Below are positions 1 to 64,000 of a DNA stretch of 64,000 nt, piece by piece (the first letter of the stretch is position 1; the number at the start of each line of letters is the position of its first letter). Below the pieces are notes generated by a model. It was not told where the DNA came from and ran no database searches. It was given only the letters and a program-made list of their open reading frames with translations. Location of the stretch: positions 62,001 through 126,000 of the forward strand of contig JAFTWX010000071.1 of the NCBI GenBank assembly GCA_017465095.1. The letters are read 5' to 3'. Position numbers and translations under genes: made by a program. Source of the DNA: Lachnospiraceae bacterium. Its GTDB lineage: Bacteria; Bacillota; Clostridia; Lachnospirales; Lachnospiraceae.

Positions 1-1
1 G

Positions 2-343
2 GATGACAATCACCGGACAAGGGGACTGTATTATCGAAATGAAGAACTTCCGCTGGACACCCGGTCGGAAGGGTTTAAGCTGATTACCCGTATACAGGAT
101 GAGGCTCATCGTTTTGCCATCGAGTATCACAGGTCTCTGCGCAGAAAGACAAATGTGAAGTCGGTTCTGGATGAGATTAAGGGAGTGGGACCGGCGCGGC
201 GTAAAGCTCTTATGCGCCATTTTGACTCCGTCGCACATATAAAAGCGGCAACGGTGGAAGAGCTGATGGAAATACCGGAGATCAATGAAAACTGTGCCAA
301 GGAAATTTACGCTTTTTTTCATGACACAAGTATGTTAGAATAA
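2..343 (+). CDS. uvrC: UvrABC system protein C, C-terminal end (5' truncated by the window)
   Basis: Only the last 113 codons are visible; the frame is open from base 2. UvrC is the dual-incision endonuclease subunit of nucleotide excision repair. The visible part ends with a helix-hairpin-helix pair ([18 protein letters not shown], then [18 protein letters not shown]), the usual DNA-binding C-terminus of UvrC. Upstream, in frame, come [20 protein letters not shown] and EYHRSLRRK, the conserved stretch just before the HhH tail. The GTG at 155 is internal and not a start. uvrC upstream of hprK is a common order in Clostridia. The catalytic domains lie outside the window. Confidence 0.93.
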
Positions 344-382
344 ATAAGATAAACACGTATTTTTACGACAAGGAGAGGGATT

Positions 383-1324
383 ATGGCGAGCATTAGTCTG
401 AACAAAATTATTGAGAGATTTAAACTGGAAAATCTGACGCCGGAAATTGAGACCAAGGGAATCAAAATTACGCAGCCGGATATTAACAGACCGGCTCTTC
501 AGCTGGCAGGTTATTTTGAACATTATGAGGCGACGCGTCTGCAGATTATCGGATTTGTGGAGTATACTTATATGAAAGGTCTTTCCGAGGAACGAAAGGA
601 AGAGATTTTTGAAAAGCTTCTTTCCAACCCGATTCCGGTCATTGTATTTTGTCGTGAGCTTCAGCCGGATCCGTTATTTTTGAAAAAATCAGTGGAACAC
701 GGAATCCCGCTTTTAATGACAAAGAAAGCGACCTCAGCTTTTACGGCGGAAGTAATCCGTTGGCTCAATGTGCAGCTTGCGCCTTGTATTTCCGTGCACG
801 GTGTACTTGTTGACGTATACGGCGAGGGCGTTTTGATTACGGGAGAGAGCGGTATCGGTAAATCCGAGGCGGCCCTTGAACTTGTAAAAAGAGGACACCG
901 TCTTGTGACGGATGATGTGGTGGAAATCCGCAAAGTCAGTGATGACACACTGGTCGGTTCGGCACCGGATATTACCAAGCATTTCATTGAACTTCGCGGT
1001 ATCGGTATTACAGATATTAAGACGCTTTTCGGTGTTTCCAGCGTTAAGGAAACCAGTCAGATTGACCTTGTAATTCATCTGGAAGACTGGAGCAAAGAAA
1101 AAGAATATGACCGTCTCGGCCTGGAGGAAGAATTTGTGGATTATCTCGGTAACAAAGTGACATCCCACACGATTCCGATTCGTCCGGGACGAAATCTGGC
1201 GCTGATTTGTGAGACGGCAGCAGTTAACCACCGTCAGAAAAAGATGGGTTACAATGCAGCTCAGGAGCTTTACAAAAGAGTACAGGAAAATCTTACAAAG
1301 CGCAGAGATGATGACGAAGAATAA
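383..1324 (+). CDS. hprK: HPr kinase/phosphorylase
   Basis: A 313-residue bifunctional enzyme of normal family length. It phosphorylates Ser46 of HPr or Crh with ATP or PPi and also removes the phosphate, setting carbon catabolite repression in Firmicutes. The N-terminal substrate-like domain (about 1-130) is followed by the kinase core. His139 (SVHGV), the Walker A loop at 154-161 (GESGIGKS) and the HprK signature LRGIGITDIKTLFG near 208 are all present. The ATG is preceded by AGGAGAGG at the right distance. The gene lies 39 bp after uvrC and 18 bp before glcK, so hprK and glcK are probably co-transcribed. A likely substrate, the Crh-like protein, is encoded 4 kb downstream. Confidence 0.97.
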   Translation: MASISLNKIIERFKLENLTPEIETKGIKITQPDINRPALQLAGYFEHYEATRLQIIGFVEYTYMKGLSEERKEEIFEKLLSNPIPVIVFCRELQPDPLFLKKSVEHGIPLLMTKKATSAFTAEVIRWLNVQLAPCISVHGVLVDVYGEGVLITGESGIGKSEAALELVKRGHRLVTDDVVEIRKVSDDTLVGSAPDITKHFIELRGIGITDIKTLFGVSSVKETSQIDLVIHLEDWSKEKEYDRLGLEEEFVDYLGNKVTSHTIPIRPGRNLALICETAAVNHRQKKMGYNAAQELYKRVQENLTKRRDDDEE

Positions 1325-1342
1325 AGAGTAAGGAGTGCAGCT

Positions 1343-2278
1343 ATGAAAAAATATTGTTTTGGTGTAGATGTCGGAGGAACGACGATTAAAATGGGACTGT
1401 TTGATGTGGCGGGCAATGTTCTCGATAAGTGGGAAATTAAGACCCGGACGGAAAACGGCGGCGAAAACGTACTCCCGGACATCGCAAAAGCAGTTGCGGA
1501 TAAAATGACAGAGAAATCCATTTCCAAAGAGGAAGTGGCAGGTGTCGGTGTCGGTGTTCCGGGACCGGTGGATTCCAAAGGAATCGTACACCGCTGTGTC
1601 AATCTCGGATGGGATGAGTTCAACGTAAATGAAAAATTAGGAGCCCTTGTTGATATGCCGGTTATGGCAGGAAACGATGCCAATGTGGCAGCCCTCGGCG
1701 AAATGTGGAAGGGCGGCGGACAGGGTCATGAGGATCTTGTTGTGGTAACGCTCGGTACCGGTGTCGGCGGCGGAATTATCATCAATGGTAAAATGTTAAC
1801 CGGAGCTAACGGTTCCGGCGGTGAAATCGGACATATTCACGTACAGGATGATGAGCCGGATCAGTGCGGATGCGGTAATCACGGATGTTTGGAGCAGTAC
1901 GCATCTGCGACAGGTATTGTCCGTATTGCAAAACGTACTTTGGCAAAGACGCAGGAAGCGACAGTTCTCAAAGCGGACAGCGTAACAGCCAAGGATGTAT
2001 GGGATGCAGTAAAAGAAGGAGATGCAGTTGCCATTCAGGTGGCAGAGCAGTTTGGCAAATATCTGGGGGAAGGACTTGCAGCAATCGCAGGTGTAGTTAA
2101 TCCGGAAGCATTCGTAATCGGCGGCGGTGTGTCTAAGGCCGGTGAAATTCTCCTTTCCTATGTGGAGAAAAATTACAAACCGGTTGTTTTCCACGGCAGC
2201 AGAGACGTAGAATTCACACTGGCTACACTGGGAAATGATGCAGGTATCTTCGGTGCGGCGAAATTAGTGTTAGGCTAA
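1343..2278 (+). CDS. glcK: ROK-family glucokinase
   Basis: A 311-residue cytoplasmic ATP-dependent glucose kinase feeding glycolysis. The N-terminal phosphate-binding loop is FGVDVGGTTIKMGLFD. The sugar-site region NDANVAALGEMWKGGG and the second loop TLGTGVGGGIIING follow. The ROK zinc motif CGCGNHGCLEQYAS, with three Cys and one His, is intact near residue 175. The start has GGAG about 8 nt upstream. It directly follows hprK, which couples glucose phosphorylation to the catabolite-repression kinase, and the unit ends at the hairpin at 2311-2346. Confidence 0.94.
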   Translation: MKKYCFGVDVGGTTIKMGLFDVAGNVLDKWEIKTRTENGGENVLPDIAKAVADKMTEKSISKEEVAGVGVGVPGPVDSKGIVHRCVNLGWDEFNVNEKLGALVDMPVMAGNDANVAALGEMWKGGGQGHEDLVVVTLGTGVGGGIIINGKMLTGANGSGGEIGHIHVQDDEPDQCGCGNHGCLEQYASATGIVRIAKRTLAKTQEATVLKADSVTAKDVWDAVKEGDAVAIQVAEQFGKYLGEGLAAIAGVVNPEAFVIGGGVSKAGEILLSYVEKNYKPVVFHGSRDVEFTLATLGNDAGIFGAAKLVLG

Positions 2279-2310
2279 TCTTTCGCAGCATAAGATGGAT
2301 AGAAATACAT

Positions 2311-2346
2311 AAATGAAGAAGGGCCGAAAAGTCCTTCTTTCATTTT
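2311..2346 (+). terminator. Intrinsic terminator after hprK-glcK
   Basis: AAATGAAGAAGG and CCTTCTTTCATTT pair as a 12-bp stem with one bulged T around a short GCCGAAAAGT-type loop. It ends in a T-rich arm rather than a long separate T-run. It sits in the gap between glcK and murB, so murB may have its own start or depend on read-through. Confidence 0.6.
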
Positions 2347-2372
2347 GAAAATAAAAAAAGCAGGTGACTGGT

Positions 2373-3284
2373 ATGAATCAGGCAGTAAAAGACTTTTTAA
2401 AAGAAAATGTGGCAGCTGAAAATTTGTTTTGGAACGAGCCGATGGATAAGCACACGACATTCCGGGTAGGCGGCGAGGCGGATGCGCTTGTCTGCGTTAC
2501 GGATTCCGAAATGCTGCAGAAAATAGTATCCTATATGGCAAAAGTGTCCCAGGAATTTTTTATACTGGGAAAAGGCAGCAATCTTCTTGTCAGTGACAAA
2601 GGATATCGCGGTGTAATTCTTGATATGAGCAAAGGTTTTACCGATGTGCGGGTAGAGGGGAATACGATTATCGCCCAGGCCGGTGCATCGCTTCCGCAGG
2701 TGGCGGTTTTGGCGGCGGAACACGGATTGTCCGGATTGGAGTTTGCAGCCGGAATTCCGGGAACCATCGGCGGTGCCGTGGTCATGAATGCGGGAGCCTA
2801 TGACGGAGAGATGAAGCAGGTGGTCAAAAAAGTGACCGTGCTCAATCAGACAGGTGAGGAGATGGAACTGGACAATGCGACGATGGAATTCGGATATCGC
2901 ACCAGCATCATCAAAAACCGTCCGTTTGTCGTGCAGGAGGTTGTGTTTGAACTCGAGCCCGGCGATCCGGAGGAAATCAAGAAAAAAGGCGCCGAGTTCA
3001 ATCAGAGAAGAAGAGATAAACAACCGCTGGAGTTTCCGAGCGCAGGAAGTACCTTTAAGAGACCGGAAGGATACTTTGCAGGGAAGCTGATTATGGACGC
3101 AGGACTGCGCGGATACCGTATCGGCGGTGCGCAGGTTTCGGAAAAACATTGCGGTTTTGTAATTAATGTGGGAAATGCTTCGGCGTCGGATATTTACGAT
3201 CTGATGGACGAGGTCAGTGAAAAGGTATACGAGCAGTTTGGGGTGAAACTTGAGCCGGAGGTTGTGCGACTGGGACAATTTTGA
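2373..3284 (+). CDS. murB: UDP-N-acetylenolpyruvoylglucosamine reductase
   Basis: An FAD- and NADPH-dependent cytoplasmic enzyme that makes UDP-N-acetylmuramate for peptidoglycan. FAD-binding signatures are GKGSNLLVSDKGYRG and AGIPGTIGGAVVMNAGAYDG. The reductase region contains PSAGSTFKRPEG with the catalytic Ser, then GGAQVSEKHCGFVIN, and the C-terminal LEPEVVRLG carries the catalytic Glu. The length of 303 residues fits the short type II MurB. The frame also offers a GTG at 2364, but AGGTG at 2362-2366 is correctly spaced only for the ATG at 2373, so that start is used. It heads murB-rapZ-whiA-crh. Confidence 0.95.
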   Translation: MNQAVKDFLKENVAAENLFWNEPMDKHTTFRVGGEADALVCVTDSEMLQKIVSYMAKVSQEFFILGKGSNLLVSDKGYRGVILDMSKGFTDVRVEGNTIIAQAGASLPQVAVLAAEHGLSGLEFAAGIPGTIGGAVVMNAGAYDGEMKQVVKKVTVLNQTGEEMELDNATMEFGYRTSIIKNRPFVVQEVVFELEPGDPEEIKKKGAEFNQRRRDKQPLEFPSAGSTFKRPEGYFAGKLIMDAGLRGYRIGGAQVSEKHCGFVINVGNASASDIYDLMDEVSEKVYEQFGVKLEPEVVRLGQF

Positions 3285-3328
3285 TGTGTCCGAAAGGAAG
3301 CGCAAATGTATGAGGAGGTAGCAAAAAC

Positions 3329-4192
3329 ATGCGATTTGTAGTAGTGACGGGAATGAGCGGCGGCGGAAAGCAGACCGCTATGAAAATGCTGGAAGATATC
3401 GGATTTTATTGTGTGGATAATCTTCCGGTTCCTTTGGTGCCGACGTTTGCAGAGCTTTTGCTCCAGCCCGGAAGTGAAATACGCAAGGTTGCAGTGGGAC
3501 TGGATATTCGTTCCGACCAGGTATTCGGCGATATTATGAAAGCGCTTGGGCAGTTGCAGGAATTGAATATTTCGTACGAAGTGCTTTTTATGGATGCATC
3601 TGACAGCATTCTCTTAAAGCGTTACAAGGAAAGCAGACGTATACATCCGATTGACGGACACGGAGCCATTGAGGACAGCATACGGAAAGAGCGTGAAATA
3701 TTAAAGGAAATTCATGATAAGGCAGATTATATTTTTGATACATCCTCTCTGCTGACCAGAGAGTTGAAGGAGGAGCTTGACCGCATATTTGTCAAGAATG
3801 AAGCATATAATAGCCTCATGATTACCATCATGTCCTTCGGATTTAAAAACGGTATTCCGCTGGATGCGGACTTGGTGTTTGACGTGCGTTTTCTGCCGAA
3901 TCCGTTCTATATGGATGAGTTAAAACATAAAACAGGAAATGACAAGGAAGTCTATGATTATGTCATGTCATTCGGTGAGGCGGGAGAATTTCTGGAGAAA
4001 CTTACGGATATGCTCGAGTTTCTTGTGCCGAACTATGTAAAAGAAGGAAAATACAGATTGGTTATCGGTATCGGTTGTACCGGAGGAAAGCATCGCAGTG
4101 TTACGCTTGCAAATGCACTCTATGACCGGATGAAAAACAAAGGAAACTATGGACTGACTCTGGTGCATAAGGATATCAACAGGGCGAAATAA
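3329..4192 (+). CDS. rapZ: RapZ/YvcJ-family nucleotide-binding protein
   Basis: A 287-residue P-loop protein. In E. coli RapZ is an adaptor that delivers GlmZ sRNA to RNase E; in Bacillus YvcJ hydrolyses nucleotides and affects competence. The Walker A region at residues 8-16 reads GMSGGGKQT: the residue after the Lys is Gln15 instead of Ser/Thr, with a Thr one place later. The C-terminal domain keeps GIGCTGGKHRSV. GAGGAGG precedes the ATG. It lies 44 bp after murB and 12 bp before whiA; rapZ-whiA-crh is also the Bacillus order apart from the missing yvcK. Confidence 0.92.
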   Translation: MRFVVVTGMSGGGKQTAMKMLEDIGFYCVDNLPVPLVPTFAELLLQPGSEIRKVAVGLDIRSDQVFGDIMKALGQLQELNISYEVLFMDASDSILLKRYKESRRIHPIDGHGAIEDSIRKEREILKEIHDKADYIFDTSSLLTRELKEELDRIFVKNEAYNSLMITIMSFGFKNGIPLDADLVFDVRFLPNPFYMDELKHKTGNDKEVYDYVMSFGEAGEFLEKLTDMLEFLVPNYVKEGKYRLVIGIGCTGGKHRSVTLANALYDRMKNKGNYGLTLVHKDINRAK

Positions 4193-4204
4193 AGAGGTGA
4201 CGGT

Positions 4205-5134
4205 ATGTCTTTTTCAGGAGAAATAAAAGAAGAACTGCTCTTTGTTTCCGGGACAGCCCTTCATTGTCGTATGGCGGAGCTTGCAGCTTGTTTTCAGTTT
4301 TGCGGACGAGTGAAACAGGAGGAAAACGGCCGTTTTTCCATCCGATTCCAGACAGAAAACAAAATTGTAGCAAGAAAATGCTTTACATTGCTCAAGAAAA
4401 CATTTAAGATAGAGGCTGATGTGACTGTGCGCAGAAACAGTGTGCAATCAGGTGGCATGATATATCTGCTGGATGTGATGCATCCGGAGATGGTGCGTCG
4501 GGTTACGGAGGCGCTTAAGGTTACGGAGCAGAGAGAAAGCGGGCAGACAAGCGGACTTTTGGTGAAAAGCAGCTGCTGTAAAAGAGCTTTTCTGCGAGGC
4601 GCCTATTTGGCAGCGGGCTCCATGAGTGATCCGAACAAGTCATATCACGTGGAGATAGTATGTCCGTCGGAAGTGCAGGCAAATCAGATTATGAAGATGC
4701 TGCAGGACTTCGGACTGGACGCCAAAACAGTTCTTCGAAAGAAATATTATGTCGTATATATGAAAGAAGGCGAAAATATTGCGGACTTCTTAAATATCAT
4801 CGAGGCGCACAAGGCATTGATGGAATTTGAGAACACACGTATTTTGAAAGGTGTGCGCAATATGGTCAACCGCAAGGTGAATTGTGACGCTGCAAACATC
4901 AATAAAACGGTTAGTGCAGCGGCCAGACAGGTGGAGGATATTAAGTTGATTCAGTCGGTATGCGGACTGGAAAAGCTGCCGGACAACCTGCGGGAAATGG
5001 CTTATGTCCGCCTTGAAAATCCGGAAGTACCTTTGGGCGAGCTCGGAAAGCTTTTAGACCCGCCGGTCGGTAAATCCGGGGTTAATCACAGACTGAGAAA
5101 AATCGGGGAATTTGCGAAAGATCTGAGAGGATAG
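4205..5134 (+). CDS. whiA: DNA-binding protein WhiA
   Basis: A 309-residue protein with a degenerate LAGLIDADG-like N-terminal fold and a C-terminal helix-turn-helix. The family controls sporulation-linked cell division in Streptomyces and affects division or chromosome segregation in Bacillus. Recognisable blocks are SCCKRAFLRGAYLAAGSM, NRKVNCDAANINKTVSAA and, in the HTH, LGELGKLLDPPVGKSGVNHR. Length is typical. The ATG has GAGGTG 6 nt upstream. It lies 12 bp after rapZ and 20 bp before the Crh-like gene. Confidence 0.95.
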   Translation: MSFSGEIKEELLFVSGTALHCRMAELAACFQFCGRVKQEENGRFSIRFQTENKIVARKCFTLLKKTFKIEADVTVRRNSVQSGGMIYLLDVMHPEMVRRVTEALKVTEQRESGQTSGLLVKSSCCKRAFLRGAYLAAGSMSDPNKSYHVEIVCPSEVQANQIMKMLQDFGLDAKTVLRKKYYVVYMKEGENIADFLNIIEAHKALMEFENTRILKGVRNMVNRKVNCDAANINKTVSAAARQVEDIKLIQSVCGLEKLPDNLREMAYVRLENPEVPLGELGKLLDPPVGKSGVNHRLRKIGEFAKDLRG

Positions 5135-5154
5135 TAGTATTAGGAGGAAGTAAA

Positions 5155-5412
5155 ATGATCGAAAAGACAATGAAAATCCAACTGGAAAACGGCTTGGAGG
5201 CCAGACCGGTGGCTGTACTTGTTCAGAAAGCAAGTATGCATGACAGCACGATTTACATTCATGCAGAAGGAAAGAAGGTCAATGCGAAAAGTATTATGGG
5301 GATGATGAGTCTCGGACTCAACATGGGCGAAGAGGTTACAGTTGTTGCGGAAGGTAATGATGAAGCAGCAGCAATTGAAAGCATTGAAAAATATTTAAGC
5401 GGACAAGAATAA
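5155..5412 (+). CDS. Crh-like HPr-family protein lacking His15
   Basis: An 85-residue HPr-fold protein. In HPr, His15 within GLHARPA takes phosphate from enzyme I; here the segment is NGLEARPVAV, with Glu at exactly position 15 (codon GAG). Ser46, the HprK target, is kept in AKSIMGMMSLGL. It therefore cannot act as a His-phosphocarrier but can still be Ser-phosphorylated, as with Bacillus Crh, where position 15 is Gln. Synteny (rapZ-whiA-crh) and hprK 4 kb upstream support a Crh role in CcpA-dependent repression, which is inference. AGGAGG precedes the ATG. A true HPr gene must be elsewhere. Confidence 0.88.
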   Translation: MIEKTMKIQLENGLEARPVAVLVQKASMHDSTIYIHAEGKKVNAKSIMGMMSLGLNMGEEVTVVAEGNDEAAAIESIEKYLSGQE

Positions 5413-5439
5413 TTTCAGATGTGAGCAAATGAAACCGAA

Positions 5440-5465
5440 AGGGGCACGAAGGTGCCTCTTTTTTG
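5440..5465 (+). terminator. Terminator after the murB-rapZ-whiA-crh unit
   Basis: AGGGGCAC and GTGCCTCT form an 8-bp stem (one G-T pair) with loop GAAG, followed at once by a T-run. It is the natural end of the upstream unit, 27 bp after the Crh-like gene. Confidence 0.85.
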
Positions 5466-5488
5466 TAAAAAAAGGTGGTATTATCAAT

Positions 5489-6379
5489 ATGGATGAAAAA
5501 AAGATGTTATTTATTTATAATCCCCATGCGGGAAAATCCGGCATCCGGAGTAATCTGCTTGATATTGTAGATATTTTTACAAAAGCCGGATATGAAGTAA
5601 CGGCGCAACCGACACAGAAAAAGGGTGATGCCATAGAGGCGACGATAGAAAAAGCCGGAAGATTTGACTTGCTTGTGTGCAGCGGCGGTGACGGAACCAT
5701 TGACGAAGTCGTAACCGGAATGATGCAGAGAACGGAGCGCATACCGGTAGGCTATGTTCCGGCGGGCACGACCAACGATTTTGCACGTAGTCTGAAAATA
5801 CCGCGCACCATGATTAAGGCAGCGCACACCATCGTGAACGGAAAGCCTTTTGCGTGCGATATCGGAACGTTTAACGGGGATACCTTTGTCTATATTGCAG
5901 CGTTTGGACTTTTTACGGATGTGTCTTATCTGACGGATCAAAACATGAAAAACGTTCTCGGTCATATGGCGTACCTTCTGGAAGGGGCGAAACGTCTGAA
6001 CAGTTTTCCTTCTTATCACATGAAGTTCACGGCGGGCGGTGCTACCATAGAAGACGATTTTATGTACGGGATGATTACCAACTCTTTCTCTGTGGGCGGT
6101 TTTAAAAATATTACCGGTCAGAATGTAAAGATGGATGACGGAGTCTTTGAGGTGACACTGATTAAGACCCCGAAAAATGTCAGCCAGCTTAACCAGCTGA
6201 TGACGGCCCTCGTCATGAAAAATGTAGATACGGAATGTATGTATTGTTTCAAGGCGTCACAGATCAGCTTTGAATGTGAAGACGAAGTGCCGTGGACATT
6301 GGATGGTGAATACGGCGGACATCAGAGAAAAGTGTTCATCCAAAATGAAATGCAGGCACTTGAAATACTTGTTCCTTAA
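5489..6379 (+). CDS. YegS/DagK-family lipid kinase
   Basis: A 296-residue diacylglycerol-kinase-catalytic-domain protein, expected to phosphorylate diacylglycerol or a related lipid at the membrane face. Diagnostic motifs are IYNPHAGKSG near the N-terminus, VCSGGDGTIDEVVTGM (the GGDGT nucleotide loop) and VPAGTTNDFARSL. The C-terminal half ends in WTLDGEYGG, as in YegS/BmrU/DgkB. The frame is open back to 5429, but AGGTGG at 5473-5478 fits the ATG at 5489, and the longer form would be translated through the terminator hairpin. The true lipid substrate cannot be told from sequence. Confidence 0.88.
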   Translation: MDEKKMLFIYNPHAGKSGIRSNLLDIVDIFTKAGYEVTAQPTQKKGDAIEATIEKAGRFDLLVCSGGDGTIDEVVTGMMQRTERIPVGYVPAGTTNDFARSLKIPRTMIKAAHTIVNGKPFACDIGTFNGDTFVYIAAFGLFTDVSYLTDQNMKNVLGHMAYLLEGAKRLNSFPSYHMKFTAGGATIEDDFMYGMITNSFSVGGFKNITGQNVKMDDGVFEVTLIKTPKNVSQLNQLMTALVMKNVDTECMYCFKASQISFECEDEVPWTLDGEYGGHQRKVFIQNEMQALEILVP

Positions 6380-6387
6380 AAAAGTAT

Positions 6388-6415
6388 TTGCTTTTAAATA
6401 AAGATGCGTTATAAT
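6388..6415 (+). promoter_or_regulatory. Sigma-A-type promoter for fba
   Basis: TTGCTT (6388-6393) and TATAAT (6410-6415) are separated by 16 nt. The perfect -10 lies about 40 nt before the aldolase start and 9 nt after the lipid kinase stop. Confidence 0.75.
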
Positions 6416-6455
6416 GGTAACGATAAAATGTTTAATTTTTACGGAGGTAAGTAAC

Positions 6456-7319
6456 ATGTTAGTTTCAGCAGCAGAAATGCTTAAAAAAGCAAAAGCAGGC
6501 CACTATGCAGTTGGTCAGTTCAACATCAACAACTTAGAGTGGACAAAAGCAATCCTTTTAACAGCACAGGAAAACAACTCACCGGTTATCCTCGGTGTAT
6601 CTGAGGGTGCAGGTAAATACATGGGTGGTTATGATGCAGTTGTAGGTATGGTTAACGGTCTTATCAAAGATCTTGAGATTACTGTACCGGTAGCTCTTCA
6701 CTTAGACCACGGCTCATACGAGCACTGCTACAAATGTATCGAAGCAGGTTTCTCTTCAGTAATGTTCGACGGTTCTCACTACCCGATCGAAGAGAACGTT
6801 GCTAAGACTACAGAATTAGTAAAAGCAGCTCATGACAAAGGAATCTCAATCGAAGCAGAAGTTGGTTCTATCGGTGGAGAAGAAGACGGTGTTGTAGGAG
6901 CAGGTGAATGTGCAGATCCGAACGAGTGTAAAGCAATTGCTGATCTCGGAATCGACTTCCTTGCAGCAGGTATCGGTAACATCCACGGAAAATATCCGGC
7001 TAACTGGGCAGGATTATCTTTCGAGACATTAGATGCTATCCAGCAGCTTACAGGAGATATGCCATTAGTTCTTCACGGTGGTACAGGTATCCCTGTAGAC
7101 ATGATCAAAAAAGCAATCAGCCTTGGTGTTGCTAAGATCAACGTTAACACAGAGTGTCAGTTAGCATTCGCTGCAGCTACACGTAAATACATCGAAGAAG
7201 GCAAAGACTTAGAAGGTAAAGGATTTGACCCTCGTAAGCTTTTAGCTCCTGGTTTCCAGGCTATCAAAGATACTGTTAAAGAAAAAATGGAAATCTTTGG
7301 TTCTATCGGACAGGCTTAA
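6456..7319 (+). CDS. fba: Class II fructose-1,6-bisphosphate aldolase
   Basis: A 287-residue Zn-dependent glycolytic aldolase. The metal and catalytic region is ALHLDHGSYEHC, followed by SVMFDGSHYPIEEN, IEAEVGSIGGEEDG, IGNIHGKYP and the phosphate loop LVLHGGTGIP. The frame extends to 6414, but that start lies inside the -10 element; ACGGAGG at 6441-6447 points to the ATG at 6456. Codon use is strongly biased (many GCA/GTT/AAC, few rare codons) compared with its neighbours, as expected for a highly expressed enzyme. It is a single-gene unit with its own promoter and terminator. Confidence 0.97.
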   Translation: MLVSAAEMLKKAKAGHYAVGQFNINNLEWTKAILLTAQENNSPVILGVSEGAGKYMGGYDAVVGMVNGLIKDLEITVPVALHLDHGSYEHCYKCIEAGFSSVMFDGSHYPIEENVAKTTELVKAAHDKGISIEAEVGSIGGEEDGVVGAGECADPNECKAIADLGIDFLAAGIGNIHGKYPANWAGLSFETLDAIQQLTGDMPLVLHGGTGIPVDMIKKAISLGVAKINVNTECQLAFAAATRKYIEEGKDLEGKGFDPRKLLAPGFQAIKDTVKEKMEIFGSIGQA

Positions 7320-7359
7320 ATTATACTTAAAACTATCTCTCGATTGAATTGAGGATATG

Positions 7360-7412
7360 AAGTGCACCACAAATGTCAGACATGCGCTGACATTTGGAGG
7401 TGCATTTTTTGT
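7360..7412 (+). terminator. Strong terminator after fba
   Basis: TGCACC plus CAAATGTCAG pairs with CTGACATTTG plus GGTGCA, giving a stem of about 16 bp with small internal bulges and loop ACATGCG, followed by TTTTTT. Confidence 0.9.
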
Positions 7413-7463
7413 TGTGTTTTCTTGTTTGGGCGGTTTAGCATGTGCGTTGCCTGTTGGGCGGTG

Positions 7464-7507
7464 TTTTCGTCCTAAATTCTTGTAGTTCATTACTTTGGGG
7501 TGAAAAA
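7464..7507. repeat. 44-nt palindromic repeat, copy A1
   Basis: The left arm TTTTCGTCC pairs with the right arm GGGGTGAAAA, using two G-T pairs. The arms are about 24 nt apart and CCTAAAT follows the left arm. It is one of seven copies in two clusters (A: 7464-7662, B: 14014-14264) sharing length, arm sequence and orientation. Confidence 0.72.
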
Positions 7508-7525
7508 GTGAAGTTGATTTTCGGT

Positions 7526-7569
7526 TTTTTCACCCTATATTGGGATTTGTATAATTATGGGATGAGAAA
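7526..7569. repeat. 44-nt palindromic repeat, copy A2
   Basis: Left arm TTTTTCACCC, right arm GGGATGAGAAA (one bulge), with CCTATAT after the left arm. It lies 18 nt after A1, the same gap as between B1 and B2. Confidence 0.7.
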
Positions 7570-7618
7570 TTGAATCAAATCTCATAAAAAAGGCTCAGAA
7601 TCCTTATTTTTTTCTTTG

Positions 7619-7662
7619 TTTTTTCATCCTAAATATTCTTTTATGTATCATTGGGATGACAA
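7619..7662. repeat. 44-nt palindromic repeat, copy A3
   Basis: Left arm TTTTCATCC, right arm GGGATGACAA; CCTAAAT follows the left arm. The right arm runs directly into the reading frame of the leucine-rich-repeat remnant. The 49-nt gap before it contains TGAATCAAATCT, close to TGATACAAATCT in the gap between B2 and B3. Confidence 0.7.
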
Positions 7663-7861
7663 TGCGTTCAAGAATAACAAAAAGCTGAAAACCGTAAAAA
7701 TCGGTGCGAACATTAAGAGCATCGGTAAGAATGCATTTAAGAAGATGGGAAGCAGCAATTACAAGAAAGTCAAAGTGAAAGTGCCGAAGAAGGTTCTGAA
7801 GGCATACAAAAAGACGCTTGTAAAACGCGGTTTGAGCAAGAAGGCAAAAATTAAAAAATAA
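7643..7861 (+). pseudogene. Remnant of a BspA-type leucine-rich-repeat surface protein
   Basis: About 72 codons resembling only the C-terminal end of an LRR_5/BspA protein: DNAFKNNKKLKTVKIG, then ANIKSIGKNAFKKM, each matching the repeat pattern AFxxxxxLKxVxIxxxVxxIGxxAF, then a Lys-rich tail (KVPKKVLKAYKKTL, KRGLSKKAKIKK). There is no signal peptide and no ribosome binding site before the first ATGs (7616, 7643). The recognisable frame begins where palindrome A3 ends. A full-length BspA protein is several hundred residues, so this looks like the truncated 3' end of a lost gene; a very small expressed protein is a less likely reading. Confidence 0.65.
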
Positions 7862-7873
7862 ACAATAATGATG

Positions 7874-7911
7874 AAACGGGAGCATATCACAGCAAAATGC
7901 TCCCGTTTTTC
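7874..7911 (+). terminator. Terminator after the LRR remnant
   Basis: AAACGGGAGCA (7874-7884) pairs perfectly with TGCTCCCGTTT (7898-7908), followed by more Ts. It is intact although the gene upstream is broken. Confidence 0.85.
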
Positions 7912-7928
7912 TTTTCGCTACAGCTTAT

Positions 7929-7984
7929 AAACCATTAAAATAAGGTTAAAATATATTTACAAACAATTAAAACGATGGTTTAAT
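7929..7984 (+). promoter_or_regulatory. Promoter with inverted repeat upstream of the HipB/HipT-like pair
   Basis: TTTACA (7956-7961) and TTTAAT (7979-7984) are 17 nt apart. An inverted repeat AAACCAT (7929-7935) / ATGGTTT (7975-7981) brackets the -35 and its right arm overlaps the -10. This arrangement would suit autorepression by the HTH protein; the repressor role is inference. Confidence 0.5.
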
Positions 7985-8038
7985 GAAATCAGGAAGATTG
8001 TCAAAAACCGAAACAGACTGCAAAAAGGAGAGATGACG

Positions 8039-8587
8039 ATGGAAAGGAAGCAATTTGTTACACCAGAATATGTGACGGCAGAGGACATTAAGAGAGTGCG
8101 CAAGCAGCTGGGACTCACGCAGAAAGATTTTGCCGGGCTGTTAAACTGTGCCAAATCCACCGTGGAGCGATGGGAAGCAGGAAATGAACCTGTTTCCGGA
8201 CCGATAGTCCTTCTTTTGCAAATGATGGAAAAGCACCCGGAATATGTCGATGAGATTTCGGTTCCGGAAAAGGCTTATACGCTGCGCCTTTGGTATATGC
8301 ATGAGCAGACGGTCTGCACCGTCATAGATGTGGATGAAATACGGCGTGCCGTACGCATTGTGAATTATGCCACGCATCCGATGTTTCGTGCATTCGGCGT
8401 GGAAGAGCATCCGGATTATGAAAAGTATATGGAGTTTTTGGAGTCCCGGTGTTTTCCGCGCAGCCGTGACAAACTAAAACTGCAATTGCAGCAGCTGGAT
8501 CTTCCGTTTTATGATCCGTTTTTGATTATTGAAAAGACAGAAGGGCGCATGGCGGAGGATCATTTTTGGATCCGGATTGAGAGGTGA
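8039..8587 (+). CDS. HTH protein with C-terminal HipS-like domain (putative antitoxin)
   Basis: 182 residues. Residues about 15-62 form an XRE/MqsA-type helix-turn-helix (RKQLGLTQKDFAGLLN, then STVERWEAGNEPVSGP). Residues about 75-182 form a second domain with LRLWYMHEQTVCTVIDVD, then ESRCFPRSRDKL, YDPFLIIEKTEGRMAEDHFW. Its order (beta-rich start, a short PR-containing helix, DPFxII) recalls the N-terminal subdomain of HipA, the part that is a separate protein (HipS) in HipBST systems. AAGGAG at 8025-8030 fits the ATG at 8039 better than the one at 8033. The stop is 2 nt before the kinase start, so the pair is translationally coupled. The toxin-antitoxin role is inference. Confidence 0.7.
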   Translation: MERKQFVTPEYVTAEDIKRVRKQLGLTQKDFAGLLNCAKSTVERWEAGNEPVSGPIVLLLQMMEKHPEYVDEISVPEKAYTLRLWYMHEQTVCTVIDVDEIRRAVRIVNYATHPMFRAFGVEEHPDYEKYMEFLESRCFPRSRDKLKLQLQQLDLPFYDPFLIIEKTEGRMAEDHFWIRIER

Positions 8588-8589
8588 CG

Positions 8590-9402
8590 ATGATAGAATT
8601 ATTTGAGCAAAGTTTACAGACAAATCACCGTCAGTCATCCAAGGGAAATCAGCTGAAATGGCAAAACGGTGATATTTGGTACAAGGCAGATTACACGGGA
8701 TACGAAGGACTGGCAGAATATATGATTTCCCACCTTCTTCAAAAGTCAACTTTGTCAGGCGAAGAGTTTGTGCTGTACCATCCGGTGGAGATAAAGTACA
8801 AAGCTGCCGTATTTACCGGAGCGCAGAGCCGGGATTTTCTCACAGGGGACCTGCAGGTTATTACATTGGAGAGACTGTTTCAAAATTATTTCGGGGAAAG
8901 CCTGAGTAAGGCGATTTACAGTATTACCGACCATAAAGAGCGTCTGCGTTTTCTGGTGAATCAAATACAGCGGATTACCGGTCTGCAGGATTTTGGGGTA
9001 TACATGAATAAATTATTTACTATCGATGCCCTGTTTCTCAATGAAGACAGGCATACGCACAATATTGCAGTGCTGATGGACGGAAAAGGCAAGTTTTCCT
9101 ATTGCCCGATATTCGATCACGGAGCAGGTCTTTTGGCGGATACAACTATGGATTATCCGGTGGGAGGAGATGTGTATGAGCTGATGAAGAGCGTCAAAGC
9201 CAAAACAATTTGTCCGGATTTTGATGAGCAGCTGGATATTTCGGAGGGACTGTACGGCTCCCATATGAAATTTGATTTTACCAAAAAAGATGTGAAGGAG
9301 CTTTTGGAGCAAGTGGTGATTTATTCCCAAGAAGAGGTTTCTAGAGTGGAAAATATTATTTATTCTCAAATGAGCAAGTACAAATACTTGTTTAAACACT
9401 GA
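8590..9402 (+). CDS. HipA/HipT-like serine/threonine kinase (putative toxin)
   Basis: 270 residues, matching only the kinase core of HipA (about 440 residues) without the N-terminal subdomain. The loop at 14-24 (RQSSKGNQLKW) resembles the Gly-rich loop with Ser autophosphorylation sites, here Ser16 and Ser17. WYKAD carries the likely ATP-binding Lys32. FLNEDRHTHNIAVL gives catalytic Asp153 and Asn158, and PIFDHGAGLL gives metal-binding Asp176, the HipA pattern. HipA kinases inactivate aminoacyl-tRNA synthetases; the target here is unknown. A GTG at 8584 is in frame, but GAGAGG fits the ATG at 8590. A hairpin follows at 9425-9450. Confidence 0.78.
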   Translation: MIELFEQSLQTNHRQSSKGNQLKWQNGDIWYKADYTGYEGLAEYMISHLLQKSTLSGEEFVLYHPVEIKYKAAVFTGAQSRDFLTGDLQVITLERLFQNYFGESLSKAIYSITDHKERLRFLVNQIQRITGLQDFGVYMNKLFTIDALFLNEDRHTHNIAVLMDGKGKFSYCPIFDHGAGLLADTTMDYPVGGDVYELMKSVKAKTICPDFDEQLDISEGLYGSHMKFDFTKKDVKELLEQVVIYSQEEVSRVENIIYSQMSKYKYLFKH

Positions 9403-9621
9403 ATTTCCCCATAAAAAGGGAGGAGGCCAGGTAAATAATTTTACCTGGCCCTTATTATGAAAAAGTTTAAAAAAAATTCCAACACTTCATTGAAAGCTTT
9501 GTCATTTTATACTGTTATTATATGTGTCGGAAATGACGAAATAATGTTATGTAAATTAAGTTTTGTTGAATAAAATATGAACAAATTGTAAACAAGGCAC
9601 AAAAAACGTAGAAAAACAAAG
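9403..9621. other. AT-rich intergenic stretch with no gene seen
   Basis: Apart from the hairpin at 9425-9450, no ribosome binding site, no coding-like frame and no convincing promoter. It is very AT-rich and separates two convergent units. Confidence 0.5.
9425..9450 (+). terminator. Perfect hairpin after the HipT-like gene
   Basis: An 11-bp perfect stem GGCCAGGTAAA / TTTACCTGGCC with loop TAAT. Only a poor T-tract follows (CTTATTATG), so it may be a weak terminator or mRNA-stabilising end. Confidence 0.6.
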
Positions 9622-9656
9622 AAAACAGGAACTTTGAATAGCAAAGTTCCTGTTTT
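9622..9656. terminator. Bidirectional terminator between the kinase gene and the cyclophilin gene
   Basis: AAAACAGGAACTTTG (9622-9636) pairs perfectly with CAAAGTTCCTGTTTT (9642-9656). A T-run follows on the plus strand and the minus strand also reads into Ts, so it can end the reverse-strand cyclophilin transcript. Confidence 0.88.
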
Positions 9657-9687
9657 TTGATGTTTACATAAAATGGTTGCAATCGGC

Positions 9688-10212
9688 TTACATCTTGTCC
9701 GGTTCCGGATAGTCAACGCCGAAGCAGTCTACGGTCATGGACTGAATTTTCTGTGTTTCCAGAGGTCTGTCCATGTAGTCGGTAGCTGTAGTGGCGATTT
9801 TGTTTACAACCTCCATGCTTTCTTCTGTAACCTTTCCGAAAGCGGCGTAAGAGCCGTCCAGATGCGGAGAAGTTTTGTGCATGATGAAGAACTGGCTTCC
9901 GGCAGAGTCCGGATGCATGGCTCTTGCCATGGAAAGAACACCCTCTGTATGCTTTAAGTTGTTTTCAAATCCGTTGGATGTGAATTCTCCCTTGATATTG
10001 TAGCCCGGGCCGCCGGTTCCGGTACCGCTCGGGCATCCGCCCTGAATCATGAAACCGTTGATTACACGGTGAAAAATAAGTCCGTCATAATATCCTTTTT
10101 TAATCAGGCTGATAAAATTGTTTACGGAAATCGGTGCAATTTCAGGATAAAGCTCAGCTGTCATTACGTCGCCGTTTTCCATAGTGATTGTCACAATTGG
10201 ATTCTGTGCCAT
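9688..10212 (-). CDS. Cyclophilin-type peptidyl-prolyl cis-trans isomerase
   Basis: A 174-residue single-domain cytoplasmic cyclophilin catalysing proline isomerisation during folding. Key stretches are LIFHRVINGFMIQGGCP (the Arg of the active site in FHRV), GTGGPGYNIKGEF, GVLSMARAMHPDSAGSQFFI and HLDGSYAAFGKV. No signal peptide is present. On the minus strand AGGAGG lies 7-8 nt before the ATG. It is a monocistronic unit transcribed away from the acetyltransferase gene. Confidence 0.95.
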   Translation of the reverse strand: MAQNPIVTITMENGDVMTAELYPEIAPISVNNFISLIKKGYYDGLIFHRVINGFMIQGGCPSGTGTGGPGYNIKGEFTSNGFENNLKHTEGVLSMARAMHPDSAGSQFFIMHKTSPHLDGSYAAFGKVTEESMEVVNKIATTATDYMDRPLETQKIQSMTVDCFGVDYPEPDKM

Positions 10213-10295
10213 GTTGGTTCCTCCTAATATTTATTTTCTTTTTCCAAAGATTAGTTTAAAATAAAATGAAACATGCGTAAAGGGAAAAATGAAAA

Positions 10296-11048
10296 ATGCA
10301 GAGAGAATATAAAGAATTATTGATTACAGATGAAATAAATACGGCCAAAACCGCCCGGGCAAAAGGGCGATTTGTTGTCCTATGCTATCCGTTGAAGGGT
10401 GAAGTATTGCCGGGCAGCGGCGAGGCAACTGCGCTGAATTTTGACGATTTCCCGTATGCAATCGAAAATGCGGAGCAGCTCGATGAGAATTATCTGGAGC
10501 ATGTTTTGTGCCGGTTTAAAGGGATTCCCTGCCATATTCTTGATACGGAGCGTTGCCGGGTCAGGGAGATTACGCCGGAAGACGTTGACGCGTTATACGA
10601 AATCTACGCAGGGCCGGGGATTACGGATTATATGGAAGGCTTATATGAAAAAAGGGAGGATGAGGTTGCATACACGCAGGATTATATCCGGTGCCACTAC
10701 GGATTTTATGATTTCGGTATGTGGATTGTGGAGGATAAGCAAAACGCAGCGGTCATCGGCCGGGCCGGATTTGATATGCGGGATGAAAGAGGGATTCCGG
10801 AGCTTGGTTTTGTGATTCGGACGGAATACCAAAACAAAGGATATGCAACAGAAATTTGCAATGCGCTGCTTGCATACGGCAAAGAACAGTTGGGATTTGA
10901 CCGGGTCGGGGCCCACGTGGAGAGAGAAAACGCGGTTTCCGTGCGCCTGCTTACGGGACTTGGCTTTGTTTTTGACAGGGAAAATATAGTACAAAGTGTC
11001 AAAACGGCCGGCCGGGAATTGGATTTCTATCTGAAAAAATTCGAATGA
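10296..11048 (+). CDS. GNAT-family N-acetyltransferase with an extra N-terminal domain
   Basis: 250 residues. The C-terminal about 165 residues form a GNAT domain that transfers acetyl from acetyl-CoA: CRVREITPEDVDALYEIYAG starts it, ELGFVIRTEYQNKGYATEIC holds the CoA-binding Q/RxxGxG/A loop (QNKGYA), and NAVSVRLLTGLGF is the usual C-terminal motif. The first about 85 residues (KGRFVVLCYPLKGEVLPGSG region) are not part of the GNAT fold and are not recognised. The substrate is unknown. The ATG at 10296 has only a moderate AGGGA upstream; an ATG at 10289 is out of frame. Confidence 0.8.
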   Translation: MQREYKELLITDEINTAKTARAKGRFVVLCYPLKGEVLPGSGEATALNFDDFPYAIENAEQLDENYLEHVLCRFKGIPCHILDTERCRVREITPEDVDALYEIYAGPGITDYMEGLYEKREDEVAYTQDYIRCHYGFYDFGMWIVEDKQNAAVIGRAGFDMRDERGIPELGFVIRTEYQNKGYATEICNALLAYGKEQLGFDRVGAHVERENAVSVRLLTGLGFVFDRENIVQSVKTAGRELDFYLKKFE

Positions 11049-11141
11049 AATCATGCATGTCCGTCATAAAGCACAGATTTTTCCTTGAAAATTTGTACAA
11101 TCTGGCGAGAATAAGAGAGTGCTTATTGCACGGACAAGTGG

Positions 11142-11147
11142 TATAAT
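11142..11147 (+). promoter_or_regulatory. -10 element of the ppdK promoter
   Basis: A perfect TATAAT, 55 nt before ppdK. The -35 at 17 nt spacing is GTGCTT, a weak match, so activator help is possible. Confidence 0.55.
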
Positions 11148-11201
11148 ATATTCATTAGAGTGGATTTTTACACTTAATCTAACATCAAGGAGGACGCGTA
11201 A

Positions 11202-13826
11202 ATGTCTAAAATGGTCTATTTATTTGAAGAAGGCGACGCATCCATGCGTAATCTTCTCGGCGGAAAAGGTGCCAACCTTGCAGAAATGACAAAGCTTGGT
11301 CTCCCGATTCCACAGGGTTTTACAGTGACAACAGAAGCCTGTACCGATTATTACAACAATAATCGCTCAATCTCAGAAGACATCCAGAAACAGATTTTCG
11401 ATGCGCTTGCAAAGCTTGAGGAAAAACAGGGTAAAAAATTCGGTGATACAGAAAGTCCGCTTCTTGTATCGGTTCGTTCCGGTGCCAGAGCATCTATGCC
11501 GGGTATGATGGATACCATCCTGAACCTGGGATTAAACGATATCGCAGTGGAAGGATTTGCTGCAAAGACAGGTAATCCTCGTTTCGCATACGATTCTTAC
11601 CGTCGTTTCATCCAGATGTTCTCAGACGTAGTAATGGAAGTTCCGAAGTCTCACTTCGAGAGAGTTCTTGATGACATCAAGGATGCAAAAGGCGTGAAGT
11701 TCGATATGGATCTTACCGCGGATGATTTGAAAGAAGTTATTGCAAAATTCAAAGCTATTTACAAAGATAAAATGGGCGAAGATTTCCCACAGGATCCGAA
11801 GGTTCAGCTTATGGAAGCTGTAAAAGCCGTATTCCGTTCCTGGGATAATGAAAGAGCGATCGTTTACAGACGTATGAACGACATCCCGGGTGACTGGGGA
11901 ACAGCCGTTAACGTACAGGCGATGGTATTCGGTAACATGGGTGAGACATCCGGTACCGGTGTTGCTTTCACAAGAAACCCATCCACAGGTGAAAAGGGTA
12001 TCTACGGTGAGTACTTAATTAATGCACAGGGTGAGGACGTAGTTGCAGGTATCCGTACTCCGCAGCCGATCACCAAGCTTCAGGAAGATATGCCGGGTGC
12101 ATATCAGCAGTTCATGGATATCGCCATGAAACTGGAAGAGCATTATCGCGATATGCAGGATATGGAGTTCACAATCGAGGATGGTAAACTGTTCTTCCTG
12201 CAGACACGTAATGGTAAGAGAACAGCACAGGCAGCTCTTCAGATTGCTTGTGATCTTGTAGATGAAGGAAAGATTACTCCGGAAGAAGCAGTGATGCGAA
12301 TTGAAGCAAAATCTCTCGATCAGCTTCTCCATCCGACATTTGATGCAGATGCATTGAAGGCAGGAAAAGTAATCGGACAGGCACTTCCGGCTTCACCGGG
12401 AGCTGCAGCAGGTAAAGTATATTTTACCGCAGAAGAAGCAAAAGCTGCACACGAAGAGAAGGGCGAGAGAGTTATTCTTGTTCGTCTTGAGACTTCACCG
12501 GAAGATATCGAAGGTATGCACGCAGCAGAAGGTATCCTTACTGTTCGCGGAGGTATGACATCTCATGCAGCCGTTGTTGCCAGAGGTATGGGAACAGCTT
12601 GTGTATCCGGTTGCGGTGAAATTGCAATCAATGAAGAAGACAAAGTATTCGAACTTGCAGGCGAAGTAATCCGCGAGGGAGATTACATTTCCTTAGATGG
12701 TTCCACAGGTAAGATTTACCTTGGAGACATCAAGACAGTAGAAGCAAGCGTAACAGGCAACTTCGGACGTATCATGGATTGGGCTGACAAGTACCGTGTA
12801 CTTAAAGTTCGCACCAATGCCGATACACCTGCAGATGCAGCAAACGCAATTAAATACGGTGCAGAAGGTATCGGTCTTTGCCGTACAGAGCATATGTTCT
12901 TCGAGCCGGATCGTATTCCGAAGATCCGTCAGATGATTCTTGCAAGAACACTTGAACAGAGAGAAAAAGCATTGAATGCTTTGATTCCGTTCCAGAAAGG
13001 TGACTTCAAGGCATTATATGAAGTAATGGAAGGAAAACCGGTTACTATCCGTTTCTTAGATCCGCCACTTCATGAGTTCGTTCCGACCGATGAAGGTGAC
13101 ATTGACGATCTCGCAGTAGAGATGCTTATGACAGCGGAGGAAGTTCAGGAAGTTTGTGATTCCCTCCACGAGTTCAACCCGATGATGGGACACAGAGGAT
13201 GTCGTCTTGCAGTGACATATCCTGAAATTGCCCGCATGCAGACAAGAGCCGTGATGGAAGCAGCCATCGAAGTAAAAGCAGAAAAAGGCTTCGATATTGT
13301 TCCTGAAATCATGATTCCTCTCGTAGGCGAAAAGAAAGAGCTTAAGTTTGTAAAAGACGTAGTTGTTGCAGAAGCAGAAGCAGTGAAAGCAGAAAAGAAT
13401 TCCGATATCGAGTACAAGATCGGTACTATGATCGAGATTCCGAGAGCAGCACTTCTTGCTGACCAGATTGCAGAAGAAGCAGAATTCTTCTCATTCGGAA
13501 CAAACGACCTGACACAGATGACCTTCGGTTTCTCCCGTGATGATGCAGGCAAGTTCCTCGGCGATTACTACAAGAACAAAATTTACGAGTCAGATCCGTT
13601 CGCAAGACTTGACCAGAGCGGTGTAGGACAGCTCGTGCAGATGGCAGCAGACAAGGGACGCAAGACCCGCCCGGATATCAAACTCGGTATCTGTGGAGAG
13701 CACGGCGGAGATCCTTCTTCCGTAGAATTCTGCCACAAAGTAGGACTTACTTATGTATCCTGCTCACCGTTCCGCGTTCCGATCGCAAGATTGGCAGCAG
13801 CACAGGCTGCAATCGCAGAAAAATAA
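11202..13826 (+). CDS. ppdK: Pyruvate, phosphate dikinase
   Basis: An 874-residue enzyme interconverting pyruvate + ATP + Pi and PEP + AMP + PPi, used by many clostridia for PPi-linked glycolysis or gluconeogenesis. The N-terminal ATP-grasp half begins LLGGKGANLAEM and includes VRSGARASMPGMMDTILNLG. The swivelling domain has the phospho-His motif GGMTSHAAVVARGMG near residue 450. The C-terminal PEP/pyruvate barrel has GLCRTEHMFF, GTNDLTQMTFGFSRDD and GICGEHGGDP with the catalytic Cys. Length is full. AGGAGG precedes the ATG. Codon use is biased like fba, suggesting high expression. Monocistronic. Confidence 0.97.
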   Translation: MSKMVYLFEEGDASMRNLLGGKGANLAEMTKLGLPIPQGFTVTTEACTDYYNNNRSISEDIQKQIFDALAKLEEKQGKKFGDTESPLLVSVRSGARASMPGMMDTILNLGLNDIAVEGFAAKTGNPRFAYDSYRRFIQMFSDVVMEVPKSHFERVLDDIKDAKGVKFDMDLTADDLKEVIAKFKAIYKDKMGEDFPQDPKVQLMEAVKAVFRSWDNERAIVYRRMNDIPGDWGTAVNVQAMVFGNMGETSGTGVAFTRNPSTGEKGIYGEYLINAQGEDVVAGIRTPQPITKLQEDMPGAYQQFMDIAMKLEEHYRDMQDMEFTIEDGKLFFLQTRNGKRTAQAALQIACDLVDEGKITPEEAVMRIEAKSLDQLLHPTFDADALKAGKVIGQALPASPGAAAGKVYFTAEEAKAAHEEKGERVILVRLETSPEDIEGMHAAEGILTVRGGMTSHAAVVARGMGTACVSGCGEIAINEEDKVFELAGEVIREGDYISLDGSTGKIYLGDIKTVEASVTGNFGRIMDWADKYRVLKVRTNADTPADAANAIKYGAEGIGLCRTEHMFFEPDRIPKIRQMILARTLEQREKALNALIPFQKGDFKALYEVMEGKPVTIRFLDPPLHEFVPTDEGDIDDLAVEMLMTAEEVQEVCDSLHEFNPMMGHRGCRLAVTYPEIARMQTRAVMEAAIEVKAEKGFDIVPEIMIPLVGEKKELKFVKDVVVAEAEAVKAEKNSDIEYKIGTMIEIPRAALLADQIAEEAEFFSFGTNDLTQMTFGFSRDDAGKFLGDYYKNKIYESDPFARLDQSGVGQLVQMAADKGRKTRPDIKLGICGEHGGDPSSVEFCHKVGLTYVSCSPFRVPIARLAAAQAAIAEK

Positions 13827-13860
13827 AATCTTGCCCGTTAGGCATTCTAAATGATTCTTA

Positions 13861-13888
13861 TTCCCCCGCGACTTGTTCGCGGGGGAAA
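13861..13888 (+). terminator. Hairpin after ppdK
   Basis: TTCCCCCGCGA pairs with TCGCGGGGGAA, a very GC-rich stem with a short loop. The following tract (ATATCTTAAA) is only partly T-rich. Confidence 0.7.
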
Positions 13889-13950
13889 TATCTTAAACAT
13901 TTCAAAGTATATTTCCTGATAATTTGTTTTATGAGAGATTATCCGTTGTT

Positions 13951-14016
13951 TTTGTAGGCATTTACATGCGCATTTGCTTATGTTCGCTTATATTTGCAGG
14001 AATTTACATACGCATT
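13951..14016. repeat. Direct repeat pair ahead of palindrome cluster B
   Basis: Two 24-nt copies, 13951-13974 (starting TTTGTAGGCATTTACATG) and 13993-14016 (starting TTTGCAGGAATTTACATA), differ at 4 positions and are 42 nt apart. The second runs into palindrome B1. A fainter relative (TTTGGGCGGTTTAGCATGTG) lies near 7426, ahead of cluster A. Confidence 0.6.
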
Positions 14017-14057
14017 CTCCCTAAATCTATGTATTTTGTCTTGTGGGGAGAAAAAAT
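14014..14057. repeat. 44-nt palindromic repeat, copy B1
   Basis: Left arm TTCTCCC (14015-14021) pairs perfectly with GGGAGAA; CCTAAAT follows the left arm as in A1 and A3. The whole 13827-14297 gap holds no gene, only the ppdK hairpin, a direct repeat and these palindromes. Confidence 0.72.
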
Positions 14058-14075
14058 AGCAATTTATTAAAAAGG

Positions 14076-14118
14076 TTTCTACCCAAGAATGTTATGAGAG
14101 CAACTTGGGGAGAGGAAA
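14076..14118. repeat. Palindromic repeat, copy B2 (43 nt)
   Basis: Left arm TTTCTACCCAAG, right arm CTTGGGGAGAGGAAA, with the inner CCCAAG/CTTGGG exactly paired. It starts 18 nt after B1. Confidence 0.65.
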
Positions 14119-14156
14119 AACACAAAACTGGTTTACATAAAACTGATACAAATCTT

Positions 14157-14200
14157 TTTTCTCTACCTAAAAAATGTTGTGGGGAAATATGGGGAGAAAA
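14157..14200. repeat. 44-nt palindromic repeat, copy B3
   Basis: Left arm TTTTCTCTACC, right arm ATGGGGAGAAAA. The pairing has one mismatch. An additional GTGGGGAAAT sits inside the loop. Confidence 0.65.
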
Positions 14201-14220
14201 GAAGTTCTAAAAGAGAGATA

Positions 14221-14264
14221 AAATCTCCCTATAATGTAAAGTTACTACTATATGGGGAGAAAAA
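14221..14264. repeat. 44-nt palindromic repeat, copy B4, next to the nuclease start
   Basis: Left arm TCTCCC, right arm GGGGAGA, 20 nt after B3. Its loop contains TATAAT (14230-14235), placed where a -10 for the following gene could lie, so this copy may double as promoter or operator. Confidence 0.65.
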
Positions 14265-14297
14265 CCAATTATGAAAAAATAAAGACAGGAGGTAAGT

Positions 14298-15107
14298 ATT
14301 ACGAGAAGAAAAGCAGAGCAATTAATAAAAGAAAAACAACAGCTTTTAAGCAGCTTGGAAAAGAAATTGCGTACTTTTCCGGAGGGGACACTGAAAATCA
14401 AAGAAAAACATGGAAAGATGTATTTCTATCGGCAAGTAAAAAAGGCAAAAGGAAGGAAAGAGATTTATATTAAAAGGCAAGATGTTGATGTTGCGCAGCA
14501 ACTGGCACAAAAAACATATTTACAAAAAGTCAGTAGAGTATTGGAGGAACAATTGCAGGCATTAAATATCTTTGCAAGCTCTTATAATGACACTGCTCTA
14601 GAGCAAATCTATGACGAACTTTCGCACGAAAGAAAACAATTAATAGAACCGCTTATGGGAAGCGCCAGGCAAAAGCTGAAAGAATGGAATGAGGAAACAT
14701 ACGAACCCTACAACGCCTACCCGGAATATAAAATTTACGAGACCGACAGAGGTGAGATGGTGCGCTCCAAATCCGAGGTGATTATAGCAAACCTGCTTTA
14801 CAGACATAGAAAAGACCTCGATTACAGGTATGAACGGCCCCTGAAATTGCGAGCAAAAAACGGCGAAGAAATCACCATACACCCTGACTTTACAATCATA
14901 AACAAGCACACCGGAAGAATTTACTATTACGAACATGCGGGAAAAATGGACGACCCCAAATATGCGACAGATTTTGTAAAAAAGATGGAGTTGTATGCGG
15001 CTAATAATATATGGCAGGGGGAAGAGTTGCTGGTCACTTACGAGGCAGCAGGAGCACCACTGAGCACAACATGCGTGAGAAAAATGGTGGATCGCCTTGC
15101 AGAATAG
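14298..15107 (+). CDS. PD-(D/E)XK-like nuclease family protein with probable ATT start
   Basis: The coding frame runs from 14283 (after a TAA at 14280) to 15107. No ATG, GTG or TTG occurs before a TTG at 14355, which has no ribosome binding site. A perfect AGGAGG (14287-14292) lies 5 nt before ATT at 14298, and the codons between (TRRKAEQLIKEKQQLLSSLE) read as a normal coiled N-terminus, so ATT is chosen, giving 269 residues. The C-terminal half has GEMVRSKSEVIIANLLYR, then IHPDFTIINKHTG, then IYYYEHAGKMDD, the E...D...ExH-type order of PD-(D/E)XK-like enzymes. It follows palindrome B4 by 33 nt. The substrate is unknown. Confidence 0.72.
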   Translation: MTRRKAEQLIKEKQQLLSSLEKKLRTFPEGTLKIKEKHGKMYFYRQVKKAKGRKEIYIKRQDVDVAQQLAQKTYLQKVSRVLEEQLQALNIFASSYNDTALEQIYDELSHERKQLIEPLMGSARQKLKEWNEETYEPYNAYPEYKIYETDRGEMVRSKSEVIIANLLYRHRKDLDYRYERPLKLRAKNGEEITIHPDFTIINKHTGRIYYYEHAGKMDDPKYATDFVKKMELYAANNIWQGEELLVTYEAAGAPLSTTCVRKMVDRLAE

Positions 15108-15215
15108 AAAAGGAAAATATATTCTCACTTTAAAAAAAGAACTGAATTTGATATGATAATGCGAGGATAAAGAAATATTCCTCAGAGAAGAAAGCGATAA
15201 AAAAGGAGAGCAGTT

Positions 15216-15452
15216 ATGATAAACCCTGCAATTGCAATGAAACTTATGGCGGCAAAAAACGCCTTTACCAATAATCATCCGAAATTTGTGGCGTTTCTTT
15301 CGGCGGTCTTCGGAAGCGGAATTCCGGAGGACACCATCATTGAAATTACAGTCACAAAACCGGGACAGGCACCGATTACTTCCAACATCAAAGTGAAGCA
15401 GGAAGATTTGGAGCTGATGGAAACCTTCAAAGAGATGGCGGGGGCGAGATAG
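15216..15452 (+). CDS. Small conserved-looking protein of unknown function
   Basis: A 78-residue soluble protein, not recognised. N-terminal helix (INPAIAMKLMAAKNAFTNNH), then a strand-rich part (EDTIIEITVTKPGQAPITSN) and a C-terminal helix ending EDLELMETFKEMAGAR. AAGGAG lies 7 nt before the ATG, supporting translation. The stop codon abuts the next start (TAG then ATG at 15453), so the two are coupled. Confidence 0.75.
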   Translation: MINPAIAMKLMAAKNAFTNNHPKFVAFLSAVFGSGIPEDTIIEITVTKPGQAPITSNIKVKQEDLELMETFKEMAGAR

Positions 15453-15932
15453 ATGAAGCAGAGCATGACAGAAAAATCGCAAAATAAACAAGAACTGTGC
15501 TGTACATATCGGTCGTGGCTCAATTATGTGAAGGTGTTTGTCGGTATGACGTTTTTTGTACTTGTATATGAGTTGATGATGTCCTCAGAACCACAGGAAG
15601 ATAAGAAGTATTGGTGGATAGCTACGGTTGTTATTCTGTTTTCGGTGTATTTTATTTTGAGAATCCGTAACAGTAAAGTTATTCTGCAAGAGGAGTTTCT
15701 GATTACACATAGCATATTCGGTAAAAGAAAAGTGTACAGAATTCATGATATTACTAAGGTTACTATTGCAAACAATTATAATGAATACATAGTAATCTAT
15801 TTTGGCTTAAGCAGTGTTCTTGTGCGCAAAGACATAAGTCAATATAGTGAATTTGTGAAAACAATATGTGAAAGGCTACAAATCAAAGACTACAGCAGAA
15901 GTGGGTTTTTTACCTATGATATAAGAAGATAA
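15453..15932 (+). CDS. Membrane protein with two TM helices and a PH-like cytoplasmic domain
   Basis: 159 residues, family not firmly recognised. Two hydrophobic helices (about 24-43, VKVFVGMTFFVLVYELMM; about 53-69, WWIATVVILFSVYFILRI) are followed by a strand-rich soluble part (VILQEEFLITHSIFGKRKVY and later VTIANNYNEYIVIYFG) typical of bacterial PH-like domains. No separate ribosome binding site is obvious beyond GGGGGCGAG in the end of the preceding gene, consistent with coupling. It probably forms a two-gene unit with the 78-residue protein. Confidence 0.68.
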   Translation: MKQSMTEKSQNKQELCCTYRSWLNYVKVFVGMTFFVLVYELMMSSEPQEDKKYWWIATVVILFSVYFILRIRNSKVILQEEFLITHSIFGKRKVYRIHDITKVTIANNYNEYIVIYFGLSSVLVRKDISQYSEFVKTICERLQIKDYSRSGFFTYDIRR

Positions 15933-16041
15933 AAATACAAAAATTTCACAGTTGAAGAAAATTGTTCTATGCTATAAACTGTACATGGGTATACTATGCA
16001 TGAAAAAGTACAGGCGTAAATTACTTGCCCGGGAGAAACAT

Positions 16042-16761
16042 ATGTTAGAATTAAAAAACATTACCTACGAAGTAGAAGGAAATAAAGAGATTATCAAAGA
16101 TGTCAGCGTCAAGATTGACGACCATTTTGTGGCGATTACCGGACCGAACGGCGGCGGAAAGTCGACACTGGCTAAAATCATTGCAGGCATCGTGACACCG
16201 ACCGGCGGACAGATTCTTTTGGACGGGGAGGATATCACCGGCCTGAATATTACTGAGCGTGCAAAGAGAGGAATCAGCTTTGCATTCCAGCAGCCGGTTC
16301 ACTTTAAAGGGCTCACGGTAAAAGATTTGATTACGATTGCATCGGGCAAACAGATGTCCGTTACGGAAATTTGCCAGATTTTGTCGGAAGTTGGACTCTG
16401 CGCACGAGAATATGTCAATCGCGAGATCAATAACAGCCTGTCCGGAGGCGAACTGAAACGTATCGAGATTGCTATGATTAAGGCGCGCGGAACGAAGCTT
16501 TCCATCTTCGACGAGCCGGAGGCGGGAATCGATCTTTGGAGCTTTAACAGCCTGATCAAAGTGTTTGAAAAAATGCGGGACGAGATCAAAGGTACGATTC
16601 TGATTATTTCACATCAGGAGCGTATTTTAAATATTGCGGACAAGGTGATTGTGATTGCAGACGGCAAACTGGAGAAAGTCGGAACCAAGGAAGAAGTGCT
16701 TCCGGGACTTCTTCATACAGCCACGGCGTGCAGTACACTGGTAGAAAAGAATGAAAGGTAG
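16042..16761 (+). CDS. sufC: SufC-type ATPase of a minimal Fe-S assembly system
   Basis: A 239-residue ABC ATPase. Walker A is GPNGGGKST, the Q-loop is SFAFQQPVHFKGLTV, the signature is NSLSGGELKRIEI and Walker B is KLSIFDEPEAGIDLW with the SufC-typical EPEAGIDLW. SufC drives conformational change of the SufB scaffold. The frame is open back to 15952, but GGGAGAAACAT precedes the ATG at 16042, the family start (MLELKNITYEVEG). The partner gene starts 8 bp downstream. No sufD, sufS or sufU is adjacent, which matches the two-gene SMS (SmsC/SmsB) arrangement reported for anaerobes. Confidence 0.9.
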   Translation: MLELKNITYEVEGNKEIIKDVSVKIDDHFVAITGPNGGGKSTLAKIIAGIVTPTGGQILLDGEDITGLNITERAKRGISFAFQQPVHFKGLTVKDLITIASGKQMSVTEICQILSEVGLCAREYVNREINNSLSGGELKRIEIAMIKARGTKLSIFDEPEAGIDLWSFNSLIKVFEKMRDEIKGTILIISHQERILNIADKVIVIADGKLEKVGTKEEVLPGLLHTATACSTLVEKNER

Positions 16762-16769
16762 GAACACAG

Positions 16770-17687
16770 ATGGACAGCATACAGAAGAATTTGCTTGCGC
16801 AGGTTGCGGACCTTCATGAAGTTCCGGAAGGAGCCTACAACATTCGCGCAAACGGAGCCGGGGTTTCCAGAAACACTACGGCCAATATTGATATTGTGAC
16901 AAAAACAGACAAAGACGGCATTGATATTATTATCAAACCGGGAACAAAAAATGAGAGCGTGCACATTCCGGTCGTGCTCAGTCAGAGCGGAATTCAGGAA
17001 AGTGTATACAACGATTTCTACATTGGTGAAGATGCGGATGTGACTATTGTTGCAGGATGCGGTATTCACAACTGTGGCGTTGACACCTCCAAGCATGCGG
17101 GTATTCATACCTTTTATTTGGAAAAAAATGCAAAAGTTCGTTATGTGGAAAAACATTACGGCGAAGGCGACGGTAACGGAGAAAACATTATGGATCCGGT
17201 AACCATCGTGCACCTGGCTGAAAATGCCCATCTTGAGATGGAGACAACACAGATCAAAGGGATTGATTCCACCATCCGCGTAACCAAAGGTGATCTGGCA
17301 GAGGGCGCTTTTTTGGAGGTGCGTGAAAAAATTATGACCCACGGAAAACAGTATGCCAAGACAGATTTTGCCATCGACATGAACGGCGAGAATTGCAAGT
17401 GCAATCTGATTTCCAGATCGGTAGCAAAAGGTAACTCCAAGCAGGAATTTTTCTCGATTATGAACGGAAATGCAGCCTGCAGCGGGCACAGCGAATGTGA
17501 CGCAATTATCATGGACAGTGCCTGTGTGACAGCCAGTCCGCAGCTTACGGCCAACAATATTGATGCGAACCTTATTCACGAGGCGGCCATCGGAAAAATT
17601 GCAGGAGAGCAACTGATTAAGCTTATGACACTCGGGCTCACGGAGCAGGAGGCGGAAGAGCAGATTATTCAGGGATTTTTGAAATAA
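16770..17687 (+). CDS. sufB: SufB/SufD-type scaffold of a minimal Fe-S assembly system
   Basis: A 305-residue beta-helix scaffold, much shorter than classical SufB (about 465). SufBD core features include FYIGEDADVTIVAGCGIHNC, EKNAKVRYVEKHYGEGDG, RSVAKGNSKQEFFSIMNGNA and, near the C-terminus, VTASPQLTANNIDANLIHEA followed by IGKIAGEQLIKLMTLGLTEQ, the usual SufB ending. Cys residues at VAGCGIHNC and NAACSGHSECDA could take part in cluster binding. It overlaps no gene, follows sufC by 8 bp and has GGAAC/AGG-like sequence before its ATG. It acts with the ATPase as a Fe-S scaffold; the two-gene system is the likely whole machine. Confidence 0.88.
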   Translation: MDSIQKNLLAQVADLHEVPEGAYNIRANGAGVSRNTTANIDIVTKTDKDGIDIIIKPGTKNESVHIPVVLSQSGIQESVYNDFYIGEDADVTIVAGCGIHNCGVDTSKHAGIHTFYLEKNAKVRYVEKHYGEGDGNGENIMDPVTIVHLAENAHLEMETTQIKGIDSTIRVTKGDLAEGAFLEVREKIMTHGKQYAKTDFAIDMNGENCKCNLISRSVAKGNSKQEFFSIMNGNAACSGHSECDAIIMDSACVTASPQLTANNIDANLIHEAAIGKIAGEQLIKLMTLGLTEQEAEEQIIQGFLK

Positions 17688-17700
17688 TAGGGGAGGCAAA

Positions 17701-18621
17701 ATGAAGATTTACTTTGCACCTATGGAAGGAATTACCGGCCTTGTATGCAGAAATGCGTACGAGGCTTGTTTTTCGGGAACTATAGACAAATATTTTGCGC
17801 CGTTTATCACGGCCACAACAACAAAAGAGCTGGGAACGAAAGAACTGCGTGATATTGCGCCGGAGCATAATGAAGTTCCGGTCCTTGTTCCGCAGATTTT
17901 GGCCAATGATGCCTACAGCTTTATCCGGACGGCAGAGAGAATAGTTGCCCTGGGCTACCGGGAGATTAATTTAAATCTCGGTTGCCCGTCCAAAACCGTG
18001 GTTGCCAAGAAAAAAGGAGCCGGTTTTCTGGAGTTTCCTCACAAACTGGATGCGTTTTTGCAGGAGGTGTGTGAGTGGACAGAAAAAGAAAATGTGCGTT
18101 TTTCCGTCAAGACAAGACTGGGAATGCAGGATGAAGATGAGTTCTGGAAGCTCCTGGAGATTTACAACAAATATCCGCTTCATGAACTGATTGTTCATTT
18201 GCGCACGCAGGATGACTACTATGTGGGCGCAGTCCGTGGAGAGATGTTTCCGAAGATTGCAGAGCAAAGCAAACATCCGCTCTGCTACAACGGCGATCTC
18301 TTCGATGAAGAAAAAATTAAAAAGTTTGCTGAGGCTTATCCGCAGCAGGACCGGATTATGATCGGTCGCGGGCTTTTGATGCACCCGGGAATGTTTGCGG
18401 GGGGCAACTTATGGAAATTCCATGACACCGTGTATGAAGGGTATCGTGGCTACATACAGGGAGAGAAAAATGTTCTCTTCAAGATGAAAGAGCTTTGGAG
18501 CTACATGAAAGTGAACTTTGATGAGGACGAGACAGCGGTAAGGAAAAGTCTGAAACAAATCCGCAAGAGTCAAAACTGCGCAGATTATGAAATTGCTGTG
18601 AGGCAGCTTCGCAGTGTGTGA
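17701..18621 (+). CDS. tRNA-dihydrouridine synthase family protein
   Basis: A 306-residue FMN-dependent Dus-family TIM barrel that reduces uridine to dihydrouridine in tRNA. MKIYFAPMEGITGLVCRNAY is the N-terminal flavin site. The catalytic Cys lies in INLNLGCPSKTVVAKKKGAG. KTRLGMQDEDEF is the phosphate-side loop and HLRTQDDYYVGAVRGE replaces the usual HGRTRxQxYxG, with Leu and Asp changes. RIMIGRGLLMHPGMF closes the barrel. GGGGAGG precedes the ATG. It lies 13 bp after sufB and may be co-transcribed. Which uridine it modifies is unknown. Confidence 0.88.
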   Translation: MKIYFAPMEGITGLVCRNAYEACFSGTIDKYFAPFITATTTKELGTKELRDIAPEHNEVPVLVPQILANDAYSFIRTAERIVALGYREINLNLGCPSKTVVAKKKGAGFLEFPHKLDAFLQEVCEWTEKENVRFSVKTRLGMQDEDEFWKLLEIYNKYPLHELIVHLRTQDDYYVGAVRGEMFPKIAEQSKHPLCYNGDLFDEEKIKKFAEAYPQQDRIMIGRGLLMHPGMFAGGNLWKFHDTVYEGYRGYIQGEKNVLFKMKELWSYMKVNFDEDETAVRKSLKQIRKSQNCADYEIAVRQLRSV

Positions 18622-18663
18622 TTTCTGATTGCAGTCTCGCGGACAAATATCAAAAAACAGCAA

Positions 18664-18700
18664 AAATATACCCGAGATTTTACAGAATCTCGGGTATTTT
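18664..18700. terminator. Bidirectional terminator between the Dus gene and the ECF gene
   Basis: ATACCCGAGATT pairs with AATCTCGGGTAT around TTACAG, flanked by A-rich sequence before and TTTT after. It can stop both convergent transcripts. Confidence 0.88.
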
Positions 18701-18702
18701 AG

Positions 18703-19341
18703 TTAAATACTCTGCTTTCTTGATACGGCAAAAAGTGCTTTACAAACTGCGGTACAAAGAACAGCGGCCACAATTGCTTCCGGAATACCGTTGGCGGCAA
18801 TAATACCGAGGATGGCAGCATAAACGGCATCGACAGCAATTTCTTTTACTGCGGCAAATTCATTTGCAAAGCAGAAATAAATTAAATTCATAACGAGAAG
18901 TGTGTTGGTGAATGCACCGACAACACCTGCAACAGGAAGGGCAAGAAAGTCGCTTCCTTTTTTGCTCTTTAAAAGCTTTTTGATTCCTATGTATACGAAG
19001 TAAGGAACTACACCTACCAGAATACGAGGGACAAAGCAGATGACAACGGACCAGAAATTACCTCCGATTTCGCCGAGAGAATAGAACGGCGAAAATGCAA
19101 AGGAGAGAAGGCTCGGATTAAAGGTGTTATTAATCAGCGATGTTGCGCCGAATACAAAACCTAAGAAACCGCCCTTTTTCGGACCGAGTACGATGGAACC
19201 GATGATAACCGGAACATGGATTAAAGTTGCTTTGATAAGTACCAGGTTGATGTAACCCAGGAATGGCACGAATGCCATCAGAATGATGATTGCTGTGAAC
19301 AGTGCGGTGAGCACCATGTCACGATTTTTTTTGTTAGACAT
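18703..19341 (-). CDS. ECF transporter S component (vitamin-type, substrate unknown)
   Basis: A 212-residue integral membrane protein with about six hydrophobic helices. It is a substrate-binding S component of an energy-coupling-factor transporter: RDMVLTALFTAIIILMAFVP is the N-terminal helix, VPVIIGSIVLGPKKGGFLG and PRILVGVVPYFVYIGIKKLL are conserved S-component stretches resembling the pantothenate (PanT-like) group. The frame extends to 19497, but GGAGG (plus-strand CCTCC at 19348-19352) fits only the start at 19341 (MSNKKNRDMV). No A or T components are adjacent, so it must share a general ECF module. The long leader suggests RNA-level control. Confidence 0.8.
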   Translation of the reverse strand: MSNKKNRDMVLTALFTAIIILMAFVPFLGYINLVLIKATLIHVPVIIGSIVLGPKKGGFLGFVFGATSLINNTFNPSLLSFAFSPFYSLGEIGGNFWSVVICFVPRILVGVVPYFVYIGIKKLLKSKKGSDFLALPVAGVVGAFTNTLLVMNLIYFCFANEFAAVKEIAVDAVYAAILGIIAANGIPEAIVAAVLCTAVCKALFAVSRKQSI

Positions 19342-19580
19342 ATTTACCTCCTGCTTTCGTTCCTTGGATTTTCTTCCGGAGTACATGGGGAAATACCGAA
19401 AGACGGATACGATGCGTCTGTATCTGCAATCCGGTGTGGGCATATGGACAGATCCCCGGAAACTGCGAAAAGCAGATCCGCGGTAGGCTTCCTGCAAAAT
19501 GTCAGGTGCCGCGATATACCGATATACGGAGGGCAGATTTTTCCCGCACTCATAATAACACAGAAAAAGCGGATGTACAA
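19342..19580 (-). promoter_or_regulatory. Promoter and structured 5' leader of the ECF S-component gene
   Basis: On the minus strand TTGTAC (19580-19575) and TATTAT (19557-19552) are 17 nt apart, predicting a leader of about 200 nt. The leader RNA shows an outer GGGAAA/UUUCCC pairing enclosing several hairpins, among them CGCGG...CCGCG with inner CCUG...CAGG, and CUGC-UUUUC-GCAG. I could not match it to the TPP, FMN, THF, preQ1, cobalamin or T-box consensus by eye. No gene is seen in this 338-nt gap. Confidence 0.5.
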
Positions 19581-19612
19581 CTTTTTTGTTTGTAATATCC
19601 TATATTTTCAAA

Positions 19613-19641
19613 TAGACCGGCACCACGGAATGTGCTATACT
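19613..19641 (+). promoter_or_regulatory. Possible promoter of corA
   Basis: TAGACC (19613-19618) and TATACT (19636-19641) are 17 nt apart, 39 nt before the corA start. The -35 matches only partly. Confidence 0.4.
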
Positions 19642-19679
19642 GATACATAATGGGCAAAAAATTACCTGGAGGTGAAAGT

Positions 19680-20624
19680 ATGCGTTTTATTTATAAGACG
19701 GACAATGGAAAATTATCGCTGCTGAATGACTTTGAACCGGATGTATGGGTGAATCTTGTCTCGCCCGATATGGAGGAGATTGTGGAGACGGCCAAGCAGT
19801 ACGGAATCGACGTCAACGACATGAAAGCCGCACTCGACGATGAGGAAAGTTCCCGTGTGCAGCTGGAAGACGGATATACCATGATTCTTGTGGATATTCC
19901 TTCTGCCGAAGTCCGTAACGAACAAAATGCATATACGACAATTCCGCTCGGTATTTTGCTTGTGAAAAATGCAATTATTACTGTGTGCGGAAAGGAAACG
20001 CCGATTCTTACACATTTTTCCAATAATCTGATGCGCGGTTTTTCTACAAAGAAGAAAATGCGTTTTGTATATCAGATTCTTCTGCGTACGACCAATCTTT
20101 ATCAGGCGGACCTTCGCGTCATCGATAAACGAAGAGAGGAAATCGAGCACCGAATCAGTGTGGATGACACGGAAGATACGGATTTGATTCACCTTCACGA
20201 GCTGGAGACCAACCTTGTCTTCTTCGCAACCTCACTTTCTGCGAACCGGATCGTACTTGAGCGCCTGACGCGCTATGAGAGAATTGAACAGTATCCGGAG
20301 GACAAAGAACTGTTGGATGATGTCATTGTCGAAAACCGGCAGGCCATCGAGATGACCAATATTTACCGCGATATTATTCACGGTGCCCGGGAACTCGTTT
20401 CAACGGTCCTGAACAACCGTTTGAACAATGCTATGAAGCTGCTCACCTGTGTGACACTTGTCATGGCGATTCCGACGATTATTTCCGGAATATACGGTAT
20501 GAATGTGAGCGCACAGTGGATGCCTCTCTCGCAGACACCGTACGGATTTTATATTATCTGCGGATTGATTGCTTCTATCTGCGGTCTGGCGTTGCTAATA
20601 TTGAAGAAAAAGAAAATGTTGTAA
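19680..20624 (+). CDS. corA: CorA-family divalent cation transporter
   Basis: A 314-residue channel-type Mg2+/Co2+ transporter. A large cytoplasmic N-terminal domain rich in acidic helices is followed by two TM helices at the C-terminus. The first (LLTCVTLVMAIPTIISGIYG) leads into the signature GMN (YGMNVSAQW), the second is YIICGLIASICGLALLILKK with a basic tail. The frame starts at 19650, but GGAGGTG at 19670-19676 fits the ATG at 19680 (MRFIYKTDNG). It is 6 bp upstream of the sugar-sensor genes but probably unrelated in role. Confidence 0.92.
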   Translation: MRFIYKTDNGKLSLLNDFEPDVWVNLVSPDMEEIVETAKQYGIDVNDMKAALDDEESSRVQLEDGYTMILVDIPSAEVRNEQNAYTTIPLGILLVKNAIITVCGKETPILTHFSNNLMRGFSTKKKMRFVYQILLRTTNLYQADLRVIDKRREEIEHRISVDDTEDTDLIHLHELETNLVFFATSLSANRIVLERLTRYERIEQYPEDKELLDDVIVENRQAIEMTNIYRDIIHGARELVSTVLNNRLNNAMKLLTCVTLVMAIPTIISGIYGMNVSAQWMPLSQTPYGFYIICGLIASICGLALLILKKKKML

Positions 20625-20630
20625 AAGCAT

Positions 20631-21689
20631 ATGAAAAGAAAAAATATTTTAGAATCCCGGAGAGCGCTGAAGCGGCTTTGCTTTTTGTTCGGACTGCTCA
20701 TGATAGCGGTTTTTTTGGCGAGCATGGTGTATTTCCGTTACAAAATCAGAGAGAGCGCAGAGCTGGTGGATTCTTTGGAATACAACACATACGATAAATA
20801 CTATGTAATCATTGCCGATGACAAGAAAAATTCTTTCTGGCAGAGCGTGCATGAGGGCGCGGCGAAGGAAGCTTCCGGAAGCGGTGCTTTTGTGGAGATG
20901 TTCGGTGAAAACTTAAGTGTGGATTACAGCAAAGAAGATTTGATGAAAATCGCGGTTGATGCCAAGGTGGACGGTATCATTGTGGAGGCGGACGAGTCTG
21001 CAAAGATGCAGGAGTGTATCCGTCAGGCCAAAGAAGCCGGGATTCCGGTCGTGACAGCTCTCAGCGATAACCCGGAGAGTCTTCGCCAAAGTTATGTGGG
21101 TGTCAACAATTACAATCTGGGCCGGGAATACGGAAATCAGATTTGTCAAATTGCAAAGGAAAAAGGACAGGGTGCATACCGGGTGCTTGTGCTTCTGGAT
21201 GCCGATAAAGAAGGAAGCAGTCAGAATATCGTAATCAGCGCAATTCAGGAGATGATTCAGTCCGGCGATGTGAGTGGAACGGTTTCCCTGGAGACCGCAC
21301 AGATTGAAAGCGGTTCTATGTTTGCGGCGGAGGAGTCTATCCGGGATATCTTTATGCAGTCAGAGCAGCTTCCGGATATTATTGTCTGCCTCAATGAACA
21401 GAACACGACCTGTGTATACCAGACGGTGGTAGATTACAATAAAGTAGGTCAGGTGGAAATTGTCGGATACTATGAGTCTCCGACCATATTAAGTGCCATA
21501 AAAAAAGATATTATTCACGCGACGATATCCATCGATGCAAAACAGATGGGAACCTATTGCGTGGAAGCATTGAACGAATATATTGAAAACGGACGTGTCA
21601 GTGATTATTATGACGTGGATGCGTCGCTGATTAATGCGGAAACACTTGCAGCTTCCGGGGAAGGAGGCGCAGATGAGGAGAATAAGTAG
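20631..21689 (+). CDS. Membrane-anchored sugar-binding protein (XylFII-like sensor partner)
   Basis: 352 residues: a basic N-terminus, one TM helix (about 13-31, LCFLFGLLMIAVFLASMVYF) without a lipobox, then a type I periplasmic-binding domain. YYVIIADDKKNSFWQSVHEG opens it, VDGIIVEADESAKMQECI and GIPVVTALSDN are the hinge-side strands, and VGVNNYNLGREYGNQI follows. It overlaps the histidine kinase gene by 17 bp. In Clostridium beijerinckii an anchored xylose-binding protein (XylFII) binds LytS to sense sugar outside the cell; the same arrangement is seen here, the sugar being unknown. There is no strong ribosome binding site, so coupling to corA is possible. Confidence 0.82.
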   Translation: MKRKNILESRRALKRLCFLFGLLMIAVFLASMVYFRYKIRESAELVDSLEYNTYDKYYVIIADDKKNSFWQSVHEGAAKEASGSGAFVEMFGENLSVDYSKEDLMKIAVDAKVDGIIVEADESAKMQECIRQAKEAGIPVVTALSDNPESLRQSYVGVNNYNLGREYGNQICQIAKEKGQGAYRVLVLLDADKEGSSQNIVISAIQEMIQSGDVSGTVSLETAQIESGSMFAAEESIRDIFMQSEQLPDIIVCLNEQNTTCVYQTVVDYNKVGQVEIVGYYESPTILSAIKKDIIHATISIDAKQMGTYCVEALNEYIENGRVSDYYDVDASLINAETLAASGEGGADEENK

Positions 21690-23160
21690 ATATATTGCAG
21701 ATCTCTCCATCCGGACCAAGTTTGTTATTTTGTTTATTGCGACGTCCGCGATTCTTTTGTTTGTAAATACGTTCATGTACTACAACATCAACAGAATCAC
21801 GTTCCGTCTGGATGAGATTTACATCAGCAACGTCAAGCTCAACACGACGGCGGATGTGCTTTCGGATGTGCAGGAGAGCATGACCGAGTACCTTAATACA
21901 AAGACGACGGATGCCATGGAAGCCTATTACCGGAGCGAGGCTGATTTCTCGGAGTTGATTCAGGAGTTGGAAGCTGACACTACGGATAATAATCTCAAGT
22001 TGATGGAACGCAATATCCGCTATATGTCAGAAAGTTACCTGGAGTTAACCGGAAAAACCATCGAGGCCAAACGCGGAAGAAATGTAGAAAAATACAAAGA
22101 GTATTATGAGGAGGCCGGTGAACTGTATTCCTATCTGGAAACGTATCTGTTCAGTCTGAACAGTGAAAAGTTCCGGATCAATACACGGAGTTACGAAGTG
22201 CTTTCCTCTTCCATGCAATATCTGGAATGGATCAGTATCTCGATTTTCGTGATTATCGGACTCTTCAATGTAATTCTTGTGGCGCTTGTCACAGGTTCCA
22301 TCACAAGTCCTTTGCTGGAACTTTCGGAAGTTGCAAGGCAGGTGGCGGAAGGTAATCTTGATGTGGAGGTTGTTCCGGTGCATTCCAAAGATGAGGTTGG
22401 AGTTGTTACCACAGCCTTTAACCGGATGGTGGTCAGCATCCGTAACTATATTGCGCAGATTCGAGAGAGTGTGGAAAAAGAACGTGACATGAAGGAGAAG
22501 GAGCTTTTGATGGAGGCCCATCTGAAGGACGCGCAGCTGAAGTATCTTCAGGCCCAGATCAATCCGCATTTCCTTTTCAACACCCTCAATGCAGGGGCAC
22601 AGCTTGCTATGATGGAAAGCGCAGACAGGACATATGACTATATACAAAATATGGCAGCGTTTTTCCGTTACAACATTAAAAAGGATAACGATGTCGTGAC
22701 ACTGGCAGATGAAATCCGGCTGGTGGATAACTACATTTATATTTTAAATGTAAGATTTTCCGGAGAAATTCATTTTACAAAAGAGGTGGATGAAAATCTG
22801 TTGCAGGTGAAGGTGCCGAGTATGATTCTGCAGCCGATTGTGGAAAACAGCGTCAATTACGGAATCAGAAATATTGATTGGGAAGGACGCATCACGCTGT
22901 CAATACAAAAAGACGGTGACCGGATGCGTATCAGTATCCGTGATAACGGGGCCGGTATCGAGGCTGCAAGGCTGGAAGAAATCCGGACGGGACAGATTAA
23001 GTCTGAAACAAATACTTCCGACTCCAACGGTGTCGGACTCAATAATGTAATGGAGCGCCTTCATTTGTTCTTTGAAGGGCAGGATACATTTGAAATTAAC
23101 AGTGAAGGAACAGGAAAGGGAACCACGGTTTGTATCACGGTTCCGATTGAAGATGTATAA
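21673..23160 (+). CDS. LytS/YesM-type sensor histidine kinase
   Basis: 495 residues. TM1 at about 15-37 (FVILFIATSAILLFVNTFMY), an extracellular helical region of about 140 residues, TM2 at about 183-203, then a HAMP domain (LLELSEVARQVAEGNLDVEV). The kinase is the His_kinase/PF06580 type with the phosphoacceptor in QAQINPHFLFNTLNAG. The ATPase has VPSMILQPIVENSVNYGI (N box) and ISIRDNGAGIE (G1), then SNGVGLNNVMERL. AGGAGG precedes the ATG at 21673; the longer frame from 21634 lies inside the upstream gene. It should phosphorylate the YesN-like regulator encoded next. Confidence 0.93.
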   Translation: MRRISRYIADLSIRTKFVILFIATSAILLFVNTFMYYNINRITFRLDEIYISNVKLNTTADVLSDVQESMTEYLNTKTTDAMEAYYRSEADFSELIQELEADTTDNNLKLMERNIRYMSESYLELTGKTIEAKRGRNVEKYKEYYEEAGELYSYLETYLFSLNSEKFRINTRSYEVLSSSMQYLEWISISIFVIIGLFNVILVALVTGSITSPLLELSEVARQVAEGNLDVEVVPVHSKDEVGVVTTAFNRMVVSIRNYIAQIRESVEKERDMKEKELLMEAHLKDAQLKYLQAQINPHFLFNTLNAGAQLAMMESADRTYDYIQNMAAFFRYNIKKDNDVVTLADEIRLVDNYIYILNVRFSGEIHFTKEVDENLLQVKVPSMILQPIVENSVNYGIRNIDWEGRITLSIQKDGDRMRISIRDNGAGIEAARLEEIRTGQIKSETNTSDSNGVGLNNVMERLHLFFEGQDTFEINSEGTGKGTTVCITVPIEDV

Positions 23161-23178
23161 TTATGGAAAGGGTCCGCT

Positions 23179-24771
23179 ATGTATAAGATTATGCTGGCAG
23201 ATGATGAAGGAATTGTAATTGATTCGCTTCAGTTTATATTGAAAAAAGAATTCGGTGATACGTGTATGATCGAGTCTGCGAAAACCGGACGCAGTGTCAT
23301 TGAACTTGCGGAAAATTTCCGTCCGGATATTGCGATTATGGATATTCAGATGCCGGGAATTAACGGAATAGAAGCTATTCGGGAAATTCGCAAAACCAAC
23401 GCTTCCACTATTTTTATTATCATGTCCGCCTATGACAAGTTTGACTATGCCAAGGAGGCGATTAACCTCGGTGTTCTGGAATATTTGAATAAGCCGATGG
23501 ACAGGGTGAAAATTATCGAAGTGGTACATCGCGCCATGGGGCAAATTGACAAAGAGCGCGACAAGCGCAGTCAGGATCTCATGATTCGTGAAAAGATGGA
23601 GACAGTTGTCCCGATTATTGAAAACGGATTTGTTCAAAACCTTCTTTTTCAGGAGTTTTATGAGGAGGATGTGGTCAATTTTAAACAGCTACTCGGAATC
23701 GATGCAAAGCATGGCTATATGATGGCTCTTGTGTTTGGAGAAAACCAGGAAGGAAACCATATGACCAATGCAATCGGTGTCAGTGTGCAGGTGCAAAACC
23801 GTGCCAGGGAGCTGCGCGAGATTGTCAAAGGATATTTTGCCGGGGCGATGGGAAGTGTGATGGCCAACAAGGTTGCCATCTTTGTCCCATATGATAAACC
23901 GCTTATGGAATACAACGAGCGTATTGAGATTATTGAGAAGGCCAGGGTGATGGTCCGCAAGCTCCGTCAACATTTTGATGTGGCATTCCGCGTCGGATTC
24001 GGTGCGGTGAGACCTCTTGAAAATGCCATGGAATCTTACAACGAAGCATTGGAATCCCTTGCGTCCACCGGCGGAACCGTCGTGCATTTTGATGATGTTC
24101 CTGTCGGATGCGAGTATGAAGAAAACTATCCGGTGGAGACGGAAAAGAAAATATTTGAAAAGCTTGAGAAAGGCGATCTCGGAGCTACACTGGCAGCAGC
24201 CAATCAGTTTTTTGACTGGATGGTTGAAAATTATACAGATTATCCGATGGATATCAAGCTTAAGGCACTTGAGTTTGTGTTGTGGAGTGAGCATGTGGCG
24301 TATTCCAATACGAGAAAAGTGTACGAGTTCCGTTCCAGACAGGATTATCTTCCGGAGATACTTTCGTTCCAGAATTACGAACAGCTCCGCAAATGGTATC
24401 TGGACAGAATTACGCAGGCCTGCAGAGATATCATGACGCGCAAAGAGGAACAGTCCGGAAGCGTGATTGATAAGGCCAAGGAATATATCGGTGCGCGCTA
24501 CCACAAGGATATTTCTCTGGATGACGTATCCCGCGAGGTAGATATCAGTCCGTATTATTTCAGTAAAATATTTAAAGAAGAAACAGGACAAAACTTTATT
24601 GAATATGTGACAAATATTCGAATCGGTAAGGCGAAAGATCTTTTGCAGAATTCGGATATGAGTATGAAAGAAATCTGTGCGGCTGTCGGATATTCGGACC
24701 CGAACTATTTCAGCCGTACATTTAAAAAGAATGTGGGCGTCACGCCGACGGAATACAAGGAGGGCAAATGA
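23179..24771 (+). CDS. YesN-type AraC-family response regulator
   Basis: 530 residues. The receiver domain (about 1-120) has acidic residues in MLADDEG, the phospho-acceptor Asp in DIAIMDIQMPGINGIEAIRE, and the Lys of EYLNKPMDRVK. A middle region of about 290 residues has no clear family. The C-terminal AraC domain carries two HTH motifs (KDISLDDVSREVDISPYYFS and SMKEICAAVGYSDPNYFSRT), ending GVTPTEYKEGK. It follows the kinase by 18 bp and overlaps the lipoprotein gene by 4 bp (ATGA). It is expected to activate the downstream sugar ABC transporter genes. Confidence 0.93.
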   Translation: MYKIMLADDEGIVIDSLQFILKKEFGDTCMIESAKTGRSVIELAENFRPDIAIMDIQMPGINGIEAIREIRKTNASTIFIIMSAYDKFDYAKEAINLGVLEYLNKPMDRVKIIEVVHRAMGQIDKERDKRSQDLMIREKMETVVPIIENGFVQNLLFQEFYEEDVVNFKQLLGIDAKHGYMMALVFGENQEGNHMTNAIGVSVQVQNRARELREIVKGYFAGAMGSVMANKVAIFVPYDKPLMEYNERIEIIEKARVMVRKLRQHFDVAFRVGFGAVRPLENAMESYNEALESLASTGGTVVHFDDVPVGCEYEENYPVETEKKIFEKLEKGDLGATLAAANQFFDWMVENYTDYPMDIKLKALEFVLWSEHVAYSNTRKVYEFRSRQDYLPEILSFQNYEQLRKWYLDRITQACRDIMTRKEEQSGSVIDKAKEYIGARYHKDISLDDVSREVDISPYYFSKIFKEETGQNFIEYVTNIRIGKAKDLLQNSDMSMKEICAAVGYSDPNYFSRTFKKNVGVTPTEYKEGK

Positions 24772-25823
24772 TGAAAAAAATTAAAATAGTTGCCCTGATG
24801 TGGACTGTGTGTATCGGATTGCTTGCAGGATGCGGTTCCGCCGAAGAGCAGATGCGGGAAACGGCGCCGGCGGATGAAAATATCCAAATCGGACTCAGTT
24901 TTGATTCCTTTGTGATTGAGCGCTGGCAGAAGGACAGGGATATTTTTGTTTCCACGGCCAAAGAGTACGGCGCAGAGGTGAATGTGCAGAATGCAAACGG
25001 CGATCTTGAAGAGCAGATTTCACAAATTGAGTATCTGATTGATAAACAGGTAGATGTGATTGTGATTGTCGCTGTTGATTCGGACGGACTTTCCGAGGTA
25101 GTTGCAAAAGCAAAAGACAAAGGAATCAAAGTAATCGCCTATGACCGACTGATTAAAAATGCGGATGTGGACCTTTACATATCGTTTGACAATGAAAAAG
25201 TCGGAACGCTTATGGGCGAAGCGTTGGTTGCGGAAGAACTTCCGAATAAGAAAGTGCTCATGCTTGCGGGACCGACATCGGATCACAACGTATCTCAAAT
25301 CGAAAACGGCTTCCGCGATGTAATGGAGGCAAATGACATAGAAATTGCCGATATTATGTATGCAGACGGCTGGAAAGCAGAACTTGCGTCGGACTACGTT
25401 AATGCGCATATTGAGGATATGGAAGAAATAGATGCCATTATGTGCGGTAACGATATGCTGGCGACCAATGTCATACGTACCCTGGCAGAAAACAGGCTGG
25501 CCGGGAAAATTAAGATTGTGGGCCAGGATGCAGATTTGGAGGCCTGTCAAAGGATCGTAGAAGGCACGCAGGTTATGACGGTGTATAAACCGGTGGAAAA
25601 GCTGGCGCAGAGGGCTGCGGAATATGCGTGTCAAATGGCACTTTCCACACCGATATCACAGAATTTAGAGGACGGGAAGTACCGGACAATATTTGACGGA
25701 ACCTATGATGTACCGTTTGTTGTGCTCGAGCCGATATCGGTTGATGCAGACAATATGAAGGAAGTGATTATAGATTCCGGATTTCACTTTGAGGAGGATG
25801 TTTATCGGAACGTGCGCAAGTAA
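24768..25823 (+). CDS. XylF-like sugar-binding lipoprotein
   Basis: 351 residues. The signal peptide ends in a lipobox (GLLAGCGS), so the protein is anchored to the membrane surface by a lipidated Cys. The type I periplasmic-binding fold begins IQIGLSFDSFVIERWQKDRD. SQIEYLIDKQVDVIVIVAVD and GIKVIAYDRLIKNADVDLYI match xylose/ribose-binding proteins, as do MLAGPTSDHN and DAIMCGNDMLATNVIRTLAE. It overlaps yesN by 4 bp. It may be a second, lipid-anchored receptor for the sensor kinase or an alternative receptor for the transporter. It differs clearly in sequence from the one at 26042. Confidence 0.85.
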   Translation: MMKKIKIVALMWTVCIGLLAGCGSAEEQMRETAPADENIQIGLSFDSFVIERWQKDRDIFVSTAKEYGAEVNVQNANGDLEEQISQIEYLIDKQVDVIVIVAVDSDGLSEVVAKAKDKGIKVIAYDRLIKNADVDLYISFDNEKVGTLMGEALVAEELPNKKVLMLAGPTSDHNVSQIENGFRDVMEANDIEIADIMYADGWKAELASDYVNAHIEDMEEIDAIMCGNDMLATNVIRTLAENRLAGKIKIVGQDADLEACQRIVEGTQVMTVYKPVEKLAQRAAEYACQMALSTPISQNLEDGKYRTIFDGTYDVPFVVLEPISVDADNMKEVIIDSGFHFEEDVYRNVRK

Positions 25824-25842
25824 CGGGCACGTGCACGCTTTT
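25811..25842 (+). terminator. Weak terminator candidate after the sensor locus
   Basis: CGTGC near the end of the gene can pair with GCACG before TTTTTT. The stem is short. The 218-nt gap to 26042 is AT-rich and contains TATAGT at about 25977 that could be the -10 for the transporter operon. Confidence 0.35.
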
Positions 25843-26041
25843 TTGATAATACAATAGTAATTTATTGCAAAAAGTACTGGTGCATACAACAAAAATGTGC
25901 TAGTGCTTTTTCTGTTAAAAAAAACAAATTCGTAAAAAATGAAAGACATTCGCAAACAATTACTATTTGAGCTGTGATATAGTGACATTGTAGCAAAGCA
26001 ATTTGCAAAAAACTATTTAAATTGATAGGGAGGATTACAGA

Positions 26042-27124
26042 ATGAAAAAGAAAATCTTAAGTGCATTACTTAGTATTGCAATGGTTGCTTCTTTATTAGT
26101 TGGTTGTGGCGGCGGTGACGCAGCTTCTACATCAGCAGGAGGCGGCGAAGGATTAGTAGGTGTGGCAATGCCTACAAAAGACTTACAGAGATGGAACCAG
26201 GATGGTGCCAACATGAAATCAGAACTTGAAGCAGCAGGTTACTCAGTTGACTTACAGTACGCTTCAAACGACGTGGCTACACAGGTTTCTCAGATTGAGA
26301 ACATGATTTCTTCAGGGGTTGACGTATTAGTCGTTGCTTCTATCGACGGAAGCTCACTCGGAACAGTTATGAGCCAGGCAAAAGAAGCAGGCATCCCGGT
26401 TATCGCATATGACCGTTTGATCATGGATTCAGATGCAGTTTCTTACTACGCTACATTTGATAACTACATGGTAGGTACAAAACAGGGTCAGTACATCGTT
26501 GAAGCATTAGATCTTGAAAATGCAGCAGGTCCTTTCAATCTTGAGTTATTCACAGGTGACCCGGGTGACAACAATGCAAACTTCTTCTTCGGCGGAGCAA
26601 TTGACGTTCTTCAGCCATACATCGACTCCGGTAAATTAGTTATCCAGTCAGGACAGAAAGAGTTCGCTGACGTTGCTACAGCTAACTGGTCTTCAGAAGA
26701 AGCTCAGAAGAGAATGGAAAACATCCTTTCTTCTTACTATGCAGGCGGAACACAGCTCGACGTTGTTATGTGTTCAAACGACTCTACAGCACTTGGTGTT
26801 ACAAACGCTCTTGAAGCTAACTACACAGGCAAATATCCTGTAATCACAGGTCAGGACTGTGACATCGCTAACGTTAAGAACATGATCGCAGGCAAACAGT
26901 CTATGTCTATCTTCAAAGATACACGTACACTTGCAAGCCAGGTTGTTAAGATGGTTGGTCAGATTCTTGCAGGTGAAGAAGTAGAAGTTAACGATACAAC
27001 AACGTACGACAACGGCACTGGAGTTATTCCTTCATACCTTTGCGAGCCTGTATTTGCAGACGTAAACAACTACAAAGAGTTGTTAATCGATTCCGGTTAC
27101 TATAAAGAGGAAGACTTACAGTAA
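26042..27124 (+). CDS. ChvE-like multiple-sugar-binding lipoprotein
   Basis: 360 residues. Signal peptide with lipobox (LLVGCGGG) and a Gly/Ser/Ala linker. The binding domain has VGVAMPTKDLQRWNQDGANM, SQIENMISSGVDVLVVASID, GIPVIAYDRLIMDSD, ELFTGDPGDNNANFFFGGA and ITGQDCDIANVKNMIAGKQS, characteristic of the ChvE/MmsE group that binds xylose, arabinose, glucose or galactose. GGGAGG precedes the ATG. Codon use is that of a highly expressed gene, unlike the sensor genes just upstream. It supplies GguA/GguB-type proteins encoded next, and a hairpin in the gap (27149-27174) probably raises its level over theirs. Confidence 0.92.
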   Translation: MKKKILSALLSIAMVASLLVGCGGGDAASTSAGGGEGLVGVAMPTKDLQRWNQDGANMKSELEAAGYSVDLQYASNDVATQVSQIENMISSGVDVLVVASIDGSSLGTVMSQAKEAGIPVIAYDRLIMDSDAVSYYATFDNYMVGTKQGQYIVEALDLENAAGPFNLELFTGDPGDNNANFFFGGAIDVLQPYIDSGKLVIQSGQKEFADVATANWSSEEAQKRMENILSSYYAGGTQLDVVMCSNDSTALGVTNALEANYTGKYPVITGQDCDIANVKNMIAGKQSMSIFKDTRTLASQVVKMVGQILAGEEVEVNDTTTYDNGTGVIPSYLCEPVFADVNNYKELLIDSGYYKEEDLQ

Positions 27125-27148
27125 TCAGAAGTATTAAAAAGTTTAATG

Positions 27149-27174
27149 GCAGGCGGGATGAATATCCCGCCTGT
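27149..27174 (+). promoter_or_regulatory. Intercistronic hairpin after the sugar-binding gene
   Basis: GCAGGCGGGAT pairs with ATCCCGCCTGT around GAAT. No T-run follows (TATATG), so it looks like an mRNA-stabilising or partial-termination hairpin that keeps the binding protein more abundant than the ATPase and permease. Confidence 0.7.
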
Positions 27175-27213
27175 TATATGATAAAAAATGATTAGATATT
27201 GGGAGGGATACAA

Positions 27214-28755
27214 TTGGCGAAAATATTACTTGAAATGAAAAATATCACCAAAACATTCCCCGGAGTAAAAGCATTGGATAACGTTAATCTGAAGGTTGAA
27301 GAAGGCGAGATCCATGCTCTTGTAGGTGAAAATGGTGCCGGTAAATCCACACTGATGAACGTACTCAGCGGTGTTTATCCTTACGGAAGCTACGAGGGTG
27401 ACATCGTATATGACGGAGAAGTGTGTAAATTTGCCAAGATTAAAGACAGTGAAGAAAAAGGAATCGTTATTATCCATCAGGAGCTTGCATTGATTCCTTA
27501 CATGACAATTGGCGAAAACATGTTTCTCGGAAACGAAAGAGGAAAGAAATTCGCAATCAACTGGAACGAGACATACGGAGAGGCTGAAAAATATTTAAAG
27601 ACAGTAGGCCTGAAGGAGTCTTCCAGAACATTAATTAAAGATATCGGTACAGGTAAACAGCAGCTTGTAGAAATTGCGAAAGCACTTGCAAAAAAGGCAA
27701 GATTACTCATTTTGGATGAGCCGACCGCTTCTTTGAACGAGACAGATTCCAAAGCGCTTTTGGATTTGATGCTTCAGTTCAAAAAGGAAGGTATGACATC
27801 CATTATCATTTCTCACAAGCTCAACGAGGTTTCCTATGTCGCAGATAAGATTACGGTAATCCGTGACGGATCTACGATTGAGACATTGGATAAGAAAGTT
27901 GATGATTTCTCGGAAGGACGTATCATCAAAGGAATGGTTGGTCGTGAGCTTACCGACCGATTCCCGAAACGGACCGAAAAGAAAATCGGCGACATCAATC
28001 TCGAGGTGGAGGGATGGAATGTATTCCATCCGCTTTATCCGGAGCGTAAAGTGGTTGACAATGTCAGCATGAACGTACGCAAAGGAGAGGTTGTCGGTAT
28101 TGCCGGACTTATGGGAGCAGGACGTACAGAGCTGGCCATGAGTATTTTCGGTAAGAGCTATGGTACAGATATTTCCGGAACATTAAAGATAGATGGAAAA
28201 GAAGTACATATTAAAAATATCAAAGATGCCATTGCACATAAAATTGCATATGTGACAGAGGACCGTAAAGGTAACGGATTGATTCTTTCCAATCCGATTA
28301 AGATTAATACAACGCTTGCAAACTTAGGAGCGGTTTCAAAGAACGGTGTTATTGATCAGGATAAAGAATATGCAGTTGCAGTGGATTATAAAGAAAAGTT
28401 GAATACGAAATGTCCGTCTGTAGAGCAGAATGTCGGTAACTTAAGTGGTGGTAACCAGCAGAAGGTGCTTCTTGCAAAATGGATGTTTACAGATCCGGAT
28501 GTTCTTATTCTTGACGAGCCTACACGTGGTATCGACGTAGGTGCAAAATACGAAATTTATTGTATTATCAACAAATTAGTGGCAGAAGGAAAATCTGTTA
28601 TCATGATTTCTTCCGAGCTTCCGGAAGTTCTTGGTATGTGTGATCGAATCTACATTATGAACGAAGGAAAAATGGTTGGAGAACTTGCGGCAGAAGAAGC
28701 TTCCCAGGAAGTGATTATGTCACATATTATTAAATCATCAAATAAAGGAGAGTAA
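27214..28755 (+). CDS. gguA: Sugar ABC transporter ATP-binding protein (GguA/MmsA type)
   Basis: A 513-residue tandem ABC ATPase. First half: Walker [10 protein letters not shown], signature region [16 protein letters not shown] and Walker [12 protein letters not shown]. Second half: degenerate Walker [10 protein letters not shown], signature [16 protein letters not shown] and Walker [15 protein letters not shown], as in all sugar ATPases of this group. The start appears to be TTG at 27214 ([13 protein letters not shown]), 7 nt after GGGAGGG; another TTG at 27199 overlaps that site. It follows the binding-protein gene and is 3 bp before the permease gene. Confidence 0.93.
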
Positions 28756-28758
28756 ACA

Positions 28759-29931
28759 ATGGATAAAGCGAAATTAATGGATGGTATTAAAAAATATACA
28801 ATGATCATTGTATTAGTTTTAGTTACATTGTTCTTTACCTGGCAGACAGGTGGAAAAATCCTTCTTCCACAGAACATCAGTAACTTGATTTCACAGAATG
28901 CATACGTATTCGTACTTGCTTCCGGTATGTTACTTTGTATCTTAACAGGTGGTAACATTGACCTTGCAGTTGGTTCGGTTGTATGTTTCGTAGGTGCGGT
29001 AGGAGCAACACTTATGGAGACAAAAGGTTGGAATCCGGTAGCAGCTACAATCATGATGCTTTTGGTTGGTCTTGCAATCGGTGCATGGCAGGCGTTCTGG
29101 ATTGCTTATGTACATGTTCCGCCGTTTATCACAACCCTCGCAGGAATGCTTGTATTCCGTGGATTATCTAACGTAGTGCTGGATGGTCTTACCGTATCTC
29201 TTACAAACAAGAAGTTTGTTCAGGTATTCGGTGGTGGTGCAGACTGTTATATTCCGGACTTTTTCGGCGGAAACGGATTTAACATTACATGTATGGTATT
29301 CGGTGTGCTTGCGTGTGCAATCTATATCATTGTTCAGATTAAAAACCGCATGAACAGAGCGAAAAAAGGATACGAGATGGAATCGCTTGCATCTATGCTT
29401 GTAAAGACTGTTGTAATTTGTGCAGCAGTGCTGGCATTTACATTCCGTCTTTCCCAGTACAAAGGTATTCCTACTGCTCTTGTATGGGTACTTATCGTTG
29501 TTCTTATTTACGGATACATTACAAGTAAAACAACAACAGGTCGTTATTTCTACGCAGTAGGTGGTAACGAGAAAGCAACAAAACTTTCCGGTATCAACAC
29601 AAAGAAAGTTTACTTTATTGCATACACAAACATGGGATTCCTTGCAGCTCTTGCAGGTATGCTCACAATCGCACGTCAGACAAGTGCAAACCCGACACAG
29701 GGAACCAACTACGAGATGGACGCAATCAGTTCTTGTTTCGTGGGTGGAGCATCTGCTTACGGTGGTGTCGGAACCATTCCTGGAGTTATTATCGGAGCGC
29801 TCCTCATGGGTATCATCAACCAGGGTATGTCTATCATGGGTGTAGATGCCAACTATCAGAAAGTGGTAAAAGGTCTTGTTCTTTTAGCAGCTGTTATCTT
29901 TGACATTGTTACAAAGAAGAATGACAAATAA
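28759..29931 (+). CDS. gguB: Sugar ABC transporter permease (GguB/MmsB type)
   Basis: A 390-residue integral membrane protein with about ten helices. Family marks are LASGMLLCILTGGNIDLAVG and VGAVGATL near TM3, the central FITTLAGMLVFRGLSNVVLD, and YAVGGNEKATKLSGINTKKV with the coupling EAA-like loop, then SCFVGGASAYGGVGTIPGVI. AAGGAG precedes the ATG. It forms the channel used by the GguA-type ATPase and ends at the terminator at 29971-30004. Confidence 0.93.
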   Translation: MDKAKLMDGIKKYTMIIVLVLVTLFFTWQTGGKILLPQNISNLISQNAYVFVLASGMLLCILTGGNIDLAVGSVVCFVGAVGATLMETKGWNPVAATIMMLLVGLAIGAWQAFWIAYVHVPPFITTLAGMLVFRGLSNVVLDGLTVSLTNKKFVQVFGGGADCYIPDFFGGNGFNITCMVFGVLACAIYIIVQIKNRMNRAKKGYEMESLASMLVKTVVICAAVLAFTFRLSQYKGIPTALVWVLIVVLIYGYITSKTTTGRYFYAVGGNEKATKLSGINTKKVYFIAYTNMGFLAALAGMLTIARQTSANPTQGTNYEMDAISSCFVGGASAYGGVGTIPGVIIGALLMGIINQGMSIMGVDANYQKVVKGLVLLAAVIFDIVTKKNDK

Positions 29932-29970
29932 TTTGTGGTGACAAGTTCCCTTTCACATATATCTAATCGA

Positions 29971-30004
29971 AGAGTCCCCGGCTTATTGCCGGGGGCTCTT
30001 TTCT
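29971..30004 (+). terminator. Terminator of the sugar transporter operon
   Basis: AGAGTCCCCGGC pairs with GCCGGGGGCTCT (one mismatch) around TTATT, then TTTT. Confidence 0.85.
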
Positions 30005-30021
30005 GCAATAAGCGTGAAAAA

Positions 30022-30091
30022 GCGGACCCCCTAAATAGGAGTCCGCAAGGTGAAAGAATAACACCGCAGAAAGTAGTCGTGGCCTTTCTGC
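30022..30091. other. Run of three adjacent hairpins, possible small RNA or remnant
   Basis: GCGGAC/GTCCGC (30022-30046), GGTG/CACC (30049-30065) and GCAGAAAG/CTTTCTGC (30066-30091) stand almost end to end in the 334-nt gap between the transporter terminator and the next promoter. No gene and no T-run follow. Function is not known. Confidence 0.4.
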
Positions 30092-30199
30092 ATGTGATAT
30101 ACCCAAAGCTATATGATTATCATAGCATTGTCAGTTTTAAAAGCAAGAGTGATAGTGCCCACACTTTTTGGAGGATTCTATCAATAATAAACAAAAAAA

Positions 30200-30228
30200 T
30201 TGCCAAAAGCATGCATTCGAAGTATAAT
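30200..30228 (+). promoter_or_regulatory. Sigma-A promoter for the MBOAT operon
   Basis: TTGCCA (30200-30205), a 17-nt spacer and TATAAT (30223-30228), 37 nt before the acyltransferase start. Confidence 0.8.
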
Positions 30229-30265
30229 CTAGCTAGTTATGTAGTTTGATGAAGGGTGAAAAAAG

Positions 30266-31747
30266 ATGATTTTTAACTCGGTCAGTTATCTGATATTTTT
30301 TCCGATCGTAGTTCTTTTGTATTTTGCACTTCCTTATAAGGTGCGAAATGTATGGCTGCTGATCGCAAGTTACTATTTTTATATGAATTGGAATGCCAAG
30401 TATGCGATTTTGCTGGCCGGTTCCACATTGGTGACTTATGTGTGCAGTCTTTTGGTGGAATATTTTCGTGCAAAGGAAAAGCAGCGCCTTGCAAAAATTG
30501 CTGTCGCCGGCAGTTTTTTTATAAACATCGGAGTTTTGGTGGCATTTAAATACAGTGGCTTTTTGGCAGAAAATATAAACAGCCTTTTGGATTTGTTTGG
30601 GCAAAATGCGAAACTTTCAGCGTTTGATGTCATTTTGCCGGTGGGAATATCCTTCTATATTTTTCAGGCTTTGAGTTACACCATGGATGTGTATCGGGGA
30701 GATGTAAAGGCGACGAAAAATTTGATTCGCTATGCGCTGTTTGTTTCCTTTTTTCCGCAGCTGGTTGCAGGGCCGATTGAACGGTCAAAAAATCTTCTGG
30801 AGCAGTTTGACAGGCGTCAGAAGTTTGATGTGGATCGTATCCGGAGCGGACTTCTCACCATGCTGTGGGGACTCTTTATGAAGATTGTGATTGCGGACAA
30901 TCTGTCCGGGATTGTGACGAACGTATATGACAATTATCTTCATTATACGGGCGTGGAAATTCTTCTGGCTACGGCGATGTTTGCCTTCCAGATTTATTGT
31001 GACTTCGGAGGGTACAGCTATATTGCCATCGGTAGTGCGAGAGTTCTCGGATTTAAACTGATGGACAATTTTGACTGTCCGTATCTGGCGGTGTCGGTCA
31101 GTGATTTTTGGAAGAGATGGCATATTTCTTTGACCAGCTGGTTTACGGATTATTTGTATATTCCGCTGGGCGGAAACCGGAAAGGGAAAGTGCGCACGTA
31201 TGTGAATACGATGATTGTCTTTCTTGTGAGCGGTCTTTGGCACGGAGCAAACTGGACCTATGTGGTCTGGGGCGGACTCAACGGCTTGTACTTGGTGCTT
31301 GAGAAAATGAGTGCGGGATTCCGGGAAAAAGTGCGCAGAGCGCTCGGTGTGGATACTGCCCGATTTTCCTATCGCTTCTTCGCAGGTCTTGCAACGTTTG
31401 CGCTGGTTGATTTTTCTTGGATGTTTTTCCGTGCGGAAAGCTTTTCGCAGGTTTACGGAATGCTTCGGCAGATAAAGGCAAACTTCGGAATTGTCAGACT
31501 GCTTGGAGGAGCCGTTGAAAACTGGGGACTGGATACGACGACTGTTTTGGTTCTTGTGTTGGCGTTTCTCGTGCTTATGCTGGTGGATGTGTGCAGATAC
31601 AAAAAGATAGATCTGAACAGTTTCGTGCTCCGCCAGGGGGCGCCGTTCCGATATATGGTTTATACGGGGCTTTTGCTTTTGATTATGCTGTTCGGCGTTT
31701 ACGGATACGAATATACGCAGACTGCATTTATCTATTTCCAGTTTTAA
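30266..31747 (+). CDS. MBOAT-family O-acyltransferase (AlgI/DltB-like)
   Basis: A 493-residue multispan membrane enzyme that moves an acyl group, usually acetyl, to a polysaccharide outside the membrane. The opening MIFNSVSYLIFFPIVVLLYF is typical of AlgI-like proteins. The region GISFYIFQALSYTMDVYRGD, the SDFWKRWHISLTSWFTDYLY segment (signature WKRWHxSLxxW) and the catalytic His in FLVSGLWHGANWTYVVWG are intact. It is 12 bp upstream of an SGNH-like protein, the usual partner finishing the transfer. The polymer modified (capsule, wall or exopolysaccharide) cannot be told. Confidence 0.92.
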   Translation: MIFNSVSYLIFFPIVVLLYFALPYKVRNVWLLIASYYFYMNWNAKYAILLAGSTLVTYVCSLLVEYFRAKEKQRLAKIAVAGSFFINIGVLVAFKYSGFLAENINSLLDLFGQNAKLSAFDVILPVGISFYIFQALSYTMDVYRGDVKATKNLIRYALFVSFFPQLVAGPIERSKNLLEQFDRRQKFDVDRIRSGLLTMLWGLFMKIVIADNLSGIVTNVYDNYLHYTGVEILLATAMFAFQIYCDFGGYSYIAIGSARVLGFKLMDNFDCPYLAVSVSDFWKRWHISLTSWFTDYLYIPLGGNRKGKVRTYVNTMIVFLVSGLWHGANWTYVVWGGLNGLYLVLEKMSAGFREKVRRALGVDTARFSYRFFAGLATFALVDFSWMFFRAESFSQVYGMLRQIKANFGIVRLLGGAVENWGLDTTTVLVLVLAFLVLMLVDVCRYKKIDLNSFVLRQGAPFRYMVYTGLLLLIMLFGVYGYEYTQTAFIYFQF

Positions 31748-31759
31748 GGAAAGGTTGCT

Positions 31760-32695
31760 ATGAAAAAAAAGATTTTGTTTTTTATAAAATTGATTGTGCT
31801 GACAATGCTTCTGGCGCTGTTTTGCTTTGGGATTGTCATGCCACAGTACACCGGGAATTACCAGGCATCTATGCTGGATAAAGTGCAGCGGCTGAAAAGT
31901 CTGGATGGACCGAAGATTGTGCTGATAGGCAATTCCAATCTTGCTTTTGGAATCGACAGTGCAAAGATAGAGGAAGCTTTCAAAATGCCGGTGGTCAACA
32001 TGGGACTTCACGGCGGTGTCGGCAATGCGTTCAATGAGCAGGCGGCAAAAATGAATGTGTGTGAGGGGGATATATACATCGTTGCCCACACCAATTACGA
32101 TGATCCTAATGCGATTAAAAATCCGATGCTTGCCTGGATTACTATTGAAAATCATGCGGAGCTTTATCCGCTGATACGGACGGAAGATTGGCCGGATATG
32201 ATTATGGCTTATCCGACCTATTTAAAAAAATGTCTGACCTTGTGGCGGACGGAAACCGGAAACGGGGAGACCAATGACTGTTACAGGCGTAGTGCTTTCA
32301 ACGAATACGGGGACAATTATTTCCAGCGTCCGAAAACCATTGACGGAGGCGTTGATTTTTCGCCGGTTGTTATCAACCATATCAATGAGACGACGGCCAG
32401 ACGGTTGAATGAACTGAATGCGTATTTGACAGAGCGGGGAGCACGGATGGTTGTGGCGGCTTATCCGGTAGCGGTCTATGAGAAGACTCCGGCGGCGGAT
32501 GAGTATTATGAGATGGGCAAAGAGATTTCCGATGCGCTGGATTGTGCAGTGATATCAGATTTCAGGGATTATATGCTGGATCAGACGTATTTCTATGATT
32601 CTTATACACATTTGACGGATGAAGGAGTACAAATCCGAACGGAGCAGTTGATCGAGGATTTGCAGCTTTATCTGGACGGTGTGAAAAAATATTGA
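31760..32695 (+). CDS. SGNH-hydrolase-like partner of the MBOAT acyltransferase
   Basis: A 311-residue protein with an N-terminal TM anchor (about 5-27, ILFFIKLIVLTMLLALFCFG) and an extracytoplasmic domain. It has a GDS-like block IVLIGNSNLAFGID, where Ser of GNSN would be the nucleophile, and a C-terminal DSYTHLTDEGVQ supplying the Asp and His of the triad. This order resembles AlgJ/AlgX and DltD-type proteins working with MBOAT enzymes. AAAGG precedes the ATG. Sequence conservation outside the triad blocks is low, so the family name is tentative; the operon position supports the role. Confidence 0.72.
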   Translation: MKKKILFFIKLIVLTMLLALFCFGIVMPQYTGNYQASMLDKVQRLKSLDGPKIVLIGNSNLAFGIDSAKIEEAFKMPVVNMGLHGGVGNAFNEQAAKMNVCEGDIYIVAHTNYDDPNAIKNPMLAWITIENHAELYPLIRTEDWPDMIMAYPTYLKKCLTLWRTETGNGETNDCYRRSAFNEYGDNYFQRPKTIDGGVDFSPVVINHINETTARRLNELNAYLTERGARMVVAAYPVAVYEKTPAADEYYEMGKEISDALDCAVISDFRDYMLDQTYFYDSYTHLTDEGVQIRTEQLIEDLQLYLDGVKKY

Positions 32696-32726
32696 AAACA
32701 GACATATTCAAATTAGGAGGAAAATT

Positions 32727-33923
32727 ATGATTTCACAAAAGTATAAAGATATGTTAGGACAGAAATCGGTAATTCGTGAAATGAGTGCTAAGGCACATAA
32801 AATCGGTGAGGAGATTGGATTTGAAAATGTATTTGATTACAGCCTCGGCAATCCGAGCGTTCCGGCGCCGGAAAAGGTAAATGAGGTCATCAAACAGATT
32901 CTGGATGAAAAAGAACCGCTTTCTCTTCACGGATACAGCGAGGGTCACGGTATTCTTTCCGTGCGTGAGAAAATTGCCGGTTACCTGAAGGAAACTTACG
33001 GTATTCCGTACAACTACAACCATATTTTCATGGCGTCCGGAGCAGCAGGAGCACTTGCTCATGCATTTCGTGCGGTAGTTTGTCCGGGGGAAGAGATTAT
33101 TACATTTGCTCCGTTTTTCCCGGAGTACAGACCGTATGTTGAGACGACAGGCGCAGTTTTAAAGATTGTTCCTGCGGATACAGAAAGTTTCCAGATTAAT
33201 TTTGAAGCGTTCGAGAAAGAGATTAACGAAAAGACGGCAGCAGTTTTAATCAATACGCCGAACAATCCGTCCGGAATTGTATATTCCACGGAAACGGTGC
33301 AGAAGCTGGCTGATATTTTGAAGAACGCACAGGAAAAATACGGACATGATATTTATATTATTTCCGATGAGCCGTATCGTGAAATTGTGTTTGAGGGCGT
33401 TGATGCACCTTGCGTATCCAAGTTCTACGACAACACAATTATGTGCTACTCCTACAGTAAGTCTTTGTCGTTCCCGGGAGAGCGTATCGGTTATGTGGCT
33501 GTCAATCCGGCTTGTAAGGATGCAGAAACTATTATACATATGTGTGTGCAGATTTCCAGAGGAATCGGACACAACTGTCCGGCTTCGTTGATTCAGCTTA
33601 CGGTTGCGGAGCTTCTCGGCGAAACCTCCGATCTGAAAGTGTATGAGACGAATGCGAACATTTTATACGATGAATTGACACGACTTGGTTTCTCTATTGT
33701 GAAACCGGGCGGAACATTCTACATGTTCCCGAAATCACCGATTGAAAATGCCAATGAATTTTGTAATACGGCACTTGAAAAATACAATTTGGTTCTGGTT
33801 CCGGGCGACAGCTTCGGATGTCCGGGATTTTTCCGTATTTCCTATTGTGTGGAGACGGAGAAAGTAAAACGTTCCATTGCAGCATTTGAGGCGCTGGCTA
33901 AGGAATATAATCTGACAGAATAG
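32727..33923 (+). CDS. Class I/II pyridoxal-phosphate aminotransferase
   Basis: A 398-residue fold-type I PLP enzyme. ASGAAGALAHAFRAVVCPGE is the cofactor phosphate region; NTPNNPSGIVYS carries the conserved Asn; ISDEPYREIVFEG the Asp and Tyr; the Schiff-base Lys is in YSYSKSLSFPGERIGYVAVN; FRISYCVETE holds the substrate-carboxylate Arg. The N-terminal NPSVPAPEKVNEVI and GYSEGHG fit the aspartate-type group. Amino acid specificity is not clear. AGGAGG precedes the ATG and it stands alone between the acyltransferase pair and the patatin gene. Confidence 0.9.
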   Translation: MISQKYKDMLGQKSVIREMSAKAHKIGEEIGFENVFDYSLGNPSVPAPEKVNEVIKQILDEKEPLSLHGYSEGHGILSVREKIAGYLKETYGIPYNYNHIFMASGAAGALAHAFRAVVCPGEEIITFAPFFPEYRPYVETTGAVLKIVPADTESFQINFEAFEKEINEKTAAVLINTPNNPSGIVYSTETVQKLADILKNAQEKYGHDIYIISDEPYREIVFEGVDAPCVSKFYDNTIMCYSYSKSLSFPGERIGYVAVNPACKDAETIIHMCVQISRGIGHNCPASLIQLTVAELLGETSDLKVYETNANILYDELTRLGFSIVKPGGTFYMFPKSPIENANEFCNTALEKYNLVLVPGDSFGCPGFFRISYCVETEKVKRSIAAFEALAKEYNLTE

Positions 33924-33971
33924 AAATAATCTGTAATAACAGGCATATATTGAATGGAAAGAAGTGGTTTG

Positions 33972-34820
33972 ATGTACAAAGCGGGTCTTGTTTTGGAAGG
34001 CGGCGGAATGAAAGGTATTTATACGGCGGGAGTTTTGGATTTTTTCCTGGAAAAAGGGATTGAATTCGAAGCGTGCTACGGGGTATCCATGGGTTCCTGC
34101 CTTATGTGCAGCTATATATCCAAACAGCCGGGAAGAGGGTTTCGTACGATTGCGGACAATCTGAAAGATAAAAATTATTGCGGATTTTACAGTCTGCTTA
34201 CGACCGGCGATATTTTTAATGCGGACATGTGTTATAACAAGATTCCCAATGAACTGGATCCGTATGATTATGAGACGGCGCATGCTTACAAGGGGAAGGC
34301 TTATGCGGTCATTACGGATATAGAAAGCGGAAAGCCGATTTATTACGAGATGAAAGATTATCACAAAGATATTGTTGCCATTCAGGCATCATCTTCTTTG
34401 CCGCTTGTGTCGCGTATTGTTGAGTTTGACGGCGGTAAATATCTGGACGGCGGTATTGCGGACTGCATTCCGATTATGAAGTCTCTCAAGGACGGGAACC
34501 GGAAAAACATTGTCATTATGACCAAGGAAGAAGGATACCGCCGGACACCGTTTTCTATGCTCGGTCTGGCGAAAATAAAGTATCGCAAATATCCGTATTT
34601 GATTCACGATCTGGCCATTCGCCACGAACGTTATAATCGCACGCTTGATTTCCTTGAGAAGGAGCAGGCAAGGGGAAATGTGTTTGTGATTCGTCCGAAA
34701 AAGCCTTCGAAGGTAGGACGTATCGAGAAAAATCGTGAAAAGCTGAAGGCGTTGTATCAGGAGGGATATGAGGATGCAAAAGCCTGCTATGAGGACATGG
34801 TTGCATATTTAGAAAAGTAA
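33972..34820 (+). CDS. Patatin-like phospholipase
   Basis: A 282-residue serine acyl hydrolase with the patatin fold, probably cutting lipid acyl chains. The oxyanion loop is VLEGGGMKGIYTAGVLDFF, the nucleophile elbow is YGVSMGSC (G-x-S-x-G), and the catalytic Asp is in YLDGGIADCIP. No signal peptide. The frame offers ATG at 33954, but GAAAGAAG lies at a correct distance from ATG 33972, whose product begins MYKAGLVLEGGG, the usual family start. The C-terminal third is basic, as in YjjU-type patatins. Confidence 0.88.
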   Translation: MYKAGLVLEGGGMKGIYTAGVLDFFLEKGIEFEACYGVSMGSCLMCSYISKQPGRGFRTIADNLKDKNYCGFYSLLTTGDIFNADMCYNKIPNELDPYDYETAHAYKGKAYAVITDIESGKPIYYEMKDYHKDIVAIQASSSLPLVSRIVEFDGGKYLDGGIADCIPIMKSLKDGNRKNIVIMTKEEGYRRTPFSMLGLAKIKYRKYPYLIHDLAIRHERYNRTLDFLEKEQARGNVFVIRPKKPSKVGRIEKNREKLKALYQEGYEDAKACYEDMVAYLEK

Positions 34821-34852
34821 GTTACGGGTAATTTTACCGGAAAGGAAAATAG

Positions 34853-35689
34853 ATGTTAGAAATAGTAAAAGCGCTTTTGTTCGGTATCGTGGAAGGTATC
34901 ACGGAATGGCTTCCGATCAGCAGTACCGGCCACATGATTATTCTGGATGAGTTTGTGAGACTGAATGTCAGAGAAGAGTTCTGGGATCTGTTTTTGGTTG
35001 TGATTCAGCTGGGAGCCATTTTGGCAGTGGTTATTTTGTACTGGAACAGTATTTTTCCGATGAACCTGACGAAAAAAGAGGAACCGTTTTGGAAGAAGGA
35101 TATACTCGTGCTTTGGGGAAAGATTCTTCTTGCCTGTGTTCCGGCGGCGGTAATCGGACTTGCGTTTGACGATCTGCTGGATAAATATTTGTACAATTTT
35201 CCGTGTGTGGCGTTGGCGCTGATTGTGTTCGGTATTTTGTTTATTATCGTTGAAAAGAAGAAAAAAGGGCAGGCGGCAAAGATTAACACCATCGCCGAAC
35301 TTGATTATAAAACTGTTTTGCTGATCGGTGTGTTTCAGCTCATCGCGGCAATTTTTCCGGGAACATCCAGATCCGGTGCAACTATCGTAGGTGCCCTTTT
35401 GCTTTCGGTATCGCGAGTGGTGGCAGCAGAATTTACATTTTATCTGGCGATTCCTGTCATGTGCGGTGCGAGTCTTTTGAAGCTTGTGAAGTTTATGACT
35501 ATGGGACTTTCTTTCGCATTAGGTGAAGTTATGATACTTTTGGTGGGATGTATTTCTGCCTTTGTTGTGTCAATTTTGGTCATAAAGTTGCTTATGGGAT
35601 ACATAAAAAAGCACGATTTTATCCCGTTTGGAATATATCGGATTGCTCTCGGTATAGTATTATTGATATATTTTGGCTTAAATCTTTAA
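34853..35689 (+). CDS. uppP: Undecaprenyl-diphosphatase
   Basis: A 278-residue integral membrane enzyme (BacA family) that recycles undecaprenyl pyrophosphate, the lipid carrier of wall synthesis, and gives some bacitracin tolerance. The first active-site block is GIVEGITEWLPISSTGHMII, the second IFPGTSRSGATIVGALL with the catalytic Ser and Arg. Seven to eight hydrophobic helices. GGAAAGG precedes the ATG. It follows the patatin gene by 32 bp and both may be one unit. Confidence 0.95.
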   Translation: MLEIVKALLFGIVEGITEWLPISSTGHMIILDEFVRLNVREEFWDLFLVVIQLGAILAVVILYWNSIFPMNLTKKEEPFWKKDILVLWGKILLACVPAAVIGLAFDDLLDKYLYNFPCVALALIVFGILFIIVEKKKKGQAAKINTIAELDYKTVLLIGVFQLIAAIFPGTSRSGATIVGALLLSVSRVVAAEFTFYLAIPVMCGASLLKLVKFMTMGLSFALGEVMILLVGCISAFVVSILVIKLLMGYIKKHDFIPFGIYRIALGIVLLIYFGLNL

Positions 35690-35746
35690 TTTTTTTGTTC
35701 AAAACGGAGAAAACACAGATTTTACAAGGGTTTTTGCTTAAAAAAT

Positions 35747-35775
35747 TTGACACTTCCCTGAAAGTGAGTTATAGT
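35747..35775 (+). promoter_or_regulatory. Strong sigma-A promoter of the histone-like gene
   Basis: TTGACA (35747-35752), a 17-nt spacer and TATAGT (35770-35775), 86 nt before the start codon. The consensus -35 and spacing fit a highly expressed gene. Confidence 0.8.
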
Positions 35776-35860
35776 AAGAGCCGTAAAAGTTAATCAAAGC
35801 TAATATTCAGTCAGCATGTATTTGTTTAAATAGCAAAGGGAAGAAAAGGAGATTGTTATT

Positions 35861-36322
35861 ATGGCAGACGTAAAGAAAGCAGCAGCAACAGCAAAACCGG
35901 TAGCAAAGGCAGTAGCAGCTACAAAGGCAGCTGAGACAAAAGAAGTAAAAGCAGAAGTAAAGAAAGAAACAGCAAAAAAAGCACCTGCTAAAAAGGCAGC
36001 ACCTGCTAAGAAAGCTGAACCTGCTAAAAAAGAAACAGTAAAGAAAGAAACAGCAAAGAAAGCACCTGCTAAAAAAGCAGCTACTACTACAGCAAAAAAA
36101 GCACCTGCTAAAAAGGCTGAAGTAAAAGCAAGCATCAGTGTACAGTTTGATGGCAAAGAATACAAATCAGAAGATTTCGTTAAGATCGCAAAAGACGTAT
36201 GGCAGTATGACCTCGGTAAGAAAGTTGCTGACTTCAAGTCAGTTGAATTATATGTTAAACCGGAAGAAAGCGCTGTATACTACGTAATCAACGGCGATGT
36301 AACAGGAAGCTTTGCAATCTAA
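35861..36322 (+). CDS. Histone-H1-like Lys/Ala-rich protein with DUF6465-type C-terminal domain
   Basis: 153 residues in two parts. Residues 1-90 are nearly all Lys, Ala, Glu, Pro and Thr, with repeated AKKAPAKKA/KKETAKKAPAKK units as in bacterial histone-H1-like tails. Residues 91-153 form a small folded domain (SISVQFDGKEYKSEDFVKIA, then VKPEESAVYYVINGDVTGSF), resembling the DUF6465 domain of Lachnospiraceae; the family name is from memory. A DNA- or RNA-binding nucleoid role is inferred from the tail. AAAGGAG precedes the ATG. It is a single-gene unit with strong promoter and terminator, so it should be abundant. Confidence 0.78.
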   Translation: MADVKKAAATAKPVAKAVAATKAAETKEVKAEVKKETAKKAPAKKAAPAKKAEPAKKETVKKETAKKAPAKKAATTTAKKAPAKKAEVKASISVQFDGKEYKSEDFVKIAKDVWQYDLGKKVADFKSVELYVKPEESAVYYVINGDVTGSFAI

Positions 36323-36360
36323 TTTATGCACTCCGGTACATAGTTTTAGTTATGCTATTT

Positions 36361-36396
36361 ATCCCGGGACAGGTGAACTGTCCCGGGATTTTTTAT
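36361..36396 (+). terminator. Strong terminator after the histone-like gene
   Basis: ATCCCGGGACAG pairs perfectly with CTGTCCCGGGAT, loop GTGAA, followed by TTTTTT. Confidence 0.92.
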
Positions 36397-36425
36397 TTGT
36401 GTTATTGGTAGGAGGGAAATTGAAA

Positions 36426-37472
36426 ATGGAATCGATTATTACATTAAAAAACGTGTCAAAAGAATTTAAAGTCCTGAACCGCCACGAGGGAATTAAGGGC
36501 GGATTTCAGGATCTCTTTTCAAGAGACTATAAAATTATCAGAGCGGTAAATGATGTTTCGATGGAAATTATGCCGGGCGAGATATGCGGATATTTGGGAC
36601 CGAACGGAGCCGGAAAATCCACGACAATCAAAATGATGACCGGCGTTCTGGAACCGACATCCGGTGAGATACTTGTGAACGGACGGATTCCGTACAAAAA
36701 TCGCACGGAGAACGCACAGAACATCGGAGTTGTCTTTGGGCAACGTTCGCAGCTCTGGTGGGCACTTCCTCTCATAGAGTCGTTTAAATTGCTTCGGGAT
36801 ATTTATCAGATTGATGAAAAAGATTTCAAAGATATGATGGAGCTGTACGAGTCGCTGGTGGATATTAAGGAACTATATTCCAAACCGGTGCGCCAGATGT
36901 CACTCGGACAGAGGACCCTCAGCGATATTCTGGCAGCGTTTTTGCACAACCCGGGAGTTGTTTTTCTCGATGAGCCGACGATTGGTCTGGATGTATCCAT
37001 GAAGAGTAAAATTCGAGATTTGATCAAAGCGCTGAATCATGAGAAAAAGACGACGGTCATTCTCACAACCCATGACATGGGCGACGTGGATGCGCTTTGC
37101 AAGCGTATTGTCATTATTGATAAAGGTGTTATGCTGTATGACAATTCCATCGAGAATTTAAGAAGTTTTTTCGGTGCATACCGTACACTTCGCCTGCGTT
37201 TTACAAAGGATGCATCGCAGCTCACGGAAGATGCACTCAAAAAACAGGCAGCGGAGCTTGCCGTCGATCTTAAGAACGTATATCCGCAGGTAAAGTCGAT
37301 CAGTGTCTCCGTGGGCGAAGAGTGGGTGGATGTTCTTCTCAATGAAGACGAGATTCCGCTGATGAAGGTGCTCAGTCACATTCAGGAAACAAGACGTATT
37401 TACGATGTGCAGCTCAAAGAGATTTCTACGGAGAGTGTCATCAAGAAAATTTATGACAAAGAGATAGAGTAG
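36426..37472 (+). CDS. ABC-2 type exporter, ATP-binding protein
   Basis: A 348-residue ATPase. Walker A GPNGAGKST, Q-loop VVFGQRSQLWW, signature RQMSLGQRTLSDILAAFL (LGQR in place of LSGGQ), Walker B VVFLDEPTIGLDV and H-loop TTHDMGD. The RSQLWW Q-loop and LGQR signature are typical of the ATPases paired with DUF990-type permeases. A C-terminal extension of about 100 residues follows the ATPase core. TAGGAGGG at about 36411 fits the ATG at 36426. The export substrate is unknown. Confidence 0.88.
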   Translation: MESIITLKNVSKEFKVLNRHEGIKGGFQDLFSRDYKIIRAVNDVSMEIMPGEICGYLGPNGAGKSTTIKMMTGVLEPTSGEILVNGRIPYKNRTENAQNIGVVFGQRSQLWWALPLIESFKLLRDIYQIDEKDFKDMMELYESLVDIKELYSKPVRQMSLGQRTLSDILAAFLHNPGVVFLDEPTIGLDVSMKSKIRDLIKALNHEKKTTVILTTHDMGDVDALCKRIVIIDKGVMLYDNSIENLRSFFGAYRTLRLRFTKDASQLTEDALKKQAAELAVDLKNVYPQVKSISVSVGEEWVDVLLNEDEIPLMKVLSHIQETRRIYDVQLKEISTESVIKKIYDKEIE

Positions 37473-37480
37473 GTGGCGAC

Positions 37481-38290
37481 ATGAAGAAAAAAATATGGAA
37501 ATATTTGACGCTTCTTCGGGTCGGCATTTTGGAAGAGATGCAGTTCCGGCTCGGAGCGGTGACAAAACTGTTTGGTAATATTATTTATCTGATTATTATT
37601 TATTTTTTATGGAAAGCAATCTTTGCAGGTGCACCTACAGAGGTGGTCAACGGAATGACATTTGAAGATACCATGATTTATCTGGTGCTCGCATCTGCAC
37701 TTTTTTACACCATGGAAATGTACGTAACCTGGGACATGGGAAGAAGGATTAAGTCCGGGGATATTGTGGTGGATTTTCTTCGTCCGATGGGATATATCAA
37801 GTTTCAGGTGCTTTCCCTGTCAGGGAATACGATTGTGTCTGCAGTCACATCCCTTCTGCCGACAATGATTATCGTATATCTGATTACAGGCGGAGGATTT
37901 GCCCTTTCCTGCAACTTGCTGTTTTTTACGGCGGCGATTATGATTGGAACCGTATTGAATTATTTCATCAACTTTTTTGTCGGAACAATCTGTTTTTACA
38001 CGGAGTCCATCTGGGGCATTAATATTATGAAAGAAGTAATTGTGTTACTGCTTTCCGGCGCAAGTATTCCGCTTGCCTTTTTCCCGGAAACACTGCAAAA
38101 AGTTGTGTATTATCTGCCGTTTCAGGCGATTTATAATACGCCGCTTAAGTTGCTTATAGACAACTCCCTGTCTTTGCAAAGCCGGATGAGTATGCTCGGT
38201 TTGCAACTGTTTTGGACGGTGGTTGTCGGATGTATCAGTTATGCATTTTTCAAGATTTCTGTCAGAAGAATTACAGTGAACGGAGGTTGA
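37481..38290 (+). CDS. ABC-2 type exporter permease, first subunit
   Basis: A 269-residue membrane protein with six hydrophobic helices of the DUF990-like ABC-2 permease group (YLTLLRVGILEEMQFRLGAV start; GDIVVDFLRPMGYIKFQVLS loop; SIPLAFFPETLQKVVYYLPF near the last helix pair). It is 8 bp after the ATPase gene and 7 bp before the second permease gene, so all three form one heteromeric exporter. GTGGCGAC is a weak ribosome binding site. Confidence 0.85.
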   Translation: MKKKIWKYLTLLRVGILEEMQFRLGAVTKLFGNIIYLIIIYFLWKAIFAGAPTEVVNGMTFEDTMIYLVLASALFYTMEMYVTWDMGRRIKSGDIVVDFLRPMGYIKFQVLSLSGNTIVSAVTSLLPTMIIVYLITGGGFALSCNLLFFTAAIMIGTVLNYFINFFVGTICFYTESIWGINIMKEVIVLLLSGASIPLAFFPETLQKVVYYLPFQAIYNTPLKLLIDNSLSLQSRMSMLGLQLFWTVVVGCISYAFFKISVRRITVNGG

Positions 38291-38297
38291 TAAGTGT

Positions 38298-39110
38298 ATG
38301 AATAAAGAATTAAAAAAGAGAGGTCTGCGCTTTTATGCCTCCATCTATTTTAAAATTATTGCGCAGGATTTTAAAAGTAAAATGAGCTACCGGGCGGATT
38401 TCATTATTTCCATGCTCGGAATGATTTTGACCAATATTTCGGGATTTGTAACTTTTTACATCATGTTTCAAAACTTTGAGACAATCAATGGGTGGAACTA
38501 TTATGAGATGCTCTTTTTGTACGGATTTTCGCTGATTGCGCTGACGCCGATGCAGTGTCTGTTTGACAACAATTGGAATCTGCGTTATGCCGTGTACGAC
38601 GGAAGTTTTATCAAATACTGCTTCCGGCCGATTAATATTTTCTTCTATTTTATTTCGGAAGTGTTTGATGTGAAAGGGCTCGGACAGCTGTTGATGGGAA
38701 GTCTGACTCTCGGATATGCATGGCACAATTTGGGGCTTCAGATGACTGTCGGTAAGGCGTTTCTTCTGGTGGCGGCGCTTCTTACAGGTTCGCTTTTTAT
38801 GATAGCAATTATGAATCTGGCTGCGGCGACCTGTTTCTGGCTTGTCAATTCCGGCTTCGTCATGGTGACGATGTTTAAATTTACCGAGTATGCAAGATAT
38901 CCGGTGACGATTTTTCAGGGGATATTCCGCGGATTGTTTACTTTTGTGATTCCGATTGCGTTCGTGGCGTATTATCCGAGTTATATTTTCCTGCGTCCGG
39001 GACTTCCTGTTCTGACGTGTTTGTCTCCGCTTTTCGGAATCTTCTTCTTTTGGGTCAGTTACCGTGTATGGATGCTCGGCGCAAGCCGGTATTCGGGTAC
39101 GGGAAACTAA
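38298..39110 (+). CDS. ABC-2 type exporter permease, second subunit
   Basis: A 270-residue membrane protein with six hydrophobic helices, related to its neighbour (FKIIAQDFKSKMSYRADFII opening, FIKYCFRPINIFFYFISEVF loop, IPIAFVAYYPSYIFL near the end). The two permeases likely pair with the ATPase dimer. GGAGGTTG precedes the ATG. The operon closes at the long hairpin 39140-39203. Confidence 0.85.
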   Translation: MNKELKKRGLRFYASIYFKIIAQDFKSKMSYRADFIISMLGMILTNISGFVTFYIMFQNFETINGWNYYEMLFLYGFSLIALTPMQCLFDNNWNLRYAVYDGSFIKYCFRPINIFFYFISEVFDVKGLGQLLMGSLTLGYAWHNLGLQMTVGKAFLLVAALLTGSLFMIAIMNLAAATCFWLVNSGFVMVTMFKFTEYARYPVTIFQGIFRGLFTFVIPIAFVAYYPSYIFLRPGLPVLTCLSPLFGIFFFWVSYRVWMLGASRYSGTGN

Positions 39111-39139
39111 ATGGAAAACTGTATGTAATATAGTAGAAA

Positions 39140-39203
39140 GTCCTGTCGATTATTTAGTGTAGCGCAAGCGTGCCCGAAATAATCGACAGGACGTTCTTAT
39201 TTT
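39140..39203. terminator. Long terminator hairpin after the exporter operon
   Basis: GTCCTGTCGATTATTT pairs perfectly with AAATAATCGACAGGAC around a loop of about 20 nt that itself contains GCGCAAGCG. A T-rich tract follows. Confidence 0.88.
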
Positions 39204-39237
39204 ATATATTTTTTAGAATTCTTTTACAGGTATTGTG

Positions 39238-39266
39238 TTGACAATAAAAAGACCGAGTGTTATAAC
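39238..39266 (+). promoter_or_regulatory. Sigma-A promoter of the hrcA operon
   Basis: TTGACA (39238-39243), 17-nt spacer, TATAAC (39261-39266). The CIRCE operator lies just downstream, where a repressor would block transcription. Confidence 0.88.
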
Positions 39267-39281
39267 TATGATTAGTAAATG

Positions 39282-39308
39282 TTAGCACTCGGATTAAATG
39301 AGTGCTAA
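39282..39308 (+). promoter_or_regulatory. CIRCE operator (HrcA binding site)
   Basis: A perfect TTAGCACTC-N9-GAGTGCTAA (39282-39290 and 39300-39308), identical to the CIRCE consensus. HrcA bound here represses the operon until heat shock. Confidence 0.98.
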
Positions 39309-39332
39309 CAAAAAAGAAAAAGGAGTGATACG

Positions 39333-40367
39333 GTGGAAATTGATGCAAGAAAAATGAAAATTCTTCAAGCGATTGTTCGCAACTACCTTGAGACGGGCGA
39401 GCCGGTCGGAAGCCGTACCATTTCCAAGTACACGGATCTCAACCTGAGTTCGGCCACCATCCGGAATGAGATGGCAGATTTGGAGGAGCTTGGATACATT
39501 CTTCAGCCGCACACATCGGCAGGGCGTATTCCTTCCGATAAAGGGTATCGGCTTTATGTCGATACGATGATGGCGGAGAAGGAACAGGAAGTCAATGAGA
39601 TGAAAGAACTTCTTCTGGAAAAAGAGGAGAAGATGGATGCCATGTTAAAGCGTGTGGCGAAGATTCTGGCAAATGACACCAACTATGCTGCCATGATCTC
39701 GGCACCGGCGGTGCAGGGGAATAAAGTAAAGTTCATCCAGCTTTCCAGAGTGGATAAACACCAGCTCATCGCAGTTATCATGGTGGAAGGCAACATTATT
39801 AAGAATAATATCATCCATGTGAATGATTATCTTGATGATGAGACGATTCTGAAATTGAACATTATGCTCAACAGTTCCCTCGGCGGACTTTCCATTTCGG
39901 AAATCAATTTGGCCATGATTGCACAGCTGAAACATCAGGCGGGTGTACATGAGGATATTATCAGCGATGTGATTGATGCGGTGGCAGATGCCATCAAAGG
40001 GAATGATGAGGACCTTGAGATTTACACATCCGGAGCGAAAAACATTTTCCGCTATCCGGAGCTTGCCGATAATCAGAAGGCCAGTGAGATCATCGATGCC
40101 TTTGAAGAAAAGCAGATGCTCAGTTCTCTCGTGAAGGAGACACTTACCAATTCGGAGAGCAGAGGAATTCAGGTATATATCGGAGAGGAATCGCCGGTTT
40201 CGACCATCAAAGATTGCAGCGTAGTGACTGCGACGTATGAATTGGGAGAAGGAATGCGGGGAACGATTGGTATTATAGGTCCGAAGCGTATGGACTATGA
40301 AAAGGTAGTGGATTCCCTGAAAGGTCTGATGCATCAGTTGGATAATTTATACGATAAAAATGAATAG
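39333..40367 (+). CDS. hrcA: Heat-inducible transcription repressor HrcA
   Basis: A 344-residue repressor that binds CIRCE. The N-terminal winged helix is RKMKILQAIVRNYLETGEPV, SRTISKYTDLNLSSATIRNE and MADLEELGYILQPHTSAGRI, all strongly conserved. The middle GAF-like domain and the C-terminal GTIGIIGPKRMDYEKVVD are present. The start is GTG at 39333, 7-8 nt after AAAGGAG. It is first in hrcA-grpE-dnaK-dnaJ and autoregulated through CIRCE 25 bp upstream. Confidence 0.97.
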   Translation: MEIDARKMKILQAIVRNYLETGEPVGSRTISKYTDLNLSSATIRNEMADLEELGYILQPHTSAGRIPSDKGYRLYVDTMMAEKEQEVNEMKELLLEKEEKMDAMLKRVAKILANDTNYAAMISAPAVQGNKVKFIQLSRVDKHQLIAVIMVEGNIIKNNIIHVNDYLDDETILKLNIMLNSSLGGLSISEINLAMIAQLKHQAGVHEDIISDVIDAVADAIKGNDEDLEIYTSGAKNIFRYPELADNQKASEIIDAFEEKQMLSSLVKETLTNSESRGIQVYIGEESPVSTIKDCSVVTATYELGEGMRGTIGIIGPKRMDYEKVVDSLKGLMHQLDNLYDKNE

Positions 40368-40384
40368 CCGAAAGGAATGAGGAA

Positions 40385-41026
40385 ATGGCAGATAAAAAAG
40401 AAGATGCAGTGAAGCAGGCAATTAAAGATGCACAGGAAGCTGCAGCAAAAGAAACAGAAAAAGAAACAGCAGAGGTGACGGAGGATACGGAAGAGGAAAC
40501 AGCAGAGACGGCCGAAGCACCGGAGCAGGAGGAGGCGGAAGATACAAAGTCATCCAAACTCTTCGGAAAAGACAAAAAGAAAAAAGAAAAAGACAAATCC
40601 AAAGAAAAGATAGAAGAACTGGAAGATAAGGTAAAACGTCAGTTGGCTGAGTTCGAAAATTTCCGCAATCGAAGCGAAAAGGAAAAAGCACAGATGTTTG
40701 ACCTCGGTGCAAAAAATGTACTGGAAAAAATCCTGCCGGTGGTAGACAACTTTGAAAGAGGTCTGATGACCGTTCCGGCGGACGGAGAGAAAGCGTTTGC
40801 GGACGGAATGCAGATGATTTACAAACAGCTGATGACAGAACTTGAATCCATCGGGGTAAAACCGATCGAAGCAGTCGGACAGGAATTTGATCCGAACTTC
40901 CACAATGCGGTGATGCAGGTGGAGAGTGAAGAGTACGAAACGGGTGTTGTGGCACAGGAACTCATGAAGGGATACACCTACAAAGACACCGTGCTCCGTC
41001 ACAGCATGGTAGCAGTTGTGCAGTAA
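40385..41026 (+). CDS. grpE: Nucleotide exchange factor GrpE
   Basis: A 213-residue cochaperone that releases ADP from DnaK. The first about 75 residues are a long disordered acidic tail (Glu/Thr/Ala-rich), then a Lys-rich run (FGKDKKKKEKDKSKEK), then the coiled-coil and beta-wing domain: RQLAEFENFRNRSEKEKAQM, ILPVVDNFERGL, GVKPIEAVGQEFDPNFHNAV and GYTYKDTVLRHSMVAVVQ. The acidic extension makes it longer than usual. The ATG lies 17 bp after hrcA. Confidence 0.95.
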   Translation: MADKKEDAVKQAIKDAQEAAAKETEKETAEVTEDTEEETAETAEAPEQEEAEDTKSSKLFGKDKKKKEKDKSKEKIEELEDKVKRQLAEFENFRNRSEKEKAQMFDLGAKNVLEKILPVVDNFERGLMTVPADGEKAFADGMQMIYKQLMTELESIGVKPIEAVGQEFDPNFHNAVMQVESEEYETGVVAQELMKGYTYKDTVLRHSMVAVVQ

Positions 41027-41061
41027 TCGACAGTTTCGATTCGTAAAATGAGAACAATTAA

Positions 41062-42969
<1,908 letters not shown>

Positions 42970-42978
42970 TAAATCGTT

Positions 42979-44184
42979 ATGGCAGAACAGAAACGAGACT
43001 ATTATGAGGTCTTAGGTGTAGATAAAAATGCCGATGATGCGGCAATTAAAAAAGCATACAGAGCACTTGCCAAAAAATATCATCCGGACATGAACCCGGG
43101 AGATCAGGAAGCGGAAAAGAAATTCAAGGAGGCTTCCGAGGCTTATGCAATCTTGAGTGATCCGGAAAAGAAACGTCAGTATGACCAGTTTGGTCATGCT
43201 GCGTTTGAGCAAGGCGGCGGTGGCGGAGGCTTTGGCGGTTTTGATTTCAGCGGCGCAGATTTTACGGATATTTTCGGGGATATTTTCGGGGATATGTTCG
43301 GCGGCGGAAGAAGCCGTCGCCAAAGTAACGGTCCTATGAAGGGGTCCAATGTCCGCACCAGTGTGCGTATTACTTTTGAGGAAGCGGTTTTCGGCGTGGA
43401 AAAAGAGCTGGATCTTAACTTGAAGGACAGTTGTCCGACCTGTAAGGGAAGCGGAGCGAAGCCGGGAACAAGCAAAACCACATGCGGAAAGTGCGGCGGA
43501 AAAGGTCAGGTAGTATTTACCCAGCAGTCGTTTTTCGGAACTGTCCGCAATGTGCAGACGTGTCCGGATTGCGGCGGAAGCGGTCAGGTGATTAAAGAGA
43601 AATGTGCGGACTGTCACGGTTCCGGCTATGTGACGAACCGCAAGAAGATTCAGGTCACCATTCCGGCGGGTATTGACCACGGTCAGAGTATCCGTATCCG
43701 TGATAAAGGTGAGCCGGGTGTCAACGGCGGCCCGAGAGGAGATCTCCTGGTGGAAGTTATGGTGCAGCGTCACCCAATCTTCCAGAGACAGGATTACAAC
43801 ATTTATTCTACGGTTCCGATTTCGTTTGCAGTGGCAGCACTCGGCGGTGAGATTCTGGTAGACACCGTGGACGGAAGAGTGGTATACGATGTGAAGGCAG
43901 GCACACAGACCGACACGAAGGTGCGTCTCAAAGGAAAAGGTGTTCCTTCCCTTCGCGATAAAAATTACCGCGGCGATCATTATGTAACGCTGGTTGTCCA
44001 GACGCCGGAAAAAATGTCATCCGAAGCAAAAGAACTTCTTCGTAAATTTGATGCTGCGACGGACAATTCTCTTGAGGCGGTAAAAAATTACACGGAAAGT
44101 AAAAAAGATAAAGATAAGGATCCGAAAGATTCCGGCCCAAGCGGCGGAAAAGGGTCTAAGAAGAAAAAAGGGTTGTTCCGATAA
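42979..44184 (+). CDS. dnaJ: Chaperone protein DnaJ
   Basis: A 401-residue type I Hsp40. The J domain carries HPD ([10 protein letters not shown]). A Gly/Phe-rich linker follows ([20 protein letters not shown]). The zinc domain has four CxxCxGxG repeats: [27 protein letters not shown] and [10 protein letters not shown]-terminal substrate domains end at [12 protein letters not shown], then a basic tail of about 45 residues ([18 protein letters not shown]), longer than in most DnaJ. It lies 9 bp after dnaK. Confidence 0.97.
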
Positions 44185-44202
44185 GGAATAACTCTTTTTT
44201 TT
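44164..44202 (+). terminator. Terminator of the hrcA-grpE-dnaK-dnaJ operon
   Basis: AAAGGGTTGTTCC, overlapping the end of dnaJ, pairs with GGAATAACTCTTT with a mismatch, loop GATAA, then a T-run. Confidence 0.8.
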
Positions 44203-44253
44203 GAAACAAAAAGGTGGTAAAATGTCGGAAATAGGTCAAGGGAGGTCTTTGTT

Positions 44254-44973
44254 ATGCAACAAAGGGAGTATACGTTAAAAGATTGGATTATATCTGTTGT
44301 GTTTCTTATATGGTTTGTGGGGTCTTTGGCAGCACTGGTGTTGACGGCCAAGGCGGGACAGCTTGCGGCAACTGTTATGGTTTTCGGGCAGTACTTTACG
44401 GTATTTGGCGTTATAGCGGCCGGCGACCAGATTAAAAAAATCAAGACGGGAAATGCGCAGCCTATATTTTTTCTGTTTCTTCTGGTGGGACTTGCAACAT
44501 TTGTTCTGGCGGCCTGTCATCAGTTTGGAGATGAAAGCACAAAGAAGGCTGTTATTTCTGCGATTCCGTATGTGGGCGTAGGTATATTTTTTGTGACAGG
44601 ACTGATGCTGATAGGTAATTATGTGTTTGTTTATATCAATAAGAGTAAGTGTACGGTTCCGGTGACGGGCACCTGTGTCAAAATAAGTACACAATACAAA
44701 AGAAGGGATGACGGTCGAGGTTTCCGGAGTTTATATTGCCCTATCTTTGAATATACTTACGAAGGACAGACCTACAGAAAAGGGAGCGGTGTGTTTTTGA
44801 TGGTAAAAACGGCGGAAGAGGGAGATGAAAAGCAGCTTTTCATTAATCCGACCAATCCGGAGCAGTTCCACGAGGCGGATTCTGCTGCCGCTACAGGAGT
44901 TAATTCTCTGGTTCTCGGCATATTTTTCATAATTGTTTCCACAATAGGGATAGTAGCCCTTGGAATGAACTAG
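44254..44973 (+). CDS. DUF3592-like membrane protein
   Basis: 239 residues. Four hydrophobic helices in the first 130 residues (SVVFLIWFVGSLAALVLTA, then VMVFGQYFTVFGVIAA, FFLFLLVGLATFVLAACH, YVGVGIFFVTGLMLIGNYVF), then an extracytoplasmic-type strand region (YCPIFEYTYEGQTYRKGSGV and EEGDEKQLFINPTNPEQFHE, which fits DUF3592), and a fifth helix at the end. AGGGAGG precedes the ATG. Function unknown. It has no clear link to the heat-shock operon upstream and converges on the FliD-like gene. Confidence 0.75.
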   Translation: MQQREYTLKDWIISVVFLIWFVGSLAALVLTAKAGQLAATVMVFGQYFTVFGVIAAGDQIKKIKTGNAQPIFFLFLLVGLATFVLAACHQFGDESTKKAVISAIPYVGVGIFFVTGLMLIGNYVFVYINKSKCTVPVTGTCVKISTQYKRRDDGRGFRSLYCPIFEYTYEGQTYRKGSGVFLMVKTAEEGDEKQLFINPTNPEQFHEADSAAATGVNSLVLGIFFIIVSTIGIVALGMN

Positions 44974-45009
44974 TCTCATAAAAGAAGTGAAGAGCGGCGA
45001 TTGCCGAAG

Positions 45010-45040
45010 AAAACCCCCGCCGGGTGTGGCGGGGGTTTTT
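45010..45040. terminator. Bidirectional terminator between the DUF3592 gene and the FliD-like gene
   Basis: AAACCCCCGCC pairs with GGCGGGGGTTT around GGGTGT; A-rich before and T-rich after on the plus strand, so it works both ways. Confidence 0.9.
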
Positions 45041-45042
45041 GG

Positions 45043-46362
45043 TTAGCAATAATTATTGAACAACATACCGCTGTACGCACTTGTGATGTACGGTGACGGG
45101 TAATTCTTGCCCGGATTTTTGTATGCTACTATGGTCTTGTTGACGTATTGCATCGGATTTAAAGTAATCTGATTGCTCTTGCGAAGCATGGAGTTGGCGA
45201 AATCTTTCACGGATGAGAAGTTTTCGCTGCTGTCTGCTTCGGATGCAGCTGTCTGCATCTGCGCATCGTCGATGGACAGATGTCCGTCGGCAGAAAAACT
45301 AAGCCCGATGGCATTTAAGCCGGCGGAGTAATGTCTCGTAATCCGGCTGATTTCGCTCATGAGCTGTGTGCTCTTGGAGTGGCTTCCCGGATTGGAAGAA
45401 ACATCATCGATAAATTGATTATAACTGTCTGCGAGAGAATGAATGTTCTCGGACAAACTTTCGACATCGGTTTTCAAACCGATTTCCGTCGTCATGCCCG
45501 GTTCGCTGCTCGGTCCGTTCAATGTAATCTCATATACTTTCTCCACGGTAAATGTGTTGGAGGAAGCAGTTCTCTCAATGCCGTTGACCTCAAAGAGGGC
45601 GTTGGACGGCGGTTGGGAAATCTGATCCAGACCGAGGTAATCTACAATACCTTTTGTCTTGCTTGTGTTCTCGTCACTGATTTCAAATAAAATATCTTTG
45701 TCCGGAGTAAGACCTGTGGAAACAGATTCCAGTTTGAGGGAACTGTTACCTTCGCTGTCCTCAAGAACAGACGCTTCCAGACCGATGTTTGCGCTCTGGA
45801 TCAGGCGTTGCAACCGGTTTTGGACCTCGATATTGGTGTCATCTCCGTGTAATTCGAATTGGAATTCGTAACTGATATCTTTGATGGAAACGTCGAAGGA
45901 ATAACTGCCTTCAGCAAGACCAATCCGCTCATCGGATACCAGTGTGTTTCCTGTGTTCACCTGATTTTTGGCAAGCTCGGCGACTTCCAGGCGGAACGTA
46001 GGTGCCGATGCTTCGTTTCCGTCTTCCTGCATTCCGATGTATTTGGCGGAAGCGATTTCCGGATGGGAAGAATATGCCTTTTTCTGCTCCAATACATTTT
46101 TTTCGTCGATGGAACTTTGGGTGGACAAAACGGAGTTGCGGAAAATCCGTGCACTCTCTTTCAAACCGACAGCATACGCTTTGGAAGCCGGACTCTTATC
46201 CAGAAGATAGAGAGGTGACTCTTTATTCATTTTTACGATGGAATTGTAAATGCTGCGCAGATCACTCTTTTTATGAGTGTCGAGCGGCGTGTTCGTCTTA
46301 GGTGCATATTCGGTCAGGTAATGATTGTAAACCTGATTTAATGCGCTGACATTCACTGCCAT
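45043..46362 (-). CDS. FliD-like (flagellar cap/hook-associated protein 2-like) protein
   Basis: 439 residues. The C-terminal half resembles FliD: ENIHSLADSYNQFIDDVSSN, SRITRHYSAGLNAIGLSFSA and DGHLSIDDAQMQTAASE match its long helices and the IGlxxxxdGxLslDe pattern. The FliD N-terminal helix is only partly recognisable, as ALNQVYNHYLTEYAPKTNTP. Middle strands (YSFDVSIKDISYEFQFEL) look like FliD head domains. GGAGGG on the minus strand precedes the ATG at 46362; the frame to 46419 has no ribosome binding site. No other flagellar genes are near. It could cap filaments or be a secreted FliD-like adhesin. Confidence 0.58.
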   Translation of the reverse strand: MAVNVSALNQVYNHYLTEYAPKTNTPLDTHKKSDLRSIYNSIVKMNKESPLYLLDKSPASKAYAVGLKESARIFRNSVLSTQSSIDEKNVLEQKKAYSSHPEIASAKYIGMQEDGNEASAPTFRLEVAELAKNQVNTGNTLVSDERIGLAEGSYSFDVSIKDISYEFQFELHGDDTNIEVQNRLQRLIQSANIGLEASVLEDSEGNSSLKLESVSTGLTPDKDILFEISDENTSKTKGIVDYLGLDQISQPPSNALFEVNGIERTASSNTFTVEKVYEITLNGPSSEPGMTTEIGLKTDVESLSENIHSLADSYNQFIDDVSSNPGSHSKSTQLMSEISRITRHYSAGLNAIGLSFSADGHLSIDDAQMQTAASEADSSENFSSVKDFANSMLRKSNQITLNPMQYVNKTIVAYKNPGKNYPSPYITSAYSGMLFNNYC

Positions 46363-46570
46363 AAGAGCCCTCCTTTCTTCCTTGAAATTGCGGTTGCTTG
46401 GGGACCTGAGAAGTGACAATCCGTGTCATGATCCCGGCAAGGGCATAATAAAGCTATTTTTATAAACTAAATATAGCATATGCAAATGTCAAAATCAAGT
46501 AAAAAATGGAGTCTTTTCCTATTATATGTAACACGGTGAAAAAAACATAATACAAAATTTATGTTAACTA

Positions 46571-46598
46571 TTGCCTTTTTGGGGGAATATGCTACAAT
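46571..46598 (+). promoter_or_regulatory. Probable promoter of the giant surface protein gene
   Basis: TTGCCT (46571-46576) and TACAAT (46593-46598) are 16 nt apart, 115 nt before the start codon. The 350-nt gap between the divergent genes is otherwise AT-rich, with a second TATAAT near 46650 lacking a good -35. Confidence 0.5.
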
Positions 46599-46712
46599 AT
46601 AGGCAATATGGACAATTGTGCCCACTAAATATTGTGTGTGGCACTCGTATATAATTTACATAAAATCTCATTTACACAAATTTTATACACATAGGAAAAC
46701 GAGGGAAGCAGT

Positions 46713-49700
46713 ATGAAAGAAATCACAAAAGGAATTCGCCAAATTCTTTTTAAAAACAAGAAAGTGAAAAGACAGATTGCGCTGTTTATGGTGTTGTGCA
46801 TGTTATTTACCATTGCGCAGGTACCGGGAATGGATTATGCAGTGAAAGCGGACAATTCGGCGCTGAATTCAACCGTGTCGCTGGTTACGCTAAATGGTGT
46901 AGAATTGACGGACGGCATGACGGTAACAGACGGCTCTGTGCTTAAGATTAATTTTGATTGGGCGCTGGATAATGGTGACAGATCTACGACAGAATTTACG
47001 GTGGATTTGAATCCGCTGCAGAATATTACGATTGCCCCTTCTGCGCAGATGCCTCTGATGGATGCGGGCAAACAGGTCGGCTACTATCAGGTAGTGGACG
47101 GCGGTGTTCTTAAGATAGTGATTACAGATAATGACTTCTTGATGAAAGACGGCCGAGAAGGCGGTGTGGAAATTGAAGGTACGGTACAGGTGAATGATGA
47201 CCAGCTTGCAGATGAAAGCCCTGTAACGGTCGGCTTCGGTACAAAGACCTATGAGTTGGTCTACAGTACGGGAGTCAATGAGACGTGGGTTAATTTCGGC
47301 AAATCCGCCAATGGTAATGTATATAAAGTCGGCGATGACTTTAAGCAGAAATACAATATCTATGTGTATGCGACGGATATTATGACAGACTTGACGTTTA
47401 CGGATACCCATGGATCCGGTCTGGGAGCTCCGGAAGAAATCAGGATTAGCTCAAGCAATTGTGCTGCGCTTCCTGTAGATACGACATTTGACTCAATTTC
47501 AGCGTTGAATGCTTATCTTGCAGGAAAGCAGATTAACGGTAATGAAAGTTTTACGATTGATTATGTGCAGGCGGTGGATCACGCCAGTGATGATATTGAT
47601 AATACCGCTTCTCTTACTTATACAAGTAATAAAGGAAAGGAGCATACGCTCACTTCTTCCGCGAAGGCGAATGTGAAGGATCCGTCCATCAGCAAAACCG
47701 GTGTCCGGGAAGGCGACACGGCAAAGTGGACCATCCGCGTGGACCTCGGTGACTTTAAAGATGGTGTGGATAATTTGGCCGACGTAGTACAGTCGATTAA
47801 GGATACGCTCGGTACCGGCCTGGTAGGAGCAGGCGGTGAGGTAGATCTTGCCCTTGGCTCGTTTGATGAAGTGTCTGACGGTGTGTTTGAGTATGTCTAT
47901 GAGACAGCAATAGATCCTGCTTATTTAAACAGTCCCAGTGCAGTGACGCTGACGAATAAGGTGGATCTTGTGATGAAAGATGGTACGACAGATTCGGCCA
48001 CCGGTTCTATCGGTATTGCGCCGAGTGACTGGGTAGAAAAGGAAGCGACGGATTATGATTCTGTTAACAAGATTATCACGTGGACGGTGACGCTGGATGT
48101 GCCGGATGGCGTGACGGGAGTAACGATTTCCGACTCCCCTTACGGAAGCTGGGTGAGCAATGCCGGAAACCATTCGCTTGTCGGATGGGATGTAACGATT
48201 GACAGTAAGAAAGTTATTGAGCTTGGAAGCGACGGCTTTGGTGCGCTGACAAGTGACGGAGAAGATATTGTTGAAAGCTTTGATAAATGGAATAAAGCGC
48301 AGGCGATTAAATTAAAAGATGACTATGTGAATTCTAAGGGCGGTGCCCCGATTACAGTAATATTCCGGACTCATGTGGACGACGATTCGGTAACCGGAAA
48401 GTCGTATGCGAACACGGTCAATGTCAGCTATGAGGATCCGCAGTTCGGTCCGCAGTCTACTTCGGCGGAAGGACGCTATGTCAATACGAGTGACCTTATT
48501 ACAAAGACCGGCGAAGATATCAGCGGTGAAAATGCGATTTTATACAGGGTTCGTGCTTATTTGTATGGAATGACGCTTCAGGCGGGAAAGGATATCGTGA
48601 TTACAGAAGACTTCCCGGATGGCTTAACACTTCGCGATGGCTCGGTAAAAGCGGTGATTGATAATGCATGGTACGGTGAGATAAAAACGTGTAGTGTGAA
48701 TGTTGTTGGTGAGACATTTACTGTTCAACTGACACAGGACATAATCGATGCAATCTCCAAGGACTATCCGTATCTTACGCTGTCGTATATTTTAGAAATG
48801 CCGGAGGCTGACGAGGGCGGCTTTGCGATGCAGGGGCCGGAGACATTCACTAACACGGCGAGCGGAACGTATGACGGAGCTCCTATCGGAAATGCTTCTT
48901 GTGATGTGACGATGGAACCGGAGCAGATTGTGTATAAGACAGGTAACTACAATCCGAATACAGCTCCGTATGTAGAATATGAAGTGCAGATTAATGAGGA
49001 CAGACTTAATCTTTTACCGGGAGCGGGGGATACTTTGACGGCGACCGATACATTGGGAAGTGCATTGTCCTATGATATCAGCAGTATTGTGGTTGAGAAA
49101 TACAATTTTGGTGCATATACTTGGGAACCTCTGACAGAGTGCAGATATACATACAATGATCAGACGAACTCCCTAATTTTCACCAAACTTCCGGATGAGA
49201 CATGGATCCGAATCCGATACAAAGCGCGTGTAAATGTTGCTTATAACGAGCGATTAGAGGGAGAGGAAGCGACCAACTCCTTCTCGCTGGATGGCACGAC
49301 ATCCGAGGCGGTGTCTGCGGAAAAAGGCTTTTCTGTGGTGGCGATAAAGCCGAGCGGATGGGCGACCTCGCAGGAAGGACAGATTGAGCTTTACAAGTTT
49401 AAAACGGAAGATGGTCAGATGAGCTACTTGAATGGTGCAGTTTTCCAGCTTCGCAGAGTGAAGTACAATGAGAGCACCGGTCAGATGGTGGATGATATCG
49501 GACTTGAGACCGATGTGGATTATAATGGCGGAAATCCGGTAATCAAAACAGGTATTACAGTATCGGAGAACGGACTGGTTACCATCGGTGGCTTGTCTTA
49601 TGCGCGTATCTATGCGCTGGAAGAGACACAGGCTCCGACCGGATATGCAAAGAGAACGGAACCGTACTACTTTGTGCTTGCAGGAACGTCGGCGGCGCTT

Positions 49701-52700
49701 CCGCCGGAGAGCTCCGGAATTAAAGTAAATGTATTTTCTTCCGGTGCAAAACTGATGTATGAAAACCATGCAAATACGAAAGGTTCTCTTACTGTGACCA
49801 AAACGCTGGAAGGTGTAGATGCGGCGGATGTTGCTTCTGTGCTTTCAACCCTTACTTTTGAGGTGAAAAAAGACGGCGTTACTATTGCAGGAGGAAGCTT
49901 TAGCGGAAGTGAGCTCACGTATTCCGGTGGCTCCTATAAGAAAATATTCAGCGACTTGGATGATGGAACATACACTGTAACAGAAACCATGACAGATGCA
50001 GACGGATATGTTTACCGTACGTCTGAATATCAGATTACTGTGGATGAAATAAGCGAAACACCTGCTTCTTACACGGCAGGAGATGCTGCAAGCCGGACGA
50101 TGACCGGTGCGCAGGCCCTTGAGTTTGCATTTACCAATACTTACGAAAAGACGGCAGCGCTGAAGCTGAATAAAGCGGTGACCGGCGATGCGGACTGGGA
50201 TGCAATCAAAGATTCGATTACATTTACGGTGTATGATGATTCGACTATGACAAGCGTTGTTAAGACTTTCACGGGCAGTGACTTTGCGGCAGACGGCGAC
50301 AGCTATACCGTGACTTTGGAAGGATTGGATCCGGCTAAGACGTATTATGTAAAAGAGACCGGGGCAGATCTTGCAAATTATGAGAGAGTAACGACTTACA
50401 CGATTGCGGGCGGAGCAGCGCAGGACGGCGATGCTACGACTGCAGGAGCTGCGCTGGTGTCGGGAGAGGCAACGGAAGTTTCCTTTGTAAATGATTATAC
50501 AATGGACAAAGGAAAACTGAAGCTGGCAAAGACATTCAGTCATATAAAACGTGATGATGAAACCGAAAAAACATGGGATGACATTGCGCCGACACTGACC
50601 TTTACCGTGACGGACAAAGCAACCGGTAAGCAGGTTGCGGTTGTGGCAGGAAGCCAGCTTACGGATGAAGATGACGATGAGGTATATGAATACCTTCTTC
50701 CGATTGACCTTCCGGTGGGTGAGTATGTTGTGACAGAAACAGTGTCTGATATTTCCGGTGTTGTTGTCGTGACCAGTTATGTTGTAACGGAAAGCGGTAC
50801 TCCGGGTGCGAGTACGGTCGGCACAGAGGCGACGGCCGAGGTGAAGAAAGACGAGACCACAGAGGTGGCATACGACAATGATTACACGAGCAAGTATGCA
50901 ACCCTTGTCATCAAGAAGACTGTGACCGGTGCCAGAGAATGGGCGGATATAAGGGATGATATCAATTTTGTTGTGGAGTATCCGACGGAGCCGATGGAGA
51001 TAATATCCGGCTCTGCTCCGGGCTGGGAACAGGACGGAGAAAATACATACGTCTACAAGATTATAGAAATTACCGACGAAGGTGATGTGAAGGTTACCGA
51101 GACCTTTACTTCGGAAGATACGAATAATTACACGAGAACAACGACAGTGAAAGTGGATAATGGTGCATCTCAGAATTCGGAGGAGGCTTCGTTTTGGTTT
51201 GATGTACCGCAGGGTGCTACCGTGCACTTTGACAATGACTATAGCCGCAATACCGGTATGATTGTGTTGGAAAAAACCATTGCAGGCGTGGCGGACGATG
51301 AACTGGATGCAGTGAAAAATGCGGTTGAGTTCACAGTGACACCGTCGCCGGACGGAATCGGAGCAAGCAAGACCTACAAGCTTTCTGAGTTCAAAAAGGC
51401 AAGCGATGGCAAATATACGCTCACCATCAGCGGTGTTCCGACAGGAGCGTACAACGTAAAAGAAACAGCCTACGATGCAGCGGGCTACGATACAAAGAGC
51501 GTGACATATGTGGTTGACGGTGGTGAGGTGACAAACGGTCGTGCAACCGGTGCGGATGTGACGGTGACCACAAATGATTCCGAAAAGGTTTCCGTGACCG
51601 ATACCTATGAAAAACACAAAGGTTCCATCCGCTTAAGTAAGAGTGTAACCGGAGCAAGAACATGGGAGAACGTGAAGGATAAGATTTCGTTCCATGTGAC
51701 CGGAGACGGTTACGATGAGACGTTTGGTGCAGATGATTTTACATTGACGGGCGGCGTTTATGTATGTAATATCCCGAATCTTCCGCTGGGTGAATATACC
51801 GTGACGGAAATTCTGGAAGATACCCAGGGTTATTCTGCGACAACCACATACAAAGTGGATTCCGGAGCTGTGAAGAGCGGAAAGTCGGCGGATGTGACGA
51901 TTGCAGCCAAGAACCAGCTTGTGTCGGTGGAATATGTCAACGATTACAAGGATTTGTCGGGAACCATTCTTCTGAAGAAGAGCGTTGTGGGAGACAGATC
52001 TTGGAATGATGTGAAGGATACCTTATACTTCTTCCTGATGCAGGGAAATACGGAGATAAAGTCTATCCCGGCTACGGAGTTTTCGGGACCGGATGCGGAC
52101 GGAAATTATTATTACGAAATTACCGGTATGCTTGCAGGAACCTACACAATAAAAGAGGTAGTCAGCGGTGAAAATACGATTTCTTACACAAGAATGACAA
52201 CCGTGAAAGTGGGTGACGGTCAGGCAACGGTCGGTGTGTCCGGCAAGATTGAGCTGGGAGCTACCGAGGGAGCGGAAGCGGTAATTGTCAACAGCTATAC
52301 AAGACACAAAGGAAGCCTGCAGCTTAAGAAAACCATTTCCGGTATCAAGACCGGTGATGTAGAGAACGCTAAATCGCAGATTGCGTTTACGGTATCTCCT
52401 TCTCCGGACGGAAACGGAAGCAGCAAGACATACAAACTTTCCGAGTTTACAAAAAATGCAGACGGTACATACAGTCTCAATTTGACAAATGTTCCGACCG
52501 GAACTTACACGGTAAAAGAGACTGCCTACAATGTGAATAACTATAATACAACCGGAGTAAGCTATCAGGTAACAACGGCTTCCGGTGCGGTTCAGAATCC
52601 GGCAAACGGACAGGCAAACGGTGCGACGGTTGCGGTCGGTAAAGGTGCAACAACAACGGTTGCTGTGACGGATACTTACACAGCGCAGGTAGGAAATCTG

Positions 52701-54305
52701 AAACTTGTGAAAGGATGTGTCGGTGCAGCGACGGAGAAGGCGCTGAAAGATATCACCTATGTGATTGTCGGACCGAACGGTTACAGCAAGACAATAAAGG
52801 GAACCGAGCTGACGCTCGATACCGGTGTTACAGGTGCATCGGATGCATATTATTCTTATGAAATAACCGGGCTGGCTCTTGGAAATTATACGATTACCGA
52901 AACTGCAGCGGACGGAACCGGTTACCGGTATTTGTACACGGTAAGTAACGGAACAAGCAGCGGAGTGAATACTTCCGGCGCAACAACGCTCGGCATCGCG
53001 GTGAAGAACGGTACGACGGCAACGGCGACTTATCATAACTATTATGAGAAGATAAAGACGGGTGATATTGTCATCACCAAAACACTTGCCGGAAATATTA
53101 CGGGCGAAGATGCCAAGGCTGCGCTTCGCTTCAAAGTAACAAACAAAGATACCGGTATTTCGCAGGAGCTTACGTTAAAAGACTTTGTCTATGATTCTGC
53201 AACCGGAAAATATACAAAGACGCTGGAAGCCAATGTCGGCGGATATACGGTTGAAGAAAGTGTCTATGATGTGGACGGATATACGACGCTTGCCGTAGAG
53301 TATACAGTGGACGGCGGGGCTGCGCAGGCAGTTGATCTTGCGACAGAAAAACCAGCGACGGATGTGGAAGTGACCGACGGCGGTATTGTGACGGTTGATT
53401 TTAAAGACAGCTATGAGAAGAAAGTGGGTAATCTTGTTCTTGCAAAAACAGTCAAGGGTGACCTTGGATGGGATGCTGTCAAAGATAAACTGAGTTTTGT
53501 CGTGAAAAATAATAAGACAGGTGCTGAGACTACCTATCAGGCTGCAACCTTTAAGGATGGCGACGGAGACGGCGTGTACACCTTGTTGATTGAGGGACTT
53601 CCGATCGGAAATTATACCGTGACGGAGAAACTTGACGGTGCGGACGGTTATACCGTGAAGACAACGTATGCTGTGGACGGCGGCAAAACCGCATCCGGAA
53701 CGGAAGCGAAGTTTGAACTTGTAAAAGCGGGCAACCGGGTTGATTTTGTCAACGAGTACACAGATACAAAAGGTAAGCTTGTGATAACGAAAAAGCTTCG
53801 CGGAAACATTGACAGAAAAGATGCGCAGAAAGTAATCAAGTTCAAAGTTACCAATGTGAAGACCAAAAAGAGTAAGACTTACAAATTAAAAGAGTTTACT
53901 TACGATAAAGAAACGAAGAAATATACACTTACCCTTTCTGTGGAACCGGGAACCTACAAGGTGACAGAGACGGCTTACGATGTGGATGGTTACAAAACAG
54001 TCAGCGTAAGTTACACCATAGGGGACGGAGACAAGAAAAACGGTACATCGGCAAAAGTGAAAGTCGAGACGGGCGATACGGTGAAGGTTGCGTTTGTGGA
54101 TAAATATTCCAAGACGAAAATTTCGGGAGGCAATGACACGTCGACCACGACGACCACAACATCGTCAAGCAGCACGTCGACAACGGGTCGTGATACGCCG
54201 AAGACGGGGGATGATTTCCCGCTTGCGCTTTGGCTCGGACTTCTCATGCTCGGTGCGTTGGGACTTTCGGGAAGTGTTTACGGAATTCGTAAAAACAGCA
54301 AATAA
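46713..54305 (+). CDS. Giant wall-anchored surface protein with twelve stalk repeats
   Basis: 2530 residues. The signal peptide ends near residue 46 (AVKADNS). Residues about 47-880 are several Ig-like adhesin/isopeptide modules. A SpaA/Cna-B-type module lies at about 889-1000 (GQIELYKFKTEDG to ALEETQAPTGYAKR). Twelve repeats of about 120 residues follow (about 1023-2466), each with LxKTxxG, a Glu in YTVxET and FxNxY, the Lys-Glu-Asn pattern of intramolecular isopeptide bonds. A Thr/Ser-rich wall segment leads to the sorting signal TPKTGDD (about 2495), a hydrophobic helix and RKNSK. It is probably attached to the wall by the sortase encoded 57 bp downstream. A role in adhesion or a fimbria-like stalk is inference. 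Confidence 0.9.
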   Translation: MKEITKGIRQILFKNKKVKRQIALFMVLCMLFTIAQVPGMDYAVKADNSALNSTVSLVTLNGVELTDGMTVTDGSVLKINFDWALDNGDRSTTEFTVDLNPLQNITIAPSAQMPLMDAGKQVGYYQVVDGGVLKIVITDNDFLMKDGREGGVEIEGTVQVNDDQLADESPVTVGFGTKTYELVYSTGVNETWVNFGKSANGNVYKVGDDFKQKYNIYVYATDIMTDLTFTDTHGSGLGAPEEIRISSSNCAALPVDTTFDSISALNAYLAGKQINGNESFTIDYVQAVDHASDDIDNTASLTYTSNKGKEHTLTSSAKANVKDPSISKTGVREGDTAKWTIRVDLGDFKDGVDNLADVVQSIKDTLGTGLVGAGGEVDLALGSFDEVSDGVFEYVYETAIDPAYLNSPSAVTLTNKVDLVMKDGTTDSATGSIGIAPSDWVEKEATDYDSVNKIITWTVTLDVPDGVTGVTISDSPYGSWVSNAGNHSLVGWDVTIDSKKVIELGSDGFGALTSDGEDIVESFDKWNKAQAIKLKDDYVNSKGGAPITVIFRTHVDDDSVTGKSYANTVNVSYEDPQFGPQSTSAEGRYVNTSDLITKTGEDISGENAILYRVRAYLYGMTLQAGKDIVITEDFPDGLTLRDGSVKAVIDNAWYGEIKTCSVNVVGETFTVQLTQDIIDAISKDYPYLTLSYILEMPEADEGGFAMQGPETFTNTASGTYDGAPIGNASCDVTMEPEQIVYKTGNYNPNTAPYVEYEVQINEDRLNLLPGAGDTLTATDTLGSALSYDISSIVVEKYNFGAYTWEPLTECRYTYNDQTNSLIFTKLPDETWIRIRYKARVNVAYNERLEGEEATNSFSLDGTTSEAVSAEKGFSVVAIKPSGWATSQEGQIELYKFKTEDGQMSYLNGAVFQLRRVKYNESTGQMVDDIGLETDVDYNGGNPVIKTGITVSENGLVTIGGLSYARIYALEETQAPTGYAKRTEPYYFVLAGTSAALPPESSGIKVNVFSSGAKLMYENHANTKGSLTVTKTLEGVDAADVASVLSTLTFEVKKDGVTIAGGSFSGSELTYSGGSYKKIFSDLDDGTYTVTETMTDADGYVYRTSEYQITVDEISETPASYTAGDAASRTMTGAQALEFAFTNTYEKTAALKLNKAVTGDADWDAIKDSITFTVYDDSTMTSVVKTFTGSDFAADGDSYTVTLEGLDPAKTYYVKETGADLANYERVTTYTIAGGAAQDGDATTAGAALVSGEATEVSFVNDYTMDKGKLKLAKTFSHIKRDDETEKTWDDIAPTLTFTVTDKATGKQVAVVAGSQLTDEDDDEVYEYLLPIDLPVGEYVVTETVSDISGVVVVTSYVVTESGTPGASTVGTEATAEVKKDETTEVAYDNDYTSKYATLVIKKTVTGAREWADIRDDINFVVEYPTEPMEIISGSAPGWEQDGENTYVYKIIEITDEGDVKVTETFTSEDTNNYTRTTTVKVDNGASQNSEEASFWFDVPQGATVHFDNDYSRNTGMIVLEKTIAGVADDELDAVKNAVEFTVTPSPDGIGASKTYKLSEFKKASDGKYTLTISGVPTGAYNVKETAYDAAGYDTKSVTYVVDGGEVTNGRATGADVTVTTNDSEKVSVTDTYEKHKGSIRLSKSVTGARTWENVKDKISFHVTGDGYDETFGADDFTLTGGVYVCNIPNLPLGEYTVTEILEDTQGYSATTTYKVDSGAVKSGKSADVTIAAKNQLVSVEYVNDYKDLSGTILLKKSVVGDRSWNDVKDTLYFFLMQGNTEIKSIPATEFSGPDADGNYYYEITGMLAGTYTIKEVVSGENTISYTRMTTVKVGDGQATVGVSGKIELGATEGAEAVIVNSYTRHKGSLQLKKTISGIKTGDVENAKSQIAFTVSPSPDGNGSSKTYKLSEFTKNADGTYSLNLTNVPTGTYTVKETAYNVNNYNTTGVSYQVTTASGAVQNPANGQANGATVAVGKGATTTVAVTDTYTAQVGNLKLVKGCVGAATEKALKDITYVIVGPNGYSKTIKGTELTLDTGVTGASDAYYSYEITGLALGNYTITETAADGTGYRYLYTVSNGTSSGVNTSGATTLGIAVKNGTTATATYHNYYEKIKTGDIVITKTLAGNITGEDAKAALRFKVTNKDTGISQELTLKDFVYDSATGKYTKTLEANVGGYTVEESVYDVDGYTTLAVEYTVDGGAAQAVDLATEKPATDVEVTDGGIVTVDFKDSYEKKVGNLVLAKTVKGDLGWDAVKDKLSFVVKNNKTGAETTYQAATFKDGDGDGVYTLLIEGLPIGNYTVTEKLDGADGYTVKTTYAVDGGKTASGTEAKFELVKAGNRVDFVNEYTDTKGKLVITKKLRGNIDRKDAQKVIKFKVTNVKTKKSKTYKLKEFTYDKETKKYTLTLSVEPGTYKVTETAYDVDGYKTVSVSYTIGDGDKKNGTSAKVKVETGDTVKVAFVDKYSKTKISGGNDTSTTTTTTSSSSTSTTGRDTPKTGDDFPLALWLGLLMLGALGLSGSVYGIRKNSK
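49778..54110 (+). repeat. Twelve tandem stalk-domain coding repeats
   Basis: Repeat starts at about 49778, 50150, 50506, 50895, 51252, 51618, 51957, 52307, 52689, 53058, 53425 and 53770, spacings 339-389 nt. At the protein level each opens like KGSLTVTKTLEG or VGNLVLAKTVKGD. Repeats 5 and 8 are closer to each other (both TVSPSPDG/SPDGIG and SKTYKLSEF), and repeats 10 and 12 likewise, suggesting block duplications. DNA identity is low, so the array looks old. Confidence 0.88.
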
Positions 54306-54313
54306 AAAATGAA

Positions 54314-54341
54314 AAGAGGTCTCTGGGTGGCGGAGACCTCT
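54314..54341 (+). terminator. Hairpin between the surface protein gene and srtB
   Basis: AGAGGTCTC pairs with GAGACCTCT around TGGGTGGCG, then TTCTTTACT. It may lower sortase expression relative to its substrate. Confidence 0.75.
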
Positions 54342-54361
54342 TTCTTTACTGAGGTGGCAAC

Positions 54362-55159
54362 ATGGGAAAGAAAAATAAAATAGTAGTATTTTCGTGGATT
54401 GCCTTTTTTTCGATTCTTGTGCTGATATGGTCCGGATGCATGCTCTGGGGGTATTATTCGGATTATCGCAGAGAGAAGACATTGGAGAATGAGCTTTCGC
54501 AAATGAGAGCGGATGCAAAGCAGGAAGCTGTCACTGCGGAAGCAGGAGCAACTGCTGCCGGAACAGAAGCAGCTCAGGATTTGAAAAAAGAGCGGACGCA
54601 GGAAGAGATACTTGCATTTTTTCAGAAAATGAAGGAACAGAATGCGGATTATGTGTGTTGGCTCACGCTGAAGGGCAGTGAAATTGACTATCCGGTAATG
54701 CAGCGGGATAATTCCTTTTATTTGAATCATGACTATAAAGGAGAGAAAAATCGCCACGGTTCCATTTTTATGGACGAAAACTGTGAGCCGGACGGAGCGG
54801 TTGTGCTGATTCACGGTCATCATATGAAAGACGGGACGATGTTCGGCGGTCTGAAACAGTACAAGGACGAGGAGTGGCGCCGGACGCACCGGGAGGTGGT
54901 TCTGGAGTTTGCGGACGGACAGAGGAAGTACCGTGTTTTTGCTGCTGCGCTGGTGGATTTGACGGAGGAAGGTTCTTTTGCGTTTGAAAAGATTCCGGAT
55001 ACGGAAGAGCAGAAGAATATATATATAGAAGAACTTGAGGATGCTTCCTTCTGGTTCGATGATGCGGTGACAGAGGAAGAGTCTGTGCTGGTACTGTCCA
55101 CCTGCGAATACGGCAGCGATGATCAGAGACTTTTGGTGGCAGCGGTCCGCACAGAGTAA
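54362..55159 (+). CDS. srtB: Class B sortase
   Basis: A 265-residue transpeptidase. The N-terminal TM anchor (about 9-29, VFSWIAFFSILVLIWSGCML) is followed by a charged stalk and the sortase barrel. YVCWLTLKGSEIDYPVMQRD and SFYLNHDYKGEKNRHGSIFM are typical class B openings; the catalytic His is in VLIHGHHMKDGTMFGGLKQY and the Cys in LVLSTCEYGSDDQRLLVAAV with the Arg nearby. GAGGTGGC precedes the ATG. Its position just after the giant surface protein suggests a dedicated pair; the substrate signal TPKTGDD resembles the SPKTG/PPKTG motifs reported for clostridial class B sortases rather than NPQTN. Confidence 0.92.
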   Translation: MGKKNKIVVFSWIAFFSILVLIWSGCMLWGYYSDYRREKTLENELSQMRADAKQEAVTAEAGATAAGTEAAQDLKKERTQEEILAFFQKMKEQNADYVCWLTLKGSEIDYPVMQRDNSFYLNHDYKGEKNRHGSIFMDENCEPDGAVVLIHGHHMKDGTMFGGLKQYKDEEWRRTHREVVLEFADGQRKYRVFAAALVDLTEEGSFAFEKIPDTEEQKNIYIEELEDASFWFDDAVTEEESVLVLSTCEYGSDDQRLLVAAVRTE

Positions 55160-55186
55160 AAATGCGTAAAAATCAAATAAAACTGC

Positions 55187-55215
55187 TTGACGATGTGGTT
55201 TTCGTGTGATATATT
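55187..55215 (+). promoter_or_regulatory. Promoter of the rpmG-secE-nusG-rplKA unit
   Basis: TTGACG (55187-55192), 17-nt spacer, TATATT (55210-55215), 67 nt before rpmG. Confidence 0.75.
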
Positions 55216-55281
55216 TGATAGGCGAGATGACATTAGGTCTTTTTTTTATGCTTAAAAAAGCGGTGAATGGAGGAAATAGAT

Positions 55282-55431
55282 ATGCGTACAAAAATTACTT
55301 TAGCTTGTACAGAATGCAAGAATCGTAACTACAATATGACAAAGGATAAAAAGACACATCCGGACAGAATGGAAACAAAGAAATATTGTAGATTCTGCAA
55401 AACTCATACTTTACACAAAGAAACAAAATAA
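55282..55431 (+). CDS. rpmG: 50S ribosomal protein L33
   Basis: A 49-residue ribosomal protein, too short for most gene cut-offs. The reading starts [20 protein letters not shown] and ends [10 protein letters not shown]. It is the zinc-binding (C+) type with CTEC and CRFC. GGAGG precedes the ATG by 8 nt. The order rpmG-secE-nusG is common in Firmicutes. Confidence 0.95.
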
Positions 55432-55459
55432 TCTGTTTTAAAAGATAGGAGTAAAAGTT

Positions 55460-55654
55460 ATGGGAGAAAGTAGTACAGAAAAGAAGGGCTTCGTAGAAGG
55501 CCTGAAGTCAGAATTTAAAAAGATTATCTGGCCAACCAAAGCTACACTCGGCAAACAGGCAGTAGCAGTTACTATTATTTCCGTTATTTTAGGACTGATT
55601 ATTGCATTACTTGATACGGTTATTCAATATGCAATCAACTTTATTACAATGTAA
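55460..55654 (+). CDS. secE: Preprotein translocase subunit SecE
   Basis: A 64-residue subunit of the SecYEG channel. The amphipathic helix FVEGLKSEFKKIIWPTKATL (WPT motif) is followed by one TM helix (VTIISVILGLIIALLDTVIQ). Short length is normal for Gram-positives. AGGAG precedes the ATG. It lies between rpmG and nusG, the classical order. Confidence 0.94.
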   Translation: MGESSTEKKGFVEGLKSEFKKIIWPTKATLGKQAVAVTIISVILGLIIALLDTVIQYAINFITM

Positions 55655-55669
55655 GGAGAGGGTGGCAAT

Positions 55670-56188
55670 ATGGCAGAAGCAAACTGGTATGTAGTCCATA
55701 CCTATTCAGGATATGAAAATAAAGTCAAAGCCAATATTGAAAAGACCATTGACAACCGTCACCTTGAGGAAGAAATTCTCGAAGTGAGAGTTCCGATGCA
55801 GGATGTTGTTGAAGTAAAGAACGGGGCAAAGAAAACAGTTCAGAAAAAAATGTTCCCGGGCTATGTGCTGATCAATATGGTGATGAATGACGATACCTGG
55901 TATGTTGTTCGTAATACGCGAGGCGTTACAGGTTTCGTAGGACCGGGAAGTAAACCGGTTCCGCTGACAGAGGCGGAGATGAAGCCCCTCGGAATCAAGA
56001 CAGAAAACATTTCGGTTGATTTTGAAGAGGGCGATATGATCGCAGTTGTGGCAGGTGTTTGGAAAGATACCGCCGGCGTTGTCCAGAGAATGGATTTCAG
56101 CAAACAGACAGCGACAATCAATGTAGAGTTGTTCGGTCGTGAGACACCGGTAGAAATCAGCTTTGCAGAAATCAGAAAAATGTCGTAA
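55670..56188 (+). CDS. nusG: Transcription termination/antitermination factor NusG
   Basis: 172 residues. The NGN domain opens ANWYVVHTYSGYENKVKANI and includes RKMFPGYVLINMVMND-type sequence (KKMFPGYVLINMVMND) and VRNTRGVTGFVGPGSKPVPL. The KOW domain has FEEGDMIAVVAGVWKDTAGV and ELFGRETPVEISFAEI. AGGAGAGGG precedes the ATG. NusG controls RNA polymerase pausing and couples transcription with translation. Confidence 0.97.
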   Translation: MAEANWYVVHTYSGYENKVKANIEKTIDNRHLEEEILEVRVPMQDVVEVKNGAKKTVQKKMFPGYVLINMVMNDDTWYVVRNTRGVTGFVGPGSKPVPLTEAEMKPLGIKTENISVDFEEGDMIAVVAGVWKDTAGVVQRMDFSKQTATINVELFGRETPVEISFAEIRKMS

Positions 56189-56239
56189 GACGACGAACTT
56201 GTTAACGAAGTTCATAGGATGAATTCCTACTTATATATA

Positions 56240-56293
56240 AGAAGGTTCAGCTCGTGAGCTGTGGGAGGACTGATCCGGTCCGCCACTACCACA
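56240..56293 (+). promoter_or_regulatory. Structured leader before rplK (possible L1 autoregulatory site)
   Basis: CAGCTCGTGAGCTG and then GTGGGAGGACTGATCC paired with GGTCC...CCAC form two adjacent hairpins in the 125-nt nusG-rplK gap. In many bacteria free L1 represses the rplK-rplA mRNA at a mimic of its 23S rRNA site; placing that function here is inference. Confidence 0.45.
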
Positions 56294-56313
56294 ATTTATT
56301 AGGAGGTGCCAAA

Positions 56314-56739
56314 ATGGCAAAGAAAGTAGAAGGATACATTAAGTTACAGATCCCTGCTGGTAAAGCTACACCAGCACCACCTGTTGGTCCTGCACTTGGA
56401 CAGCATGGTGTAAACATCGTTGAATTTACAAAACAGTTCAACGCAAGAACAGCTGATCAGGGAGATGTGATCATCCCTGTAGTAATCACAGTTTATGCTG
56501 ACAGAAGTTTCAGTTTCGTAACGAAAACTCCGCCTGCAGCAGTACTTCTTAAGAAGGCTTGTAAGATTCAGTCCGGTTCAGCAACACCTAACAAAACAAA
56601 AGTTGCTACAATTTCTAAAGCAGATTTACAGAAAATCGCTGAGACAAAGATGCCAGACTTAAATGCAGCCAGCCTCGAAGCAGCTATGAGCATGATCGCA
56701 GGTACAGCAAGAAGTATGGGAATCAAAGTAGAAGAATAA
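56314..56739 (+). CDS. rplK: 50S ribosomal protein L11
   Basis: 141 residues. [20 protein letters not shown] is the N-terminal signature with the conserved prolines, [18 protein letters not shown] follows, and [20 protein letters not shown] and [20 protein letters not shown] are the rRNA-binding C-terminal domain. The frame starts at 56254, but AGGAGG at 56301-56306 fits the ATG at 56314. Highly biased codon use. Confidence 0.97.
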
Positions 56740-56764
56740 GATTCCAAATAGGAGGTAAACGAAA

Positions 56765-57454
56765 ATGAAACATGGTAAAAAATACAGCGAAGCTGCAAAA
56801 GCTTTCGACCGTGCTGTTCAGTACGAACCGGCAGAAGCTATCGCTTTAGCAAAAAAAGCAGCAGTTGCAAAATTTGATGAAACAATCGAAGCTCATATCC
56901 GTACAGGATGTGACGGACGTCATGCTGATCAGCAGATCCGTGGCGCTGTAGTTCTTCCGAACGGAACAGGTAGAACTGTTCGCGTTTTAGTATTCGCTAA
57001 AAATGATAAATTAGCAGAGGCAGAAGCAGCAGGAGCAGATCATGTTGGTGGAGAAGAGCTCATTCCGAAGATTCAGAACGACGGATGGCTTGATTTCGAC
57101 GTAGTAGTTGCTACACCTGATATGATGGGTGTTGTTGGTCGTCTCGGTAAAGTATTAGGACCGAAAGGTTTAATGCCGAACCCGAAAGCCGGAACAGTAA
57201 CTATGGATGTTACAAAAGCGGTAAACGATATCAAAGCCGGTAAGATCGAGTACAGATTAGATAAGAACAACATTATCCACGTGCCGATCGGAAAAGCTTC
57301 TTTCTCAGAAGAGAAATTGGAAGAGAACTTCAATGCTCTTATGGAAGCAATCGTAAAAGCAAAACCTAGCACATTAAAGGGTCAGTATTTAAGAAGCGTA
57401 ACACTTGCTCCTACAATGGGACCTGGTGTAAAGGTTAACACAGTTAAATTCTAA
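56765..57454 (+). CDS. rplA: 50S ribosomal protein L1
   Basis: 229 residues. [20 protein letters not shown] opens it, [20 protein letters not shown] is the RNA-binding start, then [20 protein letters not shown] and [19 protein letters not shown], the L1 signature. [20 protein letters not shown] ends it. AGGAGG precedes the ATG. It closes the rpmG-to-rplA unit and may repress it. Confidence 0.97.
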
Positions 57455-57465
57455 TAAGAAAACAG

Positions 57466-57500
57466 ATGGGTGGTTGACATTGTCAATCACTCATTTTTTT
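57466..57500 (+). terminator. Terminator after rplA
   Basis: TGGGTGGTTGA pairs with TCAATCACTCA (two G-T pairs) followed by TTTTTTTT. It separates rplKA from the inserted capA-like gene. Confidence 0.85.
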
Positions 57501-57543
57501 TGTATACTTGTTTTGTAGAAAAACAAACAGAAGTGGAGCTGAC

Positions 57544-58794
57544 ATGAGAAAAAACAAGAAGAAAAAATGGTTATATTTTGCGATAACCCTTGTGGTGACG
57601 CTGTTAATCGGAACGATTGGTCTTGTTATATATTCCGGATATCAGAAAAAACCGGCACAGGCCACAGCGGATACGGTGGTGGTAGAAGAAATAGCGACGG
57701 ATGTAGCGGAAGAAACTGTGGCAGAAACTGCGGAAGGAACGGAAGTGCCGGAGGACGCAGTTCCGGACGAAGAGAGTGAAAATTCCGGAGATGAGACGTC
57801 GAATGAGCAGAGTGCGGACGAGTCGCAGGAGTCGGGAACAGTAACGCTGACTTTCGGCGGGGATATTTGTTTTCATGATGAGTATGCTAATATGTATGCG
57901 CTGAGTACCCGGGGCGGAAGTATCGAGAGTTGCATTGTGCAGGAACTTCTCGGAGAAATGCGCCAATCGGACATTTGCATGGTGAACAATGAGTTTCCGT
58001 ATTCGAATCGGGGAACTCCGCTCCTGGAGAAGGCTTTTACTTTCCGCAGCAAGCCGGAAAATGTAAAGCTTCTGCATGAGATGGGAGTGGACATCGTCTC
58101 TCTTGCGAACAATCATGCCTACGACCATGGAGAAGAGGCGCTTTTGGATACACTGGATATTTTGGAAAGTGCTGGAGTAAAATATGTCGGAGCTGGAAGA
58201 AATCTGTCGGAGGCGTCGGAGGCAGAAGTCTTTGAATTGAACGGCGTGCGTGTCGGAATTCTCGCAGCGACGCAGATAGAGAGATTAGACACACCGGACA
58301 CAAAAGGAGCCACAGAAACCGGCGCGGGGGTTTTGCGCTGTTTTAATCAGGTGGAGTTGGATCATTTTCTGAATCTGGTCACGGAAACAAAAAAAGATTG
58401 TGACATTCTGGTTGTCTATATTCACTGGGGAACAGAAAATACCGATGAACTGGACTGGGCGCAGCCATACCAGGCGGATCTCATCAGCAAAGCCGGAGCG
58501 GATCTGATTGTCGGCGCGCATCCTCACTGCCTGCAGGGACTTGACAGTGTGAACGGCGTTCCGGTTATTTACAGTCTGGGGAATTACTGGTTTAACTCAA
58601 AGGCGATGGATACGGCGCTTTTGAAGGTGACGGTGAATAAGGACTCGGTGCAGACGGTTCAGATGATCCCGGCAAGGCAGCAGGATTGCAGTACGAGTAT
58701 GCTGACGGATTCCGAGAAACAGCGGGTGCTCACTTACCTGCAAAGTTTGTCTGAAAATGTCACCATCGACTCAGATGGCTTTGTGACATGGTAG
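57544..58794 (+). CDS. CapA-family (PGA_cap) metallophosphatase-like protein
   Basis: 416 residues: TM anchor (about 8-28, YFAITLVVTLLIGTIGLVIY), an acidic Glu/Ala/Thr-rich spacer of about 75 residues, then a CapA/PGA_cap domain. Domain marks are VTLTFGGDICFHDE, VNNEFPYSNRGTPLLEKAFT, GVDIVSLANNHAYDHGEEAL, VGAGRNLSEASEAEVFELNG, VVYIHWGTENTD, DLIVGAHPHCLQGLD and VIYSLGNYWFNS. CapA is linked to poly-gamma-glutamate capsule; many members stand alone and their role is unclear. The ATG at 57544 has GTGGAG upstream. It lies between rplA and rplJ, unusually. Confidence 0.85.
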   Translation: MRKNKKKKWLYFAITLVVTLLIGTIGLVIYSGYQKKPAQATADTVVVEEIATDVAEETVAETAEGTEVPEDAVPDEESENSGDETSNEQSADESQESGTVTLTFGGDICFHDEYANMYALSTRGGSIESCIVQELLGEMRQSDICMVNNEFPYSNRGTPLLEKAFTFRSKPENVKLLHEMGVDIVSLANNHAYDHGEEALLDTLDILESAGVKYVGAGRNLSEASEAEVFELNGVRVGILAATQIERLDTPDTKGATETGAGVLRCFNQVELDHFLNLVTETKKDCDILVVYIHWGTENTDELDWAQPYQADLISKAGADLIVGAHPHCLQGLDSVNGVPVIYSLGNYWFNSKAMDTALLKVTVNKDSVQTVQMIPARQQDCSTSMLTDSEKQRVLTYLQSLSENVTIDSDGFVTW

Positions 58795-58832
58795 AAGAAG
58801 CGGAAAAAGTGTAAAAAACTGTGCAATTATGC

Positions 58833-58861
58833 TTGACACAGGATATTTGTTGTGATAATCT
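58833..58861 (+). promoter_or_regulatory. Promoter of rplJ-rplL
   Basis: TTGACA (58833-58838), 17-nt spacer and TAATCT (58856-58861). Confidence 0.8.
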
Positions 58862-58867
58862 AAACAA

Positions 58868-58985
58868 GGTCGTTTTGACCAATGCCGAAGACAGTAGGTG
58901 CTCTTATGAGCGTAAGTGTATCGCCTACCGAGGAGAGATGAGTTAGTGTATTCTTATGCCTCCCGTTTTCGGGAGGCTTTTTTTA
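58868..58985 (+). ncRNA. L10 leader (ribosomal protein leader RNA)
   Basis: A structured leader before rplJ with the conserved strings GCCGAAGACAGTAGGTG and CGCCTACCGAGGAG, which pair as GTAGG/CCTAC, as in the L10 leader of Firmicutes. It ends in an intrinsic-terminator-like hairpin GCCTCCC-GTTTTC-GGGAGGC plus a T-run at 58958-58985. The L10-L12 complex binds the leader to lower its own synthesis. Confidence 0.88.
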
Positions 58986-59033
58986 TAAAAGCTATACTCC
59001 TTTCGGCACCAAAATCTATAAGGAGGTAATGAA

Positions 59034-59645
59034 ATGGCAAAAGTTGAATTAAAACAGCCTATCGTAGAAGAGATTTCTAATTACATCAAAGATGCTCAGT
59101 CAGTTGTGCTTGTTGACTACCGCGGACTTACTGTGGAACAGGATACAAGACTTCGTAAGCTTTGCCGTGAAAACGGTGTTGTTTACAAAGTATACAAAAA
59201 CACAATGATGAACTTTGCGTTCAAGGGAACAGACTTTGAAGCACTTGCTCCGTATCTTGAAGGACCAAGCGCAGTTGCAATCTCATCTGCAGATGCAACA
59301 GCACCTGCCCGTGTAATGGGTAAATTTGCAAAAGAGGCAAAAGCTCTTGAAATCAAAGGTGGTGTAGTTGAAGGTGTTGCTTATGATGCAGCAGGTATCG
59401 CAAGCATCGCAGACATTCCAGGCAGAGAAGAATTACTTTCCAAATTACTTGGAAGCATGCAGTCACCTATCGCTAACTTTGCTCGTGTCGTTAAGCAGAT
59501 TGCAGAAAACGGCGGCGCTGGTGAAGCAACAGCAGAAGCTGCTCCGGCTGAGGAAGCTGTAGCAGAGGAAGCTCCTGCAACAGAGGAAGCTCCTGTAGCT
59601 GAAGAAGCCGTGGCAGAAGCACCGGCTGAAGAATCAGCAGAATAA
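59034..59645 (+). CDS. rplJ: 50S ribosomal protein L10
   Basis: 203 residues, longer than the usual 165-175. SVVLVDYRGLTVEQDTRLRK, VYKVYKNTMMNFAFKGTDFE and GPSAVAISSADATAPARVMG are the L10 core and IPGREELLSKLLGSMQSPIA leads to the L12-binding helix. The last about 40 residues are an Ala/Glu-rich acidic tail (AEEAVAEEAPATEEAPVAEE). AGGAGG precedes the ATG. The leader at 58868-58985 controls it. Confidence 0.97.
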   Translation: MAKVELKQPIVEEISNYIKDAQSVVLVDYRGLTVEQDTRLRKLCRENGVVYKVYKNTMMNFAFKGTDFEALAPYLEGPSAVAISSADATAPARVMGKFAKEAKALEIKGGVVEGVAYDAAGIASIADIPGREELLSKLLGSMQSPIANFARVVKQIAENGGAGEATAEAAPAEEAVAEEAPATEEAPVAEEAVAEAPAEESAE

Positions 59646-59689
59646 TTTTTAAAAACAAAACAATAAATTTTTAAATGGAGGAAAATAAA

Positions 59690-60067
59690 ATGGCAAAATT
59701 AACAACAGCAGAACTTATTGATGCTATCAAAGAGTTAACAGTTTTAGAATTAAACGATTTAGTAAAAGCTTGTGAAGAAGAATTCGGCGTATCTGCAGCA
59801 GCAGGCGTTGTAGTTGCAGCAGCAGGCGGCGCAGCAGGCGGAGATGCAGAAGAGAAGACAGAGTTCGACGTAGAGTTAACAGAAGTTGGACCGAACAAAG
59901 TTAAAGTTATCAAAGTTGTTCGTGAAGCTACAGGTCTTGGCTTAAAAGAAGCAAAAGACGTAGTTGACGGAGCTCCTAAAGTTATCAAAGAAGGCGCTTC
60001 TAAAGAAGAAGCTGATGATATCAAAGCTAAACTTGAAGCTGAAGGCGCTAAAGTTACTCTTAAATAA
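59690..60067 (+). CDS. rplL: 50S ribosomal protein L7/L12
   Basis: 125 residues. The N-terminal dimer helix is [20 protein letters not shown], the flexible hinge is [20 protein letters not shown], and the C-terminal factor-binding domain has [20 protein letters not shown] and [20 protein letters not shown]. The frame begins at 59675, but that ATG overlaps the GGAGG; the ATG at 59690 is at the right distance. Four dimers or more bind L10 on the ribosome stalk. Confidence 0.97.
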
Positions 60068-60079
60068 TAAGAGCTGGTT

Positions 60080-60116
60080 ATACCGGGTGGCAGAAAAGTC
60101 ACCCGGTTTTTTCTTT
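60080..60116 (+). terminator. Terminator after rplL
   Basis: ACCGGGTG and CACCCGGT pair around GCAGAAAAGT, followed by TTTTTCTTTTT. Confidence 0.9.
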
Positions 60117-60163
60117 TTGCAAATCTGTACAAAAATTACTGAAAAAATTTCCCAAATTTTTTA

Positions 60164-60192
60164 TTGACTCAAAATTAGACTTGTAGTACAAT
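60164..60192 (+). promoter_or_regulatory. Promoter of rpoB
   Basis: TTGACT (60164-60169), 17-nt spacer, TACAAT (60187-60192), 87 nt before rpoB. A leader hairpin TTTTTATGC/GCATAAAAA lies between (about 60223-60246). Confidence 0.82.
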
Positions 60193-60278
60193 AGACAATG
60201 CACTATTGTGGTGTGGTATGCTATTTTTATGCCCTTTTGCATAAAAACCGGTAAAAAATATGAACGAGGTGAATGTCA

Positions 60279-63200
60279 ATGGAAAAGAACAGAATACGTC
60301 CGATTGCCTCCGGCAAGCACACACGTATGAGTTACTCACGGCAAAAAGAAGTTTTGGATATGCCAAACCTGATTGAGGTTCAGAAGGATTCCTATCAGTG
60401 GTTCCTGAAGGAAGGTCTCAAAGAGGTTTTTGCAGATATTTCTCCGATTGCCGATTACAGTGGACACTTAAGTCTTGAGTTTGTGGATTTTGAACTCTGT
60501 GAAGACGAAGTTAAGTATTCTATTGAAAAGTGCAAAGAAAGAGATGCGACTTATGCAGCACCTTTGAAGGTAAAAGTGCGCCTTTATAACAAAGAAAAGG
60601 AAGAAATTACCGAGCACACAATTTTTATGGGCGACCTGCCTCTCATGACAGAGACGGGTACATTTGTGATTAACGGTGCAGAGCGTGTTATCGTAAGCCA
60701 GTTAGTTCGTTCCCCTGGTATTTACTATGCCATCGGCCATGACAAAATCGGTAAAGAGTTATATTCTTGTACCGTAATTCCGAACCGTGGTGCGTGGTTA
60801 GAGTATGAGACAGATTCCAATGACGTTTTCAGTGTTCGTGTAGATAGAACAAGAAAGGTTCCGATCACGGTTTTACTTCGTGCGCTCGGAATCGGTACCA
60901 ATGCAGAAATTTTAGATTTGTTCGGCGAGGAGCCTAAGATTCTTGCCAGCTTTGCAAAAGACCCTTCCATCACAGAGAAAAATCCGGAAGGAAGCTATGA
61001 AGAGGGTCTGTTAGAGTTATACAGAAAAATTCGTCCGGGTGAGCCTCTCAGCGTAGAAAGTGCAGAGAGTCTGATTACGGCGATGTTCTTCGATTCGAGA
61101 AGATATGACCTTGCCAAAGTGGGCCGTTACAAATTCAACAAGAAGCTTGCATTCAGAAACAGAATCAGACATGCGAAGCTTTCCCAGGATGTTATGAATC
61201 CGTTTACCGGCGAGATTATTGCATCTGCAGGAGATGTGGTAACAGCTGAATTGGCAGATGATATCCAGAATGCAGCAGTTCCGTTTGTATGGATTGAGAC
61301 AGAAGAGAGAGAAGTGAAAGTTCTCTCCAATATGATGGTTGAGCTGACAAGCTTTGTGGATTGTGATCCGAGAGAACTCGGCATTACAGAGCTTGTTTAT
61401 TTCCCTGTGCTTCAGCAGATTTTACAGGACTATTCCGAAAAACCGGAAGAATTGGCAGATGCCATTGCCCAGAACGTGGCAGAACTCGTTCCGAAGCACA
61501 TTACAAAGGAAGATATCATTGCTTCCATCAACTACAACATGCATCTTGAGTACGGTCTCGGTAACGATGATGATATCGACCACCTTGGAAACAGACGTAT
61601 CCGTGCGGTAGGAGAACTTCTCCAGAACCAGTACAGAGTAGGTCTGACAAGACTTGAGAGAGTTGTCCGTGAAAGAATGACAACACACGATACAGAAGAA
61701 GTGACACCGCAGGCGCTGATCAACATCAAACCTGTACAGGCAGCAGTGAAAGAATTCTTTGGTTCTTCACAGCTTTCACAGTTCATGGATCAGAACAACC
61801 CGCTTGGTGAATTGACACATAAGAGACGTTTATCAGCACTTGGTCCTGGTGGTCTTTCCAGAGATCGTGCGGGATTCGAGGTTCGAGACGTTCACTATTC
61901 TCACTACGGAAGAATGTGTCCGATTGAGACACCGGAAGGTCCGAACATCGGTCTTATTAACTCTCTTGCTTCCTATGCAAGAATTAACGAGTATGGTTTT
62001 GTAGAAGCGCCGTACCGTAAGATTGACAAAACAGATCCGGAAAACCCGAGGGTAACGGAAGAAGTTGTTTATATGACAGCGGATGAAGAGGATAATTATC
62101 ATGTGGCACAGGCCAGTGAGCCTCTTGATGCGGAAGGACACTTCAAGAGAAGTTCGGTTTCCGGTCGTTACAAAGAAGAGACACAGGAGTATCCGCGTAC
62201 GATGTTTGATTACATGGATGTGTCTCCTAAGATGATCTTTTCTGTGGCAACAGCCCTCATTCCGTTCCTGCAGAACGACGACGCCAATCGTGCGCTCATG
62301 GGATCCAACATGCAGCGTCAGGCCGTTCCGCTTCTGTTCACGGAAGCTCCTGTTGTAGGTACCGGTATGGAACCTAAGACAGCAGTAGACTCAGGTGTAT
62401 GTGTGGTTGCTAAAAAATCAGGAACTGTTACTTATGTATCTTCAGAGATCATTAAGATGACATATGATGATGGTGAAAAAGAAGATTACCATCTGACAAA
62501 GTTTGCAAGAAGTAACCAGTCAAACTGCTACAACCAGAAGCCTATCGTATTTAAGGGCGATCATGTAGAAGCCGGCGATGTTATTGCAGACGGACCGTCT
62601 ACAGAGGGCGGAGAACTTGCTCTCGGAAAGAACCCGCTCATCGGATTTATGACATGGGAAGGTTACAACTACGAGGATGCTGTTCTTTTAAGTGAAAGAT
62701 TAGTGCAGGAAGATGTTTATACATCCATCCATATTGAAGAATACGAAGCAGAAGCACGTGATACAAAACTGGGACCGGAAGAAATTACAAAAGATGTTCC
62801 GGGTGTCGGCGAGGATGCGCTCAAAGATTTGGATGAGCGCGGAATTATCCGTATCGGTGCAGAGGTTCGTGCAGGAGATATTCTTGTCGGCAAAGTAACT
62901 CCGAAGGGAGAGACAGAACTGACAGCGGAAGAGAGACTTCTCCGCGCAATCTTCGGTGAGAAAGCGAGAGAAGTTCGTGATACATCTCTCAAGGTTCCGC
63001 ACGGTGAGTACGGTATCGTTGTGGATGCCAAAGTGTTCACAAGAGAAAACGGAGATGAACTTTCTCCGGGTGTAAATCAGGCAGTTCGTATTTATATTGC
63101 ACAGAAGAGAAAGATTTCTGTCGGAGATAAGATGGCCGGACGTCACGGTAACAAGGGTGTCGTTTCCAGAGTGCTTCCGGTGGAAGATATGCCTTATCTT

Positions 63201-64000
63201 CCGAACGGTCGTCCGCTGGATATCGTATTGAACCCGCTCGGCGTACCTTCCCGTATGAATATCGGACAGGTGCTTGAGATTCATCTTTCTCTTGCGGCGA
63301 AAGCACTCGGATTTAACGTGGCTACACCGGTATTTGACGGTGCAAAGGAAAGTGATATCATGGATACACTTGAACTTGCAGATGACTACGTAAATCTTGA
63401 ATGGGACGAATTCGAAAAGAAACACAAAGCAGAATTGCTTCCTGAAGTAATGGAATATTTATATGAGAACAGAGCACACAGAGAGCTTTGGAAGGGAGTT
63501 CCGATTTCCAGAAACGGTAAAGTAAGACTCCGTGACGGACGTACAGGAGAGTATTTTGACTCACCGGTAACAATCGGTCACATGCACTATCTCAAGCTCC
63601 ATCATCTGGTAGATGATAAGATCCATGCCCGTTCAACCGGTCCTTACTCCCTCGTTACACAGCAGCCGCTCGGTGGTAAAGCACAGTTCGGTGGTCAGCG
63701 TTTCGGAGAAATGGAAGTTTGGGCGCTGGAGGCATATGGTGCATCTTACACATTGCAGGAAATCTTAACTGTAAAATCCGACGATGTTATCGGACGTGTT
63801 AAGACATACGAAGCAATCATTAAAGGTGAGAATATTCCTGAGCCGGGAATTCCGGAATCCTTCAAGGTACTTCTGAAGGAGTTACAGTCACTCGGTCTTG
63901 ATGTGAAGGTTCTTGATGAAAATCATGAAGAAATCGATCTGAGAGAGACAGTGGATTATACTGAGCCTACGATGCGTTATGATTTGGAAGGCGGTAAAAA
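60279..64000 (+). CDS. rpoB: DNA-directed RNA polymerase subunit beta (3' end outside the window)
   Basis: The first 1240 codons are visible; the gene runs off the window. The start [20 protein letters not shown] follows GAGGTG by 8 nt. Beta-subunit landmarks in order: [37 protein letters not shown], the rifampicin-cluster region ([20 protein letters not shown], then [20 protein letters not shown]), and [40 protein letters not shown] and [20 protein letters not shown] follow. Residues at the classical rifampicin-resistance sites look wild type. It has its own promoter separate from rplJL. Confidence 0.97.

Follow-up and report, generated by a model that had tools for sequence, protein, structure and literature searches.

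The window, a 64,000-nucleotide stretch of a 2.5 Mb Lachnospiraceae-type assembly (G000), contains a frame at 14298-15107 that is a real gene without a usable ATG, GTG or TTG, which raises the question of where its translation begins. A first-pass annotation had described it as a PD-(D/E)XK-like gene with a non-canonical start as in infC, and had placed this start at an ATT codon. The non-canonical start was supported and turned out to be a trait of a whole gene family, while the choice of ATT was probably wrong and the adjacent ACG at 14301 was favoured. The features of the locus are listed in Table 1.

Table 1 Features of the nuclease-like locus (positions in the window)
Feature	Position	Strand	Observation
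Leader with four TGGGGAGAAAA copies (14044, 14106, 14190, 14253)	14015..14265	+	83% identical to the orthologue
Leader hairpin, arms 14224-14233 and 14251-14260	14224..14260	+	z -2.9; last of a TCTCCC...GGGGAGA inverted-repeat series
Mini-ORF ATG AAA AAA TAA	14271..14282	+	Same frame as the gene, 27 nt upstream of ATT; not conserved
Extended Shine-Dalgarno GACAGGAGG, core AGGAGG 14287-14292	14284..14292	+	9/9 bases the same in orthologue L002
ATT of the first-pass annotation, probably not the start	14298..14300	+	Spacing 5 nt; GAT in the orthologue
ACG, most likely start codon	14301..14303	+	8 nt from AGGAGG; kept in the orthologue, L107 and L110
CDS of standalone nuclease-like protein, 268 aa	14301..15107	+	dN/dS 0.13 vs orthologue
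N-terminal helix (structure model), residues 2-23, beginning right behind ACG	14304..14369	+	Coding-constrained between ACG and TTG 14355
TTG, first canonical codon, residue 19 counted from ACG	14355..14357	+	Without Shine-Dalgarno
PD-(D/E)XK nuclease-like domain	14709..15104	+	RSKSE helix (E at 14775), PDF (D at 14886), EH (E at 14931)

Start region of the window gene

We confirmed in the sequence that AGGAGG, followed by a T, stands 5 nt before ATT 14298 and that the first canonical codon in the frame is a TTG without a ribosome-binding site. The frame is closed upstream by the in-frame TAA at 14280 and stays open up to TAG 15105-15107. This TAA ends a mini-ORF that had been called out of frame and actually shares the frame of the gene. 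The matching stretch of the orthologue reads ATTAGAAAAAATAAAAG and the mini-ORF is absent there; being in frame and not conserved, it therefore has no supported role.

The nearest relative was found in a roe-deer-colon MAG at a syntenic locus behind ppdK (L002/L004), with 81% protein identity. Its start region is AGACAGGAGGTAAGC GAT ACG AGA AGA. The Shine-Dalgarno (SD) is thus fully conserved in L002 and the spacer behind it at 5/8 positions; GAT replaces the ATT of the window, and the next codon, ACG, is retained despite a dS of 0.86. The same ACG is conserved in L107, a 53%-identical relative, and in L110. The comparison of start codons thus spoke against ATT. Initiation at ATT 14298 rather than ACG 14301 in the window genome is unlikely: infC starts at ATT in the same genus and 10 family members use this codon, but all other near-cognate members have a spacing of 7-9 nt instead of 5 nt, and the orthologue has lost ATT while keeping ACG.

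Canonical initiation at TTG 14355, or at a downstream ATG in the IY clade, appears very unlikely. TTG 14355 does occur in both orthologues, and several IY-clade members carry an ATG 4-5 codons downstream. However, the TTG has no SD, and codons 14304-14354 evolve as coding sequence (5 codon differences in 17 codons between ACG and TTG, 3 synonymous and 2 replacements, window vs orthologue) and form the first helix of the structure model, most of which would be removed by a start at TTG. In addition, the next in-frame ATG lies 32-189 codons away in the window gene and in 13 other near-cognate genes (L004, L013, L015, L025, L060, L086, L091, L099, L102, L108, L127, L133 and L144). From the coding constraint on the first helix, the helix model and the kept ACG, translation of the window gene is predicted to begin upstream of TTG 14355, with the ACG at 8 nt as the best candidate.

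Predicted fold of the encoded protein

We infer from motifs and a structure model that the window protein is PD-(D/E)XK nuclease-like and would act as a nuclease. The acidic residues of the E...PD...E arrangement (E159, D196, E211) were invariant in the family alignment; EH.G stands in place of EXK, and an invariant lysine (K228) lies in the following helix. The RSKSE, PDF and EH motifs were kept in 29/29 near-cognate proteins tested. Modelled alone, the C-terminal domain reached a pLDDT of 86 with the alpha-beta-beta-beta-alpha-beta core fold present, and the closest solved folds were Bax1, TnsA, MunI and RecE, most with E between 0.001 and 0.1. A fold match from the full-length structure model was dropped, as that model was too poor. 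Searches with the window protein gave no match above cut-off in Pfam or NCBIfam, and a PDB sequence search gave no match.

The C-terminal ~130 aa matched the C-terminus of PADLOC PDC-S68 (E=1e-29); PDC-S68, a candidate defence system, is defined as a large multi-domain protein of ~1200 aa, in contrast to the 268 aa of the window protein. The C-terminal PD-(D/E)XK domains of PDC-S68 and of RecD/AAA helicases are homologous to that of the window family, in which no helicase is attached and the domain is preceded only by a coiled-coil/beta N-terminal domain. Phage helicases (L205-L212) share a homologous C-terminal nuclease domain; these are phage-derived large ATPase/helicase-like proteins carrying it as a C-terminal fusion.

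A multi-copy family in Lachnospiraceae

The nuclease family is multi-copy in Lachnospiraceae, with 7 copies in G000. Relatives were scattered over Lachnospiraceae, in 63/397 sampled genomes at E<=1e-36 with the window protein as query and in 34/397 at E<=1e-60 with a second-clade query. At six G000 loci the neighbours, named by eye from their sequences, resembled chromosomal housekeeping genes and not a mobile element. Neither plasmids nor the viral-contig collection yielded a near-full-length relative, and among phage records the single match was partial and unannotated, spanning 76% of the query. At 28 class-level loci, about half of them from other families of the class, the start was ATG wherever it could be resolved. 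One G000 copy (recorded as both L036 and L083) has a deletion of ~40 codons, yet its ATT and catalytic motifs are still present.

Near-cognate starts across the family

Starts were called from the SD position in 128 evaluable family genes. A canonical start (ATG or TTG) was present in 79 of these, while 31 copies from 22 genomes had a strong SD without a canonical codon in range. At 7-9 nt, these 31 carried ACG (12), ATT (10), ATA (5) or ATC (4), and no other codon; L110 and L156, with an SD beyond the range of the scan, were assigned manually, and L095 was dropped as weak and unreliable. Without filtering, 22 family genes combined an SD match of ≥7 nt with the absence of a canonical codon in range; one of the four codons was found at 7-9 nt in 22/22 of them, compared to 8/22 at 4-6 nt, 3/22 at 10-12 nt and 0-3/22 beyond. 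By our own arithmetic, the chance of 22/22 is ~1e-10 even with 8/22 as the background.

When all stop-bounded frames of at least 200 codons in the fetched DNA were scanned blind, the signature was recovered, among genes with a strong SD, in 19/52 family genes, in infC and in 0/44 other genes (Fisher p=1e-6 for family vs other genes, the 44 being mostly flanks of family loci and not a random genome sample). Near-cognate genes had longer SD matches (median 7.5 vs 6, p=7e-6), an association that was not significant using the few independent contrasts alone, and less structure in their start regions (mean -3.5 vs -5.7 kcal/mol). From conservation, we infer near-cognate initiation in the family. 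Frameshifting from an out-of-frame ATG was also considered and rejected, as an other-frame start near the SD occurred only in L113 and in the weak L095. In several near-cognate genes (L127, L013, L015 and the window gene), an in-frame stop (TAA or TGA) was observed directly before the SD, at 0-6 nt.

infC begins at ATT in 12 genomes (the window genome and eleven relatives; L193-L204). In the genomes inspected closely this ATT lies 8-9 nt behind GGAGG, followed in most by AGC GAY/GAG TTA, and the spacing and codon class of the family's near-cognate starts equal those of infC in the 12 genomes. Because infC is arranged in this way, the same ribosomes would be expected to use AUU in the same geometry.

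Recurrent evolution of the start type

On a start-type tree of 126 rows, at least 14 changes between near-cognate and canonical starts were needed, with 8 independent changes on well-supported branches, and near-cognate starts occurred in at least 5 separate clades. Within clades the codon was swapped while its class was kept (L127 ATA/L133 ATC; L031 ATT/L013 ATC; L099 ATC/L101 ACG). In 23/30 genes the near-cognate codon lay no more than one codon from the ATG of the best ATG-starting relative. Overall, the near-cognate start is supported as a family-wide, recurrent trait, and since many canonical-start relatives exist, it is not essential to the nuclease family.

Near-cognate orthologue pairs were under purifying selection (dN/dS 0.13-0.30), and three G000-G002 pairs had an identical near-cognate codon at dS 0.49-0.86 (dN/dS 0.13-0.15). 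An alternative explanation is the loss of a start codon, either in a decaying pseudogene or through a sequencing error. Some family copies are indeed broken (L027 has an in-frame stop and L112 a likely frameshift), but 31 independent cases with one codon class and one spacing argue against it, as do the low dN/dS, the retained catalytic motif and the conserved SD. Both variants had been raised in the first-pass annotation, a misread base and a gene silenced by an ATG-to-ATT change; we consider them the least probable of the readings, the former in view of the signature in so many genes and the latter in view of the dN/dS of 0.13 across the whole window gene and its intact motif.

Upstream leader

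The leader was 83% conserved between the window and the orthologue, compared to 59% at the four-fold degenerate sites of the gene. Each TGGGGAGAAAA copy could pair with a TCTCCC-like arm upstream of it and so supply the 3' side of a hairpin. More than one GGGGAGA copy was found only in the window gene and its orthologue, the repeats thus being specific to this locus and not a family trait. They possibly represent a regulatory leader or a protein-binding array, and the leader may add a second layer of control. An Rfam search of the leader gave nothing credible, and a promoter scan stayed at chance level. The leader of orthologue L002 contains inserted tandem GGCATTCATGTGCGC-type units (alignment columns 212-265), of which the window has two diverged copies at 13946-14016; this repeat, located between ppdK and the nuclease gene, varies in length.

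Discussion

To our knowledge, conserved bacterial genes with near-cognate starts are known only singly (infC, pcnB, sigR, ccpN and cvfC1). The present family differs from each of them in a specific way. Like the family, infC (AUU/AUA/AUC) has a near-cognate start that a strong SD precedes by 8-9 nt; however, it is a single housekeeping gene under feedback control, whereas the family is accessory and multi-copy and mixes ACG, ATT, ATC, ATA and ATG. IF3 represses near-cognate start codons and infC is autoregulated by IF3 through its start codon, while in Streptomyces the GTC start of sigR is repressed by IF3 (PMC5472188). The sigR start lies behind an extended site, AGGAGGTG, an excess of the product is harmful, and GTC and GTT alternate within one codon class (PMC5472188); the nuclease family resembles it in these respects, its products being potentially harmful. 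In contrast to the family, sigR has another codon class, encodes another protein and is a single orthologous gene and not a trait of repeated origin; IF3 control has been tested experimentally for sigR and is proposed for the nuclease family by analogy. The S. aureus genes cvfC1 (AUU) and ccpN (AUA) resemble the family in having conserved near-cognate codons with an extended SD in Firmicutes, but no ACG was found in the S. aureus set, whose genes are neither nucleases nor paralogous (PMC13009471).

We consider it most likely, and on balance probable, that the family uses genuine near-cognate initiation, which limits the output of a potentially harmful nuclease and probably places it under IF3 control. 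A strong SD would position the ribosome at a near-cognate codon, in the window gene most likely ACG 14301, and the family would repeatedly have swapped ATG for IF3-discriminated codons (ACG, ATT, ATC, ATA) together with a lengthened SD. Such a weak start would keep synthesis of the nuclease low, and the combination of a strong SD with a weak codon would make codon discrimination, hence IF3, the controlling step. Little nuclease would be made when IF3 is plentiful relative to 30S subunits, and more when IF3 activity falls. Both the low yield and the IF3 dependence of the family genes are suggested by analogy, the latter following the logic of infC and sigR.

The main rival is a static throttle, in which the near-cognate codon lowers the expression of a costly nuclease without any regulatory link to IF3; we regard this as possible but clearly less probable. 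It is in line with S. aureus, where near-cognate starts with an extended SD gave ~10% of AUG expression and little condition dependence was seen for 2/3 near-cognate genes tested (PMC13009471). For E. coli pcnB, an AUU start is likewise described as limiting its translation (Binns and Masters 2002, as cited in PMC13009471); this inefficient start resembles those of the family, although pcnB is a single gene that acts in RNA polyadenylation. As an argument against a purely static throttle, the longest SD matches of the family would be unneeded, since a weak SD with ATG would suffice.

Extending the IF3-gated reading, we tentatively propose a nuclease regulon in Lachnospiraceae, a possibility that we would not put above the static throttle. 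Dispersed paralogues would have converged on near-cognate starts with an extended SD, and a fall in the ratio of IF3 to ribosomes, as in stress, growth arrest or phage take-over, would free several nucleases together, with ACG as a natural, conserved start within the regulon.

Overall, the finding of the first-pass annotation is real but was mis-assigned by one codon, and ACG is its most unusual element: if true, ACG would become a natural bacterial start codon. Gene finders limited to ATG, GTG and TTG likely mis-start or miss such genes. With its repeated origin among paralogues, the trait allows the reasons for the bacterial use of IF3-sensitive codons to be tested by comparison, and it suggests where to seek an IF3 regulon beyond IF3 itself.
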